Shown: piece by piece, positions 1 through 64,000 of the stretch
How positions within the stretch are numbered: the first letter of the stretch is position 1
Layout of the letters: every line of letters begins with the position of its first letter
From: Acidobacteriaceae bacterium
Lineage (GTDB): Bacteria; Acidobacteriota; Terriglobia; Terriglobales; Acidobacteriaceae
DNA: 64,000 nucleotides
NCBI GenBank assembly: GCA_003132405.1
Contig: PKXQ01000066.1
Coordinates: 80,802 to 144,801, forward strand
Direction: 5' to 3'
Made by a program: the position numbers and the translations under genes
The notes under the pieces: model-generated
Told to the model about the DNA's origin: nothing
The model's database searches: none
Seen by the model: only the letters and a program-made list of their open reading frames with translations

Positions 1-51
1 GCGTTCGCCGGCCCCGCCGGCGAGCAGGATTCCAAGCGTATCTTTCATCAT
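1..51 (-). CDS. glgC: Nucleotidyltransferase N-terminus, probably glucose-1-phosphate adenylyltransferase (partial)
   Basis: Only the first 17 codons lie in the window; the gene runs off the left edge. The start is one of two adjacent ATG codons (49-51 or 46-48). The peptide MMKDTLGILLAGGAGER carries the opening of the sugar-nucleotidyltransferase signature (LAGGxGxR), which binds the nucleotide phosphates. A start of the type MKDTLxILLAGGAGER is typical of bacterial GlgC, which makes ADP-glucose for glycogen. Another NDP-sugar pyrophosphorylase remains possible because the distinguishing residues are outside the window. It reads in the same direction as the nucleotide-sugar dehydrogenase upstream of it, about 200 bp away. 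Confidence 0.55.
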   Translation of the reverse strand, partial: MMKDTLGILLAGGAGER

Positions 52-247
52 CGGCAAACTCTAGGATGCATCAATCCGCACGGATGCTGCTCCGCCTCAA
101 CGCGAAATACTAGCATAGGCGATTCTTGATCATTTGTGCCATAGAGCACAAAGTCGGTGTTGAGAAAAGTGGCGCACGAGTGATGTGCCGCCCGGACGGT
201 CGGTTTTCGAACAAAGGCTGCGGACAGGAGTGTCCGCTCCACATGAG

Positions 248-1606
248 CTAGCAGTGAACGATCTTGTCGCTCTTGATGCCGCGCGTGGCATTGCGCGAAT
301 CGACCACCAGTTGGGCATCGTGGACGATCTTCTTGTAGTCGTAGTCGGAGTGATCGGTGACGATAAGCACGCAATCGTATTGGCCGAGATTGTCGAGTGG
401 CGAGCACTTCATCTGGAGGTCATACTTGCGGCCGCGGCCGACGAAGGGAAAATAAGGATCGTTATAGCTGACGGCTGCGCCTTCTTTTTGCAGCAACTCG
501 ATAATGGTGAGCGCGGGCGATTCGCGCAGGTCGTCAATATCTTTCTTGTAGGCCACGCCCAGCACCAGAATCTTCGATCCATTGATCGCTTTCTTCTGTC
601 GGTTGAGCGCCGAGATTGTCGAAGCGATCACGTTGTAGGGCATGGCCACGTTGATTTCGCCGGCCAGTTCGATGAAGCGTGTGCGGAAGTCGAATTCTTT
701 TGCCTTCCACGAAAGATAAAACGGATCGACCGGAATGCAGTGTCCGCCCAGACCAGGCCCGGGATAAAACGGATGGAAGCCAAAAGGCTTGGTCGCCGCG
801 GCGTCGATGATCTCCCAGATATTGAGGTCCATGCGCAGGCAGAGCATTTTGAGTTCGTTGACCAGCGCGATGTTGACGCAGCGATAAATGTTTTCGAGCA
901 GTTTAGTCATCTCCGCCGCAGCGGGCGACGAGACGGGCACAGTGCGGCGAAAAATCGAGCCGTAGAGCGCGGCGGCGATGGCGCTGGCCTGCGGGTCGAG
1001 TCCGCCAATCACCTTGGGAATATCGTGGCGCGCCACCTGAGTGTTGCCGGGATCCTCGCGCTCGGGCGAGAACGCAACCCAGATATTGTTATCTCCGGCT
1101 GCACCATCTCGCGAAGCTTTAAGGCCAGCTTTGTTTTCTTTCTCGAGAATTGGAATCAACACTTCTTCAGTTGTGCCCGGGTAAGTCGTGCTCTCGAGGA
1201 TGACGATCTGTCCCGCGCGCAGATTGGGCGCCACGGCGTGAGCAGTGTTGGTGATGTAGCTGAGATCGGGCTCGTGGTATTCGTTAAGCGGTGTGGGCAC
1301 GCAGATGATGATGGCGTCCATGGCAGTGATCTGCGAATAATCAGCCGTGGCTTTAAAGCCGCTCGATTTTGCAGCAGCGATCTCCTCGGGCGTAATGCGG
1401 AAAATATAAGTGCCGCCGCTCGCGAGCGTGTCGATTTTTCGCTGATCGATATCGAAGCCGGTGACAGGAAATTTCTGCTCGCTATAGAGCAGCGCGAGCG
1501 GCAATCCGACGTAGCCGAGGCCGATAATTCCTACCTTAGCCTGGCGGGCGTCAATGCGGCCCTTCAAATCGGTAAATAGCGAAGAAGCGGTAAGTTGAGG
1601 AGTCAT
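248..1606 (-). CDS. UDP-glucose/GDP-mannose dehydrogenase family (UDP-N-acetylhexosamine 6-dehydrogenase type)
   Basis: A 452-residue cytoplasmic NAD-dependent dehydrogenase that oxidises C6 of a UDP-sugar to the uronic acid in two steps. The N-terminal Rossmann motif GLGYVGLP lies near residues 29-36. The ESTTYPGTTEE segment is near residue 138. The catalytic cysteine lies in GLGGHCIPVDP near residue 290, and the C-terminal UDP-binding domain contains LGVAYKKDIDDLRESP. GGHCIPVDP and overall length fit the WecC/WbpA/TviB branch, which acts on UDP-GlcNAc or UDP-ManNAc, better than UDP-glucose dehydrogenase; the exact sugar cannot be read. I chose ATG at 1606 over TTG at 1612. It likely supplies uronic acids for capsule, exopolysaccharide or O-antigen. 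Confidence 0.9.
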   Translation of the reverse strand: MTPQLTASSLFTDLKGRIDARQAKVGIIGLGYVGLPLALLYSEQKFPVTGFDIDQRKIDTLASGGTYIFRITPEEIAAAKSSGFKATADYSQITAMDAIIICVPTPLNEYHEPDLSYITNTAHAVAPNLRAGQIVILESTTYPGTTEEVLIPILEKENKAGLKASRDGAAGDNNIWVAFSPEREDPGNTQVARHDIPKVIGGLDPQASAIAAALYGSIFRRTVPVSSPAAAEMTKLLENIYRCVNIALVNELKMLCLRMDLNIWEIIDAAATKPFGFHPFYPGPGLGGHCIPVDPFYLSWKAKEFDFRTRFIELAGEINVAMPYNVIASTISALNRQKKAINGSKILVLGVAYKKDIDDLRESPALTIIELLQKEGAAVSYNDPYFPFVGRGRKYDLQMKCSPLDNLGQYDCVLIVTDHSDYDYKKIVHDAQLVVDSRNATRGIKSDKIVHC

Positions 1607-1805
1607 AAGCAAGGATTAATTCTAGCATCGGAAGGTCGCAGTTAAGCCGCAGAAGCGGCAGTTAGTCCGTGATTTTCACTTGATTTTCACGGTATATGTC
1701 CGTGCTGCCACCCACTTTGAGTACTCTAGTAATCAAGTTTTGCGCGCCGCGGTTTCCTTAGTAACATGCAGAGTGCGGTAAGAAGCACGGTGGCTTCCGC
1801 ATCAG

Positions 1806-2378
1806 ATGCGATTCTTACGACTCCTCCTCATCCTCGCGATCCTCATTGCGCTCGCTAGCCAGGCGGCGCGTTTCCTGGTCCTCGATCATCCGGAAAAATC
1901 CGACGCCATCATCGTGCTCGCTGGGGAAACCAACGTTCGTCCCGCTCGCGCTCTTGAACTGCTGCAGCAGGGAATCGCGCCGCGCGTGTTTCTGGATGCG
2001 GAGACGCGAGACCTGATCTACGATCAACGGCTGACCGACATCGCGCAGAGATACGTCAGCAATCTCGGAGAAGGGAACGAAATTTCGGTATGTGCGATCG
2101 TCGGTTTTTCGACCCACGCGGAGGTCGACGATGTGGGCCGATGCCTGCAGTCACTGGGAGCGCATCGGGTGCTGATCGTCACCTCCGATTATCACACTCG
2201 TCGCGCCTTGACGATTTTTCGCCATCACTTGCCGCAATACCAGTTCAACGTGGCGGCGGCGCGCGATCCGTCGCGTTTCGGCACCGCTTGGTGGACAAAC
2301 CGCGAGTGGGCCAAGGCCACTCTGGACGAGTGGCTCAAACTGCTGTGGTGGGAAGTCGTGGATCGGTGGCGTGGCTAG
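1806..2378 (+). CDS. YdcF/SanA-like DUF218 family membrane-anchored protein
   Basis: A 190-residue protein with one N-terminal membrane segment (residues 3-20) followed by a DUF218 fold. Conserved stretches are DAIIVLAGETNVRPARALELLQ (residues 33-54) and VLIVTSDYHTRRALTIFRH (about 123-141). The SDYHTRRA element matches the SxxYHxxRA motif of the family. Family members such as SanA and ElyC affect envelope and peptidoglycan precursor metabolism; the biochemical reaction is not established. It is divergent from the nucleotide-sugar dehydrogenase, with about 200 bp between them. The start ATG follows no obvious ribosome binding site. Confidence 0.75.
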   Translation: MRFLRLLLILAILIALASQAARFLVLDHPEKSDAIIVLAGETNVRPARALELLQQGIAPRVFLDAETRDLIYDQRLTDIAQRYVSNLGEGNEISVCAIVGFSTHAEVDDVGRCLQSLGAHRVLIVTSDYHTRRALTIFRHHLPQYQFNVAAARDPSRFGTAWWTNREWAKATLDEWLKLLWWEVVDRWRG

Positions 2379-2478
2379 TTCTCAGTTCTCAGTAAAGACG
2401 GAGGGTTTTAGCTGAGTGGTGAATGCTGAGTACTGGCAACTTTTTTTATATTGCGATAGTTTGAAACTTGGAGGTTTC

Positions 2479-2700
2479 ATGGCTCAAGTAACGATTACGG
2501 TGCGCCCTAATGGTCCTTTGCGGGTAGATGATCCGAACGGTGTTGTCGAATTGGTAGACCTCGAAGGCAACAAGTTTGACCTGACCGGCAAGCCGGCATT
2601 TTCCCTGTGCCGTTGTGGCGCGTCCGCCAACAAGCCCTTTTGCGATGGCAGCCATAAAGCGCTTTTTCCAGCTCCTGTCGTGGCGATCAAAACTGAGTGA
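2479..2700 (+). CDS. CDGSH-type iron-sulfur domain protein
   Basis: A 73-residue protein with one CDGSH domain. The ligand set CRCGASANKPFCDGSH (residues 47-62) has the C-x-C-x(8)-C-x(3)-H spacing that binds a [2Fe-2S] cluster with three Cys and one His. I chose ATG at 2479 because GGAGG lies at 2470-2474, just upstream, and the in-frame extension to 2416 has no family similarity. Bacterial CDGSH proteins are thought to take part in redox or iron-sulfur homeostasis; the partner is unknown here. It stands alone between the DUF218 gene and the GloVer protein. Confidence 0.88.
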   Translation: MAQVTITVRPNGPLRVDDPNGVVELVDLEGNKFDLTGKPAFSLCRCGASANKPFCDGSHKALFPAPVVAIKTE

Positions 2701-2874
2701 CGGTGTCAGGTCTTAAGGAAAACCGGGAATGACCGCACTGCTCCTAACACCTACGCCCTGAAGACAGGCCGATTCGATTTTCACCTTATCGTAACGTTGG
2801 GCCGATTAGGAGCGTGGTAAACTCTTCTTCCGCAGAGTTTCTTCCGCAGGTGAACCTCCCGAAGGAGCGTGCCT

Positions 2875-4092
2875 ATGAAAATTCCAATAAAACATCAGAT
2901 TTCAATTTCTGGACTGTGCCGGCTAGCAGCAAACGCTGCGCTGGTTTTGGGAGTGCTGCTGCCGTCGATGATCGCAAACCAATCGGCAGCGCAGACCTAC
3001 ACTTACAGCGTCGCATATTCGTTTGGCGCCGCAGCGAATGATGGCTCATATCCAATGGCACGGTTAGTGCTGGGCGCACAAGGCAATCTATATGGCACTA
3101 CCTCCGGCGGCGGTACGTTCGATCACGGGACTGTGTTCAAACTCGGTGCGACCGGGAGTGAGACCGTAATGTACAGCTTCGCGGGAAGTCCAGACGGCGA
3201 GAGCCCCAATACTAGTTTAGTAATAGACGGGCAGGGTAACCTTTACGGTACAACAGGGAGCGGAGGCATACGCCTCCAAGGAACGGTGTTCAAGGTAAAT
3301 CCGACCGGAAGCGAAACCGTGCTCTACAGTTTTGAGAAAGCTACGAAGAATGGCGCAACCCCAAACGGTGTGGTACGAGACGAGCAAGGCAACCTCTACG
3401 GTACAACCCATCGCGGTGGCGACGGCAGTCCCGCCGCTGGAACTGTATTCAAAGTAGATACAGCTGGGGATGAGACGGTGCTCTATGATTTCGGGGATAA
3501 CGATGGGGGCGGCGGATTGTATCCTCGCTCAAATTTAGTGTTTGACGCTCAGGGCAACCTATATGGTACGACCGCATATGAGATCGGTGGCAAGACCGGA
3601 GATCCCGGAGGAACCATATTCAGGATCGACGAAACGGGCAATTATGCGTTGCTTTACACATTTGGCGGCGTTGGGTATCCGCTCGCCGGCGTAGTGCTAG
3701 ACGCACAGGGCAATCTTTATGGTACGACGTATGGAGGGTCGGGCGATCCGGGCACAGTGTATAAACTGGATACGAACGGCAACCTGACCGTGCTCTATAG
3801 CTTCACTGGAAAAAAAGGAGACGGCAAACATCCCTATGGGGGCGTAGTGATCGACAGCCAGGGCAACCTGTATGGCACGACCTACGAAGGTGGCACCGCA
3901 GACAATGGGACCGCGTACAAGGTCGATACGAGCGGCAAGGAAACCGTGCTCCACAGCTTCACCGGCGCCAATGGAGATGGTGCACTCCCCCACGGAGATT
4001 TAGTGTTCGATGCCGCGGGCAACCTCTATGGCACCACAGAGATTGGCGGAGCCAACAGCCAGGGATCGGTGTTCAAGCTGACGCTGCAATAA
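2875..4092 (+). CDS. Secreted Gloeo/Verruco (GloVer) tandem-repeat protein
   Basis: A 405-residue exported protein. A signal peptide of about 40 residues ends near SAAQTYTY. Seven repeats of about 45-55 residues follow, each containing GNLYGTT, a glycine-rich turn, GTVFKL/VDxxG and ETVLYSF. This is the choice-of-anchor GloVer repeat known mainly from Gloeobacter, Verrucomicrobia and Acidobacteria. The repeats probably form a beta-propeller or beta-solenoid; no enzymatic residues are evident and the function is unknown. Start ATG 2875 is preferred over GTG 2869 because AAGGAG at 2862-2867 is correctly spaced only for the ATG. No C-terminal sorting domain is visible, unlike many relatives. Confidence 0.85.
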   Translation: MKIPIKHQISISGLCRLAANAALVLGVLLPSMIANQSAAQTYTYSVAYSFGAAANDGSYPMARLVLGAQGNLYGTTSGGGTFDHGTVFKLGATGSETVMYSFAGSPDGESPNTSLVIDGQGNLYGTTGSGGIRLQGTVFKVNPTGSETVLYSFEKATKNGATPNGVVRDEQGNLYGTTHRGGDGSPAAGTVFKVDTAGDETVLYDFGDNDGGGGLYPRSNLVFDAQGNLYGTTAYEIGGKTGDPGGTIFRIDETGNYALLYTFGGVGYPLAGVVLDAQGNLYGTTYGGSGDPGTVYKLDTNGNLTVLYSFTGKKGDGKHPYGGVVIDSQGNLYGTTYEGGTADNGTAYKVDTSGKETVLHSFTGANGDGALPHGDLVFDAAGNLYGTTEIGGANSQGSVFKLTLQ

Positions 4093-4266
4093 TCGGCAAC
4101 ACGGGATGCGAAGCAGATTGATTTCTAAGTTGTGCTTCACAACTTCGCCGGGCTCGGTGTTCAGGTTTCTTAACACCGTGCCACTGTCCCCTGACTATTC
4201 ACTAGTGCTACGACTTCTGGTGCGGATAGCCCCGTCGCTAACTGCTAGACTCTGCTCAGAGCACCA

Positions 4267-5247
4267 ATGCCACGCCTTCTCTATCTCGGAGCCCTTCTGG
4301 GCTTGGCGGCTTCCCTGTCTTCGCCTGTGCTGATTCACGCGCAGGCGTCTGCGCCTGCGGCCGCTCGTGTGCAGCACATCGTTTTGCATGAAACCGGCGC
4401 TGGCCTGGAAGTCGAGATACAAACTTCGGGAGCGGCCGTCGCGCCCGATACTCAGGCCATCACCGGGCCAGACCGCATCGTCGTGGATTTTCCCGGGGCG
4501 CTTCCCGCCGCCGATTTGTACGCTCTGAAAGTGAATCGCGGTGCGCTCCAGGGAATTCGCGCCGGATTATTTTTCAGCAATCCCCCGATAACACGCGTTG
4601 TGCTTGATCTCTCGGAGCCGCAGTCCTATCAGATTTCGACGGGTCAGAACGCGGTGGTCGTTAAGTTGAATTCGGTTAAGTTGAATTCGGATAAGTTGAA
4701 TTCGGTCAGCTTGAATTCCGTCAAGCTGAATTCTGCGAAGTTGACCCCGGCCAATTCTGCGCCAAAGCCAACTATGCTTCCAGCTGTCAGAACTCAGCCG
4801 TCCAGTGTAGCGGCGCAGCCTGGCGCCAGACTTCAGAATGCCTCGCTGGCTGCGCATACGAGTGCTGCAGTTCCCGCGACCTCTGCCGCGTCTTCCTCAA
4901 TCACCGGCGCGGCCCCACCGCCCGCGGTAAGCGCGGCGCCTCCTCTTGTGACGGCGGCGCCAGCTCCGGCCGTCTCTGTGAGTTTTGTTAACGGATTGCT
5001 GAGCATTCACGCCGAAAAAGCCACGCTGGCGCAGGTGTTATTCGAAGTGCAGCGCCAGACCCGCGCCGACATTGCGATACCGGCGGGTGCCGAGCAGGAG
5101 CAAGTGGCCGCCGACCTCGGCCCCGCTCCCGCGCGCGATGTGCTGGCAGCCTTGCTCAACGGCTCCCACTACAACTTTATTTTTGTCGGCAACGAACTCA
5201 GCCTCGACCAGGTGATCCTCACGCTGCGCGAGTCCAACCCCTTCTAA
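4267..5247 (+). CDS. Exported AMIN-domain protein with C-terminal secretin/STN-like domain
   Basis: A 326-residue protein with a signal peptide ending near AQASA (residue 28). Residues about 34-133 form an AMIN domain (VQHIVLHE, PDRIVVDFPGALP, RVVLDLSEP), a module that targets PilQ and amidases to peptidoglycan. Then come five pentapeptide repeats (133-157), a Pro/Ala-rich linker to about residue 238, and a C-terminal STN-like domain (LLSIHAEKATLAQVLFEVQ). This is the N-terminal architecture of a PilQ-type secretin without the outer-membrane pore domain. It may be a periplasmic partner of a secretion or pilus system, or a truncated derivative. No pilus genes are adjacent. Confidence 0.7.
   Translation: MPRLLYLGALLGLAASLSSPVLIHAQASAPAAARVQHIVLHETGAGLEVEIQTSGAAVAPDTQAITGPDRIVVDFPGALPAADLYALKVNRGALQGIRAGLFFSNPPITRVVLDLSEPQSYQISTGQNAVVVKLNSVKLNSDKLNSVSLNSVKLNSAKLTPANSAPKPTMLPAVRTQPSSVAAQPGARLQNASLAAHTSAAVPATSAASSSITGAAPPPAVSAAPPLVTAAPAPAVSVSFVNGLLSIHAEKATLAQVLFEVQRQTRADIAIPAGAEQEQVAADLGPAPARDVLAALLNGSHYNFIFVGNELSLDQVILTLRESNPF
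4663..4737 (+). repeat. Five-unit 15-bp in-frame tandem repeat inside the AMIN protein gene
   Basis: Five consecutive 15-bp units related to AAGTTGAATTCGGTT encode KLNSV, KLNSD, KLNSV, SLNSV and KLNSA. A decayed sixth unit encodes KLTPA. The repeat sits exactly at the junction between the AMIN domain and the Pro/Ala linker and keeps the reading frame. Units differ at one to three bases, mostly at third positions or at the fifth codon. Confidence 0.9.
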
Positions 5248-5465
5248 CCCACGCTGTACTTATCATGCGACCCCACCCGTGTAGTAAACGCCGAAGTCCG
5301 CTGGGCAAGCGATATGGCTGGGAACTACTAACAGAAAAAAGTTGCACGCGAAAGTTCGCGCCAAAATACTCCGCAGGGGAGGGTGGCGGAGTTTACAAAA
5401 ACTTGCAGTGGACGGTCTGCGGCAACGATTTACGTCACCGCAGCCGATAGTAACCCGACTCGGAC

Positions 5466-5588
5466 TCACTTCATGGTGCTGATCTTTATGTAGCGAATCA
5501 CATCGGGCACGGCCGTCACAATCGCATATCCAGCCAGAAGCAAACCGGCAGCCGCAAAAACATTCTTTAGCGTCTATGCGCTTCTCAT
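5466..5588 (-). pseudogene. Small single-span membrane protein gene interrupted by an amber codon (DUF6893-like)
   Basis: A 41-codon frame starts at ATG 5588 after a good AGGAG ribosome binding site. It reads MRSA, then TAG (5574-5576), then TLKNVFAAAGLLLAG, YAIVTAVPDVIRY, IKISTMK and a TGA stop. The part after the amber codon resembles the tiny acidobacterial/actinobacterial family with one transmembrane helix followed by PDxxRYxKI (DUF6893, from memory). The close match of length, hydrophobic helix and basic end argues that the frame is or was a gene. The TAG at codon 5 makes it a nonsense-mutated gene, a sequencing error, or a readthrough case. No alternative start codon exists between the stop and the helix. 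The rest of 5248-5833 shows nothing I recognise. Confidence 0.55.
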
Positions 5589-5833
5589 TGGGAATTCTCC
5601 TGAGCGCACTAACGAAAACTGCCTACAGCGTAGTCGACCAGAAACTCGCGCGCTATCCATTGATACGTTGAGTGCGCCCCAGGGAATCCTGTAGGACTTC
5701 CCGGTCCGGAGCGGCAAATATCATCTACTGGGAGCCCCCTCTTACAGATAGATTATCTCGTCGCCCCGGATCTACTCATCTAAGGGACGTCGCGTATTGC
5801 CGAGCGTCGCATGCCGGTCACAAAAGAGGCCAA

Positions 5834-6682
5834 GTGAACAAGAAACTGGTGAAGATGACTCCTCCGCCAATCGAAACAGCGATCTCGACTCGCGCCGAGA
5901 AGAAGCAGGTCGAGGAGCGACTGGCGATTGGCCCGCAGGTGGTGTACGAAACCATTCGGCGCGAGGGCGAAGAGGAATTGGCCCGTCCGGCATCCGCATT
6001 GGCCTGGTCGGCGCTGGCAGCTGGGCTGTCGATGGGTTTCTCGTTCGTAGCCGAGGCGCTCCTCAGCAGTCATCTGCCCGATCAGCCCTGGCGTCCGCTG
6101 ATTTCGCGCGCCGGATACTGTGTAGGCTTTCTCATTGTCATACTGGGGCGCCAGCAACTCTTTACCGAAAACACGCTCACGGTTGTGCTGCCCCTCCTTG
6201 TGAAGAAAGACCTGTCCACCTTGTTGCGTATGCTGCGCCTGTGGGCCGTCGTGCTGACTGCAAATCTGGTAGGTACGTTTTTATTCGCACTCTGCATCGG
6301 GAAAATCCATATCTTCGATGTGCACTCCCAAGAAACCTTGACCAGCATCGGCGTGGCGCATCTGGGAGCGGGGTTCGGGACGGTTCTGATGCGCGCGATT
6401 TTCGCAGGCTGGCTGATCGCATTGATGGTATGGCTGCTGCCTGGCGCCGAATCCTCCCGCATCGCCATCATCATCATCATCACGTATCTGGTCGGAATCA
6501 GCGGCTTCAACCACGTGATCGCTGGCTCAACGACGATGTTTTTTCTGATCGTGACGAAGGTCATTACCTGGAAGGTGTACGTGGCACAATTCCTGCTTCC
6601 GACGTTGTTGGGAAATGTCATCGGAGGATTTGCGCTGGTAGCCGCGCTTGGCCATGCGCAGGTGGTGGGGGGAAAAGAATAA
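5834..6682 (+). CDS. Formate/nitrite transporter (FNT) family membrane protein, YfdC-like
   Basis: A 282-residue inner-membrane protein. The soluble N-terminus (about 45 residues) ends in EEELARPASALAWSALAAGLSMGFSFV, where the family's first helix begins. The hallmarks GRQQLFTENT, LTANLVGTFLFAL, GISGFNHVIAGS and LLPTLLGNVIGGFAL match the six-helix FNT fold. The ERP/ARPxxxLxxSAxAAGLxMGFS opening and the GxNHVIA element fit the YfdC subgroup rather than FocA/NirC, so the transported anion is uncertain. I chose GTG 5834 (AGAGG upstream); ATG 5855 is the alternative. The open frame extends to 5672 but that part carries no similarity. Convergent with the TadG-like gene. Confidence 0.85.
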   Translation: MNKKLVKMTPPPIETAISTRAEKKQVEERLAIGPQVVYETIRREGEEELARPASALAWSALAAGLSMGFSFVAEALLSSHLPDQPWRPLISRAGYCVGFLIVILGRQQLFTENTLTVVLPLLVKKDLSTLLRMLRLWAVVLTANLVGTFLFALCIGKIHIFDVHSQETLTSIGVAHLGAGFGTVLMRAIFAGWLIALMVWLLPGAESSRIAIIIIITYLVGISGFNHVIAGSTTMFFLIVTKVITWKVYVAQFLLPTLLGNVIGGFALVAALGHAQVVGGKE

Positions 6683-6705
6683 ATGCGGGAATAAAGATTG
6701 GAAGA

Positions 6706-6760
6706 AGTTCGGAGGCGAAGTCTCGCAACCGAAGTTCCGCAACCGAAGTCTCGCAACTAG
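6706..6760. repeat. Four-unit 14-bp imperfect tandem repeat between convergent genes
   Basis: Units AGTTCGGAGGCGA, AGTCTCGCAACCGA, AGTTCCGCAACCGA and AGTCTCGCAACTAG follow one another between the transporter stop and the TadG-like stop, overlapping the latter by one codon. Unit length (13-14 bp) and copy number resemble the other short arrays in this window. Confidence 0.7.
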
Positions 6761-8085
6761 GACCCGCTAATCAACCGTACCACCACGGGAGACGCGCCGT
6801 TGCCGACAATCGGCGCCCCGCTGGCGGCGGTTCCGCAACCGGCCAGGTTGATGACGGTGGTCTTCACCTGTCCCACATTCCCTCCAGTGGGAGTCCGAAA
6901 CCCTTCTGGATTCAAGAACAATTGCACGAACCCTATAATCGTGACGGGATTGGTCGGCGCCGTGATGCTGGTACTGTTGAACACCGGCACTGTAACCAGC
7001 GAATCACTCACCATTACGTTGCTCCCGGCGAGGGCAGAAATCGGATTATCGTTACCGGCGACAAACTGGAAGGGTGCGGTCGGCGGATTCCCCGTAGAGG
7101 TAACTGTATCGCCCTGGTTGCCTGTCGCGTGGGTCAGGCAATTCACCGCCTCGGCTGTCTCGTAATTTCTAGTGGTGTCGTCGGCAGTGTCGAAAGCGAC
7201 CTGGCTATTGCATGTAATTGGCGTCTGGATGCAACCGGCGATACTTTGCTGATACGGTGTAGGCACCGGTATCAGGCTACATGAGGACAGCGCCGTGGTC
7301 GGGGCAGGGAAGGAGCTCGGGTCCCCAGGATAATATTTCCATGCTACGGGTGCGGGAAGTGGTAGTGGCACCCCGCTACAATTGCCGCCGGGACAGGCAA
7401 CGCTCATTCGGGTGGCATTGGTGGACGTCCAGCCCAGCAAATTTGTATCGTTGATGGCTCCTGTCACAGGATCGAAAATATTGGAACCGCCGGTACCAGG
7501 CCTAGGGCTCATATTCGGCAGCAGCCACGGCTTTACACAAAGGGGCGCGACCAGCGGCCTCATCCCTCCTGTTGACACGCCAGTTGTTGCCGACGGATTG
7601 TAAGCTTCCGCCGTGGCCGACGCACCCACCGTAAGCTGTGTGGTTCCCCAGATACGCGCGAAGAAGGTCGGCAGGTTGGTTACTCGCACGCTTATCGTGA
7701 ACTTCGGATTGGTAACGGTTCCACCAGGAGCAGTAGGAATCGTGATCTGGGAGGAAGTCAGGTTCGCTCCTCCCACCTGGTTTTGCTCCGCGATCTGGAG
7801 AGCAACCGCTGTGGCAAGGGTCCACGCGTTGGCCATCAAACCGTCCGCAACGGCGTTCGGGTCCGAGGTCGCCCCGGAGTTTGCGAGCACACGTGCGGCC
7901 GCCAGGGCGGCGCTGTCGGCTGCCAGTTGGGCCTCGCTGCGCGCGGTGTAGATCGTTACCACGTCGATCGAGAGCGCGGCCATCGCTCCGACAACAAACA
8001 GCATGAACACCGCGACCAACGTGATGATGACGCCCCGCTCGTCTTTTCTTTTTTCAGTTCGCAAGTTAGTTCGAAGCCGTCGCAA
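6757..8085 (-). CDS. TadG-like pilus assembly protein
   Basis: A 442-residue protein. The N-terminal motif DERGVIITLVAVFMLFVVGAMAALSIDVV (residues 16-44) is the Tad/TadG signature: a charged Asp-Glu-Arg-Gly start, one membrane helix, then ARSEAQLAADSAALAAARVL. The long, low-charge C-terminal part lies outside the membrane and contains several cysteines. TadG-like proteins are minor components of tight-adherence (Flp) pili. The apparent start is TTG 8085, eight bases after the upstream TadE-like stop, so the two genes are probably co-translated. Homologues also occur outside pilus loci, so a role in a complete Tad machine is inferred from the neighbours only. Confidence 0.78.
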   Translation of the reverse strand: MRRLRTNLRTEKRKDERGVIITLVAVFMLFVVGAMAALSIDVVTIYTARSEAQLAADSAALAAARVLANSGATSDPNAVADGLMANAWTLATAVALQIAEQNQVGGANLTSSQITIPTAPGGTVTNPKFTISVRVTNLPTFFARIWGTTQLTVGASATAEAYNPSATTGVSTGGMRPLVAPLCVKPWLLPNMSPRPGTGGSNIFDPVTGAINDTNLLGWTSTNATRMSVACPGGNCSGVPLPLPAPVAWKYYPGDPSSFPAPTTALSSCSLIPVPTPYQQSIAGCIQTPITCNSQVAFDTADDTTRNYETAEAVNCLTHATGNQGDTVTSTGNPPTAPFQFVAGNDNPISALAGSNVMVSDSLVTVPVFNSTSITAPTNPVTIIGFVQLFLNPEGFRTPTGGNVGQVKTTVINLAGCGTAASGAPIVGNGASPVVVRLISGS

Positions 8086-8091
8086 GCATCC

Positions 8092-8784
8092 TCACAACTG
8101 GTTGTGGACCGTGGAACTCTCAGTTACCTGTGTCGGGATCAGGTAGCCGTTTGGGCCCGGAAATAACAATTGAATCACACTGCCGAATCGCCAGTGATAT
8201 GGATACTGTACAGTCACTACGGTGCCGACGACTGCCGGCGTACTGGCGATCGATACCCATCCGCGGTTGATGGTGATGACGAGGTCGTTGTTGATAGTGT
8301 ACGCGCTGTTACATCCCGAGATTGTGTAAGTCCAGGTCAAGCCAGACCGGGTTACCGTATAGGGGCCGCAAGCAGCATTGGGCAGCACTCCACTGGCAGC
8401 GAGTGAGTTGAGGACCGCAGTCATCACAGCCTGCAGAGAGGAGGGGTTGCCGTTGCTCGATTGAATGTCGCTCGTCGGTTGCGCGCCGGCAAGGATGGCG
8501 CCTTCCTGGGCCGCCTGCTCGATCTTCTGCTTCTGATTAAAAGCGCCGCTGAAATCGTAGATGCCCACGACGAACACCACCAGCAGCGGCAGTGTGATGG
8601 CAAATTCCAGCAGCGCCGAACCACGTTCGTCGGCAAATCGTTCGTCGGCAAATCGTTCGTCGGCAAATCGTTCGTCGGCAAATAGCTTGTAGGCAAACAG
8701 ATGGACAAAGCTGGCTGCCACGCGCCGCGCCCATTTCGAGCGGTGAAGCCAGTAGCGGTGCCGCATGATGCGCAAGCCAGTCAT
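8092..8784 (-). CDS. TadE-like minor pilin with a FADER pentapeptide array
   Basis: A 230-residue protein. GSALLEFAITLPLLVVFVVGIYDFSGAFNQKQKIEQAAQEGAI (from about residue 55) is a clear TadE domain: Gly, a Glu five residues into the helix (processing-type), and a hydrophobic helix. In front are four perfect FADER repeats (35-54) preceded by a decayed unit FAYKL. The C-terminal part is periplasmic. The start at 8784 abuts the upstream stop; the ATG for MRHRYW further in is an alternative. The repeat lies where a prepilin leader should be cleaved, which may affect processing. Confidence 0.78.
   Translation of the reverse strand: MTGLRIMRHRYWLHRSKWARRVAASFVHLFAYKLFADERFADERFADERFADERGSALLEFAITLPLLVVFVVGIYDFSGAFNQKQKIEQAAQEGAILAGAQPTSDIQSSNGNPSSLQAVMTAVLNSLAASGVLPNAACGPYTVTRSGLTWTYTISGCNSAYTINNDLVITINRGWVSIASTPAVVGTVVTVQYPYHWRFGSVIQLLFPGPNGYLIPTQVTESSTVHNQL
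8623..8682 (-). repeat. Four-unit 15-bp in-frame tandem repeat encoding FADER
   Basis: Four virtually identical 15-bp units (CGTTCGTCGGCAAAT on the plus strand) encode FADER four times, directly before the TadE transmembrane helix. A fifth diverged unit on the N-terminal side encodes FAYKL. The near-identity suggests recent expansion. Confidence 0.92.
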
Positions 8785-9390
8785 CTAGTTTTCCATCCTG
8801 CTTTGTGCCTGCGCTGACATCACCACCGACTGCAAGTTGAGAGAGGTGAATGGCAGGTAGAACTGGAATGGATATTGAAAGCTTACAACCGTTCCGCACT
8901 GCGGAGGCTGAGGTCCTCCTGCCGGCGGATTCAGCAGCACGTTATGGCAAACCTTGACTTTGTCGACGGCGGTATTGCATGTATTCGGGGGATTCGTACA
9001 AAAGACCGGGGTAGCGGGATTCGGGCTCACCCTGATCTGCGTTGTGTCGAGATTGGATGCTTTCATCACGCTCTCGACGATCGCGGTTACTGTGGCATCG
9101 CCGGCAACTGTATCCCCGCACGTGGCGCACGTTTCCCTTGCGGCGGCGATGGCGCCTTGTTGTGCGGCTTGGGTTATAGTCGAGTAGATGTTGAAGGCCC
9201 GTCCAAACCAGACGATGCCCAGCAGCAACATGAATACGAGAGGGAGCACCATGGCGGCCTCGGCAATCTCCGCGCCGTCGGCGCTTCTTAGTTGGAGCGC
9301 AATTGGTTTCAGATTCATCTGGCTTGTAATCGGGTTCCTATTGTGTTGTCCAGCGTTGCAATCTGTCGTGAGTGACGCGAACAGACGCAT
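8785..9390 (-). CDS. TadE-like minor pilin
   Basis: A 201-residue protein with the TadE core GAEIAEAAMVLPLVFMLLLGIVWFGRAFNIYSTITQAAQQGAIAAAR (residues about 39-85). An internal start at 9318 (MNLKPIAL) would give a leader closer to family length; neither start has a strong ribosome binding site. After the helix the protein has paired cysteines (CATCGD, CTNPPNTC), which may form disulfides in the periplasm. It is the first TadE-like gene of the minus-strand series prepilin peptidase, TadE, TadE, TadG. Confidence 0.78.
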   Translation of the reverse strand: MRLFASLTTDCNAGQHNRNPITSQMNLKPIALQLRSADGAEIAEAAMVLPLVFMLLLGIVWFGRAFNIYSTITQAAQQGAIAAARETCATCGDTVAGDATVTAIVESVMKASNLDTTQIRVSPNPATPVFCTNPPNTCNTAVDKVKVCHNVLLNPPAGGPQPPQCGTVVSFQYPFQFYLPFTSLNLQSVVMSAQAQSRMEN

Positions 9391-9410
9391 CGCGCGGATT
9401 CAAATGCACA

Positions 9411-9436
9411 GGTCCTTCGCTTCGCTCAGGATGACA
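9411..9436. repeat. Short dispersed palindromic repeat (CTTCGCTTCGCTCAGGATGACA type)
   Basis: The stretch reads GGTCCTTCGCTTCGCTCAGG followed by ATGACA. This type of small intergenic element recurs in acidobacterial and other soil-bacterial genomes (recalled, not searched). TCCT and AGGA form a small inverted repeat. It sits between the TadE-like gene and the prepilin peptidase gene. Confidence 0.4.
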
Positions 9437-9463
9437 ACATGCACGGCGGAATACAAAACGAAA

Positions 9464-10027
9464 TTATAATTTTCCCGTTATTCTGCCAATCCCGCAGAAC
9501 AAAACTGTCAGTGCCATGGCCACACCAAACGGAATCTTGGTGGACTGCGGATCGTCGAGCGAGACTTCGGAGCCCGGCATCCGCAGGCTGAACAACGTGG
9601 CCAGCAGGTGCGCGATGTTGCGGAGCGTGCGCTTCAGTCGCCCCTTCCATATCACCAGCGCAAGCGCCATGACTCCTGCCACCAGAATCGTGCCTACCAG
9701 CACGGACATCAACTGGCGGGGGCCGAGGCACGCGCCTAAAGCTCCGGCCAGCTTCCAGTCGCCGGCTCCGAGGCTGCGGAGCAGTACGAACGGCAGCAGC
9801 AAGCCGAGGCCCAGCAACGCCCCAAGCAGGGCCGCTTTCAACCCGGGCCAGCGGTAGAGAATTGTGTTGATCGCAACCCCAGCCGCTAATCCCGATACGG
9901 TGAGCCAGTTCGGAATCCGGCGGTAACGCCAGTCGAGAACGCCGGCGACGATCGCAATCAGCAGCGCCGGAATCCACGGCCCGTACTGAAGCATGATTGC
10001 CGCTGCCAGGCAGGCGCCTCCGCGCAT
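9464..10027 (-). CDS. Prepilin peptidase, A24 family (CpaA/TadV-like)
   Basis: A 187-residue integral membrane aspartyl protease that would cleave the leader of Flp-type prepilins. The two catalytic aspartates lie in GVLDWRYRRIPNWLT (near residue 32) and in SLGAGDWKLAGALGA (GxGDxK, near residue 89). Small size without the N-terminal methylase domain is typical of CpaA/TadV. Four to five hydrophobic segments are visible. Alternative start: ATG 9994 (MLQYGPW). It heads the TadE-TadE-TadG series, its likely substrates. Confidence 0.85.
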   Translation of the reverse strand: MRGGACLAAAIMLQYGPWIPALLIAIVAGVLDWRYRRIPNWLTVSGLAAGVAINTILYRWPGLKAALLGALLGLGLLLPFVLLRSLGAGDWKLAGALGACLGPRQLMSVLVGTILVAGVMALALVIWKGRLKRTLRNIAHLLATLFSLRMPGSEVSLDDPQSTKIPFGVAMALTVLFCGIGRITGKL

Positions 10028-10176
10028 TTCGCTTAGAGTACTTTAGGGCTTTCTGGCGGGACACTCAAGAGGGAAGTTCTTGAGCGGCAGTCGCCAGTGG
10101 CCGGTTGCCAGTTGTCAGTGGCGTTCGAATCGACTGGTTTTTTCTGAGAGCTGAGAATTGAGACTTGAAAGCTGGT

Positions 10177-10791
10177 TCACCGCACGCCGCGGAACACGGG
10201 ATTCGTCTTTAGATGCTCGGGAAAATGCTCTTCGTAGGACGCTAGGGTGGGGCAGATTAAGTGATGAGCCTCGGAGAATCCAAACTTGCGCATCTCGCGC
10301 ATGGCTTCGTCGGCGGTCCAGTCTTCGTCGGCCATGCGGTAGGCGGCAATCATCATGCCGGTGCGGTCGTCTCCCAGGCGGCAGTGGACGAATACTATCT
10401 TGTCGGGATTTTCGCGCATCAGCCTGAGAAATTTCGCGAAAGTTTCGTCATGCGGAAAAGGGCAGTGCCAGGGAATGGCGACGTACCGCATGCCGAGGCG
10501 GCGCACCTCTTTTCCTTCGGTCTTGGAACGGTTGCCGCGGGTATCGACGACGATGCCGACACCCATCTTTGACAGCTCTCTAAAACCTGCGTGATTCGGT
10601 TGCGCTCCGCGAAAGAGCCTGGGCGTTACTTCGCCAAAATCGCCAATGCCGTTAACCCTGCGCCTCTCGCCATAGGTGCGCGTGGAGTGTGCGAAGACAT
10701 TGCCCGATTGGGGCGCCGCTCCGCCGCACAAGGCGATCGCCAGTAGTAGAGGTAGAAAAAGCGCTCTCAGACAGCGAAAGATACGGGCCAT
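10177..10791 (-). CDS. Exported dual-specificity/tyrosine phosphatase-like protein
   Basis: A 204-residue protein with a signal peptide (LRALFLPLLLAIALCGGAAP). The phosphatase loop HCRLGDDRTGMMIAAYR has the C-x(5)-R signature, with Cys as nucleophile and Arg binding phosphate. Upstream are GEVTPRLFRGAQPN and GIVVDTRGNRS, typical of the atypical dual-specificity/DSP-like family; a general-acid Asp may be in the WHCPFPHDE region. I chose ATG 10791; ATG 10815 is also possible. A longer frame overlaps the neighbour's terminator and is unlikely. Export suggests a periplasmic substrate, which cannot be identified. Confidence 0.78.
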   Translation of the reverse strand: MARIFRCLRALFLPLLLAIALCGGAAPQSGNVFAHSTRTYGERRRVNGIGDFGEVTPRLFRGAQPNHAGFRELSKMGVGIVVDTRGNRSKTEGKEVRRLGMRYVAIPWHCPFPHDETFAKFLRLMRENPDKIVFVHCRLGDDRTGMMIAAYRMADEDWTADEAMREMRKFGFSEAHHLICPTLASYEEHFPEHLKTNPVFRGVR

Positions 10792-10860
10792 AGTAGAACC
10801 GTAATAAGATGCCATTTGCGAATCGAAAGGCGAAGGGCAAATTGGCAGCGGCCACATTAC

Positions 10861-10889
10861 AAAATGAAAAGGCCTGGTTTCCCAGGCCT
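10861..10889 (-). terminator. Rho-independent terminator of the S41 peptidase gene
   Basis: On the minus strand an 8-bp stem AGGCCTGG/CCAGGCCT with a 4-base loop is followed by TTTTCATTTT. It begins 24 bases after the S41 stop codon and separates that gene from the phosphatase gene. Confidence 0.85.
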
Positions 10890-10912
10890 CTTCAATCAAA
10901 GCCACCTTCTTC

Positions 10913-12520
10913 TTAGCGTGGCACAGGAGCGGCCGAGTTTCGCTCCGCAACAACTTTCTTGGCATTGTCGGCCAGGGCGCGCGCTTGTGGCATCAGTTCG
11001 AGAGCCTTAATTACGTCCGGATCTGTTTCCGCCCGAACCTTCAGGCCTTCTTCCTGCCCGAAAGCATCGACGAAGATTTCGCTCTTGAGGTTAGAGCGCA
11101 GCCACTCGTTGCTCTCGATCATCTCCGCTTCGGTGTAGGGGATTTTCTCTTCATCGAGGAATTTGCGGAAATCCTGGAGCAGCGCATCGTCCACTTCGAA
11201 GCTCTGCGTGATCTTGTGGGTCAGCGCGTAATGCTTGGCAAAGTTAAACAAGGCATAATGTTGCAGCAACGCGTCCTGGAACTTGTTGGACTTGTAAGAC
11301 GCCAATTTCACATCGGGAGTGATGCCGCCACCGCCATAGACCGTGCGCCCGCCGTCGGTGAGCTTCACTTCATGATTCGCATTATTCTCTTCGCTGTCGC
11401 GGTTGTAGTAATAGTCGTAGAGCGAGAGGTTGGAGTAATCGCGCTGAATCAAGCGTCCACTGGGCGTGTAATACTTCGCCGTCGTCAGAGCGAGGCCGGT
11501 ATTTTCGGCCAGAGGATACACCGTTTGTACCAGTCCTTTGCCGAAGGTTACTTCGCCGACGATCAGACCACGATCGTGATCTTGAATTGCTCCCGCGACG
11601 ATTTCTGCTGCCGATGCGGTGCCACGATTGACGAGTACGACCAACGGATAATCTTTGCCGCCGTTGCCGTGCGCTGCCACGTAACGTTTCTCAGGTGACG
11701 AGCGGCCATGGTGCGAGACGATCAGTTGGCCCTTCTTGAGGAATTTATCGGCTACACCGACGCCTTCGCTTAGGAGACCACCCGGATTCTGGCGGAGATC
11801 GAGGACCAAGCCTTTCAGGTCGCCCATCTGATCGAGCGCATCGGCTACTTCATGCTCGGTCGTTTCCTGGAAACCGGAAACGTGCATGTATCCGATGCCC
11901 GGCTTAATCATGAAGTGCAGGTCGACGCTGTAACGCGGAATCTCGTCGCGGACGACGGCGAACTCTAGGGGGTGATCGGAGCCTTCGCGGAGCATGGTGA
12001 TGCGGACGGTGGTGCCTTTCGGTCCCTTGAGCAGATCGGCCACGTCGGAGGTGCTCATGTTATCGGTGGGCTTGCCATCGATGGCGGCGATGATGTCGCC
12101 GGGGCGGATGCCGGCGCGATAGGCCGGCGTGCCAACGAACGGAGCGATGACGATAACTTTATTATTACGTGGGCCGACCGTCATGCCGACGCCGTAATAC
12201 TTGCCACGTTGTTCTTCGCGCAGGGCGGAGTAGGACTTTGGATCGAAAAAGTTGGAGTGCGGATCGAGCTGGTGCAACATGCTGGGAATCGCGCCGTTAT
12301 AAATCGCCTTGTCGGCATTCACCGGATCGGCATAGTTCTGCTCGATGGTTTCGTAGACCTCGGTGAACTGCTTCAGGCTGTCGCGGACGTCGGAATCGCT
12401 GCTGGGCGTGGCCGCCGGGCTAATTCTCTGCGCAAAGAGCATGCCGAGCAGGCCAAACAGGGCCAGGACAAAAATAACCAGAAAAAAGGAACGAAAGTGC
12501 GAACGACGAGAACCAGCCAT
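10913..12520 (-). CDS. S41 family carboxyl-terminal processing protease (CtpA/Prc-like)
   Basis: A 535-residue membrane-anchored serine protease of the periplasm. One N-terminal membrane helix (SFFLVIFVLALFGLLGMLF) is followed by a PDZ domain (about residues 105-195; GVGMTVGPRNNKV, AGIRPGDIIAAIDGKP). The catalytic core follows, with Ser 303 in NRGTASAAEI and Lys 328 in GEVTFGKGLVQ, the Ser/Lys dyad of the family. A C-terminal helical extension completes it. Such enzymes trim C-termini of exported proteins or control peptidoglycan hydrolases. ATG 12520 is chosen because AAGGA lies 9-10 bases upstream; the frame is open to 12562. Confidence 0.92.
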   Translation of the reverse strand: MAGSRRSHFRSFFLVIFVLALFGLLGMLFAQRISPAATPSSDSDVRDSLKQFTEVYETIEQNYADPVNADKAIYNGAIPSMLHQLDPHSNFFDPKSYSALREEQRGKYYGVGMTVGPRNNKVIVIAPFVGTPAYRAGIRPGDIIAAIDGKPTDNMSTSDVADLLKGPKGTTVRITMLREGSDHPLEFAVVRDEIPRYSVDLHFMIKPGIGYMHVSGFQETTEHEVADALDQMGDLKGLVLDLRQNPGGLLSEGVGVADKFLKKGQLIVSHHGRSSPEKRYVAAHGNGGKDYPLVVLVNRGTASAAEIVAGAIQDHDRGLIVGEVTFGKGLVQTVYPLAENTGLALTTAKYYTPSGRLIQRDYSNLSLYDYYYNRDSEENNANHEVKLTDGGRTVYGGGGITPDVKLASYKSNKFQDALLQHYALFNFAKHYALTHKITQSFEVDDALLQDFRKFLDEEKIPYTEAEMIESNEWLRSNLKSEIFVDAFGQEEGLKVRAETDPDVIKALELMPQARALADNAKKVVAERNSAAPVPR

Positions 12521-12709
12521 GTGTCGAAATCCTTGGGCGGGAACTTGGAGGGATCCAGCCACCCCATCTTAGCGCAGTATACCATGTAGCGGCGCTTATT
12601 CAGTTAGATGCAATAGGGCTCTGGGGGTCACATCGGGGGCGACGGCTTTTGGCGTTCGTTGGGGAAGCGAGCCTGCCAAAGACACACAAATCAGGTTTGG
12701 CGCGACGGC

Positions 12710-12747
12710 GGAATCCCAGGTCCCGGCAAGCCGAAACCTGGGATTCC
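12710..12747. repeat. Perfect 12-bp inverted repeat, hairpin after the OmpA-like gene
   Basis: GGAATCCCAGGT and ACCTGGGATTCC flank a 14-base loop that contains CGGCAAGCCG. The hairpin lies immediately after the stop codon of the OmpA-like gene. There is no T-run, so it is a dispersed palindromic element or an RNA-stabilising hairpin rather than a canonical terminator. The rest of 12521-12750 shows no gene. Confidence 0.6.
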
Positions 12748-12750
12748 CGG

Positions 12751-14400
12751 CTATTGTGCCGCTTTCGCCTTCTTCGATGCCGGGTGCGCGGGATGATCCG
12801 GAACCGCTTTCACCTTGGACTCATCCACCCGGTGGGTACCTTCGCCGGAGAATGTGGCGCCCGCAGGTACGGTCCAGTACTCCGCCGTCTTCGTGCCGCC
12901 ACTGCCGGTACGTACCTCGATCCTGCTGGGATCGATTCCGAGCTTTGCTTCTCCGCCCGTCAGATAAGCTTTTGAATTCACGGCACGTTCCGCTGCGAGG
13001 TTCTTGCGCTCCTCCGTGGGCTCAGCATTACCAACGATGACCAGTTTGCTGTCCGCGTTTTGCTGCAGGTTTTTGGCCACGTCGTCAAGAGCCGCCTTGC
13101 ACGTATTGTCTACGCGCCAGGGCTTCGCCGGGTTCGGGAAATCGCACTGCGTCAGTTTGCTGGCCTGCGGCGCCGGTGGGGGCGGAGGATTTTCCACCAT
13201 CACCTGTGTGGTTGCGGGCGCGGACTTCAGACCGCGAGAGTCGGTAGCCACCGCACTAACCGTGATGGGACCAGCATACACACCTGCCGTATTCAGCGCG
13301 GCGGTGGCGCCATTGGCTGAGAGGGTGCCGCTGCTGGCCGTCCAACCGCCAATGGTTACAGGAACATTGTCCGGACTGGTGCCAGTACAGTTGATGGTGG
13401 AGGACGCTCCGATCTGAACTGTCGAGGGGTCGGCCGAACACGAAATCGCGGGTGGATTCTTCCGCGGTTCTCTTACGGTAAAAGCCACCATGCAGCTGGT
13501 TTCGCCACCCTGCTTCATTTTGGGATCGGAGATATGGGCAGTAGCCGTGTAACTGCCACCGGCCGCGCCATTGGTGTCAATCGTCGCCGTATTATCTTTG
13601 CTGGTAATTCGGCCGCCTGTGCTGCTCCATGCGTAATTCAGCGTGTGCCTGGGATTAAAGTTGGTCACCTCAGCAGTCGCCGTGATGGGCTCGCCCACCA
13701 TGACGGAGGAGGGATTGATGGTGCAACTGGCGGAAACTGGCGGACCGGCTTCTTCACCGCCCCACCTGAATACGACTCCACTCTGCAGCCTTACACCTCT
13801 TACGTCCGTGGCGGGAACAACCGACGACGGACCATACTGATGATTTGAGAAGACGAAATCGGCTCGGAGCAGACGCAAGGCGAAGCGTCTGTTCAAGTTC
13901 AAATCGAGACCGCCACCAGCCATGAACCCGACTGCCACATCGCTCCGGAAGACCTCCGACGCCAAGCGATGGCCGCCCACCAAAGCTTCGAGAAACGGAG
14001 AAAAATAGTGGTGGCGAAAGGTTATCTTCGGTCCAGCGGAGAGGTTGAAGAATTCGCCATCGTCAATTCGGTCGTTCACCCCGCTTTCGCCGCTGCCCCA
14101 CTCGCCGCTTAGGTCGCCGGTCAGCCCGAGCCAGTGGTTAAAGTCATAGGTGAGGCTGAGACCGGCGCCCTTTGGATTCCCCTCAATGCGACTGTTCACC
14201 GGGACTACCCCGCCCGGAAGCACGCCATACACTGTGGCGCCGGGATACACAAAGGAGTAGCCGCCGAAAAGCTCCCATTTGGGAGGAGGCTGATCCTGCG
14301 CTATTGCGACGGTGGCCACACTGCACAGAATGGCAATCGTTGCCGGTAGCATTGCGAAGACCCAGCTCGTGTGGCTCTTTGATCGAGATCGAGATGACAT
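12751..14400 (-). CDS. OmpA-family outer-membrane protein with Ig/PKD-like middle domains
   Basis: A 549-residue exported protein. The signal peptide ends near ATVAIAQDQ. Residues about 40-220 look like an eight-stranded beta-barrel (WELFGGYSFVYPG, alternating aromatic strands, FRWGG end). Two or three Ig/PKD-like segments follow (SCTINPSSVMVGEPITATAEV, SCSADPSTVQIGASSTINC). The C-terminus carries an OmpA-like peptidoglycan-binding domain (LVIVGNAEPTEERKNLAAERA). It probably links the outer membrane to peptidoglycan. ATG 14400 has GGAGGAG in front; the frame is open to 14427. The protein ends in a Lys/Ala-rich tail after the OmpA domain. Confidence 0.82.
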   Translation of the reverse strand: MSSRSRSKSHTSWVFAMLPATIAILCSVATVAIAQDQPPPKWELFGGYSFVYPGATVYGVLPGGVVPVNSRIEGNPKGAGLSLTYDFNHWLGLTGDLSGEWGSGESGVNDRIDDGEFFNLSAGPKITFRHHYFSPFLEALVGGHRLASEVFRSDVAVGFMAGGGLDLNLNRRFALRLLRADFVFSNHQYGPSSVVPATDVRGVRLQSGVVFRWGGEEAGPPVSASCTINPSSVMVGEPITATAEVTNFNPRHTLNYAWSSTGGRITSKDNTATIDTNGAAGGSYTATAHISDPKMKQGGETSCMVAFTVREPRKNPPAISCSADPSTVQIGASSTINCTGTSPDNVPVTIGGWTASSGTLSANGATAALNTAGVYAGPITVSAVATDSRGLKSAPATTQVMVENPPPPPAPQASKLTQCDFPNPAKPWRVDNTCKAALDDVAKNLQQNADSKLVIVGNAEPTEERKNLAAERAVNSKAYLTGGEAKLGIDPSRIEVRTGSGGTKTAEYWTVPAGATFSGEGTHRVDESKVKAVPDHPAHPASKKAKAAQ

Positions 14401-14518
14401 GCGAAGACTCCTCCGAACTTCAACCACGTGAAATCATGCTTTTCCAGCCTGCCGCTTCATGTTCATTGACCAGCTTCCAGTGCGAATCTCCATGCCGAAT
14501 ACCGCACGGCTGAATACC

Positions 14519-16531
14519 TCATGGGCACGGAGGTACATTCACCGGATTGCTCAGTAATGTCACCGCACCCGTCCGCGCCAGCGCTCTGCCATTCAGCGTC
14601 GCGCCGGTGTCGAGCGAGACGGACGCCTGAGCCATAATGGTTCCTGCGAACGTTGTGCTGGTTCCAAGCGTCGCCGAACTACCGACCTGCCAGAACACAT
14701 CTTCGGCCGTGGCGCCGCCGCTCAAAATGACATCGCTGTTCGTCGCCGCTGTCGTCAGTGTCGACACGATCTGGAAGATATAGACTCCATTGCCACTGAG
14801 GGTAAGATTTCCGGTTATTCCCAGCGAGGGTTGGGCGCTGGTTGTCTTGTAGACGCCGGGAACCAGGGTTTGTCCCCCTATATCTGCGGTCAAGACGGCC
14901 CCACCGGCGGCTGCCGCGGCGAAGTTATACGCCGTGGTTAAGTCGCCTTGGGCGGTCTGGGCAACCGCATCGCCTGCGTATTCCGTGCCCGTCAGTGTTC
15001 CTGGCGGAAATCCGGTGATGGAAGCTGCAGGCCATATGCCTATATCTCCCGTAACGTTGGTGGGACCGCTACTGGCAACGGTGGGGGTGGCGGCGAGGAT
15101 TCCAAACATGCAGGCCGAGCCCAAGGGTACGATGGGTTGACATGCCGTGGCAGATGTGGTGAAGGTCCATACATAGTTGGTTGCTAGTCCAATGCCGCCG
15201 AGATCCTCGGCCCCCGTGGTAATGGTGGCGGTGTAGAGGGTGTCTAGTGCGAGGGGGTTGGTCGGTGTAAAGGTTCCGACATAGCTTGACACAACATAGG
15301 TAACCGTTCCTGCCACCGGCGTACCCGACGCGGTCAAAGTAAAGGTTGTGGTATTGATCGTGGCAGGATTCATCGCCTCGCTGAAGGTGGCAACAACCAG
15401 CGTGCCCGGACATATACCGCTGGAACCATTAGGGGGCGCTACGGAAACCACGGTGGGCGGAGCACAGGAACTGGCAGCGGTGGTGAAGGTCCATACATAG
15501 TTACTCGCCAGCGCAGTGCCGTTGAGATTCTTGGCTCCCGTGGTAATGGTGGCGGTATAGAGGGTGCTCAGTGCGAGAGGGCTTGTTGGTGTGAAAGTCG
15601 CGGTTGACGCAGCGTAGGTTACTACGCCTGTGACGGGTGTAGTGCCCGGCCCAGTCAACGTAAAGGTCGTGGTGTTGATGGTGGCCGGATTCATCGCCTC
15701 GCTGAAGGTGGCGGTCACTGCCGTGCTGGGACAGGCGCTATTTGCAGGGGTCACGGAGATCACGGTGGGCGGACCACATGGTTCGCTAGCGGTGGTGAAG
15801 GTCCATACATAGTTATCCGCCAGCGCGTTGCCATTGAGGTTCTGGGCCCCCGTGGTAATGGTGGCGGTATAGAGTGTGCTCAGTGCAAGAGCGCTTGATG
15901 GCGTGAAAGTCGCAGTGTTGGTTGAAGCATTGTAGGTAACTACTCCTGTCACAGGTGTCGTACCCGGCCCTTGCAACGTAAAGGTCGTGGTGTCGATCGT
16001 GGTCGGGTTCATCGCTTCGCTGAAGGCAGCGGTCACGGCCGCGCTGGGACATATACCGACGGCGAGATTGGGAGGGGTCACGGAAATCACGGTGGGCGGA
16101 GCACATGGTTCGCTAGCCGTTGTGAAGGTCCATACAAAGTTGCTCGCCAGCGCGATGCCATATTGGTCGATCGCTCCGGTCGTAATCGTGGCCGTATAGA
16201 GGGTGCTCAACGCCAGAGCGCTTGACGGCGTAAAAGTTGCAGTTTTGCTGGTCCCATTATAGGTAACCACACCTGTAACGGGTGTAGCGCCCGGCCCTGT
16301 CAAGGTAAAGGTTGTGGTATTGATCGTGGCAGGATTCATCGCCATGCTGAAGGTGGCGGTCACTACGGCGCTGGGACAGACAAGAACCGCACCGGCGAGC
16401 GGAGCTTCGGAAATCACCGTGGGCGGGACTAAGGTGGGGTTCGTGCTCTTGTCGGGATCACTGCATCCGGCGCCTAAGAGAAGCAGTAGGAATGCTATGA
16501 ACCAGATCGTGTGATTCTTGTATCTACGCAT
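14519..16531 (-). CDS. Lipoprotein with four Ig-like (Big_5) repeats and an ice-binding-like DUF3494 domain
   Basis: A 670-residue protein. MRRYKNHTIWFIAFLLLL then LGAGC is a lipoprotein signal with the acylated Cys at residue 23. Four Big_5-type repeats of about 105 residues follow, each with PPTVISVTP, CPS, AVTATFSEAMNPATI, TTFTLTGPG, VTGVVTY, TATFTP, LSTLYTATITTGA and NYVWTFTT. The C-terminal 200 residues are a DUF3494/ice-binding-like beta-solenoid (FGILAATPTVASSGPTNVTGDIG, AEDVFWQVGSSATLGTSTTFAGTIMAQASVSL). DUF3494 proteins bind ice or act as adhesins. Start 16531 gives AAGGA eight bases upstream; ATG 16540 is also possible. Confidence 0.82.
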   Translation of the reverse strand: MRRYKNHTIWFIAFLLLLLGAGCSDPDKSTNPTLVPPTVISEAPLAGAVLVCPSAVVTATFSMAMNPATINTTTFTLTGPGATPVTGVVTYNGTSKTATFTPSSALALSTLYTATITTGAIDQYGIALASNFVWTFTTASEPCAPPTVISVTPPNLAVGICPSAAVTAAFSEAMNPTTIDTTTFTLQGPGTTPVTGVVTYNASTNTATFTPSSALALSTLYTATITTGAQNLNGNALADNYVWTFTTASEPCGPPTVISVTPANSACPSTAVTATFSEAMNPATINTTTFTLTGPGTTPVTGVVTYAASTATFTPTSPLALSTLYTATITTGAKNLNGTALASNYVWTFTTAASSCAPPTVVSVAPPNGSSGICPGTLVVATFSEAMNPATINTTTFTLTASGTPVAGTVTYVVSSYVGTFTPTNPLALDTLYTATITTGAEDLGGIGLATNYVWTFTTSATACQPIVPLGSACMFGILAATPTVASSGPTNVTGDIGIWPAASITGFPPGTLTGTEYAGDAVAQTAQGDLTTAYNFAAAAAGGAVLTADIGGQTLVPGVYKTTSAQPSLGITGNLTLSGNGVYIFQIVSTLTTAATNSDVILSGGATAEDVFWQVGSSATLGTSTTFAGTIMAQASVSLDTGATLNGRALARTGAVTLLSNPVNVPPCP

Positions 16532-16886
16532 GACCGTCATCCTTCTTCCTATCGGCTCTCTGCCGCACAGTGGAATGTTGCAACTTGAAAAATTTCTCGC
16601 CAAATGTCTGGAAATGCATCCGCTCAAATATTCGCGTTTTAGGAAAGCGGTGGACGCGGAATGGTTATGAGGCGCGATGTGCGCTGCTAGAGCACGGAAC
16701 AGTGCTGATTCTGACCACTTCGCGGGATGCGCGAAAGCCCTCTTTCGGAGCGCACACTTTCGTGGCACGTCCATTTTCCTGGCATTTGGCGGGCTGCCAA
16801 AAATCCGGCGGGGGGCGAAAGTTGACAAAAACCTGGCAATTCGGATGAAACGGTCCCTCGTCTTCGAATAGATCTTCCGCTGGAGG
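16532..16886. other. Intergenic stretch without recognisable gene
   Basis: These 355 bases separate the cytochrome c gene from the ice-binding-like lipoprotein gene, both on the minus strand. Open frames here give no recognisable protein on either strand. It presumably holds the promoter of the lipoprotein gene, but I could not pick out a convincing one. Confidence 0.4.
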
Positions 16887-17474
16887 TTACTGTGGAGCGG
16901 CGACCTTTGGGATGTCCCGGGCTTCGGAGGGCTGCCGCGGTTCTGAGGTTTCCGACTGTGAACTGGCCGGTTTTGGCATCAATGATGGTCCGCTCAAGGA
17001 TTGCCGGGTCAATGATGGCCGGGTCAATGATTGCAGGAATGTGACGATCTGCCAGCGCTCCGGCTCCGGCAATTTCGACCACACCGGCATACCCCGGCGA
17101 ACGACGCCGTTAGTAAGGATCCAGAACAACGTTCCGGGAGTTGCCTGCTGCACCTCATCGCGCAACAAACTGACGCCGTGGCGCGTGCCTCCTGCTTTTT
17201 GACCGTGGCATTCGGCACAGTGTTGCTCAAAGAGTTTTCCTCCCGCAGCGACGGCGTCCGAGTCGCCCACGAGGGGATTTGTTTTCTCCCGCGCTTTTTC
17301 GGGAGCCTCCGCCATGGCAGCGTAGGGCGACTTTTTATTCTTGTCGAGAGAGTCGTTCTGGTTCTGCGCCGGAGCCTGCGAGATAGCGAACATGCCAAAG
17401 GCTAAGACGATGGTGCCCACGGTCGCAATCCTCAGGCGGTTGAAAGATCGGAAAAAAGCGAAGTTATGTTTCAT
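16887..17474 (-). CDS. Exported class I c-type cytochrome
   Basis: A 195-residue periplasmic monoheme cytochrome c. The signal peptide ends near SQAPAQ. The heme-binding motif CAECH is at residues 86-90. The likely axial methionine is in RRGMPVWSKLPEPERWQIVTFLQSL (near residue 129), the usual class I C-terminal helix. A four-unit pentapeptide repeat (QSLTR, PSLTR, QSLSG, PSLMP) and a low-complexity Ser/Pro tail follow the fold. Its ATG overlaps the stop of the preceding outer-membrane protein gene (ATGA), implying translational coupling. Electron donor and acceptor are not evident. Confidence 0.88.
   Translation of the reverse strand: MKHNFAFFRSFNRLRIATVGTIVLAFGMFAISQAPAQNQNDSLDKNKKSPYAAMAEAPEKAREKTNPLVGDSDAVAAGGKLFEQHCAECHGQKAGGTRHGVSLLRDEVQQATPGTLFWILTNGVVRRGMPVWSKLPEPERWQIVTFLQSLTRPSLTRQSLSGPSLMPKPASSQSETSEPRQPSEARDIPKVAAPQ
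16974..17033 (-). repeat. Four-unit 15-bp in-frame tandem repeat in the cytochrome c gene
   Basis: Units CAATCATTGACCCGG, CCATCATTGACCCGG, CAATCCTTGAGCGGA and CCATCATTGATGCCA encode QSLTR, PSLTR, QSLSG and PSLMP. The array begins at the end of the last helix of the cytochrome fold and pushes the C-terminal tail outward without breaking the frame. Confidence 0.88.
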
Positions 17475-18424
17475 GGCCGCGCCCCAAACAACTGCCCGAT
17501 CAACTCGCCAAAACCCGCGAATTCCCGGGAAAGCCCCCAGCGCAACAGCAGCCGATGGCTGTTGTCGTTCAAGCCGAAGCCGCTGGAGAGGCGGAAAGTC
17601 CAGTCTGACGGAAGATTCCAGGCGGCCACCGGCGCGAGGTAGTGAGAAGTATCGTGGAGGCCAGCGCTCTGCGTATCGCCCAGTCCGCCATACATCTCCA
17701 CTCCCGCTATGAAATTTTCGCGGCAGAAATTACAACGGTTGGGCGAAGCCTTCAACGCGAGTGGGCGACTGGCGCCGATGGCGTAGGCGAACTCCCAGGG
17801 TTCGCTCGGCAGCAGGTTCTTGGTGACGATCGGATTCAGCGCGACATTCCAGCTTTTGAATGTGCTCGAGAGTAGAAGCTTCATCTCCAGTTCGTGGTCA
17901 TGCTCCTTGCGGAGTATGCCGTTCGGAACGGCGTAGTCGGACTCCACGTCGTGCCCCTCGACCTCTTTCAGAATTTTGTCGGCGGCATTCGTATTCTCGA
18001 ACTCGATGTAGACCACCGGGTTGACGACGTGTTCACGCTGCAGCAGGCGAAAGCGATTCTCCCACCTCGTGCCGGTGAAAATCGTGCTGTCATTGAAGGT
18101 CGTCTGGCCGGCCACGTAGAGTTCGCTGGTCCACCAGGCGGTTGCGCCGTATTCGAATTCCGTCCAGAAGGCGTCAAAGTCGTTGCCATTGCGCTGGGTG
18201 CCGAAGGTCGAAAAATACTCAATCTCCAGGCTCCCCGGCTCCTCAAGGTAATGGTCGTAAGTCACGATGTACGGACTTTCCTGCGCCAAGAGAGTAGGCG
18301 CCGGGCAGAAAAATAAAAACAAAGTCACGGTGACAAGGGCGACAAGAAAGTGACCGGGAAAGCGGTGTCGGCCAGATGGAACCAGCGCGCGGCCGAGCAT
18401 TGAGCTGTGCGTTTTGATGTGCAT
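17471..18424 (-). CDS. Outer-membrane beta-barrel-like protein of unknown function
   Basis: A 317-residue protein with an N-terminal signal (HFLVALVTVTLFLFFCPAPTLLAQ). The mature part alternates hydrophobic and polar residues with many aromatics (SLEIEYFSTFG, WWTSELYVAGQTTF, WTFRLSSGFGLNDNSHRLLLRWGLS), as in an outer-membrane barrel. I do not recognise a named family. Start ATG 18424 is chosen because the signal peptide follows it; the frame is open to 18757 but would cross the Fur promoter. The stop overlaps the cytochrome c start by four bases (ATGA), so the two products may work together, for example in electron transfer or metal handling. A palindrome 20-40 bases upstream may be a Fur-family operator. 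Confidence 0.65.
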   Translation of the reverse strand: MHIKTHSSMLGRALVPSGRHRFPGHFLVALVTVTLFLFFCPAPTLLAQESPYIVTYDHYLEEPGSLEIEYFSTFGTQRNGNDFDAFWTEFEYGATAWWTSELYVAGQTTFNDSTIFTGTRWENRFRLLQREHVVNPVVYIEFENTNAADKILKEVEGHDVESDYAVPNGILRKEHDHELEMKLLLSSTFKSWNVALNPIVTKNLLPSEPWEFAYAIGASRPLALKASPNRCNFCRENFIAGVEMYGGLGDTQSAGLHDTSHYLAPVAAWNLPSDWTFRLSSGFGLNDNSHRLLLRWGLSREFAGFGELIGQLFGARP

Positions 18425-18444
18425 TGTTATTTTATGATTTCGTA

Positions 18445-18463
18445 GTTGCGACTCAGTTGCAAC
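18445..18463. promoter_or_regulatory. Candidate Fur-family operator (9-1-9 palindrome)
   Basis: GTTGCGACT-C-AGTTGCAAC is a near-perfect palindrome with one mismatch, in the intergenic region shared by the outer-membrane protein/cytochrome c pair and the fur-like gene. A related half site (GTCGCAACTA) lies at 18549-18558, just before the fur-like ribosome binding site. Position and symmetry suit autoregulation plus control of the divergent pair. The regulator-site link is inference. Confidence 0.5.
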
Positions 18464-18575
18464 AAGGATTACTATCTGAGGGTAGAGTGGCGCTGGCGGG
18501 ACTGTCAATGCGCCGCGCAAGATTTCGTCGCAAGCTATTTGCCACCGCGTCGCAACTAAAAACAGGAGACTTCGA

Positions 18576-19022
18576 ATGCCTCTTCCACAAACTGAGATTC
18601 CCGGCCGTTTGCAGACGCAATTGGCGGAGCGCGGAATCCGCATGACTGGCCCGCGCCGCGCGATACTAAGCGTGATCGAAACCGCGAGCAAACATCTCGA
18701 CGCCAGCCAGATTCTGCGCAAGGCGAGAAATGTGGATGCCTCCGTAGATCGCAGCACCGTTTACCGCACGCTCGACCTGCTCAAACGGCAAGGCTTGATC
18801 GATGAATTGGATTTGATGCATCTGAATGGCGAAGGCCATTATTACGAGCGCAAACTGGGCCGCGATCATATTCACATGGCTTGCCTGCGCTGCGGAAAAA
18901 TCACGGAGTTCGTCAGCAAAACCTTCGAGGCGTTGAAGAAGCAGTTAGAACGTGATTGCCAATTCCATATCGTGGTGGCGCGACTGGAAGTCGGCGGCTA
19001 TTGCTCGGCGTGTCGGCACTGA
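18576..19022 (+). CDS. Fur family metalloregulator
   Basis: A 148-residue DNA-binding repressor. The winged-helix N-terminus contains ERGIRMTGPRRAILSVIE and the recognition helix VDRSTVYRTLDLLKRQGLI. The dimerisation part has HIHMACLRCGK and GYCSAC, the two CxxC pairs that form the structural zinc site. The GHYYERKLGRDHIHM stretch supplies sensory-site histidines. Whether it senses iron, zinc or peroxide cannot be decided. AGGAG lies upstream of the ATG. It is transcribed away from the outer-membrane protein/cytochrome c pair, its most likely target besides itself. Confidence 0.88.
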   Translation: MPLPQTEIPGRLQTQLAERGIRMTGPRRAILSVIETASKHLDASQILRKARNVDASVDRSTVYRTLDLLKRQGLIDELDLMHLNGEGHYYERKLGRDHIHMACLRCGKITEFVSKTFEALKKQLERDCQFHIVVARLEVGGYCSACRH

Positions 19023-19051
19023 ATATCGTATGAGAGTTCGGGGCATTGCAA

Positions 19052-19474
19052 TCAGTTACGCGTCAATTCTCCCTCAGTTACGCCCGTCAAAGCGACGAAA
19101 CGAATCACTCCGTTAGCATCCTCGAAGACCAGCGCCGTCGACCCGTGATTCACCACTGCACTCACTAGATGGCCATATGCTTTCGGGATGCCTCCATGCG
19201 TGGGAGTGCCATCGTAGCGCGCCAATTCGCCTTCTTTCATACCGGTAACGCTGACGAACCGGATCACCCCTTCCGCATCCTCGAAAATCAGGCCGGTGCC
19301 GATCGAGTCGGGGATGACCGCGGCTAGCCTGCCGTAGGATTTCGGCACGGCGCCTTGGGTGGGCGTCCTCGTGTAAGTCTCGGTTGCCTCCTGTGTTCTC
19401 GCGGTGGATTTCGTGATCATGATCAGCCCGAGCAAGAGTGCGATGCATGAAGCCAACAGCACCTGTCTGCGCAT
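19052..19474 (-). CDS. Exported protein made of two tandem 50-residue repeats, unknown function
   Basis: A 140-residue protein. After a signal or anchor helix (LLASCIALLLGLIMI) come two homologous units. Unit 1 has TPTQGAVPKSYGRLAAV and GLIFEDAEGVIRFVSVTGMKEGEL. Unit 2 has TPTHGGIPKAYGHLVSA and ALVFEDANGVIRFVALTGVTEGEL. About two thirds of positions match. FEDAxGVIRFVxxTG looks like a small beta-sheet module. I do not recognise the family and assign no function. It lies between the fur-like gene and the multicopper oxidase, on the same strand as the oxidase. Confidence 0.65.
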   Translation of the reverse strand: MRRQVLLASCIALLLGLIMITKSTARTQEATETYTRTPTQGAVPKSYGRLAAVIPDSIGTGLIFEDAEGVIRFVSVTGMKEGELARYDGTPTHGGIPKAYGHLVSAVVNHGSTALVFEDANGVIRFVALTGVTEGELTRN

Positions 19475-19556
19475 AGGTCGCTTGTCCTTTTGACTTGAAG
19501 ATGTTTTCGGAGGAATGAATCGACTGCTGTAACTGTGCTTTAAATTGTCGTCGTAA

Positions 19557-21143
19557 TTATGGCTCGACCAGAATCTTGTGCATCATGCCAAGGTCTTCAT
19601 GGAGCAGAATATGGCAGTGAAATAGGAACGTCCCCGCAATCGTTGGGTCGCGGAAATCCATACGCAACTTCACGCTGTGATACGGACCGCTGCCCGACCA
19701 ATACGGAATCGCAATTGTGTCCAGCAGTTCTGGTTGTCCTACCGGTTTTCCATCGATCTCGATCACCTTGAAATGGATTTGATGGATGTGGAAGGCGTGC
19801 GTTTCGAGGGCGCGATTTTCGATCGTCCAGTCTTCTACAGCGCCAACCTTCGTGGTAATCACCGGCTTCTCGTCGGGCTCGAAAACTTTCTGCTTTTGTC
19901 CGTCAACGGTAACGTAAAACTGGATGGGCCCGTTCGTTCCGCCAAATTCCTCTGAGAAATAAAGCTTGCGCTCGGCCGTCACCTTCACATCGCTCAAGTC
20001 TGAAAACTTGAGCCCCGGTGGAGATGCGGGTTCGGACGTCTTGGGCGCTCTTGACGACGACAACGAAGACTTCGCCTGGTTCTGAGTAACCTGAATGTTC
20101 GCGAGCGTCTCGGCCAGAGCGGCGTTTCCTGTGGGCCCGGTCGAATAGGCCTGCGTGTAGAAGACTGCGCTACCGCCGGCTGCTGGAGCAGTAACGATAA
20201 ACTCCGCTCGTCCCGCGGGTGGAATCAAAATCGTCTTTTCATATCTGACGTCCGCGAGTGGATAGCCATCGAGCGCGATGATCTGCAGCTTCTCCGGCTT
20301 TTCATTGACGACCACCTGCAGTTCGAGGAAGTCCTGAATCGAGGCATTGGCCACGCGCCAGAATTGCTGTTCACCGGCCTGCATTTGAATGACCGGCGGC
20401 GTTCCGATAAAAGGAGCGATATTGTAGTTCACGCTCAACTCGTAGGGTCCGGGAACCCACGGCACGAGATATTGCTGGCGAATCACGAAGACGCGTTCGG
20501 TGAGCCCCTGCACCTCGGGCCGATACTTCTCCATGCCTTCGACAATGATTGCGCCCGCTGCTCCGCCGTTCACCTGAAATTCAGTGAAGCCGTGCACGTG
20601 GGGATGGTACCAATACAAGCCCGGCGGTTCGGTCGCCGGAATCTGAATGCTGTAGTGAAATCCTGGAGAGCCGGGCTGAATCAGCGTGTCGATGACATCA
20701 TCCTGGTGGCATACGGGCGGAACATTCAAGCCATGGAAATGAACGTTGGTGGAATCGAGCGTCGCGTCGCCTCCATCTCCGCAGGTCTGCCCGTGCGATT
20801 TCGGCATATTCATCTTCATCTTCATCGCATCGTTATTCCGTATGCGGTTGAGGATGTCGAGTTCGAGCTGATCGCCAGGGTTGAGGCGCAAGGTGGGAGC
20901 TTCTTCGATCTGGCCCGAGGCGTTGTATTTATAGCAATAGTGGGTATAGCCGGCCTGATCGACCGAGTGCGCGAGAATGAACTGAGCCTTGAGTACGCCG
21001 TTCTGCGAAGCGATGCTATAGGGGTCGGCGATGACGCCGCCGTTGGCGGGACGAGCCGGACAATCGTCGGCCGCAGCGTACAGAAAAGAAAACCCGCAAA
21101 GTATGATTATGATGGCCGGCAACCACTTCGACAGCGAGCGCAT
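19557..21143 (-). CDS. Exported multicopper oxidase
   Basis: A 528-residue periplasmic oxidase coupling substrate oxidation to reduction of O2 to water. All four copper-binding signatures are present: HFHGLN (near residue 135), YWYHPHVHGFTEFQ (about 182), HAFHIHQIHF (about 455) and FLFHCHILLHEDLGMM (about 509, the HCHxxxHxxxxM motif of the T1 site). A signal peptide precedes DDCPARPANGG. Met/Lys-rich MKMKMNMPKSHGQTC near residue 107 might bind copper. ATG 21143 is correct because AAGGAG sits six bases before it; the ATG at 21158 lies inside that ribosome binding site. Laccase-like or cuprous-oxidase activity are both possible. Confidence 0.92.
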   Translation of the reverse strand: MRSLSKWLPAIIIILCGFSFLYAAADDCPARPANGGVIADPYSIASQNGVLKAQFILAHSVDQAGYTHYCYKYNASGQIEEAPTLRLNPGDQLELDILNRIRNNDAMKMKMNMPKSHGQTCGDGGDATLDSTNVHFHGLNVPPVCHQDDVIDTLIQPGSPGFHYSIQIPATEPPGLYWYHPHVHGFTEFQVNGGAAGAIIVEGMEKYRPEVQGLTERVFVIRQQYLVPWVPGPYELSVNYNIAPFIGTPPVIQMQAGEQQFWRVANASIQDFLELQVVVNEKPEKLQIIALDGYPLADVRYEKTILIPPAGRAEFIVTAPAAGGSAVFYTQAYSTGPTGNAALAETLANIQVTQNQAKSSLSSSRAPKTSEPASPPGLKFSDLSDVKVTAERKLYFSEEFGGTNGPIQFYVTVDGQKQKVFEPDEKPVITTKVGAVEDWTIENRALETHAFHIHQIHFKVIEIDGKPVGQPELLDTIAIPYWSGSGPYHSVKLRMDFRDPTIAGTFLFHCHILLHEDLGMMHKILVEP

Positions 21144-21228
21144 AAACAGCTCCTTCATGCTTACCTTACCAGTCTTCTAGCATCGTCCAGACACCCGCAA
21201 GTAACAAGAGAGCGGCCGTGCCAAAGGC

Positions 21229-21320
21229 GTTATCAGTTGTCGGTTATCAGTTTTCAGTAACTGCAACCAGGCTTTTAATGACCACGGATAACGGATGACC
21301 GACAACTGACGACTGACCTC
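21229..21320. repeat. Imperfect inverted/direct repeat of ACTGATAACTGAC type
   Basis: The segment contains TTATCAGTTGTCGGTTATCA and, after about 25 bases, CGGATAACGGATGACCGACA followed by ACTGACGACTGACC. Direct heptamer-like repeats (CAGTTNT, GACTGAC) are arranged as a loose inverted repeat. Similar stretches occur at 2379-2450 and 10084-10160. They look like a dispersed intergenic repeat family. Confidence 0.5.
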
Positions 21321-22499
21321 TCAAAAACTTCGCGGCGGAAATGTACCGATGGATAGTAACCCCAGCGAGTTTGAATCCGTAAAGGGCGAACCCTTTACTT
21401 CCTGCATCGAACAGGTCTGGTCTTTCACCGTCAGAGTTACGAGCGCAATCCCCGACGGGTTGCCGTACTCCGCGACGTAGACGCCGCCACCATTTCCGGT
21501 TTGACTGGCTAAGCCGAGACCCGCCAGATACGACCAGTCCGCCGATTGGCCGCTGACCGTTTTGGACTTGCAACCGTCCGAAAGCACGCCCGTGGCCGCG
21601 TTGAAGAACATCGCGCTGACACTCGCTCCCTGGGTGTTGATGACATAGAGCAGGGTTTCATCCGGACTCAGCATGATGTTGCTCGAGCTAATACTCTTGT
21701 TGCCCGTGTACAAAACCGTCGGAGTCAGCCGTCCGGAGGAAATATCGGAAACTTCCACCACTACTGACGTAGAAGTATCGCCGAAAATCGCGTAGTGTCC
21801 ATCGCTGGTGATGTCGATGGAATTTGGATAAGTGGCATCCATCGAATTCAACGTGGCCGTCGAATATTGCTCGTCGCCATTCGACACCGGAGAGCCGGCG
21901 GAAATATTAAACGATTGAATTGAACCATCAGTGTAGGTAGCGATCAGCATGTTGCCGTGGATCGCCATGCCATTAATCACGCCGCCTGCGAGTCCGTCGA
22001 CGGAGACGTCGTTGATGAAAGACAAGCTGCATCCCGACTGCACCGCAAACGTGCCGATTGTGTTCGTGTCGGTGAAGCTGGCATAGAGATATTGGCTGTT
22101 CATCACCATGCCAATGCCATTGGTCGTGCCGAGATCGGTCGGCGATCCGGTGGCGCTGCCGCCAATCGTCAGCGTATTAATCGCGACGCCGACGATCTCT
22201 CCCGTGGCGGCCGACGACGCATAGACGCACTGCTGGCCTCCGCTATTGAGCACGCTATTCCGGTTGGTCCCAAAAAAACCGCCCGAGATGCCAAAGCCGA
22301 GGGTCTTTATCTGCTGCGGCGAACTCAGCAGCCCGCCGGCCTCCACCGTATAAACGCTGATGCTGTTAAGAAAAGGGTAGGGCAGATCGTCATTGGTGAT
22401 GACGTATTGAGTCGCCCCGAGGGCGAGCCCGCTCAGGGCCAGGACGACCGCCATCAGCGCAGCAGCGCGCAGCAACCAGCACTTTGATGATCTCTTCAT
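21321..22499 (-). CDS. Exported beta-propeller-like protein (paralogue 1)
   Basis: A 392-residue secreted protein with a signal peptide ending near SGLALGATQ. The mature part has repeating blade-like units (YLYASFTDTNTIGTF, GMAIHGNMLIATYTDGSIQSFNIS, SIDITSDGHYAIFGDTSTSVVVEVSDI, LSPDETLLYVINTQGASVSAMFF). The LSPDExLLYVIN phrase is common in YncE/lactonase-like propellers. No catalytic residues are recognised. AAGGA lies upstream of the ATG. The neighbour at 22679-23839 is a close tandem paralogue. Confidence 0.7.
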   Translation of the reverse strand: MKRSSKCWLLRAAALMAVVLALSGLALGATQYVITNDDLPYPFLNSISVYTVEAGGLLSSPQQIKTLGFGISGGFFGTNRNSVLNSGGQQCVYASSAATGEIVGVAINTLTIGGSATGSPTDLGTTNGIGMVMNSQYLYASFTDTNTIGTFAVQSGCSLSFINDVSVDGLAGGVINGMAIHGNMLIATYTDGSIQSFNISAGSPVSNGDEQYSTATLNSMDATYPNSIDITSDGHYAIFGDTSTSVVVEVSDISSGRLTPTVLYTGNKSISSSNIMLSPDETLLYVINTQGASVSAMFFNAATGVLSDGCKSKTVSGQSADWSYLAGLGLASQTGNGGGVYVAEYGNPSGIALVTLTVKDQTCSMQEVKGSPFTDSNSLGLLSIGTFPPRSF

Positions 22500-22678
22500 A
22501 CGCTGTTCCTTTTAGGCTGCAGGCGGGGACCCACTTCGATAGAGTAGATCACACATCGGATGGGCGCTCAATTACTACGCTCGAAATTAGCTCGCAATAC
22601 AATCCAGGACTGCAATTAGTTGCGGATAACTGGCAGCGGAGTTCCACCCTTAGCATTCGGTTGGCGGGGAATCAGCCG

Positions 22679-23839
22679 CTAGAAGGATCGAGGCGGGAAA
22701 GTACTGATCGAAAGCAATCCCTGGCTGTTGGGGTCGGCAAACGGTGATCCGTTGACTTCCTGCATCGAACAGGTCTGCCCGCTCACCGCGAGGCTCACCA
22801 GAGCGATCGCCGAAGGGGCGCCGAACTCCGCCACATAAACGCCGCCGCCATTGCCGGTTTCACTGGCTAAACCAAGCCCCGCAAGGTATGACCAATCCGC
22901 CGACTGGCCGCTGACTGTCGCCGACTGGCAACCGCCAGAGAGCACGCCCGTGGCCGGGTTGAAAAAGAAGGCAGTGACGGTGGCTCCCTGGGTGTTGATT
23001 ACATAAAGCACAGTTTCATCCGGACTCAGCATCACGTTGCTGGAACTAATGCTGCTCTTGCCGCTGGATACGACAGTCGGAGTCACTTTGCCCGAGGAAA
23101 TATCGGATACTTCCACCACCACCGATGTCGAGGTGTCGCCGAAGATGGCATAGTGCCCGTCGCTCGTGATATCGATGGAATTGGGATAAGTGGCGTCCAT
23201 GGAATTCAACGTGGCCGTCGAATATTGCTCGCCGCCATTCGACACCGGGGAGCCCGCCGAAATATCAAACGATTGAATCGAGCCGTCGGTGTAAGTGGCA
23301 ATCAGCATCGAGCCATGAATCGCCATTCCGTTAATCACGCCGCCCGCAAGCCCGCTGACCGAAACGTCATTGATGAAGGTCAAACCGCATCCCGACTGAA
23401 TGGAAAAAGATCCGATGGTGTTTGAATCGGTGAAGCTGGCATAGAGATACTGGCCGCTGAGAGCTAGCCCGATTCCATTGGTGGTGCCGGCATCAGTCGG
23501 CGATCCGGTAGCGCTGCCGCCCACGGTCATGGTCGAGATTGCGATTCCGACAATGTTGCTGGTCGAAGACACCGATGCATAGACGCATTGCTTGCCTCCA
23601 CTATCGAGGACGCTGAGCCGGTTGGCGCCGAAAAAGCCGGCTACATTTCCGAACCCACCGATTTGCACCTGCTGCTGCAAGGTAAGCGTCCCCTTCGGCC
23701 CCACGCCATAAAAGCTGACCCCGGGATCGTCATTGGTGATGACGTATGACGTTGCGCTTGCGGCCGGTAGGCACGCGGCGAGAACGCACGCCAGCAGCGT
23801 AACGGCGCGCAACAGCCTGTAGTTTAAAGTGTGCTGCAT
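22679..23839 (-). CDS. Exported beta-propeller-like protein (paralogue 2)
   Basis: A 386-residue secreted protein, very similar to its downstream neighbour over almost the whole length. It shares GGVINGMAIHGSMLIATYTD, QSADWSYLAGLGLASETGNG and the end GLLSISTFPPRSF. It lacks about 12 residues present in the neighbour near the N-terminus (the PYPFLNS/VYTVEAG region). ATG 23839 follows AAGGA by six bases. The pair arose by tandem duplication; nothing else in the region suggests a pathway. Confidence 0.7.
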   Translation of the reverse strand: MQHTLNYRLLRAVTLLACVLAACLPAASATSYVITNDDPGVSFYGVGPKGTLTLQQQVQIGGFGNVAGFFGANRLSVLDSGGKQCVYASVSSTSNIVGIAISTMTVGGSATGSPTDAGTTNGIGLALSGQYLYASFTDSNTIGSFSIQSGCGLTFINDVSVSGLAGGVINGMAIHGSMLIATYTDGSIQSFDISAGSPVSNGGEQYSTATLNSMDATYPNSIDITSDGHYAIFGDTSTSVVVEVSDISSGKVTPTVVSSGKSSISSSNVMLSPDETVLYVINTQGATVTAFFFNPATGVLSGGCQSATVSGQSADWSYLAGLGLASETGNGGGVYVAEFGAPSAIALVSLAVSGQTCSMQEVNGSPFADPNSQGLLSISTFPPRSF

Positions 23840-23914
23840 GTGGTGTCCTTCGGGGCGGGGGACTACTCCGCTAGAGTAGATCACAGCGGGCAGGATGGGA
23901 CAAGAAGCTTGATG

Positions 23915-23966
23915 GAATTTGCGGATCGAATTCGCAGATCGACTTAGCAGCTCGAACTCGCAAGAT
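23915..23966. repeat. Four-unit 13-bp imperfect tandem repeat
   Basis: Units GAATTTGCGGATC, GAATTCGCAGATC, GACTTAGCAGCTC and GAACTCGCAAGAT are consecutive in the gap between the propeller gene start and the cupin stop. Unit length and copy number match the other short arrays in this window. Confidence 0.75.
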
Positions 23967-23974
23967 TTTGCGGC

Positions 23975-24481
23975 TTATTTCATAGCTCGCGTGAGCCTGG
24001 TAATCACGTCGCGGTATTGCGGGTAAACTTCAACCAGCTTGTCGCGCTCTGCCAGCTCAAAGTCCTCAAAGTCAAAGCCCGGAGCGACCGTGGATCCGAC
24101 CAGGGCGAACGACTTCTCATTTCTTATATGCGAAGCGAACCAGCATCCGGCTTTGACCACTGCCTGTAAGACCTCGCCCGCTTCTGGATCGCTGCCGAGC
24201 CGAATCTCCGAATATCGGCCGTCCGGGTCGATGACGTGAACGGTGAGCGGCGCTCCCAGATGGAAATGCCAAAGTTCATCGGATTGCAAACGATGGAATG
24301 CAGAAAAGTTTTTGCTGTCGAGCAGGAAATATATCGCCGTCGAGGCCGGCCGGGAGCCCGAAAACCGCGGTGGCAACTTCTCTAAAACCAGATCGGCGCG
24401 GTAGGTCTGGCAATAATAGCCACCTTCGGGATGCGGCTGCAGTCCTAGCGTTCGAATCCAATAAACCGCGTCTTTGATCAT
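23975..24481 (-). CDS. Cupin family protein (DUF985/YML079w-like)
   Basis: A 168-residue single-domain cupin. The family start AVYWIRTLGLQPHPEGGYYCQTYR is followed by STAIYFLLDSKNFSAFHRLQSDELWHFHLGAPLTVHVI and APGFDFEDFEL. The DELWHFHLG element supplies potential metal or ligand residues. Family members resemble sugar-nucleotide epimerase folds, but their reaction is unknown. The upstream 39-codon membrane-protein frame ends 16 bases before this start, so they may share a transcript. Confidence 0.85.
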   Translation of the reverse strand: MIKDAVYWIRTLGLQPHPEGGYYCQTYRADLVLEKLPPRFSGSRPASTAIYFLLDSKNFSAFHRLQSDELWHFHLGAPLTVHVIDPDGRYSEIRLGSDPEAGEVLQAVVKAGCWFASHIRNEKSFALVGSTVAPGFDFEDFELAERDKLVEVYPQYRDVITRLTRAMK

Positions 24482-24497
24482 CTCTCAGCCAGGGATA

Positions 24498-24617
24498 TCA
24501 AATCACGTGGTAGACGAAATGAGCGAAGAGATAGGCCAGGAGCAAACCGCCGATTCCACAAACCCAGAAAAGGAAGTGTTCGGTTAACTTTGGCGAGTTG
24601 ATTTCCTTTTTGTCCAT
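24498..24617 (-). CDS. Small single-span membrane protein (39 residues)
   Basis: ATG 24617 to TGA 24498-24500 encodes MDKKEINSPKLTEHF, then a hydrophobic helix LFWVCGIGGLLLAYLFAHF, then VYHVI. A charged N-terminus, one helix and a short end are typical of small bacterial membrane proteins. It lies 16 bases upstream of the cupin gene on the same strand. No strong ribosome binding site is visible, and I know no family, so the call rests on composition and position. Confidence 0.4.
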   Translation of the reverse strand: MDKKEINSPKLTEHFLFWVCGIGGLLLAYLFAHFVYHVI

Positions 24618-24674
24618 AACAGACAAAAGGATACCTTACGGGGAGTCATTAGCGACAACGGGGCTTGAGGCAAC

Positions 24675-24736
24675 GCCTGCTAAAAATCCGTGCCAGCTAA
24701 AGTCATGGCTGCTAAATCAGTGCCTGCTAAAATCTG
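24675..24736. repeat. Four-unit 15-17 bp imperfect tandem repeat
   Basis: Units GCCTGCTAAAAATCCGT, GCCAGCTAAAGTCAT, GGCTGCTAAATCAGT and GCCTGCTAAAATCTG follow one another in the gap before the small cytochrome gene. The last three units are exactly 15 bp. Confidence 0.75.
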
Positions 24737-24799
24737 GGAGCGCCTTTAGGGGCGACTCTGATCGGCTCCGACTGCCGTGAGTATTTTGGGGATCTGCGC

Positions 24800-25123
24800 T
24801 TGTTGAAGAGAACGTATCCGGCAATCCTTCTGTTTGCATCCATCATTCCGGCGAGCGCGCAAGCGCCCGCCGCTCCCGGTAAACCGCTTCCGCCCGAACC
24901 CATGCAAGCGAAAGTGAAAGCCGCCTGCACCCAGTGTCACAACACCAGCCGCATCACCGAGCAGCACCTGACTCGCCAGGAATGGTTCGCCCAGTTTGAA
25001 AAGATGGAAGGCCTCGGCGCCGTGATTCCCGACGCCGACCGCGACGCCATGCTGAATTATCTGGTCAAGAATTTTGGGCCGCAAAAGGGAGCCGCAAGAA
25101 AGTCAGCAAGCCCCGCCAACTAG
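24800..25123 (+). CDS. Small exported c-type cytochrome-like protein
   Basis: A 107-residue protein with a signal peptide (YPAILLFASIIPASAQ) and one heme-binding motif CTQCH at residues 43-47. It continues with NTSRITEQHLTRQEWFAQFEKMEGLGAVIPDADRDAMLNYLVKNFGP. This pattern occurs in the small cytochrome subunits or domains accompanying quinoprotein dehydrogenases. The best start is TTG at 24800; no ATG gives the signal peptide. There is no dehydrogenase gene beside it. Confidence 0.75.
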   Translation: MLKRTYPAILLFASIIPASAQAPAAPGKPLPPEPMQAKVKAACTQCHNTSRITEQHLTRQEWFAQFEKMEGLGAVIPDADRDAMLNYLVKNFGPQKGAARKSASPAN

Positions 25124-25134
25124 CCTTAGTGTGG

Positions 25135-25154
25135 CGCGGACGCCCCCGTCCGCG
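25135..25154. repeat. REP-like palindrome
   Basis: CGCGGACG and CGTCCGCG form a perfect 8-bp stem around a CCCC loop, 12 bases after the cytochrome stop. It could stabilise or terminate transcripts from either side, since it lies between convergent genes, but no T-run follows. The remaining bases up to 25387 hold only degenerate short repeats. Confidence 0.5.
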
Positions 25155-25387
25155 AAATCTCCGAACCGCAGGGATGCAAGAGATCAAACTTAATTGCCGA
25201 CCGAGCCAGTCGGCACTACAAGCGCAGCCACAAAAGCAAAGCGCTGCCGACCCAACGCCACACTTGGCGCTACAACAGCGCTGCCCGTAATCGAGCCCAC
25301 ACGATCGAGCTCTAACTAACGCCAGCATGAGCCGCCGCGAGTAATCCTTCAAGTGATTGTTTAGATTCGCGAGGCGAAGCCGGCGCC

Positions 25388-26944
25388 CTAAGCCTTCTCA
25401 GCGCCCTCCGCGTCCTCTGCGGTCGAATGCCTCTCCGGCCGCAGCAACGGAAACAGAATCACATCGCGGATCGTATGCGAATCAGTGATGAGCATGGCCA
25501 GCCGATCGACCCCTATCCCCACTCCGCCCGCCGGAGGCATCCCATAGCTCAGCGCCCTGACATAATCCGAATCCATCTGGTGCGCTTCTTCGTCGCCGCG
25601 CTCCCGCTCTTTCAGTTGCGCCTCAAAGCGCGCACGCTGATCTTCCGGATCGTTCAGTTCGCTGAAGCCGTTGGCAATCTCCATCTTGCCCGCAAATATC
25701 TCGAAGCGCTCCGTCCAGTCCGGCTCATCCGGCTTCTGCTTCGACAGCGGCGACACCGCGGTCGGAAACTCATAGATGATCGTTGGCTGCATCAAGTGCT
25801 CTTCGGCAATCGCCTCGAAAATCGCAGCAATCGTCTTCCCCACCGGAGCCGCCGCGTCATAACTCAAACTAATCCCCGCGCCGCGCACCCGCTCCACTAA
25901 TGCCGCGACCGACTCGTGCGAAGCAAAGTCACTCCGCGAAGGCGCCGCCCCAGCCTTCTCCGGCCAAAACTTCGAAATCGCCTCCCGCATCGTCATCCGC
26001 CGCCAATTCGCGTGAGCCCAGTCAATCTCGTGCTCGCCCCACTTCGTCTTCGTCCCGCCCGTAACATCCTTCACCGCCTGCTCAATCGATCCCTGCGTCG
26101 TGTCCAGAATGCCGAGGTAATCGGTGTAAGCCTGATAAGCCTCCAACATCGTGAACTCCGGATTCCATCTCCAACCCAGCCCCTCGTTGCGGAAGTTGCG
26201 ATTGATCTCATACACGCGATCGAATCCGCCCACCGTCAGCCGCTTCAAATAAAGTTCCGGAGCGATCCGCAGAAACAGATCCATATCGAGCGTGTTGTGA
26301 TGCGTCTTAAACGGACGCGCCACCGCTCCGCCCGCAATCGGATGCATCATCGGCGTCTCGACTTCCATGAATCCCTGTGAGTCGAAATATCGCCGCAACG
26401 ATTGCACCAGTTTGCTGCGCTTCAAGAAAACTTCGCGCACCTCGGGATTCATCACCAGATCGACATAGCGCTGCCGATAGCGCAGCTCCACATCAGTAAG
26501 CCCGTGAAATTTTTCAGGCAAAGGCAGCAGGTCTTTCGCCAGAAACGTCAACTCCTCGGCATGAATGCTGAGTTCGCCGGTACGCGTGCGAAACAGATAT
26601 CCGCGCACTCCTATGTGATCGCCCAGGTCAAGCAGCTTCCAAAGTTCGTAGCCGGCATCGCCGATCGCATCTTTTTTGACATAGATCTGCAGCCGCTGCC
26701 CATCCTGCTGCAAGTGCGCGAACCCGGCCTTGCCCATCAGCCGTATCGCCATGATGCGTCCCGCCACTCGCACCGTCACGCGCGGAGATTCCAATTCCTC
26801 CGTAGTCTGCCCGCCATACTCGGCGAGAATCTGCGCCACCGTATGACTGTAATTAAACTTGCGCGGATACGCCGGATGCCCGAGAGCCTCAATCTTCTTC
26901 AGCTTCTCGCGCCGAATTTCATAAATATTTTCGTCGAGTGCCAA
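25388..26944 (-). CDS. lysS: Lysine--tRNA ligase, class II
   Basis: A 518-residue cytoplasmic enzyme that charges tRNA-Lys. The N-terminal OB-fold has VRVAGRIMAIRLMGKAGFAHLQQDGQRLQIYV (about 58-90). Class II motif 1 is near FMEVETPMMHPIAGGA; motif 2 is NRNFRNEGLGWRWNPEFTMLEAY; motif 3 is GGVGIGVDRLAMLITD. The usual histidine before NPEFT is tryptophan here. The last 13 residues (HSTAEDAEGAEKA) lie beyond the usual LLRPE end and derive from a dispersed repeat element. The gene is solitary; the RayT element lies upstream. Confidence 0.95.
   Translation of the reverse strand: MALDENIYEIRREKLKKIEALGHPAYPRKFNYSHTVAQILAEYGGQTTEELESPRVTVRVAGRIMAIRLMGKAGFAHLQQDGQRLQIYVKKDAIGDAGYELWKLLDLGDHIGVRGYLFRTRTGELSIHAEELTFLAKDLLPLPEKFHGLTDVELRYRQRYVDLVMNPEVREVFLKRSKLVQSLRRYFDSQGFMEVETPMMHPIAGGAVARPFKTHHNTLDMDLFLRIAPELYLKRLTVGGFDRVYEINRNFRNEGLGWRWNPEFTMLEAYQAYTDYLGILDTTQGSIEQAVKDVTGGTKTKWGEHEIDWAHANWRRMTMREAISKFWPEKAGAAPSRSDFASHESVAALVERVRGAGISLSYDAAAPVGKTIAAIFEAIAEEHLMQPTIIYEFPTAVSPLSKQKPDEPDWTERFEIFAGKMEIANGFSELNDPEDQRARFEAQLKERERGDEEAHQMDSDYVRALSYGMPPAGGVGIGVDRLAMLITDSHTIRDVILFPLLRPERHSTAEDAEGAEKA
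25393..25432. repeat. CCGCCGAG-type dispersed repeat forming the lysS 3' end
   Basis: The sequence CTTCTCAGCGCCCTCCGCGT then CCTCTGCGG matches the dispersed family seen intergenically at 38791, 39435 and 41856. In the lysS frame it encodes STAEDAEGAEKA, the peptide this repeat usually yields when read into a gene. Confidence 0.7.
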
Positions 26945-27018
26945 TGAGTGTCCTTGCGTTGCAGAGTAAGCTTCTGATTATAGACAAGCATTGGCTTAAT
27001 CCGGGCACGAACGGGAAG

Positions 27019-27038
27019 GGCACGGCTTTAGTCGTGCC
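27019..27038. repeat. REP palindrome, left flank of RayT
   Basis: GGCACGGCTTTAGTCGTGCC is an imperfect 20-bp palindrome preceded by CGGGAAG. It overlaps the last codons and stop of the RayT gene and is the inverted counterpart of the palindrome at 27572-27591. Confidence 0.75.
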
Positions 27039-27435
27039 ACAAAGCCGAAGAAAGAAATCCGGCTTCAGCCACGGGGGGCCACGGGTCCAACTTGAATCCC
27101 GGGAACGCCGAGCAGTAACGAAACGCGGACGGCTCGGCAACCAATTTTCTTTCGACTGGATTGCAATGGATGTACATCCGATGATGTACGAAGTCTTCCG
27201 CATCACGGATCCGATGGTCCGTGAATCCTCTTTCCCAAATCTCAATCGGGTTTCCCAAGTGTTCTTTCACGGCATGAGAATAGCCGCCTTTGATGAATTG
27301 AATTGCGCGCTCGAGCGTGATCTCCGATGGAGTTAGCAGCAAATGGAAATGCTCGGGCATGAGGACAAAGGCGTGCAACTCAAACTTTCCTTGGCGGCGA
27401 TACGAGTAGAGAGTCTGCAGGAAGAGCCGCGCCAT
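27028..27435 (-). CDS. REP-associated tyrosine transposase (RayT, Y1/HUH family)
   Basis: A single-strand nuclease-type transposase related to IS200/IS605 TnpA. The HUH motif is HFHLLLTP (in VLMPEHFHLLL). The candidate catalytic tyrosine is in FIKGGYSHAVKEHLG, and FTDHRIRDAEDFVHHRMYIHCNPVERKLV matches the family's C-terminal half. The annotated 135 residues start at ATG 27435, but the same frame is open to 27534 and encodes GTYFVTSITWQRRSLFVAEP, the expected N-terminal strand. The real start must therefore be a non-ATG codon (a CTG at about 27525), or the start has been lost. The gene is bracketed by inverted REP palindromes. Confidence 0.82.
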   Translation of the reverse strand: MARLFLQTLYSYRRQGKFELHAFVLMPEHFHLLLTPSEITLERAIQFIKGGYSHAVKEHLGNPIEIWERGFTDHRIRDAEDFVHHRMYIHCNPVERKLVAEPSAFRYCSAFPGFKLDPWPPVAEAGFLSSALWHD

Positions 27436-27571
27436 TGGTTCGGCTACGAAAAGACTTCTTCTTTGCCAGGTGATCGAGGTTACGAAATAAGTCCCCGGCG
27501 GGGAAACAGCGCGCGTCGGTTTCAGAAGCTCACCTCAGCGGCTGAAGCCGCGTTTCACTTGCGGCGTTTAT

Positions 27572-27591
27572 GGCACGACTGAAGTCGTGCC
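27572..27591. repeat. REP palindrome, right flank of RayT
   Basis: GGCACGACTGAAGTCGTGCC is a perfect 20-bp palindrome followed by CTTCCCG. With the left copy it forms outward-facing inverted ends (CGGGAAGGGCACG) about 550 bp apart around the transposase gene. A second small palindrome (GCGGCTGAAGCCGC) lies just inside at 27538-27551. Confidence 0.78.
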
Positions 27592-27773
27592 CTTCCCGTT
27601 CTTGCTCGTGCCCACGTTCTTGCTTGGTCCTCTTTCGGTTTGCCGCTCTCACGATCATGCCTTGTTGTCTTGGCGTGATCTGTGACGGCGGCCACAACAA
27701 TTATGTGACATTCGATTCCAAGGGACGAATTCCCCTTACAATAATCTCCGCCTGAACTTCTCTGGAGGCCACA

Positions 27774-28268
27774 ATGAACTTTGTCTTCATTCTCTCCCTG
27801 GTCCTGTTCGCGACCGTCGCCGCTTTTCCGCAGTCTTCGTCCGACGAAGCCGCGGTTCGCAACATGATTCAAGACGAGATCGCCGCCTGGAACGCCGGAG
27901 ACGCCGCTACCTTCGCGCGCCATTTCGCCACCGACGGAACCTTCACCAACATCCGCGGACAATTCTTTACGGGGCGCAAGGATTTCACCGAGAGGCACGA
28001 CTTCATCTTCAAGGGAATCTATCGCGGGACAACCATGAAGCAGGACATTATTTCTCTGAAGTTTGTGCGGCCCGATGTGGCCGTCGTGGAGACGCTCACG
28101 GCGGTGATTGCGATTCAAAAGCCCTTGCCCGGAATGAGCGTGGATGCCAGCGGGCGCCTGCGCTCGCGCTTGCTGCAAGTCATGGTGAAGGATGGAGGCG
28201 AATGGAAAATCGCCGCCTTCCACAACACCGATGTGCGGCCGGATGTGCCAGTGCCCGATCCGCAATAA
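27774..28268 (+). CDS. Exported SnoaL/DUF4440-like (NTF2 fold) protein
   Basis: A 164-residue protein with a signal peptide (FVFILSLVLFATVAAFPQ). The NTF2-like domain begins DEAAVRNMIQDEIAAWNAGDAATFARHFATDGTFTNIRGQFFTGRKDF, the usual start of the SgcJ/EcaC-type DUF4440 family, and ends GGEWKIAAFHNTDVRP. Such cone-shaped domains bind small ligands or act as isomerases; no substrate can be deduced. TGGAGG lies six bases upstream of the ATG. Confidence 0.8.
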   Translation: MNFVFILSLVLFATVAAFPQSSSDEAAVRNMIQDEIAAWNAGDAATFARHFATDGTFTNIRGQFFTGRKDFTERHDFIFKGIYRGTTMKQDIISLKFVRPDVAVVETLTAVIAIQKPLPGMSVDASGRLRSRLLQVMVKDGGEWKIAAFHNTDVRPDVPVPDPQ

Positions 28269-28392
28269 GTCAGTCGGAGGTCTTGCGGTTCCAGGTCTTG
28301 AAAGGCGATCGAAGTTGATGGGGAAGTTAATTCGGATTTAAGAGGGCGCGTCGTTCGTGGTCATCGTGGTCGGGCAACAACCGGAGAACTCA

Positions 28393-28578
28393 TCAGTGCC
28401 GGAGCGCGAGGTAGGCCGCGTTAGCCAAACCTGTCTCCTGGCTATTGACCAGAAAATCGCGCCAGAGATTTTGCAGCGGCAGGAATTCGCGCTCGTAGGT
28501 CAGGAGAAAGTGCATATTACACTGTCTTACCGTCGACCAGGCATTTCGTTCAATGGTGTAAACGCTAGTTTCGCTCAT
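28393..28578 (-). CDS. Small protein of unknown function (61 residues)
   Basis: ATG 28578 is preceded by TTTGGAG with seven bases spacing, a good ribosome binding site. The product starts MSETSVYTIERNAWSTVRQ and contains FLLTYEREFLPLQNLWRDF and LANAAYLALRH. It is rich in aromatic residues with a balanced charge, so it is plausibly a folded small protein. I do not recognise a family. The same frame is open upstream to 28746 but without similarity. The rest of 28269-28762 holds nothing I can name. Confidence 0.45.
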   Translation of the reverse strand: MSETSVYTIERNAWSTVRQCNMHFLLTYEREFLPLQNLWRDFLVNSQETGLANAAYLALRH

Positions 28579-28762
28579 AACTGAACTCCAAACTGAAACG
28601 ATGGTAACAACCGCGAGTTCGGTCGTCTGTTCAAGACTGCTCGCTTTCGGAAGTATTCCGGATTCGGCGTCGGTACTGTTGCTTCGGCCAGGAAACACCC
28701 CGATCCAGCCCGCATCCTGCTCGGCACTTTTAAGGTTGCGTCCCACGTCTCATACTTATTTG

Positions 28763-29785
28763 ATGGCTTCAGACGCCAATCCCAATGCTCGAACGCTTCA
28801 CTCGTTCCTCGACTATCTGCGAGTCGAGCGCGGATCGGCCAAGTTGACGATTTCGGCCTACGCCAGCGACCTGGCGCAGTTCGCTTCGTTTCTCGAGAAG
28901 CGGCGGCTGGTGCTCGATGCGGCGCGGCGCGAGGATGTGCGCGAGTTCATGCAGGAATTATTTTCGAACGCTCTCGACGGCCGCTCGGTGGGAAGGAAGC
29001 TCTCGGCGATAAGGCACCTTTATCGTTATCTGCTGCTCGATGGAAAGATTGAAAAAGATCCAACGCTGAACATCGATTTGCCTAAGCAGTGGAAGGTGCT
29101 GCCCAAGGCGCTAAGCCGCGACGAAATCGGAGCCCTGCTGGGCGAAAAAAAGTTCGGGGGAAAAACGCTGGGCGAAAAAAAGCTAGGCGAAGGTCAGCTT
29201 GCCGCAGCAGCGCCGCAAAAACAAACAGCGCGCGGTCAAGCCTTAGCGCTGCGCGATCGCGCCATGCTTGAACTCCTTTATGGCGGAGGCGTTCGGGTCT
29301 CCGAAGTATCCGACGCGCGCCTCGAAGACCTGAAGCTCGAAATGGGATACATACTAGTCCGCGGCAAAGGCGACAAGGAGCGCATGGTTCCCCTCGGAGT
29401 GCCCGCCCAGCAGGCCTTGCAGCACTACTTGCAAAGCGGCAGACCAGCGCTTACAAGCTCGAATAATAAAGTGAAGAAAAGCTCGCCGCTCTTGTTCATC
29501 GGCACCGGCGGCCGGCGCCTCACCCGGCAGCGCTTGTGGCAGTTGGTCGGCAAGGCTGGCGTAGCGTCAGGGCTTCCTGCCGGACGCCGCGTCAGTCCGC
29601 ACATGCTGCGGCATTCCTGCGCCACGCATATGGTCGAGAACGGCGCCGATCTGCGCACCGTGCAGACAATTCTTGGCCACGCCGACATTTCGACGACGCA
29701 GATTTATACCCATGTAGCGCTCGATAGGCTGAAGAGCGTCTACGCGAAGCATCATCCGCGAGCCAGAAGGAGAGACAATTTGTGA
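28763..29785 (+). CDS. xerC: Tyrosine recombinase XerC-like
   Basis: A 340-residue site-specific recombinase. The N-terminal SAM-like core-binding domain (LHSFLDYLRVERGSAKLTISAYASDLAQFASFL) precedes the catalytic domain. The catalytic residues are Arg in GGGVRVSE, Lys in VRGKGDKER, HxxR in HMLRHSCATH, His in LGHADIST and the nucleophile Tyr in TTQIYTHV. Between the start of the catalytic domain (LSRDEIGALLGE) and RDRAMLELLYG lie four pentapeptide repeats (GEKKF, GGKTL, GEKKL, GEGQL) and a linker that normal XerC lacks. Start 28763 is chosen from the family N-terminus. A second recombinase gene follows 91 bp downstream. Confidence 0.88.
   Translation: MASDANPNARTLHSFLDYLRVERGSAKLTISAYASDLAQFASFLEKRRLVLDAARREDVREFMQELFSNALDGRSVGRKLSAIRHLYRYLLLDGKIEKDPTLNIDLPKQWKVLPKALSRDEIGALLGEKKFGGKTLGEKKLGEGQLAAAAPQKQTARGQALALRDRAMLELLYGGGVRVSEVSDARLEDLKLEMGYILVRGKGDKERMVPLGVPAQQALQHYLQSGRPALTSSNNKVKKSSPLLFIGTGGRRLTRQRLWQLVGKAGVASGLPAGRRVSPHMLRHSCATHMVENGADLRTVQTILGHADISTTQIYTHVALDRLKSVYAKHHPRARRRDNL
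29141..29200 (+). repeat. Four-unit 15-bp in-frame tandem repeat inside the xerC-like gene
   Basis: Units GGCGAAAAAAAGTTC, GGGGGAAAAACGCTG, GGCGAAAAAAAGCTA and GGCGAAGGTCAGCTT encode GEKKF, GGKTL, GEKKL and GEGQL. They lie in the loop after the first catalytic-domain helix, before the first catalytic arginine. Confidence 0.88.
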
Positions 29786-29876
29786 TTTGTAATTGGTAAT
29801 TTGAAACCACGTCCTTCAGGTCTTGGGCTTGAACGCGCTTTTCAATTGCAAATTACCAATCACAAATTACCAATTG
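29778..29876. repeat. AT-rich inverted repeat between the two Xer genes
   Basis: The left arm contains TGTAATTGGTAATTTG and the right arm CAAATTACCAATCACAAATT then ACCAATT. Each arm is itself a tandem of an ATTGGTAATTTGTG-like unit. It is much more AT-rich than its surroundings. It may be a dispersed repeat or a recombinase-related site. Confidence 0.6.
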
Positions 29877-30818
29877 ATGAAGCAGTCTCGCACCATCGTC
29901 GAACTCGCGACCGACGACTTCCTGCGCCGTTTGCGTGAGCGCAACGCTTCCGCGCATACGATCAAGGCGTACGCCGGAGATCTCGACTGCTTCGCCGCCT
30001 ACATTGGCTCCCTTGATCGGCCGACGCGCGATTGGAAAACCATCGACCACATCGCGATCCGCGGTTTTCTCTCGCATCTCTATGACAAAGGGCTGAGCAA
30101 AACTTCCGTTGCGCGCGCGCTCGCCGCCGTGCGCTCGCTCTATCGCTGGCTGGCGCAGGAAGGCGTAGTCGAGCAGAATCCTGCGAAGCTGGTCTCAACG
30201 CCGCGACTCGGGAAGAAACTGCCGCGCGTCCCTACGATCGAAGAAATGAATTCCATGCTCGACGGCAAAATGCCGGAGGTCGCGTCGTTTCCTGAGCGCG
30301 ATCGTCTCCTCTTCGAATTGCTCTACGGCTGCGGCATTCGCAACTCCGAACTGGTCGGCATCAATCTCGATGACATCAGCATGAGCAACGAAGCCATTCT
30401 GATTCGCGGCAAAGGGAAAAAAGAACGCTACGTTCCCTTCGGAGGCTCGGCCTTGTCAGCGCTAGCCGTCTACCTGCCCTGGCGGCAACAACTGCTGGCC
30501 ACTTTGAAAAATAACAAATCGGCGCCAGGAAAATTTGTGCCCGCTCTGCTGATCAACCAGCGCGGCGGACGCCTGACCACGCGCAGTGTAGGCCGCATCG
30601 TCAAACGCATCGCGACTGCCAAAGGACTGTCGCCAGAAGTCCATCCCCACACCCTGCGCCACGCCTTCGGCACGCACATGCTGGAAGAGGGAGCGGACCT
30701 GCGCGCCATCCAGGAATTGCTCGGCCACGAGCGCCTGGCGACCACGCAGCGCTACACCCAGCTTTCCGTCAAGCATATGATGAACGTCTACGACCAGACC
30801 CATCCGCGAGCGAAGTAA
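29877..30818 (+). CDS. xerD: Tyrosine recombinase XerD/XerC-like
   Basis: A 313-residue recombinase. The N-terminal domain ([34 protein letters not shown]) and catalytic domain are complete. The catalytic set is Arg in [12 protein letters not shown], Lys in [33 protein letters not shown] and Tyr in [12 protein letters not shown]. The usual role is resolution of chromosome dimers at dif with XerC. ATG 29877 directly follows the AT-rich inverted repeat. Whether this pair is the housekeeping XerC/XerD or a duplicated XerC pair needs a tree. Confidence 0.87.
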
Positions 30819-30969
30819 TCGCGGCCAGAGGGACCGCACCAAATTCCCCCTGCTACTTTGAAAAAACGTCATTACTCCGGTAACTTTCCTCGTGCAGTCG
30901 CGTGCTCCAACATGGCAGCAGGCGGTTACTTCGCTCGCGCACGCAATACTGGACGATGGGAAGTAGGCG

Positions 30970-31878
30970 ATGAATAAGATCTTCAAAGAAACTATTTTGC
31001 TGCTGTCGTTGTTTCTGATTGCCGCGACGGTGCAATTTTTCGCGCAGTCGCTGCCCATGGCGCTCTGCTTTTATTTCCTTCCCACTCTCTATTCGGCCTA
31101 CTTTTTTGGCCGCCGTCACGCCACGCTCACCGCTTTCGCCTGCGTATTTCTGGTCATCCTTTTGGATTTTCTAAACAACATTATGCCCGCGCACCGGACG
31201 CTGGCATTGCCTGGAGAAAGGCTCTTCAACTTCGCCATCTGGGCCGGAATTCTCGCGGTGACCGGCTATGTTATGGGCACGCTCTACGAGCGCAAGGAGG
31301 CAATGACTTCCGACATACGCGATAGTTTCAGCGGCCTGTTGCTGGTGCTGCAACACTTCATGGTCAACGAGAAACTTGGCTCAGGCGAAAGTCAGCGCAT
31401 CGTACAGGCGGCGGCAAAAATCGCGGAGGCGATGGGCCTCGGGTCGGATCGGATAGAGTTGGTGCGGTCGGCGGTGTTGATGCGTGACCTGGGCAAGCTC
31501 GGCCTCAGCAACGACATTCTTTATAAAGCTGCGGATATGAGCCGCGAACAAGTTATGGCGAGTTTTCGCAAGCCGCGCAAGGCCGATCCGCGCACACAGG
31601 CTGTCGGCAACTCGCTGCGGCGGGTGATTCCCATTATTGTGGCGCAGCAGATTGTCGAAGAGCAGGGCGCGAGTGCGATCAACATTCCAATCGAGGCGCA
31701 CATTCTCGCGGTGGCGGATGGATATCAGAAAATGATCAGCGGCGCCGGCGGCAAGCCGATGTCGCCTCATCAGGCCGAGCAGGAGATTTTGGCAGGTTCG
31801 GGCAAGCGATTTCACAGCGGCGTGGTGGAGGCTTTCGGGAAAGTCATAGTCGACCGCGCTCGAGGCGCAGGCGCGTAG
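30970..31878 (+). CDS. Membrane protein with a degenerate HD-GYP domain
   Basis: A 302-residue protein. Three to four membrane helices occupy residues 7-105 (ILLLSLFLIAATVQFF, AFACVFLVILLDFL, FAIWAGILAVTGYVMGTLY). The cytoplasmic part follows the HD-GYP fold, but its metal ligands are missing. The first His is Glu in GESQRIVQAAAKIAEAMGL; the HD pair is RD in LMRDLGKLGLSNDIL; the HHE...GYP segment is absent. ILAVADGYQKMISG and GSGKRFHSGVVEAFGKVI keep the fold. It is probably not an active cyclic-di-GMP phosphodiesterase and may be a sensor or scaffold. Confidence 0.7.
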   Translation: MNKIFKETILLLSLFLIAATVQFFAQSLPMALCFYFLPTLYSAYFFGRRHATLTAFACVFLVILLDFLNNIMPAHRTLALPGERLFNFAIWAGILAVTGYVMGTLYERKEAMTSDIRDSFSGLLLVLQHFMVNEKLGSGESQRIVQAAAKIAEAMGLGSDRIELVRSAVLMRDLGKLGLSNDILYKAADMSREQVMASFRKPRKADPRTQAVGNSLRRVIPIIVAQQIVEEQGASAINIPIEAHILAVADGYQKMISGAGGKPMSPHQAEQEILAGSGKRFHSGVVEAFGKVIVDRARGAGA

Positions 31879-31919
31879 GGCAAACGCAATATTGGGCATG
31901 CGATATTTCGCACGCGATA

Positions 31920-34841
31920 TCAATGAGGCGCAGTTTCGGACAGCGTCGCACTCTTCGAATCGACGTCCGAATTAGTTTCCGGTTGATGCGGATCCTTTCC
32001 GGCCAACTGTATTTCTCTCGACTCCTGCCACATCGCCACTACCGTCGATTTCAACTCCGCGGTCAGCCGATCGTAAGCAGCTTCGCTAGCCTCGGCGAGC
32101 GGCGGAGGTTGAATCGGTTTGCCGAAAACAATTTGCAGATCGGCGAATTTCGGGAATTTTTTGTGCCGCGGCCACGCTTCATAAAAGCCTTCGATCGCGA
32201 CCGGGATGATCGGAGCCTGAGCATGAATGGAAAGAATCGCAGCTCCTTTGCGAAATACGCGCGGAGTGCCGTCATCGCTGCGCTCGCCTTCGGGATAGAG
32301 AATTAGAATGCGTCCGCGACTAAGCCCAAAAGCTCCGGCGCGCATAGCGGGTACGAGGTTCGCGTCGGGATCGAGGACGATCACGCGTAGCCAACGCGCC
32401 AAACGCCGCATGAATCCCGCCCCAAAGATTTCGCTGGTGCCGAGCGCGAAGGACTGCCGAAAGAGCGACCACGGCAGCGCCGGGGCCATGATCAGCGGAT
32501 CGACATAACTCTGATGATTGGAGCAGATCAGGTAGGGGCCCTGGGCGGGAAGGTTTTCGAGGCCGCGCGTTTTCAGGTGATAAAAATCGAGCGCGAAAAG
32601 ATAAAGCAACTTTCCCAGGACGAAGAAAAAAACTTCGGCGAAAACGTTATGTCGCGCCAGCGCCAGAACCTCGGGATCGGTTACCGGTTCGCTCAAAATG
32701 GTCGACCATGGAGGAGCAGCGGCAACGGCTTGCCCCTCGCCGCGACTCGCGCTGGCAAGAAGTGCGTCAACCAGGTCGCGCACCGAATAAATTTCCGCGA
32801 GCTGCGACTCCGGGATTTTGCCGCCGAGTTGCTGTTCGAGCGCGGTCAGCAATTCAACGCGCTGCATCGAATCGAGCCCAAGATCGAGTTCTAGATTGTG
32901 GCTGGGGCGAATGTTCTCGATCTGGCTACGCGAAGCCTCGCGCACGATTTCCGAGGCGCGCTTCACATCCTCGCGATCGAGCCATGACTGCTCTTCAGGG
33001 GGTAACGCAGTTTCTGGTGCAAGTGATTTTTCCGGGCTCAGGCCGGCATCGCTGCCATTCGGACTCAGTTGCCGATCGCGCACTTTCTTCTCAATTTGGA
33101 AACGCTTCAATTTGCGCGTCGTGGTGCGAGGCAACTCTTCCTGCCAGATGTCATAGCTCACCAGACGTTTCGTCGAAGCGATCTTGTGAGAAAGCGCCTC
33201 GATTTCGCCGCGAATCGCCTCTTTGGAATTGACGATCCGGCGCTCGCGCAACAATTCAAAATTGGGCACGACTACGGCGTGGAGCCGCTCCGATGTCGGA
33301 TCTCCGGGTCGCGCCTCCAGCGCCATCACGCAAATCTCTTTCACGTACTGCGCCTGCAGATAGTGCGCCTCGACCTCTTCGGGATAGACATTCTTTCCGT
33401 TGGCGAGCACGATGACTTCCTTGCGCCGTCCAGTGATAAAGAGATTGCCGCCGGAATCGAAATAACCGAGATCGCCCGTGTAGAGCCAGCCGTCGCGCAG
33501 CACTTCGGCCGTCGCCTCGGGCCGCTTCCAATATCCCTTCATCACGATCGCGCCGCGAATGGCAATTTCGCCTACGGGTTGGGCGCCATCTTCGGCGGGT
33601 TTCGGATCGACGATTTTGCCTTCAACGCCGGGGAGTGGCGGCCCGACCGACCCAAATACGATGTGGCCGGGCGGATTAAGAAACGCGCCGCCGGTGGTTT
33701 CTGTGAGGCCATACGCATTGAGAACGTCGATGCCAAAACAATAAAAATCGCGCGCAATGGCCGGATCGAAGCGCGATCCTCCAGTAACCAGATAGCGCAT
33801 GTGGCTGCCAAAAGTGGCGTGAATCTTTCCGAAGAAGAATTTGCCAGCGTTGATTCCGACGCACCGCAGCGCGCGGTTGAGAGCCATCAGTGAGCGCACA
33901 ACCCGCAGCGTGAGTTTGCCGCGCTTACTCAACTCTTTGAAAATCTTCTCGTGAATCAGATAAAAAAACTGAGGCACCACGCAAAATGCAGTGATGTTGC
34001 GCTCTTGTAGAGCGCGCAGCAGTTCGGTGGTGTTGAGCGTCTCCAGGTAAACAACGCGCGTGCCATTGAACAGAGGCAGAAAGAGATTGGCCATCTGCGC
34101 CAGCACGTGAAACATGGGAAGAATTCCCAACAGCGCATCCTCAGGTCCCACTTTGATCACTGTGAGCACCGAATTCGCCTCGCCGATCAGGTTGGCATGG
34201 GTGAGCATGACCCCCTTCGGGTCCGCCGTGGTTCCCGAGGTATAGAGCAGGGCCGCGAGATCGCTATCGGCGGGGATGATCGGTTGAAAGCCAGCGGGGC
34301 CAGCGGCAAAGATGGAATCAATATCGGCGGCAAAGCTTTCTGTAATTCGCAGGCTCTGGATGCCACGGTCAGCGCGTTCTGTGCCGCGTTCGGGGCGATG
34401 CGTGGGAGTCGCAGTAGCAGGATTCGTCGCGCCCAGCTCCGCGGCCGTCGAAGTCATCACCAGAGCCAGGTTGAGTCCCTTGACCGCCTCCGCCGCCACG
34501 GCAAGATGCTTCACATCGCAGAACAAAAGCGAAGCTTCGCTATCGATCAGCAACTTCTTGACCTGGTCGGCATGGAAAGCAGTGTCGAGCGGAACCGCAG
34601 TCCGCCCACTCGCGATGATGCCTAAGTAGGCCGCCACCCAGCGCGGATGGTTTGCCGCGAGAATTGCCACCCGCGCATCGCGAGGAACATGGGCTGAAAG
34701 CCAGTTCGCGACGCTCTCCGACATGCGAGTGAGTTCCGCGAAAGTGACGCGCTCGACCGTCTGCTGGCGCTGAATCTCAAGGGCAATATTGTCGGGGAAC
34801 TTGCGGGCCGATTCTTGGAAACGCTGGTAGAAAGTTGGCAT
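31920..34841 (-). CDS. Acyl-CoA/acyl-ACP synthetase - acyl carrier protein - acyltransferase fusion
   Basis: A 973-residue three-module protein. Residues about 1-600 are an AMP-forming acyl-adenylate synthetase (LLYTSGTTADPKGVMLTHAN, YGLTETTGG, YTGDLGYFDSGGNLFITGRRKE). Residues about 645-720 are an acyl carrier domain with the phosphopantetheine serine in LDLGLDSMQRVEL. Residues about 745-940 are a 1-acylglycerol-phosphate acyltransferase (NHQSYVDPL for NHxxxxD, LYPEGERSDDG). The chain could activate a fatty acid, hold it on the carrier domain and pass it to lysophospholipid, as Aas does with free ACP. A hexapeptide-like Pro/Glu repeat (LSPEKS, LAPETA, LPPEEQ) forms the linker before the carrier domain. 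Confidence 0.88.
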   Translation of the reverse strand: MPTFYQRFQESARKFPDNIALEIQRQQTVERVTFAELTRMSESVANWLSAHVPRDARVAILAANHPRWVAAYLGIIASGRTAVPLDTAFHADQVKKLLIDSEASLLFCDVKHLAVAAEAVKGLNLALVMTSTAAELGATNPATATPTHRPERGTERADRGIQSLRITESFAADIDSIFAAGPAGFQPIIPADSDLAALLYTSGTTADPKGVMLTHANLIGEANSVLTVIKVGPEDALLGILPMFHVLAQMANLFLPLFNGTRVVYLETLNTTELLRALQERNITAFCVVPQFFYLIHEKIFKELSKRGKLTLRVVRSLMALNRALRCVGINAGKFFFGKIHATFGSHMRYLVTGGSRFDPAIARDFYCFGIDVLNAYGLTETTGGAFLNPPGHIVFGSVGPPLPGVEGKIVDPKPAEDGAQPVGEIAIRGAIVMKGYWKRPEATAEVLRDGWLYTGDLGYFDSGGNLFITGRRKEVIVLANGKNVYPEEVEAHYLQAQYVKEICVMALEARPGDPTSERLHAVVVPNFELLRERRIVNSKEAIRGEIEALSHKIASTKRLVSYDIWQEELPRTTTRKLKRFQIEKKVRDRQLSPNGSDAGLSPEKSLAPETALPPEEQSWLDREDVKRASEIVREASRSQIENIRPSHNLELDLGLDSMQRVELLTALEQQLGGKIPESQLAEIYSVRDLVDALLASASRGEGQAVAAAPPWSTILSEPVTDPEVLALARHNVFAEVFFFVLGKLLYLFALDFYHLKTRGLENLPAQGPYLICSNHQSYVDPLIMAPALPWSLFRQSFALGTSEIFGAGFMRRLARWLRVIVLDPDANLVPAMRAGAFGLSRGRILILYPEGERSDDGTPRVFRKGAAILSIHAQAPIIPVAIEGFYEAWPRHKKFPKFADLQIVFGKPIQPPPLAEASEAAYDRLTAELKSTVVAMWQESREIQLAGKDPHQPETNSDVDSKSATLSETAPH

Positions 34842-34911
34842 GGGGCAAAGGCGGAATGATACAGGAGAGGCAAAGGGACGCCAATCGGCGCCGTGAGATG
34901 TCTCATTGACG

Positions 34912-34954
34912 TTGCAAGTCGCACTTGTTTTGTGTACACTATATTAGTGTGCAC
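34912..34954 (+). promoter_or_regulatory. Promoter with overlapping palindromic operator of the toxin-antitoxin pair
   Basis: TTGCAA (34912-34917) and TACACT (34935-34940) are 17 bases apart, a plausible sigma-70 promoter. The -10 box lies inside GTGTACACTA-TAT-TAGTGTGCAC (34932-34954), a palindrome with one mismatch. An operator on the -10 region is what VapB-type antitoxins usually bind for autoregulation. Confidence 0.6.
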
Positions 34955-35008
34955 TGGATCAGTGGAGACTTTCGACGTTAGATTGGCACATCATTGATGA
35001 CAGCGTAA

Positions 35009-35233
35009 ATGATTATGAAAAACATCACTTTTAGTGCGGACGAAAGCAAGATTGAACTGGCTCGCGAAGTCGCCCGCAGTGAGCGGAAGACACTGAACGA
35101 CGCCTTTCGTGAGTGGCTGGATTGGTACGGTTCTCGCCGAATGACCCGCGCGGAAATTGAGGCGTTATTCGCCAGACTCAAGCACGTCGATGCAGGGCGG
35201 AAATTCACGCGAGATGAAATGAATGAACGTTAA
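35009..35233 (+). CDS. VapB-type antitoxin (probable ribbon-helix-helix)
   Basis: A 74-residue protein, start ATG 35009 or ATG 35015. The N-terminus MKNITFSADESKIELAREVARSERKTLNDAFREWLDWYG fits a ribbon-helix-helix: a beta strand with SADE, then two helices separated by RKTLND. The C-terminal part (LFARLKHVDAGRKFTRDEM) would wrap the toxin. It overlaps the PIN-domain gene by 11 bp, the usual toxin-antitoxin order, and a palindromic operator lies upstream. Confidence 0.75.
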   Translation: MIMKNITFSADESKIELAREVARSERKTLNDAFREWLDWYGSRRMTRAEIEALFARLKHVDAGRKFTRDEMNER

Positions 35234-35645
35234 GTCGTTTCTGGATACGAATATTATCGTTTATGCCTTCGATCAATCTTCTCCCGAGAAGGCCAAAATT
35301 GCGCAGCGATTGATTACAGACGGCGCCACCGACAAGCAAGCGATCATCAGCTACCAGGTCGTCCAGGAATTTATTAATGTTGCCCTGCGCGGTTTTCGTT
35401 TAGCTATCCCCAAATCTGACTTGGAGTCGTTCGTGCTCACCGCGTTGTTCCCTATGATGGCCATTTCGTCGTCCCCGGCGCTGGTGACCGAGGCCCTGCG
35501 GTTACATGGTGACGATCGCCTTTCTTGGTATGACGCCCTCATTGTCGCGGCCGCGCTCCAGGGTGGCTGCAGGATTCTCTACAGCGAAGATCTACAACAT
35601 GGCCGTCGCTTTGGCGAACTCGTGATTCAGAATCCATTTCTCTGA
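35223..35645 (+). CDS. PIN-domain ribonuclease toxin (VapC-like)
   Basis: A 140-residue PIN-domain protein. The acidic metal-binding residues are visible: Asp in FLDTNIIVYAFD, Glu in YQVVQEFINVALRG, Asp in LSWYDALIVAAALQGG, and Asp in ILYSEDLQHG. VapC toxins cleave tRNA or rRNA when freed from VapB. The target here is unknown. The start overlaps the antitoxin end. Confidence 0.85.
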   Translation: MNVKSFLDTNIIVYAFDQSSPEKAKIAQRLITDGATDKQAIISYQVVQEFINVALRGFRLAIPKSDLESFVLTALFPMMAISSSPALVTEALRLHGDDRLSWYDALIVAAALQGGCRILYSEDLQHGRRFGELVIQNPFL

Positions 35646-35748
35646 AACCGCGTGTTTCGGCTTGTCCGTCCTCCGCCATTCCTGCCGCATCTAATGTGCT
35701 AGGCTTTAACTGTAATTTAGGACGCGTGTCCTCCGAAGGATTTCTGGT

Positions 35749-38700
35749 TTGATCAACACTTTGCTGGGCAAGGTTTTCGGGACGAAGAACGAGCGCGAGG
35801 TCAAGCGCCTAATGCCGCGCGTCGCGGCGATCAATGCGCTTGAGGCGGGGATGCAGAAGCTCTCCGACGACGAACTCCGCGGCAAGACGGCGGAGTTTCG
35901 CGCCCGCATTCAAGAGCGCCTTAGCCCAATCGCAGACGAGCCCGATGCTGATCCCGATTCTCCGGACATCGATCTCAGGAATAGTGATCGCCAGAAAGAA
36001 ATCGAAGCCGAGCGCGGCGAACTGCTCAAAGTTGTTCTCGACGAGTTGCTTGAAGAAGCGTTTGCCGTTGTCCGTGAAGCTGGAAAACGCGTGCTCAACA
36101 TGCGGCACTTCGATGTGCAGTTAATCGGCGGCATGGTGTTGCATGAAGGCAAGATCGCCGAGATGAAGACCGGCGAAGGCAAGACGCTAGTCGCGACGCT
36201 ACCGGTGTATTTGAATGCGCTCAGTGGGCGCGGCGTGCACGTAGTCACAGTCAATGATTATCTGGCCAAGCGCGACTCCGAATGGATGGGAAAGCTCTAC
36301 AGCTTTCTCGGCCTGACCGTGGGCGTGATCGTTCACGACCTTGATGACGAACAGCGCCGCGCCGCCTATGCTGCCGACGTCACTTACGGCACGAACAACG
36401 AATTCGGGTTCGACTATCTCCGCGACAACATGAAGTTTGACCTGCGCGATTGCGTGCAGCGCGTACACAACTTCGCCATCGTCGACGAAGTCGATTCCAT
36501 CCTGATCGACGAAGCCCGCACGCCGCTAATTATTTCCGGCGCGAGCGAAGAATCTACCGACAAGTACTACAAGGTGAATCGCATTATCCCGAAGCTGGAA
36601 AAGGGCGAGGAAATCGATACGCAGCCGGGCGAGCCTAAGATTATGACCGGCGATTATGTGGTCGACGAAAAACACCGCAACGTCACGGTTAGCGACGAGG
36701 GATGGGAGAAAGTCGAAAAGCTGCTGGGCATCGGCAACATTGCAGACCCGGAAAACTGGGCGCTGAAGCATCACGTGGAGACTGCCGTCAAAGCGCACGC
36801 GCTTTATAAGCGCGACGTCGAATACGTAGTCAAAGACGGAGAAGTGCTGATCGTAGATGAATTCACAGGGCGCCTGATGCCGGGCCGCCGCTGGTCTGAC
36901 GGGCTGCACCAGGCCATTGAAGCGAAAGAGAATGTGAAGATCGAGCGCGAGAATCAGACGCTCGCAACCATCACGTTCCAGAATTATTTCCGTATGTATA
37001 AGAAACTCGCGGGTATGACCGGCACGGCGGAAACGGAAGCGCCGGAATTTGACAAGATTTATCGACTTGAAGTTGTGGTCATTCCGACCAATCGCGTGCT
37101 GCTGCGCAAAGAGAATCCGGATATCGTCTATCGCACGGAAAAGGAAAAATATTTCGCGGCCGCCGATGAGATTCAGCGCCTCCACGAGAGCGAGCAGCCG
37201 GTGTTAGTCGGCACGACCTCGATTGAAAAATCCGAGCGGATTTCGGAATTGCTGAAGAAGAAGGGAATCAAGCACGTTGTTTTGAACGCGAAGTATCACG
37301 AGCGCGAAGCGGAAATTGTGGCGCAGGCGGGGCGGAAGGGCATGGTCACCATCGCTACGAATATGGCGGGTCGCGGCACCGACATTCTGCTGGGCGGCAA
37401 TGCGGAATTCATGGCCAAGCAGGAATGCGTGAAGAAGGGAATTGCGCAGCCGATTCGCGCCGCGCAAGGCAAGATCGAAGCTGAGGTGGACGATCCGAAC
37501 CGCGCGGTTTGGTATTACGCGGGCAATGAATACGCCGTCCCGACCGATCAGTGGAGCGAGATTTTTGCGCGCTACAAGGCCGACACCGATCGCGAGCATC
37601 GCGAAGTGATTGAGGCGGGCGGCTTGCACATCTTCGGCACCGAACGCCATGAGGCTCGCCGCATCGACAATCAGCTTCGCGGGCGCGCCGGCCGTCAGGG
37701 CGATCCCGGCTCGTCACGTTTCTATCTTTCGCTCGAAGACGACTTGATGCGCATCTTCGCCAAGGAGTGGATTTCAAATCTACTGCAACGCCTGGGCATG
37801 GAAGAAGGCGTTCCCATCGAATCGCGCATGATTACGCGGCGCATCGAAGGCGCGCAGAAAGCGGTGGAAGGACAGAATTTCGAGGCCCGCAAACATCTGC
37901 TTGAATATGACGACGTGATGAACAAGCAGCGCGAAGCGGTCTACGGCTTGCGCCGCCGTTTGCTCGAAGGCCTCGACCAGAAAGATCTCATTGTCGAAGA
38001 TTATGTCTCGGGAATTCTCGGCGACATTCTCGAACGCCACTGCCCGCCGAAAGATCACGTCGATAATTGGGATTTGAAAGCTTTGAAAGACGCGATCATC
38101 GCCCGCTTTGGCCTCGACATCTATGCCGAGGGCATCAAGCCCGACGAGATGAACCGGCAGGAACTGGGCGATGCGATCTTCGGCAAACTCAAGGAGCGCT
38201 ACGACGCGAAAGAGGCGCTCATTGGCGCCGAGGCGATGCGCTATCACGAGCGCATGATCATGCTGAGCGTGATCGACGCGCAATGGAAAGATCACCTGCT
38301 CTCGATGGATCACCTGAAGGAAGGCATCGGGCTGCGTGGGTATGCGCAGCATGATCCGCTGGTCGAGTATAAGCGCGAGTCTTTCGACATGTTCGAAGAG
38401 ATGATGAAGCGCTTTCAGGAAGAGACGGTTCGCTATCTCTACCTGATGCAGATCATGGAGCGGCCTCCGGATGCTGGGCCGAGGCTGACCAGTGGTAGCC
38501 AAGATGAAGCCGCTGTCAAGGGTTCTGAGGTCAGCGCATCTTCGGTTATCACCGGCGGCCGAGGCGGCAATGGACGTCCGCCGCGCCAAGTGGCTACGTC
38601 AGTGGATGAAATCGAAATAGCGTTTCAGCGCAAGAAAAAGAAAGAACTGGAACAGGCACGCATGGCTGGCGCGGGCGACATGCAGGTGCAGCAGGTCGTG

Positions 38701-38787
38701 CGCTCGGGAGAAAAAGTTGGGCGCAACGATCCTTGCCCCTGCGGAAGCGGCAAGAAGTACAAAAAGTGTTGCGGGGCGAGTGCGTAA
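35749..38787 (+). CDS. secA: Preprotein translocase ATPase SecA
   Basis: A 1012-residue motor driving export through SecYEG. Walker A is [53 protein letters not shown] and [14 protein letters not shown] are the nucleotide-binding-domain motifs; [17 protein letters not shown] and [17 protein letters not shown] mark NBD2. The C-terminus has the zinc-binding SEC-C motif [18 protein letters not shown]. The start is TTG 35749 with GAAGGA eight bases upstream. An Asp/Pro-rich insertion ([20 protein letters not shown]) lies after residue 60. The gene stands alone. Confidence 0.97.
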
Positions 38788-38790
38788 TTC

Positions 38791-38858
38791 TTTACCGCCG
38801 AGACGTGATATATCCCTTAACTTGTTTTCTCCGCGCTCTCGGCGTTTCTGCGGTTAAA
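38791..38858. repeat. CCGCCGAG-type dispersed imperfect inverted repeat (copy 1)
   Basis: TTTACCGCCGAGACG on the left and CTCGGCGTTTCTGCGGTTAAA on the right form an imperfect inverted repeat between the convergent secA and CYTH genes, overlapping the CYTH stop. Related copies lie at 39435-39532 and 41856-41940, and a partial one at the lysS end. Confidence 0.7.
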
Positions 38859-39426
38859 TGTTTTTTGATTTCTTCCCCAGCGCGCGAAAAGTCATTTCCG
38901 TAGCTTTGCTGCGCGTGCGCCGTTTCCATTCGAAAAACATCGGCGCGTAGGTCTGAGTGATATAGTCGCCGCGGCTAATCCCCAGCGCGCGTGCTGTGCG
39001 ATCGATCCAGCGCGGCTTGCCTTCGATCTCGCCAAAATTTCCAATCGGAGTCTTATCGAGAACTACATGCCCCTCGCCATCGCTCCACTCCGCGCGATAC
39101 TTCTCGTAGCGAAATGTGGGTTCAAAGCCCAGCGTATGCAAGATGGCCTCCATTTGTTGGCCATTCTCGACCGGGGTTTCGAGTTCGACTCGTTTCTTGT
39201 GGCGGCCTTCCTTGCCCTTTGCTTTATGCGTCAGCGTCCAGATGTCGCCATACTTGCGGAGGCGCAGCATGTCACCTCGCTTGCGCAGTTTCTGGCCGGG
39301 CAGATCGTAGAGCGTATTCATTTCGTGGGTAGAACGGGTCATCTGCTTGAAGCCAGCACGCTTCAGAGCGCGGCTAAGCACGGACAGATTTTCAATTCGA
39401 AATTTGATTTCGATTTCGTTCGGCAT
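38854..39426 (-). CDS. CYTH-domain protein (class IV adenylate cyclase/thiamine-triphosphatase-like)
   Basis: A 190-residue protein starting MPNEIEIKFRIEN, where EIEIKF is the ExExK signature that binds metal and polyphosphate in the CYTH tunnel. Further family residues are LRLRKYGDIWTLTHKAK, RVELETPV, EKYRAEW and VVLDKTPIGNFGEIEG. These enzymes act on triphosphates or make cAMP; the predicted class IV cyclase name is by similarity to CyaB only. Both ends are flanked by CCGCCGAG-type repeats. Confidence 0.82.
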   Translation of the reverse strand: MPNEIEIKFRIENLSVLSRALKRAGFKQMTRSTHEMNTLYDLPGQKLRKRGDMLRLRKYGDIWTLTHKAKGKEGRHKKRVELETPVENGQQMEAILHTLGFEPTFRYEKYRAEWSDGEGHVVLDKTPIGNFGEIEGKPRWIDRTARALGISRGDYITQTYAPMFFEWKRRTRSKATEMTFRALGKKSKNI

Positions 39427-39434
39427 AGTGAAAT

Positions 39435-39532
39435 CTTAACCGCCGAGGCGCCGAGAAAACCAATGAGATCTGCGGAGTTTCTGCCTAAGTATTTCTCGGC
39501 GGCCTCGGCGCCCACTGCGTCTCGGCGGTGAG
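39435..39532. repeat. CCGCCGAG-type dispersed repeat (copy 2)
   Basis: The segment contains TTAACCGCCGAGGCGCCGAG, TTCTCGGCGGCCTCGGCG and GCGTCTCGGCGGTGAGCGG, giving several alternative pairings. It fills the gap between the CYTH start and the XdhC stop and ends five bases before the xdhC stop codon. Confidence 0.65.
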
Positions 39533-39536
39533 CGGC

Positions 39537-40400
39537 CTAGATTTTCGACGGAGTGGATTTCGGCTCAACGGATTTCGGCTCCGACTCCCGCTCGTGCCGA
39601 TGGAACCAACTCATGTGAGGTAGATCACGCTCCACTTTTCGCCGTTTTGCAATCAGTTCGGCGGTGATGGAAACAGCGATCTCTTCCGGCGTGATGGCGC
39701 CGATATCCAGTCCGACCGGCGAGTGGACTCGATCGAACAGATGCGCCGGCAGGCCTTCCTGCTGCAACTCTTTGAAGATGGTTATCACTTTTCGTTTCGA
39801 TCCGATCATGCCGATGTAGCGCGCCGGAGTCTGCACCGCCCAGCGCAGCATTCGCATATCGTCGCGGTGCCCGCGCGTGACGATCACGATATACGAAGAC
39901 TCGCCCGGCATGATCTCGGCGGCAGCCTTATCAAAATCGGCGGCGATCACCTGCTGCGCCTCGGGGAAGCGCTCGCGGTTGGCGTAAGCTTCGCGATCGT
40001 CGATGATTGTGACGTCAAAACCGGCGATGCGCGCGACTTTATAAAGGCTCGCCGCCACGTGGCCGGCGCCAAAAATATAAAGATCGGCGGGAGGCAGCAC
40101 CGGCTCGACAAAAATTTCGAGCGTTCCGCCGCAGACGAGGCCGGTATCGTTCTTTGGATCCTGATTCAGATCGAAGGTCAGTGTGCGCGGCTTCTCCGAT
40201 TCCATCACCTCGCGCGCCGCCTGCCAAACTTCAGCCTCAACGCAGCCGCCGCCGATCGTGCCGACGATCGAGCCATCGTCGCGCACCAGCATCTTGGCCG
40301 TCTTGAACGAAGGAATCGATCCGCGCACATTGACAATAGTGGCCACCGCGCCCCGACGCCCTTCTTTACGCAGCCGAACGATTTCCTCGTAGAGATCCAT
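39537..40400 (-). CDS. XdhC/CoxI family protein
   Basis: A 287-residue protein. The N-terminal XdhC/CoxI domain has ATIVNVRGSIPSFKTAKMLVRDDGSIVGTIGGGCVEAEVW. The C-terminal Rossmann domain has LYIFGAGHVAASLYKVARIAGFDVTIIDDR and YIGMIGSKRK. XdhC proteins bind and sulfurate molybdenum cofactor and insert it into xanthine or CO dehydrogenase-type enzymes. No such enzyme is in the window. The extreme C-terminus consists of 15-bp repeats (EPKSV, EPKST, PSKI). ATG 40400 fits the family start. The upstream region has a possible promoter and terminator, suggesting an attenuated leader. Confidence 0.85.
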   Translation of the reverse strand: MDLYEEIVRLRKEGRRGAVATIVNVRGSIPSFKTAKMLVRDDGSIVGTIGGGCVEAEVWQAAREVMESEKPRTLTFDLNQDPKNDTGLVCGGTLEIFVEPVLPPADLYIFGAGHVAASLYKVARIAGFDVTIIDDREAYANRERFPEAQQVIAADFDKAAAEIMPGESSYIVIVTRGHRDDMRMLRWAVQTPARYIGMIGSKRKVITIFKELQQEGLPAHLFDRVHSPVGLDIGAITPEEIAVSITAELIAKRRKVERDLPHMSWFHRHERESEPKSVEPKSTPSKI

Positions 40401-40466
40401 AAGTTTGATTATGGTTTGATGCGGGAGGAAGGTCAATAGACGGCTACGCAGGTTATCGTTCGCAAG

Positions 40467-40497
40467 AAACAAAAGCCCCGGATCATCACTCCGGGGC
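40467..40497 (-). terminator. Rho-independent terminator-like hairpin upstream of xdhC
   Basis: On the minus strand AGCCCCGGA and TCCGGGGCT form a 9-bp stem with a 7-base loop, followed by TTTGTTTCTT. It lies downstream of the tRNA at 40604-40692 and 67 bases upstream of the xdhC start. It could end the tRNA transcript or act as an attenuator for xdhC. Confidence 0.65.
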
Positions 40498-40498
40498 T

Positions 40499-40575
40499 AC
40501 TGGCGTTTTGCCAGTGGGTACTAATAACACGGCCTGCGAGCTTCTATCGTCACCCTGCCGCGACGCCCTGTCAAG
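40499..40575 (+). other. Degenerate inverted partial copy of the neighbouring tRNA
   Basis: Plus-strand GGCGTTTtgCCAGtGGGTAC followed by TAATAACaCGGCCTGCGA matches the 5' half of the minus-strand tRNA (GGCGTTTCCAGCGGGTACTG then GACGCGGCCTGCGA) with two small insertions and few substitutions. CTGCCGCgaCGCCCT at 40555-40569 may be a remnant of its 3' acceptor strand; the variable and T arms are missing. Read on the minus strand this stretch is therefore complementary to the tRNA. A -35-like TTGACA (minus, 40574-40569) lies at its edge. Confidence 0.55.
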
Positions 40576-40603
40576 AGCACTTTTTTAGCTGCGAGTGACT
40601 GCA

Positions 40604-40692
40604 CGGAGGGCGGCAGACTCGAACTGCAATGGCTGATGTAGCCACTCGACGGCTTCGCAGGCCGCGTCCAGTACCCGCTGGAAACGCCCTCC
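40604..40692 (-). tRNA. Non-canonical class II tRNA with 8/4 acceptor/T-stem, anticodon GCG
   Basis: The minus strand folds as a cloverleaf. The 8-bp acceptor stem is GGAGGGCG (40692-40685) with CGCCCTCC (40612-40605), followed by discriminator G at 40604. The D-arm stem TCCAG/CTGGA has a 6-base loop CGGGTA. The anticodon stem is GCGGC/GCCGT with loop CTGCGAA, anticodon GCG after T33. The long variable arm is TGGCT-ACATC-AGCCA. The 4-bp T-stem is GCAG/CTGC with a perfect T-loop TTCGAGT. CCA is not encoded. A 12-bp branch made of 8+4 pairs is not the normal 7/5 and not the 8/5 of selenocysteine tRNA. A long variable arm with G73 suggests charging by seryl-tRNA synthetase, while GCG would read Arg codons CGC/CGU. 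Confidence 0.75.
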
Positions 40693-40829
40693 AGACTCAG
40701 CCCGCGATGTACACTTTACGACTTGGCGCGAATACGTTCTGTGTCACTTGTCACAATGCTTTTGGTACATTGCGATTAGCATTTTGTTCCGAAACGGTCT
40801 CTGACCCTGAGAAGTTCACGGGAGCACCC

Positions 40830-41852
40830 ATGAAAGCTGTTCGTATTCATCAGTTCGGCGGGCCGGAAGTTCTGGTGTACGAAGATGTGCCCGATCCCAA
40901 GCCGCGCAAGGACCAAGTCCTCGTACGAGTCCGGGCATGCGCGCTCAATCACCTTGACATATGGGTGCGCAAAGGATTGCCGGGCGTGAATCTGCCGCAC
41001 ATCCTGGGCAGCGACATCGCCGGAGAGATCGCCGAAGTCGGCGAGTACATCACCGACCTCAAGGTCGGCCAGCGGGTGCTGCTGGCGCCGATGGTTTCCT
41101 GCAATCGCTGTGCGAAATGCGTGGCTGGCCTGCAGAATGAGTGTCGTCAATTTGCCGTGCTCGGCAACGCAATTGACGGCGGCAACTGCGAATTGATAGC
41201 AGTCCCTGCCGTCAATGTCATCCCGATTCCCGACTGGCTCGATTTCAACGAAGCTGCCAGCGTTCCTCTCGTTTTTGTTACGGCATGGCACATGCTCACC
41301 GGGCGCGCCGCGATTCGTCCGGGACAGACCGTGCTGGTGCTGGGCGCGAATTCTGGCGTGGGCATTGCCGCCATCCAGATCGCGAAAATGTTTCACGCGC
41401 GTGTGATCACCACTGCCGGCGACGAACGCAAGATAGAGCGCGCCCGCGAACTCGGCGCCGATTTTGTCATCAACCATTACCAGCAAAAAATTTCGCAGGA
41501 AGTCCGCAAGATCACAAACTTTGAAGGCGTCGACATCGTCATCGAGCACGTGGGAAAGGCCACGTGGGACGAGAGCGTCAAATCGCTCAAGGCTGGAGGC
41601 ACGCTGGTGACCTGCGGCGCAACCACGGGCCCAAAAATCGAACTTGATCTGCGCTTCCTCTTCTCGCGCCAATTGGCATTCCTGGGATCGTATATGGGCA
41701 CAATGAGCGAACTGCATGAAGTGCTAGGGCACGTGTTTGCGGGACGGCTAAAGCCGATCATCGACCACACTTTTTCGCTAAAGGAAATTCGCACCGCGCA
41801 CGAGTATCTGGAGAAGAGCCAGATGTTTGGCAAGATCGTGCTGAACCCGTAG
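40830..41852 (+). CDS. Zinc-type alcohol dehydrogenase/quinone oxidoreductase (MDR family)
   Basis: A 340-residue medium-chain dehydrogenase. The start MKAVRIHQFGGPEVLVYEDVPDPKPRKDQVLVRV is typical. Catalytic-domain residues follow in HILGSDIAGEIAEVG. CNRCAKCVAGLQNEC holds the four structural-zinc cysteines. The NAD(P) site is VLVLGANSGVGIAAIQIAK. The substrate cannot be read. ATG 40830 is correct because GGGAG lies just upstream; the frame is open to 40629 but that part overlaps the tRNA on the other strand. A dispersed repeat follows the stop. Confidence 0.9.
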   Translation: MKAVRIHQFGGPEVLVYEDVPDPKPRKDQVLVRVRACALNHLDIWVRKGLPGVNLPHILGSDIAGEIAEVGEYITDLKVGQRVLLAPMVSCNRCAKCVAGLQNECRQFAVLGNAIDGGNCELIAVPAVNVIPIPDWLDFNEAASVPLVFVTAWHMLTGRAAIRPGQTVLVLGANSGVGIAAIQIAKMFHARVITTAGDERKIERARELGADFVINHYQQKISQEVRKITNFEGVDIVIEHVGKATWDESVKSLKAGGTLVTCGATTGPKIELDLRFLFSRQLAFLGSYMGTMSELHEVLGHVFAGRLKPIIDHTFSLKEIRTAHEYLEKSQMFGKIVLNP

Positions 41853-41855
41853 AGC

Positions 41856-41940
41856 TTTTTTACCGCCGAGACGCCGAGGACGGCGAGAACTCGCATGCCT
41901 TCCTTTCCTCCGCGCACTCGGCGTCTCTGCGGTTAAAATA
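41856..41940. repeat. CCGCCGAG-type dispersed imperfect inverted repeat (copy 3)
   Basis: Left arm TTTTTACCGCCGAGACGCCG and right arm CTCGGCGTCTCTGCGGTTAA flank about 45 bases. The arms pair over most of their length. The element fills almost the whole gap between the dehydrogenase stop and the nuoB start, so the nuoB promoter or leader must lie in it or further upstream. Confidence 0.75.
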
Positions 41941-41945
41941 TAGTC

Positions 41946-42518
41946 ATGGCTCCAGAACTCAATTTCGGCCCTTACGTCGACGTAGAAAATGGCAAGAAGG
42001 TAGTCAAAGAACTTGTCTACGGAGATGGCGTGCCCAATGGCATCGTCATGACCACGCTCGATTCGACGGTCAACTGGATGCGCAAGAATTCGATCTGGCC
42101 CATGACGTTTGGCTTGGCTTGCTGCGCGATTGAAATGATGTCGATGGGCGCGTCGCGCTTCGATATCGCGCGCTTCGGAGCGGAAGTATTCCGTCCGTCA
42201 CCGCGCCAGTCGGACCTGATGATCATCGCCGGCCGCGTCTCCAATAAAATGGCGCCCGTTATTCGCCAACTCTGGGAGCAGATGCCGGAGCCGAAGTGGG
42301 TCATTTCAATGGGAGCATGCGCCACTTCCGGGGGCGTCTTCAATAACTACGCGCTGGTGCAGAGCGTGAATCAGGTGATTCCTGTCGATATCTATGTCCC
42401 AGGCTGTCCGCCGCGCCCGGAGCAGTTGATTTATGCGATCACGCTGCTGCAGCAGAAGATCATGACCGAGCGTGGCACGGTAAAGAAGGCGTTGAATCTC
42501 GTGCCGAGCGGCGAGTAA
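41946..42518 (+). CDS. nuoB: NADH-quinone oxidoreductase subunit B
   Basis: A 190-residue subunit of complex I carrying the terminal [4Fe-4S] cluster N2. The cluster cysteines are the adjacent pair in [11 protein letters not shown], Cys in [12 protein letters not shown] and Cys in VPGCPPRPE. The rest is typical ([41 protein letters not shown]). Other nuo genes are absent on both sides, so this is an isolated copy, perhaps one of several in the genome. It directly follows a dispersed repeat and has no clear ribosome binding site. Confidence 0.93.
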
Positions 42519-42542
42519 GCACATCGGATCACCCGATCACCT

Positions 42543-43754
42543 TCACTGTTTCATTCTCGTAGCCTGCTGCCGTTCTGGCGGCGTCATCTGGTTCCACACC
42601 GCATTCAAATCCTTTTCCAGGATCTGATTCGTCGGATCCACCCGCAGAGCGAGAGCGAACCATAGATAGGATGTCGGCAAGTCGCGCGGCACGCAGTGGC
42701 CGGTGGCGTACATGGTGCCGAAGGTGCTTCGCGCCTTAGCATTCGATTGGGCTGAAGCAATTTTGAGATTCTTCACCGCCTCATCGCAATTTTCGTGCAT
42801 GCCTCGTCCGTAGAGATACGCCTCACCTCGGCGAAAAGCCGCGTCTCCGGTATCAGGTGCGGAGGGCTCGGGTCGACTTGGAGCCCTGGCCGCGGCAACG
42901 AGCGGCTCGCTCTTAGCAACAGTTTTGTGGGCTGGGCTAGCCTTCGGAGTTACCGGTGTCGCTGCCGCTCGTTGCGCCGGAGCCGCAGGCTTTGCATCGT
43001 TATTCGCAGCCTTCGGATTGGCGTTCTCAGGCTGCCCACCGCTTGCAGCCGGTGGTGCCGTGGCCGGAGGCGAACTCGCTTGCGATGAGCCGTTATCCGG
43101 CGTTGCTGCCACATCCGGGGCGGCGGGTTCAGTCGACGGCTTGTCTTTAGGCTCGTCGCTAGGCGCCGCAACGGGCTTTTGTGCGGCATTGCCCGCCGGA
43201 GCTTCGTCGGCATTAGAGATCGCAGCCTGCAGCTTTCTACTTTCGTTTGCGCCCACGTAGTTGGTGTATGCCCACCAGCCCGCGATGCCCAGCCCTGCGA
43301 GCAGCACCAGCAACAGCAGAATCCGCCCCACGCCACTTTTCGGCTCGTCGGGCTCCATGAAAGAATCGAAGCTGGAAAAAGATGTTTCGCGCAGCAGGTC
43401 GATGCTGGGCGGAGCGGAAGTTGTGCGAGCGGCGCTCGGATGAGCCGGAGCGGATTGACTCGCGCTCGCTTGATGCGAAGCGGGCTCATCGGCCACAGGT
43501 TGATTGAGTCCCAGCATCGAAGGGCCGCTGATCGGCGGCACTGGCTTGTTGACGGGGCGCGCCACCGCTTCCGCGACAACGGGCTTAATCGAGTCTGCGG
43601 CGGTCGTCACTTTTGGTGAAATTTTTGGCGGGAACGCTGACAATGGATCGAGCGCTGGTGCGCCCGACGGACGGCGCGCTTCGAGCGGGGTGCCGCACAT
43701 TCCGCAAAAGCGGAAATTTTCTGAATTGTCCTCACCGCATTTCGGACAGATCAC
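42543..43754 (-). CDS. Membrane protein with N-terminal zinc ribbon and C-terminal Sel1-like repeats
   Basis: A 403-residue protein. The N-terminus ICPKCGEDNSENFRFCGMCGTPL is a double CxxC zinc ribbon. A Pro/Ala/Ser-rich stretch leads to one membrane helix (RILLLLVLLAGLGIAGWWAYTNY, about residues 145-167). A long low-complexity linker follows, then Sel1-type repeats (AFRRGEAYLYGRGMHENCDEAVKNL, FGTMYATGHCVPRDLPTSYLWFALAL). This suggests a cytoplasmic zinc ribbon and an external interaction domain; function unknown. GTG 43754 is chosen because GGGAG lies five bases upstream; an in-frame TTG at 43766 overlaps that site. Confidence 0.75.
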   Translation of the reverse strand: MICPKCGEDNSENFRFCGMCGTPLEARRPSGAPALDPLSAFPPKISPKVTTAADSIKPVVAEAVARPVNKPVPPISGPSMLGLNQPVADEPASHQASASQSAPAHPSAARTTSAPPSIDLLRETSFSSFDSFMEPDEPKSGVGRILLLLVLLAGLGIAGWWAYTNYVGANESRKLQAAISNADEAPAGNAAQKPVAAPSDEPKDKPSTEPAAPDVAATPDNGSSQASSPPATAPPAASGGQPENANPKAANNDAKPAAPAQRAAATPVTPKASPAHKTVAKSEPLVAAARAPSRPEPSAPDTGDAAFRRGEAYLYGRGMHENCDEAVKNLKIASAQSNAKARSTFGTMYATGHCVPRDLPTSYLWFALALRVDPTNQILEKDLNAVWNQMTPPERQQATRMKQ

Positions 43755-43876
43755 AATTTCTCCCAATTACTCTTGCAACAGTCTAACTCGCGTCCGGCAT
43801 GTCTCCGCTCGCCTTCTTGATAATCGTCCGTCCATATTAAAATGCCAGATTAAAATGCCAAAGCTGGTCTCTAGCA

Positions 43877-44602
43877 ATGCCCAAAGACTCTAAAGCCAAG
43901 CCGTCCGCTCCGCAGCGCTTCGAAGCGCGGCTCGAGCGCCTGCGTTCGCGGCTCAATTGGATTATTGTCCACGTGCCATTGGATGCAACTAGGGTATGGG
44001 GGTTGCGCGGGCAGATCAAAGTTAAGGGCGAAATTAATGGGTACGCATTTCGCACTTCGCTGTTTCCCCGCCGCGACGGCCGACACTTTCTACTGATCAA
44101 CAAGCGCATGCAAAAGGGAGCATGCGCTTACGAGGGCGGTGTCGCCCGCTTTCAGCTTGAGCTCGATCGCGAAGAACGCTCCGTGGCTATGCCCATTGAA
44201 CTGAAGCGTATTGTTACTGATGATCTCGGCCGCGGAGGTCGCGCGCTGCAGCGCTGGTATGACGGACTCAATCACTCGACGCGCAACGACATCGCAAAGT
44301 GGATTGATGAACCTAAAAGCGCAGTCGCACGCGTTCGTCGTGCCGAACAACTGGCGGAGCGCTTGCTCAATGTTATGGAGGCGGAACGAGAGCTGCCACC
44401 GATCTTGCAAGTAGCGTTTGCGCGCCATCCAAAGGCTCGTGCCGGCTGGGATTCGATGTCGCCATCTCGCCGCCGCGGGCATCTGTTTGGCATTTTTTAT
44501 TACCGAACTCCGGACGCGCGTGGCCGGCGCATCGACAAAATGCTTGACGATGCCAGCGCACTCGCGGAGAAAATAAGCGATCGGAAAAAGTCAGCGCTAT
44601 AA
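43877..44602 (+). CDS. DUF1905 / YdeI-like (bacteriocin-protection) family protein
   Basis: A 241-residue cytoplasmic protein. Residues about 20-100 form a DUF1905 beta-barrel-like domain (IIVHVPLDATRVWGLRGQIKVKGEINGYAFRTSLFP, HFLLINKRMQKGA). The C-terminal half has the YdeI/OmpD-associated motif NHSTRNDIAKWIDEPKSAVARVRRAEQLAERLL. The two modules are often fused. The biochemical role is not established. Confidence 0.82.
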   Translation: MPKDSKAKPSAPQRFEARLERLRSRLNWIIVHVPLDATRVWGLRGQIKVKGEINGYAFRTSLFPRRDGRHFLLINKRMQKGACAYEGGVARFQLELDREERSVAMPIELKRIVTDDLGRGGRALQRWYDGLNHSTRNDIAKWIDEPKSAVARVRRAEQLAERLLNVMEAERELPPILQVAFARHPKARAGWDSMSPSRRRGHLFGIFYYRTPDARGRRIDKMLDDASALAEKISDRKKSAL

Positions 44603-44643
44603 TTCACAGGCGCCGCGATATCGCGGCCCGTTCGAGGTTATTC

Positions 44644-46974
44644 ATGAAATCACGTTTTTCCGCTGTTGCCGTTCGGGCAATCGTCGCTTCGTTCATCCTT
44701 GCTTTCGCAATCGTCACCACGCTGACGGCTCAGAGTTCTAGCCCGCAGGCTACCGGTGCGAAGCGCTCGATCACCGAAAAAGATTTGTTCAATTTTGTGT
44801 GGATCGGCGATCCGCAGATTTCACCGGATGGCTCGCGTACCGTATTCACTCGCGTGGTCACGGACGAGAAGCATACCGGCTACGAGACTTCGATTTGGAT
44901 GGTCGCAACCTCCGGCAACGAATCTCCGTTGCGCCTCACCAACGGCAAACATGATTCGCACGCGCGCTGGTCGCCGGATGGAACGCGCATCGCATTTGTA
45001 CGCGGCGGAGATAAAGACGATAGCGGTAAGACGCACCCGCCGCAAATTGCGATTCTGTCATTGTCGGGCGGCGAAGCCCGCATCATCACCGATCTGCCAA
45101 AAGGCGCGTCCGGCCCCGTCTGGTCGCCGGACGGCAAGCGCATCGCTTTCTCCAGCACGACGACCCAGGAAGATATCGATAAAGAACAGCACAAGAAAAA
45201 TGAGGCGAAGGCAGGCGCGAACGCCAAGCCGGAGGGCAAAGAATCTGCTGAAGGGAACGCCTCGACGCCACCCAAGTCTGACTCCGATGCCGATCGCGAA
45301 TCCGACATCCATATCATCACGCGCGCCGTTTACCGCGACAATGATGAAGGCTACATCGATTACAAGCGGCACGACCACATCTGGGTGATCGACGTGCCGA
45401 CGGCCTCCGACGAGCCGAGCAAGCCGGTGCAACTTACCACCGGCGATTATGACGAAGGCGGAATTTTCTGGACGCACGACGGCTCGCGCATCTATTTCGT
45501 CACCAGCCACGTTGACGAGCCATATTACGAGACCGGCAGCACGGAAATTTATTCGATGGCTGCCAGCGGTGGCGCGCCCGAGAAATTAACCACCGTTCCG
45601 ATGAACATCTACAGTCTTAAGCTCAGCCCTGATGGGCGCCGAGTGGCGTTCCACGGTTCGGTTACACAGCCGGTGCGCTCCTACTCGCAGCCCGATCTGT
45701 GGATCATGGACCTGGTCGTGAACGCGCAGCCGCGCAATCTGACCGCGAACTATGACTTCGATATGGGCAGTTCGGTGTTCGGCGATAACGCAGCCCCGCG
45801 CGGGGGAGGTCGCGCCGCGCTCTCCTGGTCGCCCGATGGCCGCTGGCTCTTCGACATCGTAGAGAAGCAGGGCCGCACCCCGATCGTTCGCGTCGACAGA
45901 CAGACGGGAGCGGTCACCGAAATCACCCACGGCGATCAGGCCGTGCTCGATTTTTCCATCACGCCCGATACACGCACCGCGGTTGCTTTGATCTCGACAC
46001 CGGTCGTGATTGGCGATTTGTTTACGGTGAAGACGGGCGGCGCAGGCGACAGCCAAAGCGGAGCGCAAACGCGCATTACCGACCTCAACAAGCCGCTGTG
46101 GTCGCAGCTCAATCTAACGGCGCCCGACGAGATGAATTACAAAAGCTTCGACGGCCTGCCGATTGAGGGATGGATTCAGAAGCCGCCCGATTTCGATCCG
46201 AAGAAAAAATATCCCATGATCCTCGATATTCACGGCGGGCCGCACGCCGCTTACGGATGGGTCTTCGATCACGAATTTCAGTGGATGGCGGCGAAGGGTT
46301 ATGTGGTGCTCTACATCAATCCGCGCGGCTCGACCAGCTACGGGCAGGATTTCGGCAACATCATTCAATATCACTATCCCGGCGATGATTATCGTGACCT
46401 GATGGTGGGAGTAGATGAGTTGCTGAAGCGCGGTTACGTGGATCCCAAGAAGCTTGGTGTGACCGGCGGCAGCGGAGGAGGTGTGCTCACCGACTGGACG
46501 GTCACCCAGACCAATCGCTTCGCAGCCGCTGTATCGCAGCGCGATATATCGAACTGGGCCTCGTGGTGGTACACCGCCGACTTCACTTTATTCCAACCGC
46601 AGTGGTTTAAGGCGCCACCATTTCAGGATCCGAAAGATTACGCCGATCGCTCGGCAATTACATTCGTCGAAAAGATTCACACGCCCATGATGTTTATCCT
46701 CGGGCAGTCCGACTACCGCACTCCGCAAGACTCCGGCGGAGAGCAATTATTTCGCGCGCTCAAGTATTTGAAGCGCCCGACCGCGATGGTAGTTTTTCCG
46801 CGCGAGACGCACGAACTGTCGCGTTCCGGTGAACCGTGGCATCGCATCGAGCGCCTCGACAACATCGTCGGATGGTTCGACAAATGGCTGATGGGCATCC
46901 CCCATCCAGAATATGAGGTACACCCGGAGCCAGCGGCGAAAACGGCGCGAGCGGCGAAATCCGGCGACCAATAA
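44644..46974 (+). CDS. Exported S9 family prolyl oligopeptidase-like peptidase
   Basis: A 776-residue protein with a signal peptide (AIVASFILAFAIVTTLTAQ). Residues about 45-490 form a WD40/PD40-type propeller (DPQISPDGSRTVFTR, HARWSPDGTRIAFVR, GPVWSPDGKRIAFSS). The C-terminal alpha/beta hydrolase has the nucleophile Ser in TGGSGGGVL, Asp in LGQSDYRTPQD and His in ETHELSRSG. A charged insertion (KEQHKKNEAKAGANAKPEGKE) interrupts the propeller. It would cleave short peptides after proline or with broader specificity in the periplasm. Confidence 0.9.
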   Translation: MKSRFSAVAVRAIVASFILAFAIVTTLTAQSSSPQATGAKRSITEKDLFNFVWIGDPQISPDGSRTVFTRVVTDEKHTGYETSIWMVATSGNESPLRLTNGKHDSHARWSPDGTRIAFVRGGDKDDSGKTHPPQIAILSLSGGEARIITDLPKGASGPVWSPDGKRIAFSSTTTQEDIDKEQHKKNEAKAGANAKPEGKESAEGNASTPPKSDSDADRESDIHIITRAVYRDNDEGYIDYKRHDHIWVIDVPTASDEPSKPVQLTTGDYDEGGIFWTHDGSRIYFVTSHVDEPYYETGSTEIYSMAASGGAPEKLTTVPMNIYSLKLSPDGRRVAFHGSVTQPVRSYSQPDLWIMDLVVNAQPRNLTANYDFDMGSSVFGDNAAPRGGGRAALSWSPDGRWLFDIVEKQGRTPIVRVDRQTGAVTEITHGDQAVLDFSITPDTRTAVALISTPVVIGDLFTVKTGGAGDSQSGAQTRITDLNKPLWSQLNLTAPDEMNYKSFDGLPIEGWIQKPPDFDPKKKYPMILDIHGGPHAAYGWVFDHEFQWMAAKGYVVLYINPRGSTSYGQDFGNIIQYHYPGDDYRDLMVGVDELLKRGYVDPKKLGVTGGSGGGVLTDWTVTQTNRFAAAVSQRDISNWASWWYTADFTLFQPQWFKAPPFQDPKDYADRSAITFVEKIHTPMMFILGQSDYRTPQDSGGEQLFRALKYLKRPTAMVVFPRETHELSRSGEPWHRIERLDNIVGWFDKWLMGIPHPEYEVHPEPAAKTARAAKSGDQ

Positions 46975-47269
46975 GGCTTTCAAGGCCAAAGTCGCCGGCG
47001 GCACAATTCTGCGGTTTTTCTGCAAACCATTTCCATTCACCGCGAACGCTGGTTGACACCCGGTGCAACACGGCGTAAGTATGGTTCCAACCCTTCGGTG
47101 CCGGTGGTGATTCCTTTTGCATTACGTCGTTCGTGCTGACCATTCCAGTCGGGCAGTGCAGATGCTTTCGGCGAGTGTCGAAGGAATACCAACGACCCTA
47201 TTCCCCCGATCCGGCTTACCGATGGATGCCCGTTGCCGGGCAAACTTACCGTTCTTCCCAGGAGAGTTT

Positions 47270-49306
47270 ATGTCTAAAAGCACGAGAAGACTGATGCCAA
47301 CAGTAATTGCGTGGTTAGCTGTTCTGCTCATCGCCGTTCCGGCGTTTGCGCAGGCAGCCAGTGGCGCCCGAGCTTTGCCGAATACGCAAATCCTCGGCGC
47401 CGAAGACCAGACAAAACAAATGTCAGTGACATTCTGGATCAAGCAGCAAAACAAAGCCGCCTTCGACGAGTTGGTGCAGCAGATGTACGACAAAAATTCG
47501 CCGAACTACCATCACTTCCTCACGCTGAAGCAGTATCAGGAAAAGTTCGCGCCGAGCGCCGCCGATCTTGCGACCGTGAAGCAATATCTTGAGGCGCACA
47601 ATCTCAGCGTCGTGGCTACCGACAAACTCAATCACTACGTAACCGCGCGCGGCACGGTTGGTGACGTCGAACGCGCGACCGGAGTGCAACTGAATCGCGT
47701 TTCGCTGAATGGCGAAGAGCATCGCGTACCCAGCGGGGAGGCAGTTGTCGCCGGCGACGCTGGCAAAGCCGTTGCCGCAGTCCAGGGTCTTTCCGACCTG
47801 GTATACAAAAACTATGCGGTGCGCCCGATCGAACCTGACACAGGCAAACCGTTTGCGAATATTCCGCTCGCTACTCCCGGCGCGGCGCAGCAGTACTACA
47901 ACGCCAATTGCCTAAAGCCAACCCAGATACGTACTTTCAAAACCGGTGGCGGCGGACCTTATGCCATTTACTCCGGTTCGCGTTATGGTGGAGATATCCA
48001 GAACGGTCCTCCGCACCTTCCGCCCTGCGGCTACGATGCGCCGGAAGTGGCGAAGGCCTATGGTCTGACTCCGCTTTACAAACAGCATCTTGATGGCACC
48101 GGCCAAACCGTGGTCATTGTCGATGCCTACGGATCCGATACGATCACGGGCGACGCTAATACTTTCTCCCAGATCAATGGCCTGCCCGCATTAACCTCCA
48201 GCAACTTCACCATCTACTATCCGACCGGCCCCACTAATTGCGGTGGCAATACCTGCGGATGGGATGTGGAGACCAGCCTCGATGTTGAGTGGTCGCACAC
48301 GGTCGCCCCGGGAGCGAACATCGCTCTCCTGTTGGCCGCCGACAACTCGTTTACTAATCTTGACCTGTCGGTACTCTATGGCATCGAGACCGGACTCGGT
48401 CCGGTTATCTCGAACAGCTATGGTATCGGCGAGGTTGTTCTCATCGACGAAGATCCCGCCGAACTCACAGTTCAAAACGACCTTTGTCAGTTGGGTGCTG
48501 CGCTCGGCGTCTCTGTCAACTTTTCCAGCGGCGACAGCGGAGACGATCTTCTCGCCTACGGCGTGACCACCGTTTCCATGCCGGCGGCTGCTCCCTATGC
48601 CACTGGAGTTGGCGGCACCAGCATGTTTCTCAATCAGAACTGGTCGATGATGTTGCAGACGGGTTGGGGAACCAACTTGACCCATATCGCCAACGCTACT
48701 CCCAACACGCCGATTATTCCGCCGGGCCTCATCGGCTTCTACTTCGGAGCTGGCGGTGGAACCAGCGGTTTCTGGCCGAAGCCTTCCTACCAGTCGAGTT
48801 TGTCTGGCAGCTGGCGGCTCGTGCCTGACATCGCCTACCTCGCTGATCCCTACACCGGCGTCGAAGTCATCGACACCGAAAACAATCAACAGTTCATCAC
48901 CGTTGTGGGTGGAACCAGCCTCGCGTCTCCCATGTTTGCCGGCATGTGGGCCATCTCCACTCAGGCCGCCGGAACATGGCTAGGTCAGGCTGCTCCGATC
49001 CTCTATGGTCTGCCTGCGAGCGCAATCACTGACGTTCTCGCCGTAAACGGGCCTGACAACGTCAGTGGCTCGACTCACACCCCGCCTGCGGCGCCGGTCG
49101 ACTACTCGTCTGCGGAGCTGTTGGCTCCTGTGCAGAACTCCACCGACTTCGTGGGTGCTCTGTATAACGGAACTTCCACCCGCTGGTACGCGATCAGCTT
49201 CGGTACTGACAGTTCGCTGACCACGGGGCCGGGTTGGGACAACGTCACGGGATTGGGCACGCCGAACGGGGCTAGCTTCGTCTCGGCGGTAGCCGCGGCG
49301 AAATAG
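47270..49306 (+). CDS. Exported S53 family serine-carboxyl peptidase (sedolisin/kumamolisin-like)
   Basis: A 678-residue secreted acid protease. Signal peptide, then a pro-domain (about 30-200; KQQNKAAFDELVQQMYDKNSPNYHHFLTLKQYQEKFAPS). The catalytic Glu and Asp are in WDVETSLDVEWSHTVAPGANI, the catalytic Ser in GGTSLASPMFAGM, and the C-terminal calcium loop in GWDNVTGLGTPNGASFV. Such enzymes work extracellularly at low pH, which suits acidobacteria. AGGAG precedes ATG 47270. A strong terminator follows the gene. Confidence 0.93.
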   Translation: MSKSTRRLMPTVIAWLAVLLIAVPAFAQAASGARALPNTQILGAEDQTKQMSVTFWIKQQNKAAFDELVQQMYDKNSPNYHHFLTLKQYQEKFAPSAADLATVKQYLEAHNLSVVATDKLNHYVTARGTVGDVERATGVQLNRVSLNGEEHRVPSGEAVVAGDAGKAVAAVQGLSDLVYKNYAVRPIEPDTGKPFANIPLATPGAAQQYYNANCLKPTQIRTFKTGGGGPYAIYSGSRYGGDIQNGPPHLPPCGYDAPEVAKAYGLTPLYKQHLDGTGQTVVIVDAYGSDTITGDANTFSQINGLPALTSSNFTIYYPTGPTNCGGNTCGWDVETSLDVEWSHTVAPGANIALLLAADNSFTNLDLSVLYGIETGLGPVISNSYGIGEVVLIDEDPAELTVQNDLCQLGAALGVSVNFSSGDSGDDLLAYGVTTVSMPAAAPYATGVGGTSMFLNQNWSMMLQTGWGTNLTHIANATPNTPIIPPGLIGFYFGAGGGTSGFWPKPSYQSSLSGSWRLVPDIAYLADPYTGVEVIDTENNQQFITVVGGTSLASPMFAGMWAISTQAAGTWLGQAAPILYGLPASAITDVLAVNGPDNVSGSTHTPPAAPVDYSSAELLAPVQNSTDFVGALYNGTSTRWYAISFGTDSSLTTGPGWDNVTGLGTPNGASFVSAVAAAK

Positions 49307-49332
49307 CGGCGACATTCACCTAAACTAAACAC

Positions 49333-49364
49333 AGCGGGCCGGCGTATTGCTGGCCCGCTTTTTT
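49333..49364 (+). terminator. Rho-independent terminator of the S53 peptidase gene
   Basis: AGCGGGCC and GGCCCGCT form an 8-bp stem around an 11-base loop, followed by TTTTTTC. It begins 27 bases after the stop codon. Confidence 0.9.
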
Positions 49365-49454
49365 CTTGCCTCCGAAACTCCTCGTCTCTTGGTCGCGTAA
49401 TCCGTATAATTCAATCGTTTTAATACTCCAAGTCTGGAAACAATATTCAAGCTC

Positions 49455-51674
49455 ATGGAGGCCCATCGCGTGAAAAGTTCGGCCGCCTTTCTTGTTTTAG
49501 TCACGATGCTAGGGTTTGCCGCCGCGCAAACTATCACCGTTGATGTTTCGCACTCCACCAATCATTTCATTCCCAGTGAAACTCTGGGCGCAGGCGTTGA
49601 CCGCATTCCCGCCGAGGCCATCGACAAAGATCTGCTTCCGGAATCGTTGAAAATAACCCAGAGCTCAGGCTGGCAGCCAGTCTCTTTCCGCCAGAATACC
49701 GAGCTGGCCGTTGAAGCGTGGCACTGGAATCCGCAGGGAACCTGGAGCGACAAAAGCGGCGGCGGCAAAGGCTATTTCACCGGTTCGGCCACTCCCACCG
49801 AGAGCCTGCGCTATTCCTACGGATACTCGCTTCCGCGCCGAGGCTTCACGCGCAACGACGGCACCGGCAACGCCGGCTTTTCGCGCCTCACCGATGGCGA
49901 CCTCAACACTTTCTGGAAGAGCAATCCATATCTCACGCAACATTTCACCGGAGAAAGCGACGCGCTGCATCCACAGTGGGTGGTGCTCGACCTGGCGCAG
50001 CCGCAGCCCGTCGACAGCATCCGCATCGCGTGGGGAGAGCCGTACGCGACTCATTACTTCGTGCAGTATTGGACCGGCGACGATCCCATCAAACTGCCGA
50101 CGCGCGGCGTGTGGCAGACATTTTCACAGGGCACGGTCATTGCCGGCAAAGGGCACGACGAAACGATTCGCCTTGTTACCGCTCCAATCGCCGTGCGTTT
50201 CCTCCGCATCTGGATGACCGAGTCTTCGAACACCTGCAATGCCGACGGCCCCGCCGATCCTCACAAAGACATTCGCAACTGCGTCGGCTACTCGATACGC
50301 GAACTCTATCTCGGAACCACAACTGATGGCGGTGTCTTTCATGACTCGCTGCGCCACACTGCCGACCAGGAGCAAACGACCACCTATGTCTCTTCGGTCG
50401 ATCCCTGGCACGAGCCTTCCGATCTCGGCACCACTCGCCAGGCTCAGGTAGGCTTCGATCTTTTCTTCACCAGCGGCGTAACTCGCGGATTGCCGGCCAT
50501 GATTCCCATCGCGCTGCTCTATGACACTCCCGAAAACGCAGTCGCCGAAATCGCCTATATCGAGAGCCGCCACTATCCGATCTCTTACGTCGAGATGGGT
50601 GAGGAGGCTGATGGCCAGTACATGCTCCCCGAAGATTACGCTGCGCTCTACGTGCAATGGGCGGCGGCGCTGCATCGCCTCGATCCGAAGCTCAGACTCG
50701 GCGGCCCGTCGTTTCAAGGCGTCAACAAAGATATCGAAGTCTGGCCCGACGCCAACGGCCGAGTCTCGTGGACGGCGCGCTTCCTCGACTATCTGAAGCA
50801 GCACGGACGCATGCAAGATCTCGCCTTCTTCTCGTTCGAGCACTATCCCTACGACCCGTGCAAAACGCCGTGGGGCGTGCTCTATGACGAGCCCGAGCTC
50901 ATGCGCCACATCGTTCAGGTGTGGCACGATGATGGCGTCCCCGCTGATTTGCCCATGTTTGTCACTGAGGGCAATCTGTCCTCCGGCGCCAGCGAGACAT
51001 ATCAGGATATTTTCTCCGGCATCTGGCTGGCCGATTACATCGGTTCGCTGCTCGATGCCGGCGCCAAAGGTGTTTATTACTTCCACTATCTACCTTTACC
51101 GATGGAGCCCGGCTGCAACGATTCTCCGGGCACGTTCGGCATGTTCACGGTCGACGCGTCGTACAAAATTCAGCAACCGCTAGCGCAGTTCTTCGTGGCG
51201 CAACTGATTAATCTGGAGTGGGCGCAGCCTGCGGGTGGAGAGCACCAGGTTTATTCCGCGAAATCCGATATTGGCGACGGCGCTGGCCGCGAACTCGTGA
51301 CTGCATATGCGCTGAAACGTCCGGACGGAGAGTGGTCGCTGCTCATAGTCAATCGCGACCAGGAGAATGCGCACCGCGTGCGCATCGACTTTCGCGGCGC
51401 ATCTTCCGCCAAGCGAGATTCGGAGTCGGGCTTCGTAGGTCCGGTAGAAATCTCGACCTTCGGCAGCGCCCAATATAAATGGAACCCGCCGCGAACCCGC
51501 TTCATGGCCCACGCCGAAGAAGCCGCCAAGCCGACAATCGTCGCCTACACAAACGGCACCGCCGATCCCGATGGGCCCATCTTGCGCTCGAACGAGAATG
51601 CCGCGAAAGACACGCTTTACGATTTGCCGGCGGCGTCGGTGGTGGTTATCCGCGGTAAGATCGCGGCGCCGTAG
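49455..51674 (+). CDS. Exported glycoside-hydrolase-like (clan GH-A type) protein with a discoidin-like domain
   Basis: A 739-residue protein with a signal peptide (SSAAFLVLVTMLGFAAAQ). An N-terminal segment starts TITVDVSHSTNHFIPSETLGAGVD. A discoidin/F5-8C-like domain is inserted at about 125-280 (SRLTDGDLNTFWKSN, QWVVLDLAQPQPVDSIRIAWG). The TIM-barrel-like part has possible catalytic acids Glu in YVEMGEEADG (acid/base) and Glu in PMFVTEGNLSS (nucleophile), the two-glutamate arrangement of GH-A retaining enzymes. A C-terminal beta-sandwich ends the chain. The substrate is probably a polysaccharide but cannot be named; catalytic assignment is inference. Confidence 0.65.
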   Translation: MEAHRVKSSAAFLVLVTMLGFAAAQTITVDVSHSTNHFIPSETLGAGVDRIPAEAIDKDLLPESLKITQSSGWQPVSFRQNTELAVEAWHWNPQGTWSDKSGGGKGYFTGSATPTESLRYSYGYSLPRRGFTRNDGTGNAGFSRLTDGDLNTFWKSNPYLTQHFTGESDALHPQWVVLDLAQPQPVDSIRIAWGEPYATHYFVQYWTGDDPIKLPTRGVWQTFSQGTVIAGKGHDETIRLVTAPIAVRFLRIWMTESSNTCNADGPADPHKDIRNCVGYSIRELYLGTTTDGGVFHDSLRHTADQEQTTTYVSSVDPWHEPSDLGTTRQAQVGFDLFFTSGVTRGLPAMIPIALLYDTPENAVAEIAYIESRHYPISYVEMGEEADGQYMLPEDYAALYVQWAAALHRLDPKLRLGGPSFQGVNKDIEVWPDANGRVSWTARFLDYLKQHGRMQDLAFFSFEHYPYDPCKTPWGVLYDEPELMRHIVQVWHDDGVPADLPMFVTEGNLSSGASETYQDIFSGIWLADYIGSLLDAGAKGVYYFHYLPLPMEPGCNDSPGTFGMFTVDASYKIQQPLAQFFVAQLINLEWAQPAGGEHQVYSAKSDIGDGAGRELVTAYALKRPDGEWSLLIVNRDQENAHRVRIDFRGASSAKRDSESGFVGPVEISTFGSAQYKWNPPRTRFMAHAEEAAKPTIVAYTNGTADPDGPILRSNENAAKDTLYDLPAASVVVIRGKIAAP

Positions 51675-51931
51675 GCCCACGAACGACATACATAGGTTCT
51701 CGATAAGGTTATCGACTAGGTACCAACGTAATCCCGGACGCGCTTGCTATCTGCTATACTGCTATCAACGCTATTGCTACGGTTTGCTAGTTACGCGGGG
51801 ATCCTGATGGATCCGCACCACTTCCGCATTTCCTGCCCGCCTGGTTCCAGCGCCAATTTTATTGCGAGCGGCATGCGAACTCTCGACAAGTGTCTGAGAA
51901 AATTAAGCCCCTCCAGAAAGAAAACAATCGA

Positions 51932-53161
51932 ATGACCACATTTACAGAACTGCCCTTGTCTGCTGCATTGCAGCAGAGACTGGCGGCAGCTCAATTTGTC
52001 ACCTTAACCCCTATCCAGGCGCGCGCCATTGCTCCTGCCCTCGAAGGCAAGGACGTCATCGGCACCGCCCAGACCGGCACCGGTAAGACGCTGGCGTTTC
52101 TGATTCCGATTATCGAAATGCTGCGTGCGGTTTCTAAGAATGAAGCAGCTAACAATGAATCAGCAAAGAAGAGCGTCAGCGCGCTGGTGCTCTTACCCAC
52201 GCGTGAACTCGCGATGCAGGTTCACGAGCAGTACGAACAATTACGCGACAAAAATATGCCGAAAGCCGCGCTCGTAATCGGCGGCGTATCCGAAAAAGCA
52301 CAGATTCAGAGCCTGCGCTCCGGCTGCGAATTTGTGATCGCGACCCCCGGCCGCTTGCAGGATTTCATCACCCGCAAATTTGCCGACCTGCGCCACGTGA
52401 AAATACTCGTGCTCGATGAAGCTGATCGGATGCTCGACATGGGCTTCCTTCCCGCCATCCGCCGCATCCTGCAAATCCTCCCGCAGCGTCGCCAAACGCT
52501 TTGCTACTCTGCCACCATGGAGCAATCAGTCGCCGCGCTAGTCAACGACTACACGCGCGACCCGGTGCGGATTGCTCTGGGCTCGGTGCTGAAGCCGGCG
52601 GAGAGCGTGCAACTCGAAGCCTATGAAGTGCGTCCCTCCGAAAAGCTGGATACTTTACGCCAGTTGCTATACGGCGAAAAAGGACAGACTCTGATCTTCA
52701 CGCGAACCAAACGTGGCGCGCAGAGGCTGGCGCAGGAACTCGAGCGCGATGGCTTCTCCTCCGCCATGATTCACGGCGATCGCACGCAGTCGCAGCGCAA
52801 CGGCGCGCTGAGCGGTTTTCAGGAAGGTCGTTATCAAGTGCTGGTCGCGACCGACATCGCGTCGCGTGGCTTGCACTGCGACGACGTTGCGCACGTGATC
52901 AACTACGACCTGCCGAAGATGGCGGAAGATTTCATCCACCGCGTTGGCCGCACCGGTCGCGCCGGCTCTCTAGGCCGCGCCTCCACGTTATTTACAGCGG
53001 CAGAAAATCTTGCGCTTCGCGATATCGAGCGCACTCTGAAACTGCGCATCGAACGCAAGCAAGTGAATGCTACGTCGGAGAATGCCCAGCCTAAGCGTTT
53101 CGTGCAAAATACGCTCGCATCACGCACGCTGACCGCTCTGCCGGGTGAGGTTTTTGTTTAG
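51932..53161 (+). CDS. DEAD-box ATP-dependent RNA helicase
   Basis: A 409-residue RNA helicase. Motifs in order: Q-motif TLTPIQARAI, Walker A AQTGTGKT, PTRELAM, TPGRLQDF, VLDEADRMLDMGF, SAT, FTRTKRGAQRLA, ATDIASRGLHCDDVAHVINYDLP and HRVGRTGRAG. It resembles RhlE in the core but has only a short C-terminal extension. After motif I there is an extra stretch KNEAANNESAKKSV with 15-bp repeat character. Start ATG 51932 fits the family; GTG 51890 is in frame. Likely roles are ribosome assembly or mRNA decay. Confidence 0.93.
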   Translation: MTTFTELPLSAALQQRLAAAQFVTLTPIQARAIAPALEGKDVIGTAQTGTGKTLAFLIPIIEMLRAVSKNEAANNESAKKSVSALVLLPTRELAMQVHEQYEQLRDKNMPKAALVIGGVSEKAQIQSLRSGCEFVIATPGRLQDFITRKFADLRHVKILVLDEADRMLDMGFLPAIRRILQILPQRRQTLCYSATMEQSVAALVNDYTRDPVRIALGSVLKPAESVQLEAYEVRPSEKLDTLRQLLYGEKGQTLIFTRTKRGAQRLAQELERDGFSSAMIHGDRTQSQRNGALSGFQEGRYQVLVATDIASRGLHCDDVAHVINYDLPKMAEDFIHRVGRTGRAGSLGRASTLFTAAENLALRDIERTLKLRIERKQVNATSENAQPKRFVQNTLASRTLTALPGEVFV

Positions 53162-53183
53162 TTTTAGCCTGGTTTGGATCGAC

Positions 53184-53214
53184 GCCGGACGGGCGAAGAC
53201 ATTCCCCGTCCGGC
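53184..53214. terminator. Hairpin between convergent genes
   Basis: GCCGGACGGG and CCCGTCCGGC form a perfect 10-bp stem around an 11-base loop, between the helicase stop and the small charged-protein stop. It lacks a T-run on either strand but could slow or end transcription from both sides. Confidence 0.5.
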
Positions 53215-53227
53215 TACTCGTTAAGCT

Positions 53228-53488
53228 TTAGCGCTCGACGGCCTTTGTTCCGTGCGGCATGGCGAGTTCAGTCGAGACAGGTTCGTCGTCCTCAGCGCCG
53301 ATGCGGAACAGCGCGGCTTGTTCGGCAGCGTGCTCGCGCATCAGGCGCAATTCTTCCTGTTCGTCCACCACAGCACCTTCTGGCTGATCCTGCTTGCGCT
53401 GGGTCTTGCGCTCGTTCTTGTCGCGCTGTTTCTGTTGGCGCGCTTGTTCTTTCTGTCGTTTGCTGAAAGTTGATCGGCCTCGTGGCAT
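53228..53488 (-). CDS. Small highly charged conserved-type protein
   Basis: An 86-residue protein starting MPRGRSTFSKRQKEQARQQ, followed by a run of Lys/Arg/Gln (KQRDKNERKTQRKQDQ) and an acidic C-terminal half (DEQEELRLMREHAAEQAALF). The basic then acidic helical composition suggests an RNA- or ribosome-associated small protein. GGGGAG lies seven bases before ATG 53488. I recall similar SKRQKEQARQQK proteins in acidobacteria, without known function. The frame is open upstream to 53746 but not similar to anything. Confidence 0.65.
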   Translation of the reverse strand: MPRGRSTFSKRQKEQARQQKQRDKNERKTQRKQDQPEGAVVDEQEELRLMREHAAEQAALFRIGAEDDEPVSTELAMPHGTKAVER

Positions 53489-53749
53489 ACACAATCTCCC
53501 CGTGTTTCTATTTTCGCTATCATGGCTGGCTACGCGCACTATCTGCGAGGCTGGCCCAGCTTTATACTGGGCTAAGCAAAATAAAGGATAAGCAGAAAAT
53601 TGCCGCATCCTAAGTTTAATTAGTCTGTAACCAGTATAACCTCGAACCGATCCGCGACGCACATTGCTCTGCCGCATCTGGACAGACCCAACGCGCATGA
53701 CACCTTGCAAACTTGCTTGCCCAGCAACCCACGGCCTCAAAACCAAAAT

Positions 53750-54462
53750 TCATTTTGACCTAGCGACTGCCGCCGAAGCGGCTGGATCCGCTATTGGCGT
53801 TGGTTTTGCACCCAGGATCAGCAGCCAAAGCATGAACAACAGTTCCCCAAAACTGAACGCGCTTCATCCAGCGGGAGACGATGTCTGCGTACTGTGGCAG
53901 GAGTATGGACGTAAAGCTGTTTACCACATACCTGAAGCAATCAAGTATCAGCAGGACCCCCAGGAAGCGGGGACGGAAGCCCGAGCGGTATACAAGCAGC
54001 CCGAGGGGAAAGAGCCAAAGACCCCAAAATATTTCGGCGACAACAAATCCGTGATAATGCAGATTGAGGAACAACATCGCCAGAGCATCCCGCTGAGGTT
54101 TTTCAAATATGGACAGGAAATCTGCTCCGCGCACGAGGATGAGGGCACCGATTGAGTTCAGCTCATTCAGCAACGCGATCGGGATGGAGACCACGATCAA
54201 TGTCAACATGAGCGAAGCGTGCCGCCGGTTGACCCCCTTGAGCAAATCGTACAAAGCCAGGGCCACCCACATAAAAAGAATCTGGGAGATGAGGTTGCAG
54301 GCGATGCCGAGGCGAAAGAGCGCCTCGGAGGCCGCGATATTGGCGGCCGTCGCCGTTGCGTTTCCGTGCACAATCAGCTTGTTGGGAACATAGATGAGGG
54401 CGAAGAAGCCCGGTATGGAGATGAGTGCATACAGCAAGCCTACGAATCTTGGCGGAACTCAT
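53750..54462 (-). pseudogene. DUF4386 family membrane protein, frameshifted near both ends
   Basis: The central frame (54437-53760) encodes a DUF4386 membrane protein (YALISIPGFFALIYVPNKLIVHGN, LHYHGFVVAEIFWGLWLFPLGLLVYRSGF, RPRFLGVLLILDCFRYVV). A proper start, ATG 54462 after GGGAGGAC, reads MSSAKIRRLA in another frame, and the expected GLLYALIS continues in the main frame. Near the end, after RWMKRVQF, the expected GELLFMLWLLILGAKPTPIA continues one base out of frame to a TGA at 53750-53752; an extra T in TTTTGGGG explains it. Two indels indicate a decaying gene or assembly errors. Confidence 0.7.
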
Positions 54463-54649
54463 ATTGTCCTCCCTTGTGAGTGTTTAGCCTGAGATACGGC
54501 GGAGGGTGTCAAAGAGTTCCGCCACGAGCAAAGGCGACTTAATCAGGCGTTGGCACTCACGACCAGTTGCCCGTTTGCCACCTCCAATACCAACGTGTTA
54601 CCATCGAACACGTTACGAAAACGAGAAGAGACAGGAGTGCAACAGGTTA

Positions 54650-54916
54650 GTGTTAGCCAGAGAGCAAAAGCAATCCGTCGTTGACACGTATCGCACGCAC
54701 GCTACCGATACTGGCAGTCCCGAAGTCCAAATCGCGCTGTTAAGCGAGCGCATTGGTCAGCTGACGGAACACTTCAAGACGCACCAGAAAGACCACGGCT
54801 CGCGCCGCGGACTTCTCATGATGGTGAGCAGGCGCAGAAGTTTGCTCGACTACCTGAAGAAGTACGACTCGGAACGGTATAAAACCGTCATTTCCAAGCT
54901 CGGCATCCGCAAATAA
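54650..54916 (+). CDS. rpsO: 30S ribosomal protein S15
   Basis: An 88-residue ribosomal protein that binds the central domain of 16S r[40 protein letters not shown] and [19 protein letters not shown] are the hallmark stretches. The start is GTG 54650 with AGGAG at 54633-54637, a rather long spacing. It precedes pnp, the classical rpsO-pnp order, with a hairpin and about 190 bp between. Confidence 0.95.
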
Positions 54917-54926
54917 CCGCGCGATT

Positions 54927-54944
54927 CGGCCCCGTGTGGGGCCG
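54927..54944 (+). terminator. Hairpin after rpsO
   Basis: CGGCCCC-GTGT-GGGGCCG forms a 7-bp stem ten bases after the rpsO stop, followed by GTTCC rather than a T-run. It could be a weak terminator or a processing site in an rpsO-pnp transcript. A set of degenerate GGTTTTCCAGACTT-like repeats (12-15 bp) follows to about 55000. Confidence 0.5.
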
Positions 54945-55106
54945 GTTCCAGACCTGGTTTTCCAGACTTGGTTTTTCAGGCCAAGGGTTTCCAGGTCACG
55001 TGAGCCTTAGCAAAGTGCGTTCCCAACCGCGGCCTTGGCATGCGCCTGTCCACGCGAACTCCGTTAATCGCGCGCTTGCCCCTTCTGCCCAATATAAGGA
55101 TGATCT

Positions 55107-57563
55107 ATGAAGCCTGAATCTACAAAAGTTTCCGTCGATCTTACCGGCGGGAAACAAATGTCTTTTGAAACTGGAAAACTTGCCAAGCAGGCCGGCGGCT
55201 CGGCCGTGGTCCGCTTCGGCGAAAATGTTGTCCTCGCCGCTGCCACGGCCAATCCCGAGCCGCGCGAAGGCATCGATTTTTTCCCGCTCACTGTTGACTA
55301 TCGCGAATACACCTACGCTGGCGGACGCATCCCCGGCGGCTTTATCAAGCGCGAAGGCCGCATGAGCGAGCGTGAAGTGCTCACGAGCCGCCAGATCGAC
55401 CGCCCCGTGCGCCCGATGTTCGCCGAGGGTTTTCGCAACGAAACCCAGGTTATCGCCTTCGTTCTCTCCGCCGATACCGAAAACGATCCCGACGTCTGCG
55501 GCATCAACGCTGCTTCCGCCGCCCTCACCGTGTCCGATATTCCGTTTCTCGGTCCGATTGGCGCCGTGCGCGTTGGCCTCGTGGATGGCCGCTTCATTGC
55601 CAACCCCACCTACGCTGAAATGCGGGATGGCCTCCTCAACATCATGGTCGTCGGCACCGTCGATGCGATCGTGATGATCGAGTCGGGCGCAAAAGAAGTG
55701 AAGGAAGAAACGGTAGTGGACGCGATCGAATTCGCCCATACCGAAATCAAGAAGATCTGCGCTGCGATCAGCCAACTACGCGAAAAAGTGGGGAAGCCAA
55801 AGCGCCAGGTAACTCCGCCCGAATTCGATGAGTCTTATTTTAAGAGCCTGGAATCGAAGATCGGCGCTCGGCTGAGCGACGCTCTCGATACCGCGAAACA
55901 TCCCAAGTCGGAGAGCTACGAGCTGGTTCGCGTCATCGAAAAGGAACTGCTCGCCGCGGTCCCCGAAGGCGACAGCGCCGACAAGGAAAAGGCGAAAATC
56001 AAGAAGTATTACGAGATTCTTCGCGAACGCATTTTCCGCAACCAGGTCATCGATCACAAGCGCCGTCCCGATGGCCGCGCCTTCGACCAGATTCGCGAGA
56101 TCTGGATTGAAGCCGGAGTCCTGCCCCGCGCTCACGGCAGCGCCGTTTTCACCCGCGGCGAAACTCAGGCCCTGGTCACGACGACGCTCGGTACGAGCGA
56201 TGACATGCAGCGTCTCGAAGGCTTCGAAGGCGAAGCCAAAAAGCGCTTCATGCTGCACTATAATTTCCCACCCTTCTCCGTCGGAGAAGTTGGTTTCATG
56301 CGTGGCGCGGGTCGCCGCGAGATCGGCCACGGCGCATTAGCCGAACGCGCCGTTTCAGCTGTCCTTCCCACCGAAGACAATTGGCCCTACGCGATGCGCG
56401 TCGTCTCCGACATTCTGGAGTCGAACGGCTCATCCTCAATGGCCACCATCTGTGGCGCCTCACTTTCGCTGATGGACGCGGGCGTTCCCCTAAAGGCTCC
56501 CGTAGCCGGAGTTGCGATGGGATTGGTGAAAGAAGGCGAGCACTACGCCATCCTGACCGATATCGCGGGCGCCGAAGATCACTACGGCGACATGGATTTC
56601 AAAGTTGCCGGAACCAAAGATGGCATCACCGCGCTGCAGATGGATATCAAAGTTGCCGGCATCACTTCGCAGATCATGCGCGAGGCGCTGGCGCAGGCCC
56701 AGCGTGGACGGTTGTTCATTCTCGGAAAAATGGACGAGGTGATCACCGAAGCGCGGGTGAAAGTTTCGAGTTATGCGCCGCGTATCTACACCCTGCAGAT
56801 TCCAGTCGACAAAATTCGCGACGTGATTGGGCCCGGTGGCAAGATGATTCGCAGCATCATCGAGCAGACCGGCGTGAAGATCGACGTCGAAGATTCCGGC
56901 AAGGTCAATGTCGCATCAAACGATGAAGTTTCCGCGAACAAGGCGTTGCAGATCATCAGAGACCTTACCGCTTCGGCCGAAGTAGGGAAGACTTATCTCG
57001 GCAAAGTCAGCCGTTTGGCGGATTTCGGCGCCTTCGTCGAAATTCTGCCCGGCCTCGACGGCCTGCTCCACATCAGCGAAGTCGCCGAACACAGAATCAA
57101 AGACGTTCGCGACGAACTCAAAGAAGGCGACCAGGTGCTGGTGAAAGTTCTGGCCGTCGAAGGCAATCGAATCAAGCTGTCTCGGAAGGCAATTCTAAAA
57201 GAGCAGCGCGCAAAAATGGGCGGCGGCGCTCCCCCTCCTCCCGACATGGACGAATCCTCGGGGCCCGCTCCATCTGCTCCATCCGCGCCAGTTTCACACG
57301 GCGCGCCCACCGCGGTGATCGAAGGCGGCGCCGATTTCGACGCCGATGATGAACCGAACTTCAATCGTGTCGACGGAGTCGTTGCCTCGGTTGAAGCCGG
57401 AGTCGGCCGGCCGGAAGGCTCGCGCGAAGCACGTCCCAGCGGCGGAGGCGATCGTGATCGCAATCGTCGTCGTCGCGGCCGTGGAGGGCGTCCCGGCGGC
57501 GGCCAGGGAGGCCACGGTGGTGGCCACTCAGGCGGCGGTGGTGGTGGCCGCGGCAGACGTTAA
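55107..57563 (+). CDS. pnp: Polyribonucleotide nucleotidyltransferase (PNPase)
   Basis: An 818-residue 3'-5' phosphorolytic exoribonuclease. The first RNase PH domain covers about 10-215 (RQIDRPVRPMF, AASAALTVSDIPF). The second covers about 320-545 (RPDGRAFDQIREI, LPRAHGSAVFTRGETQALVTTTLG, MGLVKEGEHYAILTDIAGAEDHYGDMDFKVAGT with the catalytic Asp region). KH domain IPVDKIRDVIGPGGKMIRSIIEQTG (about 565-590) and S1 domain GKVSRLADFGAFVEILPGLDGLLHISEVAEHR follow. The tail of about 115 residues ends in an Arg/Gly-rich stretch, longer than in E. coli and probably RNA-binding. Confidence 0.97.
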   Translation: MKPESTKVSVDLTGGKQMSFETGKLAKQAGGSAVVRFGENVVLAAATANPEPREGIDFFPLTVDYREYTYAGGRIPGGFIKREGRMSEREVLTSRQIDRPVRPMFAEGFRNETQVIAFVLSADTENDPDVCGINAASAALTVSDIPFLGPIGAVRVGLVDGRFIANPTYAEMRDGLLNIMVVGTVDAIVMIESGAKEVKEETVVDAIEFAHTEIKKICAAISQLREKVGKPKRQVTPPEFDESYFKSLESKIGARLSDALDTAKHPKSESYELVRVIEKELLAAVPEGDSADKEKAKIKKYYEILRERIFRNQVIDHKRRPDGRAFDQIREIWIEAGVLPRAHGSAVFTRGETQALVTTTLGTSDDMQRLEGFEGEAKKRFMLHYNFPPFSVGEVGFMRGAGRREIGHGALAERAVSAVLPTEDNWPYAMRVVSDILESNGSSSMATICGASLSLMDAGVPLKAPVAGVAMGLVKEGEHYAILTDIAGAEDHYGDMDFKVAGTKDGITALQMDIKVAGITSQIMREALAQAQRGRLFILGKMDEVITEARVKVSSYAPRIYTLQIPVDKIRDVIGPGGKMIRSIIEQTGVKIDVEDSGKVNVASNDEVSANKALQIIRDLTASAEVGKTYLGKVSRLADFGAFVEILPGLDGLLHISEVAEHRIKDVRDELKEGDQVLVKVLAVEGNRIKLSRKAILKEQRAKMGGGAPPPPDMDESSGPAPSAPSAPVSHGAPTAVIEGGADFDADDEPNFNRVDGVVASVEAGVGRPEGSREARPSGGGDRDRNRRRRGRGGRPGGGQGGHGGGHSGGGGGGRGRR

Positions 57564-57588
57564 ATTATTTATATTCTTAGTGACGCGA

Positions 57589-57611
57589 AGGGCCGCAGCC
57601 ATGCGGCCCTT
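57589..57611 (+). terminator. Terminator-like hairpin after pnp
   Basis: AGGGCCGCA-GCCA-TGCGGCCCT forms a 9-bp stem 25 bases after the pnp stop, followed by TTACTATT. It lies between convergent genes and probably ends pnp transcription. Confidence 0.7.
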
Positions 57612-57650
57612 TACTATTAGCAAATCATCAGGCGGATCGTCAGGCGAATT

Positions 57651-58391
57651 TCAAAAAGATAAGCGCTTGAAGATTGTCTCCGGAATCTGCCGCACGCCGC
57701 TCATGATGTAGCGCCAGATTCTCGGCGTATATAGAACGTCCGGCGATCGGCGTTCAAGGGCGCGGACTATATCGCGAGCAACCTGCTCGGGATCAGCAAA
57801 GCGCGCTGAGTTAGGCATGGGATCGGTCATCGAAGTCTGCACTGGCCCCGGCTTAATGGTAATGACGCGAACACCCGCAGGATGCAAGCGGCTGCGTAGT
57901 CCCTGAAGAAATAAAGAAAGTGCGCCTTTGGCGGATCCGTAAATGTAGTTAGATCGGCGTCCACGATCACCGGCGACGGAAGTGATGGCGGCTATACAAC
58001 CAGTGCGACGCTGTTCTAAGTCGGCGGCGACCAAAGTTAGAATCGCGGTAGCACTTACAAAGTTAACCTGTAACTCATCGAGCAGCACATCGACAGAGGT
58101 TTCAGACTCTTTCTGATCGCGCATCGAGCCATAGGCCAAAAGCACCGTGTCGTAGCCGGGCAGTATGCGCCGCACAAAGTCAAACACGACAGCGTGCTGT
58201 TGAATAGAAGCTAAGTCGGCGGCATAAGTGGCGACACTCTTGGCCCCTCGAATGAGTAAGTCGGCCTGGAGTTCTGCGAGTCGCTGCACTGAGCGGCCTA
58301 CGAGCAGTAACTCATTACCCTGACGAGCCAATACACGCTCGACTTCGACGGCGATGCCTGAGGTGGCGCCAAGAATGACTATTTTCTTCAT
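57651..58391 (-). CDS. dprE2: SDR oxidoreductase, DprE2-like (decaprenylphosphoryl-2-keto-ribose reductase)
   Basis: A 246-residue short-chain dehydrogenase. The nucleotide-binding start is KKIVILGATSGIAVEVERVLARQG; the catalytic residues are Ser in AITSVAGDRGR and YxxxK in YIYGSAKGALSLFLQGL. GRxSNYIYGSAKGAL and VRVITIKPGPVQTSMT are characteristic of DprE2. It would reduce the 2-keto intermediate to polyprenylphosphoryl-arabinose. Its ATG overlaps the last base of the dprE1-like stop (TGATG), so the two are translationally coupled, and a UbiA-type gene lies upstream. Confidence 0.82.
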   Translation of the reverse strand: MKKIVILGATSGIAVEVERVLARQGNELLLVGRSVQRLAELQADLLIRGAKSVATYAADLASIQQHAVVFDFVRRILPGYDTVLLAYGSMRDQKESETSVDVLLDELQVNFVSATAILTLVAADLEQRRTGCIAAITSVAGDRGRRSNYIYGSAKGALSLFLQGLRSRLHPAGVRVITIKPGPVQTSMTDPMPNSARFADPEQVARDIVRALERRSPDVLYTPRIWRYIMSGVRQIPETIFKRLSF

Positions 58392-59752
58392 CAGTGTGCC
58401 CCCGTTACCCGTCGCCAGAAAGAAGACGACATCTTTGGGTCGATATAAGGAACAAAGCTGCGCCAGCGCGGAAACGACGCCTCAAACAGCGCTGGACTCA
58501 TGCGTGCGTCTTTAGCGGGGTAGAGCGCTCCGCCGCTTTGTTTGACGATTTCATCCAGCGACTGCATCAGTTGCAGTGTACGCTCGCCGCGCATCGCAAA
58601 GTCGAGTGCGATCGTGAGACCTGGTCGCGGGAAGGAAAGCATTCCGGCCGACGGCGCGGAGCCGAATTGCTTCAGCACCCCCAGGAAAGATCCCATGCCC
58701 GAGCGCGCGATGCGATCCAATAACTCCACGACGGCTGCAAGATTGGTCTCCGGAATAACACACTGGTATTGCAGAAACCCTCGTTTGCCATAAAGCAAGT
58801 TCCACTGGCGGATGGAATCGAGCGGGTAGAAGAAAGAGTCATAGGGCAGAACTGTTGCGCCTGTCTTCCGCGCGTGCAGTCTGTAGTAAGTGTTATTAAA
58901 CGCCTTTACCGAGTAACGGTTGAGCATCCACGCAGGCAGCGCAAACGGCATTTTCGGCCCGCGCTTGGAATGGAATTCTTTACCGGAATTAGCGGCATGG
59001 TTTCCCCGAAAGAAAATGCCCCGCAGATTCTTGCCGGAAAAACAGTCAAGCCATGCCACCGTATATTCAAAGCGCCCATCGCTCTCGCGACTGAGATCAA
59101 GAAACGAGCTCAGCGATTGGAACGGAACCAAATCAGCGTCGATCCAAGGGCCAGCCACACGTTTTAGCTGAATGTCCGCCCATGCGATTACGCCCGTCAA
59201 TCCGAGGCCGCCAATCGTGGCGCGCAACATGTCAGCGTTCTCGTTAGAACTGCAAGCGACCAACCCATCGCTCGAGCGATGCAGCGCAATTTGGCGTACG
59301 TGACTGCCAAAGGTTCCGGCACAATGATGGTTCTTGCCGTGCACATCATTGGCGATTGCTCCGCCGACCGTCACGAAGCGAGTGCCGGGAGTAACTGGAA
59401 GAAACCATCCTTTCGGAAGAAATACATCGATAATGTCGGAAAGGCTGACTCCGCCTTCGCATCGAAGCATGCCGCTCAACTCGTCGAAACCGAGAATTCG
59501 ATTGAGGCGCTTGCAGTCGATAAGTTCTCGGCCAGCATTCAGGCAAGAATCGCCATAGCTGCGGCCGAGGCCATAGGGAAGCAGAGAATCCGGCGCGGCA
59601 GTTTGGAGAATCTCGGGCACCTGATCATTCCACGCTGGCCTGTGAACTTTGGCGTGCGCAGTTTTAGGATAACGTCCCCACGAAAGAATTTGCGTAGTTG
59701 GTGGTAACGCTGCCGTTTGCTTTCGTAAAGCCGTCGCTGATTGTCCAGGCAT
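58391..59752 (-). CDS. dprE1: FAD-binding oxidoreductase, DprE1-like (decaprenylphosphoryl-ribose 2-epimerase subunit)
   Basis: A 453-residue flavoprotein of the vanillyl-alcohol-oxidase type. The FAD site is LLPYGLGRSYGDSCLN, the substrate-binding part includes VTVGGAIANDVHGKNHHCAGTFGSHV, and TIGGLGLTGVIAWADIQLK completes the FAD domain. GRSYGDSxLN and GxFGxHV match DprE1, which oxidises the 2-hydroxyl of polyprenylphosphoryl-ribose. The neighbouring dprE2-like and UbiA-type genes fit the same pathway. The product may feed arabinose-containing surface glycans. Confidence 0.85.
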   Translation of the reverse strand: MPGQSATALRKQTAALPPTTQILSWGRYPKTAHAKVHRPAWNDQVPEILQTAAPDSLLPYGLGRSYGDSCLNAGRELIDCKRLNRILGFDELSGMLRCEGGVSLSDIIDVFLPKGWFLPVTPGTRFVTVGGAIANDVHGKNHHCAGTFGSHVRQIALHRSSDGLVACSSNENADMLRATIGGLGLTGVIAWADIQLKRVAGPWIDADLVPFQSLSSFLDLSRESDGRFEYTVAWLDCFSGKNLRGIFFRGNHAANSGKEFHSKRGPKMPFALPAWMLNRYSVKAFNNTYYRLHARKTGATVLPYDSFFYPLDSIRQWNLLYGKRGFLQYQCVIPETNLAAVVELLDRIARSGMGSFLGVLKQFGSAPSAGMLSFPRPGLTIALDFAMRGERTLQLMQSLDEIVKQSGGALYPAKDARMSPALFEASFPRWRSFVPYIDPKMSSSFWRRVTGAH

Positions 59753-59812
59753 GGTAAATAAACCCTTATGTCACATTCCTAACTGGTACAGCGATCGCTT
59801 TTTGAGCGCACA

Positions 59813-61273
59813 CTACCAGTTCACATGCATGATGCTCGCGGCGATTACCGCCGCCGAGGCCAGGGCGACGCCGTAACTTACCGGATCTCGGATAGCCAGA
59901 GTGACCGGATCCTCGTTAAGTTCGCCGCGATGTGCCAACAGCCACGTTCGACTCAGCCAATAAAGGATGATTGGACAAAGAAAAAACAAAACTTCCGGCG
60001 ACGAGTAAAGAACGCGAACATCCTGGCTATGAACGTAAAGGCTGAAGATCACGACCGCGGAAAAACTACTGCCCACTCCGAGCGAAAGCAACACTTCGCG
60101 ATCTCCCGTGTGATAGCCACGCCCGGAGTTACCAGCTTTCACTAAGTCACTGGCGTAGAATAACTCCGAATAGCGTTTCGCCATGGCGAGACTGAGGAAG
60201 AAAAATAAAGAAAACGCCAGAAACCATTGCGAAAGTGGCGTTTCAGAAACGATTGCGCCGGCGAGAATACGAAAGCTGTAGAAACTCGAGAGAACAAAAA
60301 CGTCTAACAACGCGATCTTCTTGAGATAAAGCGAATACAACATGGTGAGCGCGGCGTATCCGGAGAGCGCGAGCCCAAATTGCGGATCGAGACAAAAGCC
60401 GACACCAAGTGCCGCTGAAAGACAGATAGAGGAAGCGACCAACCCCTCCGGGATCGAAATGTCGCCAGCTGCAAACGGCCGATCTTTTTTCCAGGGATGT
60501 TGGCGATCAGAATGTAGATCGAGAAGATCGTTAAGAATATACAATCCGGACGCGCAAAAGCCATAGAGAGCGAAGCCGGCAATCGTGCGGAGAATGGGCT
60601 CAAACGCTAGGTTGTGCGACAAGGCGAGCGGTAAGAACAGCAAAAGATTTTTTGCCCAATGGTGGCCACGCAGAGCATTAACCCAGGTGCGGAAACTTGC
60701 TCGCGGTTCGACAATCGCGAGCTCGAGCGTCGTAACAGCGCCGGCCTGCCGGGCGCGAGCATCGCTCCCAACCACATAGGCCGCGCTGGCCCTGCGCCAA
60801 ACCTCCACATCGGCGACTGAATCGCCGACATAATCGAAGCCCGCCTCGGCGTACCGCTCCGCCAAGAACGCCGCCTTGTTCGTCCCCTTGAGATTCACTT
60901 GACCGTCGGTGGCGTGAACCTCGTCGAACAAGCCCAGATGGTTGGCGATCGCTTCGGCGAGTTCGCGATCGGTTGCAGTTGTAAGAGCGATCCGGCGGCC
61001 ATTGGCTTTTTCTCGCCGCAGAAGTTCAAGAACGGGCTGTCGATAAGTAAGGCAAGCGGGGTTGAGGTGCACCCTCGCCGCCACATTGCGCTTGAGAGAG
61101 GTTCGCCCCGCGAGCAACCAGAAAGGGATCAAAAACAAAGCCATCGGGTTTGTCTTGAGGAGCACGACAAGACACTCCCAAAGCACATTGCCCCGGATCA
61201 AAGTGCCATCCAGATCGACACACAAAACCGGCGACAGCGTTTTCGCGGGTTTGGCTCCGGTGCCCGACACCAT
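59813..61273 (-). CDS. HAD phosphatase - UbiA prenyltransferase fusion (probable polyprenyl-phosphate phosphoribosyltransferase)
   Basis: A 486-residue protein. Residues 1-190 are a HAD-superfamily domain: DLDGTLIRG (nucleophile Asp), TTATDRELAEA (motif II), KGTNKAAFL and FDYVGDSVADVEVW (acidic motif IV). Residues about 200-486 are a UbiA membrane domain with eight or nine helices and NDLLDLHSDRQHPWKKDRPFAAG (NDxxDxxxD, Mg/diphosphate binding). The UbiA part resembles decaprenyl-phosphate 5-phosphoribosyltransferase. The HAD part could remove the 5-phosphate of the product, giving the DprE1 substrate. The dprE1/dprE2-like genes follow 60 bp downstream. Confidence 0.82.
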   Translation of the reverse strand: MVSGTGAKPAKTLSPVLCVDLDGTLIRGNVLWECLVVLLKTNPMALFLIPFWLLAGRTSLKRNVAARVHLNPACLTYRQPVLELLRREKANGRRIALTTATDRELAEAIANHLGLFDEVHATDGQVNLKGTNKAAFLAERYAEAGFDYVGDSVADVEVWRRASAAYVVGSDARARQAGAVTTLELAIVEPRASFRTWVNALRGHHWAKNLLLFLPLALSHNLAFEPILRTIAGFALYGFCASGLYILNDLLDLHSDRQHPWKKDRPFAAGDISIPEGLVASSICLSAALGVGFCLDPQFGLALSGYAALTMLYSLYLKKIALLDVFVLSSFYSFRILAGAIVSETPLSQWFLAFSLFFFLSLAMAKRYSELFYASDLVKAGNSGRGYHTGDREVLLSLGVGSSFSAVVIFSLYVHSQDVRVLYSSPEVLFFLCPIILYWLSRTWLLAHRGELNEDPVTLAIRDPVSYGVALASAAVIAASIMHVNW

Positions 61274-61413
61274 AGATTGATCGTCGCACAGGCAGGCCTG
61301 TGAAATGCCCGACTAACTGGCACACCTAGGTAACCTGAGTAACATGCGTCTACAGGCACGGAAGGATAAGATGAGCTGGTCTTAGGCGACAACTGACCTT
61401 ACTTCAAATCGTC

Positions 61414-63384
61414 ATGATCGAAAGCCACGAAAATGTGGGACCCGGTGCGATAGAACTACTGGCGAAGTATCTTCGTCAGCCCAAAATTCTGCTGCCACTA
61501 TTAGGGTTAGTTACTTTCGTGCTTTACAGCGGTTCGCTCTCTTTCGAATTTGTATGGGATGACTGGCCGCAGATCGTTAACAACCCGATCCTACGATCGT
61601 GGAACAGCCTGCCGCGCGCTTTCACCAGTGACCTTTGGTATCACGTGGCCCGGCACCAAGTGTATTACCGTCCCCTCTTTGTGGCGTGGTCGATGCTGAA
61701 CTACACGCTATTTGGATTACGACCCTGGGGATGGCATCTGGGAGCGATTGTCCTTCACGTGGCAACCGTCCTATCGGTGTTCTGGTTGGTCCGCAAATTG
61801 GTATTGGAATACTGGACAGCGGCGCTGTCCGCACTGATTTTCGCGTTTCATCCGATTCACATTGAACCGGTGACATGGGTCTCCGCCGCCTCGGACACAA
61901 TGGTTACGATGTTTGCTGCGCTCGCCTTTGTAGCCTTTATTAACGGACGCGACTCCGAAACAAAAAACGGAACAGCATGGTGGTTTGCATCGCTAGCGCT
62001 ACTTTTCTGCGCATTATTAACGAAAGAAATGGCTGTAATAGTTTCCGCGCTGGTGGCAATCTATGCATGGTTGCATCCTGAACCAGCGAGATTGTCATCC
62101 CGATCGCAAAAAACCATTGGGGTAGTAATAGAAGCAGCTCCTTATGCGATTGTTACCTTTACTTATATCTTGCTGCGGAAGCACGCGCTGTCACATTCAA
62201 CGGGCCAATTCGATCCTGTTCACGGAATGTCAGACGTGTTGCGCACCCTACCGCTGGTATTGTCGACATATCTGCGGCAGTTAATACTTCCCATTGGTAT
62301 CACTGGGCTTTACTACACGCCTTATGTTACCAACGCAATGTTCAGTCACATCGTAGTGCCTGTGTTAGTGCTCGGCGCGGCAGTTGTCGGGTTATGGTAT
62401 TGGAATCGCCGGGAAAATAATTCGACTGTAGCGTTTGCGGGATGGTGGTTATTGGTCGGCCTCGCGCCCGCGCTCTACCTGCGAAACTTTGGCAATGGCG
62501 ATTTTGTCCGCGATCGTTACATGTATTTGCCATCAATCGGCTTTGCAATCCTCGCCGCTCTGGGGCTGCGGCGACTGCCCTCCTTCAAAGAATGGAATGC
62601 ACAGGCAGTGCAGTTGTGCGCAGCACTAATCTTGTGTAGCGCTTATGCCTGCGCATCCCTTGCTCAGCAGGTCTATTGGGGAAGCGATCTGCTCGTGCTG
62701 ATGCGGGGTCAAGCGCTGTATCCGGGGAATCCATATGCTCTGGCGGGCTTGGCCAAAGAATACGGCCAGCGCGGCGCTCACGATCGTGCGATCGCGCTGG
62801 CGCAATTAGTGGTGCGAGAACATCCCGAGTATGGCTATGGGCCCCTCGCTTTGGCGGAAGCATACATTCACGCCGGTCGATTTGAAGAAGGTCGCGTCTG
62901 GCTGGATCGAGTGAGTCCAGATTATGCCAAGTCGGAAATGGGCATGGCTGGACTAGCTGGTCTGTACGGAGAGATGGGTGACTATCAGCAGGCTCTTGCG
63001 CTTTGCTCGGAGATTCTGGATAAAGAGCCCAATCTTTATTCAGCGCTCTATAACTGCGGCAACGTTCACTTACTTGATAACCAGTATCGTGACGCTGAGG
63101 AGTTATTGACGCGCGCCGTGCTGTTAGTTCCAGAACAAGCAGCGCCAAAACATTTTCTCGGTCGTGCGCTTCTGCAAGATGGCCGTAATGCGGAAGCACA
63201 GCCTTACCTGCAACAAGCGACCACCATGGATCCGAAGGTGTGGGATTACCACTATTGGCTGGCAAAGTCATTCGAACAAAGCGGAAACATACCCGCCGCG
63301 CGGATGGAGTATCAGCAGGCGTTGCAGTTGAATCAGGATAGCAAAGAAGCCAAAATACGGCTCACGGCTTTAGAAGCAAAGTGA
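61414..63384 (+). CDS. Polytopic GT-C type glycosyltransferase-like protein with C-terminal TPR repeats
   Basis: A 656-residue membrane protein. Hydrophobic helices occupy about 30-440, with the luminal acidic motif FVWDDWPQIVNNPIL after the first helix, as in O-mannosyltransferase/TMTC-like GT-C proteins. FHPIHIEPVTWVSAASD and RDRYMYLPSIGFAILAAL are further family marks. Residues about 445-650 hold five or six TPRs (YALAGLAKEYGQRGAHDRAIALAQ, AEELLTRAVLLVPEQAAPKHFLGRAL). It would transfer sugar from a polyprenyl-phosphate donor to protein or glycan on the periplasmic side. It is divergent from the arabinose-donor genes, which might supply its substrate. Confidence 0.75.
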   Translation: MIESHENVGPGAIELLAKYLRQPKILLPLLGLVTFVLYSGSLSFEFVWDDWPQIVNNPILRSWNSLPRAFTSDLWYHVARHQVYYRPLFVAWSMLNYTLFGLRPWGWHLGAIVLHVATVLSVFWLVRKLVLEYWTAALSALIFAFHPIHIEPVTWVSAASDTMVTMFAALAFVAFINGRDSETKNGTAWWFASLALLFCALLTKEMAVIVSALVAIYAWLHPEPARLSSRSQKTIGVVIEAAPYAIVTFTYILLRKHALSHSTGQFDPVHGMSDVLRTLPLVLSTYLRQLILPIGITGLYYTPYVTNAMFSHIVVPVLVLGAAVVGLWYWNRRENNSTVAFAGWWLLVGLAPALYLRNFGNGDFVRDRYMYLPSIGFAILAALGLRRLPSFKEWNAQAVQLCAALILCSAYACASLAQQVYWGSDLLVLMRGQALYPGNPYALAGLAKEYGQRGAHDRAIALAQLVVREHPEYGYGPLALAEAYIHAGRFEEGRVWLDRVSPDYAKSEMGMAGLAGLYGEMGDYQQALALCSEILDKEPNLYSALYNCGNVHLLDNQYRDAEELLTRAVLLVPEQAAPKHFLGRALLQDGRNAEAQPYLQQATTMDPKVWDYHYWLAKSFEQSGNIPAARMEYQQALQLNQDSKEAKIRLTALEAK

Positions 63385-63412
63385 TCAGCCAAGAAAGAAT
63401 GCGAAGCAGGAA

Positions 63413-64000
63413 ATGGATAAAATCTTTCCCGGGTCGGAAATAATAACCGCTTCTGCCACGTCAGAGAAATTGTGCCTTGAGATTAGGATCCGCGAGCAGA
63501 GCGTAAAAGCATCGCAGGCCTCTGAGTGCGAGGCCGGAGCTCCGCCGATCGCTCAGGGCCGGACCCTTCGCTGGCTGGTGCTGATCGCAGTCCTAGCGAT
63601 CGCGGGAAGCTATGTCGGGGTTCATATTTCGAGCGGCTGGGTTCCCGCCGATGACGGCATTCTTGGCGAGAGTGCCTTGCGCGTCATGCGGGGGCAACTA
63701 CCGCATCGTGATTTTGCCGAGATCTACACCGGTGGTTTGAGTGTTATCCACGCGTTGGCATTTCGTGTTTTCGGTGTAAGCCTGATGTCGCTGAGAATCT
63801 GCGCGTTTCTGTTTTTTCTGGCATGGATTCCCGCAGTCTACTATGTCGCGTTGCGTTTCGTATCGGCGGTTGCGGCCGGCCTGATGACGCTGCTCGCCGT
63901 TGCCTGGAGCTTCCCGAATTATCCCGCGTCCATGCCCTCCTGGTACAACCTGTTCTTCGCTACATTTGGGGCAGCGGCACTCCTGCGCTACCTCGACGTA
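63413..64000 (+). CDS. GT-C (ArnT/PMT-like) membrane glycosyltransferase, N-terminal part
   Basis: The first 196 codons of a polytopic membrane protein that runs off the right edge. A cytoplasmic N-terminus of about 45 residues precedes helix LRWLVLIAVLAIAGSYVGVHI. The acidic motif WVPADDGILGESALRVMRGQLPHRDFAEIYTGGLSVIHALAFRVFG follows, where the Asp pair is the expected catalytic or metal site of GT-C enzymes. Four more helices are visible before the edge. Start ATG 63413 is tentative because the AGGAA is very close. It follows the TPR glycosyltransferase by 28 bp and is probably in the same operon. Confidence 0.72.
   Translation, partial: MDKIFPGSEIITASATSEKLCLEIRIREQSVKASQASECEAGAPPIAQGRTLRWLVLIAVLAIAGSYVGVHISSGWVPADDGILGESALRVMRGQLPHRDFAEIYTGGLSVIHALAFRVFGVSLMSLRICAFLFFLAWIPAVYYVALRFVSAVAAGLMTLLAVAWSFPNYPASMPSWYNLFFATFGAAALLRYLDV

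Follow-up and report, generated by a model that had tools for sequence, protein, structure and literature searches.

The window, i.e. the whole 64,000-nt stretch of DNA analysed, carries between xdhC and a zinc-binding alcohol dehydrogenase-like gene a tRNA gene of the allo-tRNA kind and, beginning 60 nt downstream of it on the same strand, a predicted gene for a small RNA complementary to that tRNA (Table 1).

Table 1. Positions, in the window, of the tRNA gene, the predicted small RNA gene and their surroundings
Feature	Position	Strand	Basis or remark
Allo-tRNA of 8/4 type with long variable arm and anticodon GCG; discriminator G, CCA not encoded	40604..40692	-	ARAGORN, RNAfold, Rfam, co-variation
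Predicted 5′ leader, partly complementary to the anticodon arm of its own tRNA	40693..40705	-	Sequence
3′ trailer AGTCACTCG, complement of the 5′ strand of the variable arm	40592..40600	-	Sequence
Sigma-70-like promoter of the small RNA	40546..40574	-	TTGACA 40574-40569, 17 nt, GACGAT 40551-40546
Predicted antisense small RNA gene	40468..40544	-	Match to model R2, 56.7 bits; R2 was built with this copy among others
5′ seed CTCGCAGGCCGTGTT	40526..40540	-	Complement of the anticodon stem 5′ strand and loop
D-arm complement AGTACCCACTGGCAA	40508..40522	-	Pairs with the tRNA D arm
Intrinsic terminator of the small RNA, then T-rich tail	40474..40498	-	Script search
xdhC (XdhC/CoxI family), marker of the orthologous site for gain or loss of the module	39537..40400	-	
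Zinc-binding alcohol dehydrogenase-like gene, flanking the module opposite xdhC	40833..41852	+	

The tRNA gene and the predicted small RNA gene

ARAGORN gave the anticodon GCG and the exact span of the tRNA, and RNAfold folded it into a cloverleaf with an 8-bp acceptor stem, D arm, anticodon arm, long variable arm and a 4-bp T stem with the loop UUCGAGU; its energy of −43.3 kcal/mol (z −2.59) was equalled by 3 of 200 shuffled sequences. In a 501-base stretch searched with lax filters, the tRNA-Sec model of Rfam (RF01852) spanned the whole tRNA with 52.6 bits against a gathering score of 47, and the fast ‘gathering’ Rfam scan over the entire window gave no match. The full 8/4 class-II cloverleaf with anticodon GCG on the minus strand, as described in an earlier sequence-only reading of this DNA, was thus borne out, and the 12-bp acceptor branch arranged as 8/4, the long variable arm and the non-Ser anticodon place the gene among the allo-tRNAs. 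Among 36 related tRNAs, 98.0% of the cells of the 8/4 cloverleaf were paired, with two-sided changes at 13 of 27 pairs; none of 500 shuffles matched either score, and 19 of 500 did so for further pair types. The compensating changes were located in the acceptor, anticodon and T stems; the D stem was invariant and the variable arm showed no two-sided change, so that co-variation does not prove these two helices. The sequence-only reading had made its case depend on conservation of the stems with compensating changes in related genomes, and this conservation was found.

The selenocysteine tRNA (selC) has a long acceptor branch and variable arm in common with the window tRNA, which its Rfam model matched, but it has UCA and an 8/5 branch in place of GCG and a 4-bp T stem. 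These two features, together with a separate, genuine UCA tRNA-Sec on contig C8 of the host genome (5.7 Mb in 158 contigs, 88.8% complete), ruled out selC, as the sequence-only reading had also held. Approximately 1 kb from the genuine one is another UCA tRNA-Sec-like sequence (G000:C8:52975-53080, L006), some bases of whose 5′ half are undetermined. The host genome also has a second copy of the GCG allo-tRNA on contig C142 (78-79% identity) and an ordinary tRNA-Arg ACG, in agreement with the expectation that CGC and CGU are normally read by ACG; a missing normal Arg reader was thereby ruled out, and no GCG reader is required for these codons. The anticodon GCG, regarded earlier as a peculiarity, is real but is among the commonest of 8/4 allo-tRNAs, along with UAU and GUC (PMC7609411, in the part consulted), and it occurred at 19 of 79 loci of the present study. 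Some allo-tRNAs have an insert in or adjoining the variable arm (L057, L060, L096 and L097), of which L057 and L060 retain the small RNA and its match; L097 is labelled Verrucomicrobia, perhaps from a misbinned contig.

In the window, the predicted seed forms 13 consecutive pairs with the tRNA (12 Watson–Crick and one G–U), and a duplex through the D and anticodon arms is predicted at net −20.1 kcal/mol over the separate folds. The −10 hexamer GACGAT of the window copy is poor, and a consensus scan requiring at least four of six matches per hexamer did not pick up this promoter. Across loci, small RNA promoters scored 9.53 on average versus 6.94 in shuffles, with scores of at least 9 at 52 of 72 loci against 2.5 expected, and the promoter signal of the allo-tRNAs was weak (7.40 vs. 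6.83 in shuffles), as is the −10-like TACATC (40706-40711) located 5′ of the window leader. A single terminator was found in the stretch searched around the small RNA versus 0.6 expected in shuffles; its structure was conserved across 31 small RNAs, and the script search found a terminator at 64 of 79 loci. No Rfam family covered the small RNA, the best match in the 501-base stretch being Spot 42 with 17.5 bits against a cut-off of 80. In the flanks of 27 loci, a set that includes the window itself and L051 (25-base match only), almost every tRNA was followed on the same strand by a near reverse complement of its own anticodon arm, often then by a D-arm complement and a terminator. Small RNA genes were also seen in rows with differing seeds, some without a nearby tRNA (L114, L119, L129, L150 and L187).

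Predicted locus-specific pairing of the tRNAs with their downstream DNA

Anticodon arms were predicted to bind their own downstream DNA more strongly than that of other loci in sets of 26 (−25.4 cognate vs. −16.4 kcal/mol non-cognate), 47 (−24.5 vs. −16.2 kcal/mol) and 79 loci (−26.9 vs. −17.2 kcal/mol), with 0 of 20,000 permutations as extreme in each; the sets overlap, the genome collections behind them share genomes and the permutation ignores kinship, so the three are not independent samples. The 47-locus set contains seven chance non-acidobacterial matches, and the 79 loci are drawn from 85 records after exclusion of L162, L164-L167 and L170 (no D-arm motif or no downstream DNA); L073, L086, L087 and L089 (at least 70 bits) entered only the 47-locus test and the final run-length count. 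Over the 79 loci, the longest pairing run averaged 14.0 in cognate and 8.1 in non-cognate combinations, with cognate runs shorter than 11 at 12 loci and approximately 9% of non-cognate pairs reaching 11. The own partner ranked first for only 19 of 47 tRNAs, partly because many arms are alike. The net predicted hybrid was −17.7 for cognate and −5.2 for non-cognate pairs, falling below −5 in 64 of 64 and 156 of 384 cases, respectively. Duplex energy against shuffles was alone not a clean test, since four control tRNAs stood at 2.7-3.7 sd on one flank (L203 downstream; L202, L206 and L211 upstream) and L194, with a 17-base match, reached only 1.7 sd; run length separated them.

When the tRNAs and small RNAs of 30 loci were aligned separately, a single antidiagonal was 81% paired, whereas the remaining offsets averaged 39%. 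In 97% of these loci base 34 was paired, in all four Watson–Crick types, and base 33 (U or C) was met by A or G in 30 of 30 as U–A or C–G, changes from U33 to C33 in the tRNA being mirrored in the small RNA. Because shared ancestry raises the mutual information of other column pairs as well, the evidence is the antidiagonal rather than any single value. Pairing between these tRNAs and their putative antisense RNAs is thus strongly supported by the sequence comparisons.

Complementarity was not confined to the small RNA. The 32 nt upstream of the tRNA were also locus-specifically complementary over the 79 loci (−17.0 cognate vs. −12.3 non-cognate; 0 of 20,000 permutations), with −9.1 and −8.9, respectively, in a control stretch, and the trailer matched the variable arm in the same manner (−15.6 vs. 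−12.7; 0 of 20,000). In a test for a possible switch formed by leader and trailer, the acceptor stem was lost in 28 of 64 cognate precursors, 98 of 320 precursors with swapped flanks and 3 of 64 mature tRNAs.

Occurrence and one-way decay

A tRNA model (R1) and a small RNA model (R2) were searched with strict filters in 398 genomes of the family. R1 matched in 72 genomes at any listed score and in 55 at 70 bits or more, and R2 in 69; sequence regions were taken from all 105 R1 matches except 14 that scored no more than 55 bits. Of 77 R1 matches of at least 70 bits, 75 proved to have a partner, 67 of them with a run of at least 11 (63 of 73 and 4 of 4) and eight by R2 match alone, although R2 derives from the partners of these very tRNAs and its matches at tRNA loci are therefore not independent. 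The other two are L126, with an assembly gap at the site, and L136, with an acceptor mismatch. Conversely, 49 of 112 R2 matches had no tRNA match within 260 nt upstream; as weak R2 matches may be chance terminators, the 20 of 67 matches of at least 40 bits without a tRNA match are the safer count, and the reverse, a tRNA without a small RNA, was rare. A second R1 search at E 0.001 found no tRNA in the 20 orphan regions (L173-L192), and four orphan small RNAs (L150, L183, L188 and L192) by eye adjoin decayed tRNA remnants. Orphan seeds nevertheless fitted the best of 67 distinct arms at a mean of −27.4 kcal/mol versus −16.3 (sd 3.0) for shuffled seeds, 23 of 25 lying beyond 2 sd of the shuffled value. 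Decay thus runs one way, with the tRNA lost first.

At the xdhC site, where gene content was assigned by coordinates and reading, both genes were located within approximately 210 nt of xdhC in 11 genomes (G000, G004, G008, G018, G029, G050, G436, G474, G603, G636 and G639) and 1.1-1.8 kb from it in three (G002, G032 and G059). The small RNA was present alone, 46-71 nt from xdhC, in five genomes (G001, G457, G547, G580 and G682) and probably in G537; G624 has the tRNA, with an assembly gap at the expected position of the small RNA. As judged by eye, G013 retains an apparent terminator remnant, and in seven genomes of the genus the site has its usual neighbours but no match to the module. The 14 loci near xdhC have anticodons GCG, GUC and GCC, and the seed follows the anticodon in most, though only 10 of 18 positions are Watson–Crick paired in L139, L038 and L041.

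A D-arm pattern scan of named genomes returned 51 stretches, 43 of them labelled Acidobacteria; a phage origin was rejected, the pattern having no match in viral contigs. In other families, six tRNAs from two families (L193-L198) share the D-loop motif and have runs of 15-19, the partner match starting 51-104 nt downstream. The other 14 of 20 class-level matches (eight UCA and six other anticodons, including one UAU) gave runs of only 7-11 and no partner, as did four home-family UAU-type tRNAs (L162 and L165-L167), with runs of 7-11 downstream and 6-11 upstream; thus no antisense partner accompanies any of the UCA (Sec-type; eight) or UAU tRNAs (five) that were examined, a further difference between selC and the window tRNA. 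In four more distant allo-tRNAs (L160, L168, L169 and L171) the D arm is longer (TGTGGGTACTGGG) and the antisense partner pairs 16-18 bases in a row, the anticodon loop being uncertain in two of them.

Decoding potential and interpretation of the pair

The codons that the allo-tRNAs would decode are mostly common, UAC (rank 35) being an exception, and none is a serine codon. With codon usage taken from six window genes and anticodon kinds unweighted, the nine decoded codons averaged 33 per 1000, a value that none of 20,000 random sets of sense codons attained (mean 16.4) and that 7 of 20,000 sets attained when only C/G-ending codons were drawn. With loops read in a fixed register, which is visibly shifted in 4 of 79, the base at position 32 agreed in 46 of 50 loops with that of the host's canonical tRNA carrying the identical anticodon, against 26.6 on average in permutations (none of 20,000 as high), and in 16 of 20 distinct loops (93 of 20,000 permutations); the test omits the four shifted loci and the GCG and AUC loci, whose anticodons no canonical tRNA of the host carries. 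A canonical-like position 32 speaks for decoding. However, base 33 was not U in 29 of 79 loci (C in 25 and G in four, where G may reflect errors of the fixed register), which is unusual for a decoding tRNA and counts against it. The discriminator was G in 59 loci, including the window copy, U in 19 and A in one, so that Ser identity is not uniform. Furthermore, CCA directly follows the tRNA in only three of 79 loci (L058, L116 and L122) and is absent from the other 76 as well as from the window copy (40601-40604), so that a CCA-adding enzyme would usually be needed for maturation, whereas it is encoded in a canonical tRNA-Ser and the tRNA-Sec of the host genome (L003 and L005).

According to the part of PMC7609411 consulted, Acidobacteria, Clostridia and Proteobacteria have allo-tRNAs whose branches are 8/4 or 9/3, a Ser identity is proposed for them, and both Ser insertion at other codons and non-translational roles are proposed for 8/4 tRNAs, which agrees with what the sequence-only reading had stated. 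Two Silvibacterium allo-tRNAs inserted Ser at Leu codons in E. coli (PMC7609411, same part), and the outlook of that review terms the reasons for the allo-tRNA structure ‘a bit more speculative’. The window tRNA resembles these allo-tRNAs (Mukai et al., 2017, via the consulted part of PMC7609411) in its 8/4 branch, long variable arm, occurrence in Acidobacteria and non-Ser anticodon, but the account in section 7 of that source describes expression in E. coli with mention of neither a partner nor toxicity, and a co-varying antisense RNA is absent from it. Among open-licence papers, none was found that joins an allo-tRNA with an antisense RNA, and none turned up by broader searches describes such a partner in its title or the opening lines of its abstract. 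The kind of tRNA is already known, and the new result is the adjoining predicted antisense gene that co-varies with the anticodon. The sequence-only reading was right as to the 8/4 class-II tRNA but overlooked both this gene and the complementarity of the 5′ leader.

The data are consistent with a tRNA that is capable of translation and controlled by an antisense RNA, and we propose the following scenario, which we consider reasonably probable: a two-RNA module in which a Ser-type missense tRNA is held down by a dedicated antisense RNA, probably in a toxin–antitoxin-like manner. The allo-tRNA, probably charged with serine, would have an anticodon for a very common non-serine sense codon, here CGC/CGU, and when free would insert serine at arginine positions. 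The antisense RNA, approximately 55-86 nt and transcribed from its own promoter, would pair in the cell through its 5′ part with the D and anticodon arms of the same tRNA, either unfolding it or blocking decoding, and the tRNA would act once the antisense supply stops. The strong promoter of the small RNA, the weak promoter of the tRNA and the earlier death of the tRNA suggest a toxin–antitoxin-like pair. In its specific form, which we advance tentatively as somewhat short of probable, the toxin would be a translation-competent tRNA that misreads a common host codon by inserting serine, and an antisense RNA would serve as antitoxin by unfolding it; the pairs would diversify their anticodon arms jointly, and stand-alone antisense genes would be leftover immunity.

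Alternatively, the allo-tRNA might be a beneficial minor missense tRNA, e.g. for stress-induced proteome diversification, with the antisense RNA setting its level and no toxin involved. The same locus-specific pairing evidence applies to such tuned translation, and the match at position 32 is as expected of decoding-tuned loops; however, the patchy occurrence in the family and losses in which only the small RNA survives are more in keeping with a burden than with a benefit, and we regard this alternative as unlikely. Still less likely, the small RNA would be an effector acting on mRNAs through its seed, and the allo-tRNA a stable tRNA-shaped sponge titrating it. The classic bacterial small RNA layout of 5′ seed and terminator and the persistence of orphan small RNAs are consistent with this idea, and C33 would be harmless to a sponge, but no fixed mRNA target seems to hold the seed, as it shifts with the anticodon arm at the xdhC site, and compensating changes preserve the acceptor and T stems beyond what a sponge requires. 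A DNA-level or cis-only role, in which an inverted duplication of the 5′ part of the tRNA forms a hairpin within a single long transcript or serves recombination or mobility, with no separate antisense RNA, is very improbable. In its favour, trailer, seed and D-arm complement are arranged as in a reverse-complement copy (V′, AC′, D′), the leader is also complementary and several copies occur per genome, including a tandem pair in G007. Against it, the sigma-70-like promoter ends 3-11 nt 5′ of the seed at loci scoring at least 8, orphan small RNAs retain seed and terminator without a tRNA, and no inserted-element boundary common to the xdhC-site loci was seen by eye.

The proposed module of missense tRNA and antisense RNA can be compared with known toxin–antitoxin systems. 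In type I systems, an antisense RNA is encoded beside its target RNA and is complementary to that RNA. The predicted small RNA of the window is likewise a complementary antisense, by sequence only, but its target is a tRNA instead of an mRNA for a toxic peptide, and the putative toxin would not be a small protein. In CreTA, an RNA toxin sequesters a rare tRNA (PMC8501985, in part). A small toxic RNA acting on tRNA supply and an RNA antitoxin would be features common to CreTA and the proposed module, though CreA, a CRISPR-repeat-like antitoxin RNA, acts via a CRISPR effector on the toxin promoter (same part of PMC8501985) and direct pairing with the tRNA is predicted here.

The tRNA and its predicted antisense partner look like a risky RNA kept together with its own antidote. 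With an antisense partner that follows the anticodon, the allo-tRNA gains a concrete role that can be tested, and it can be predicted by which RNA each tRNA is silenced. Should the tRNA prove non-toxic, the pair would be a natural on/off switch for a recoding tRNA, useful in genetic-code engineering. If it is toxic, this would be an all-RNA toxin acting by missense decoding, and the question of what partnered allo-tRNAs are for would have its answer, since they would be RNA toxins.
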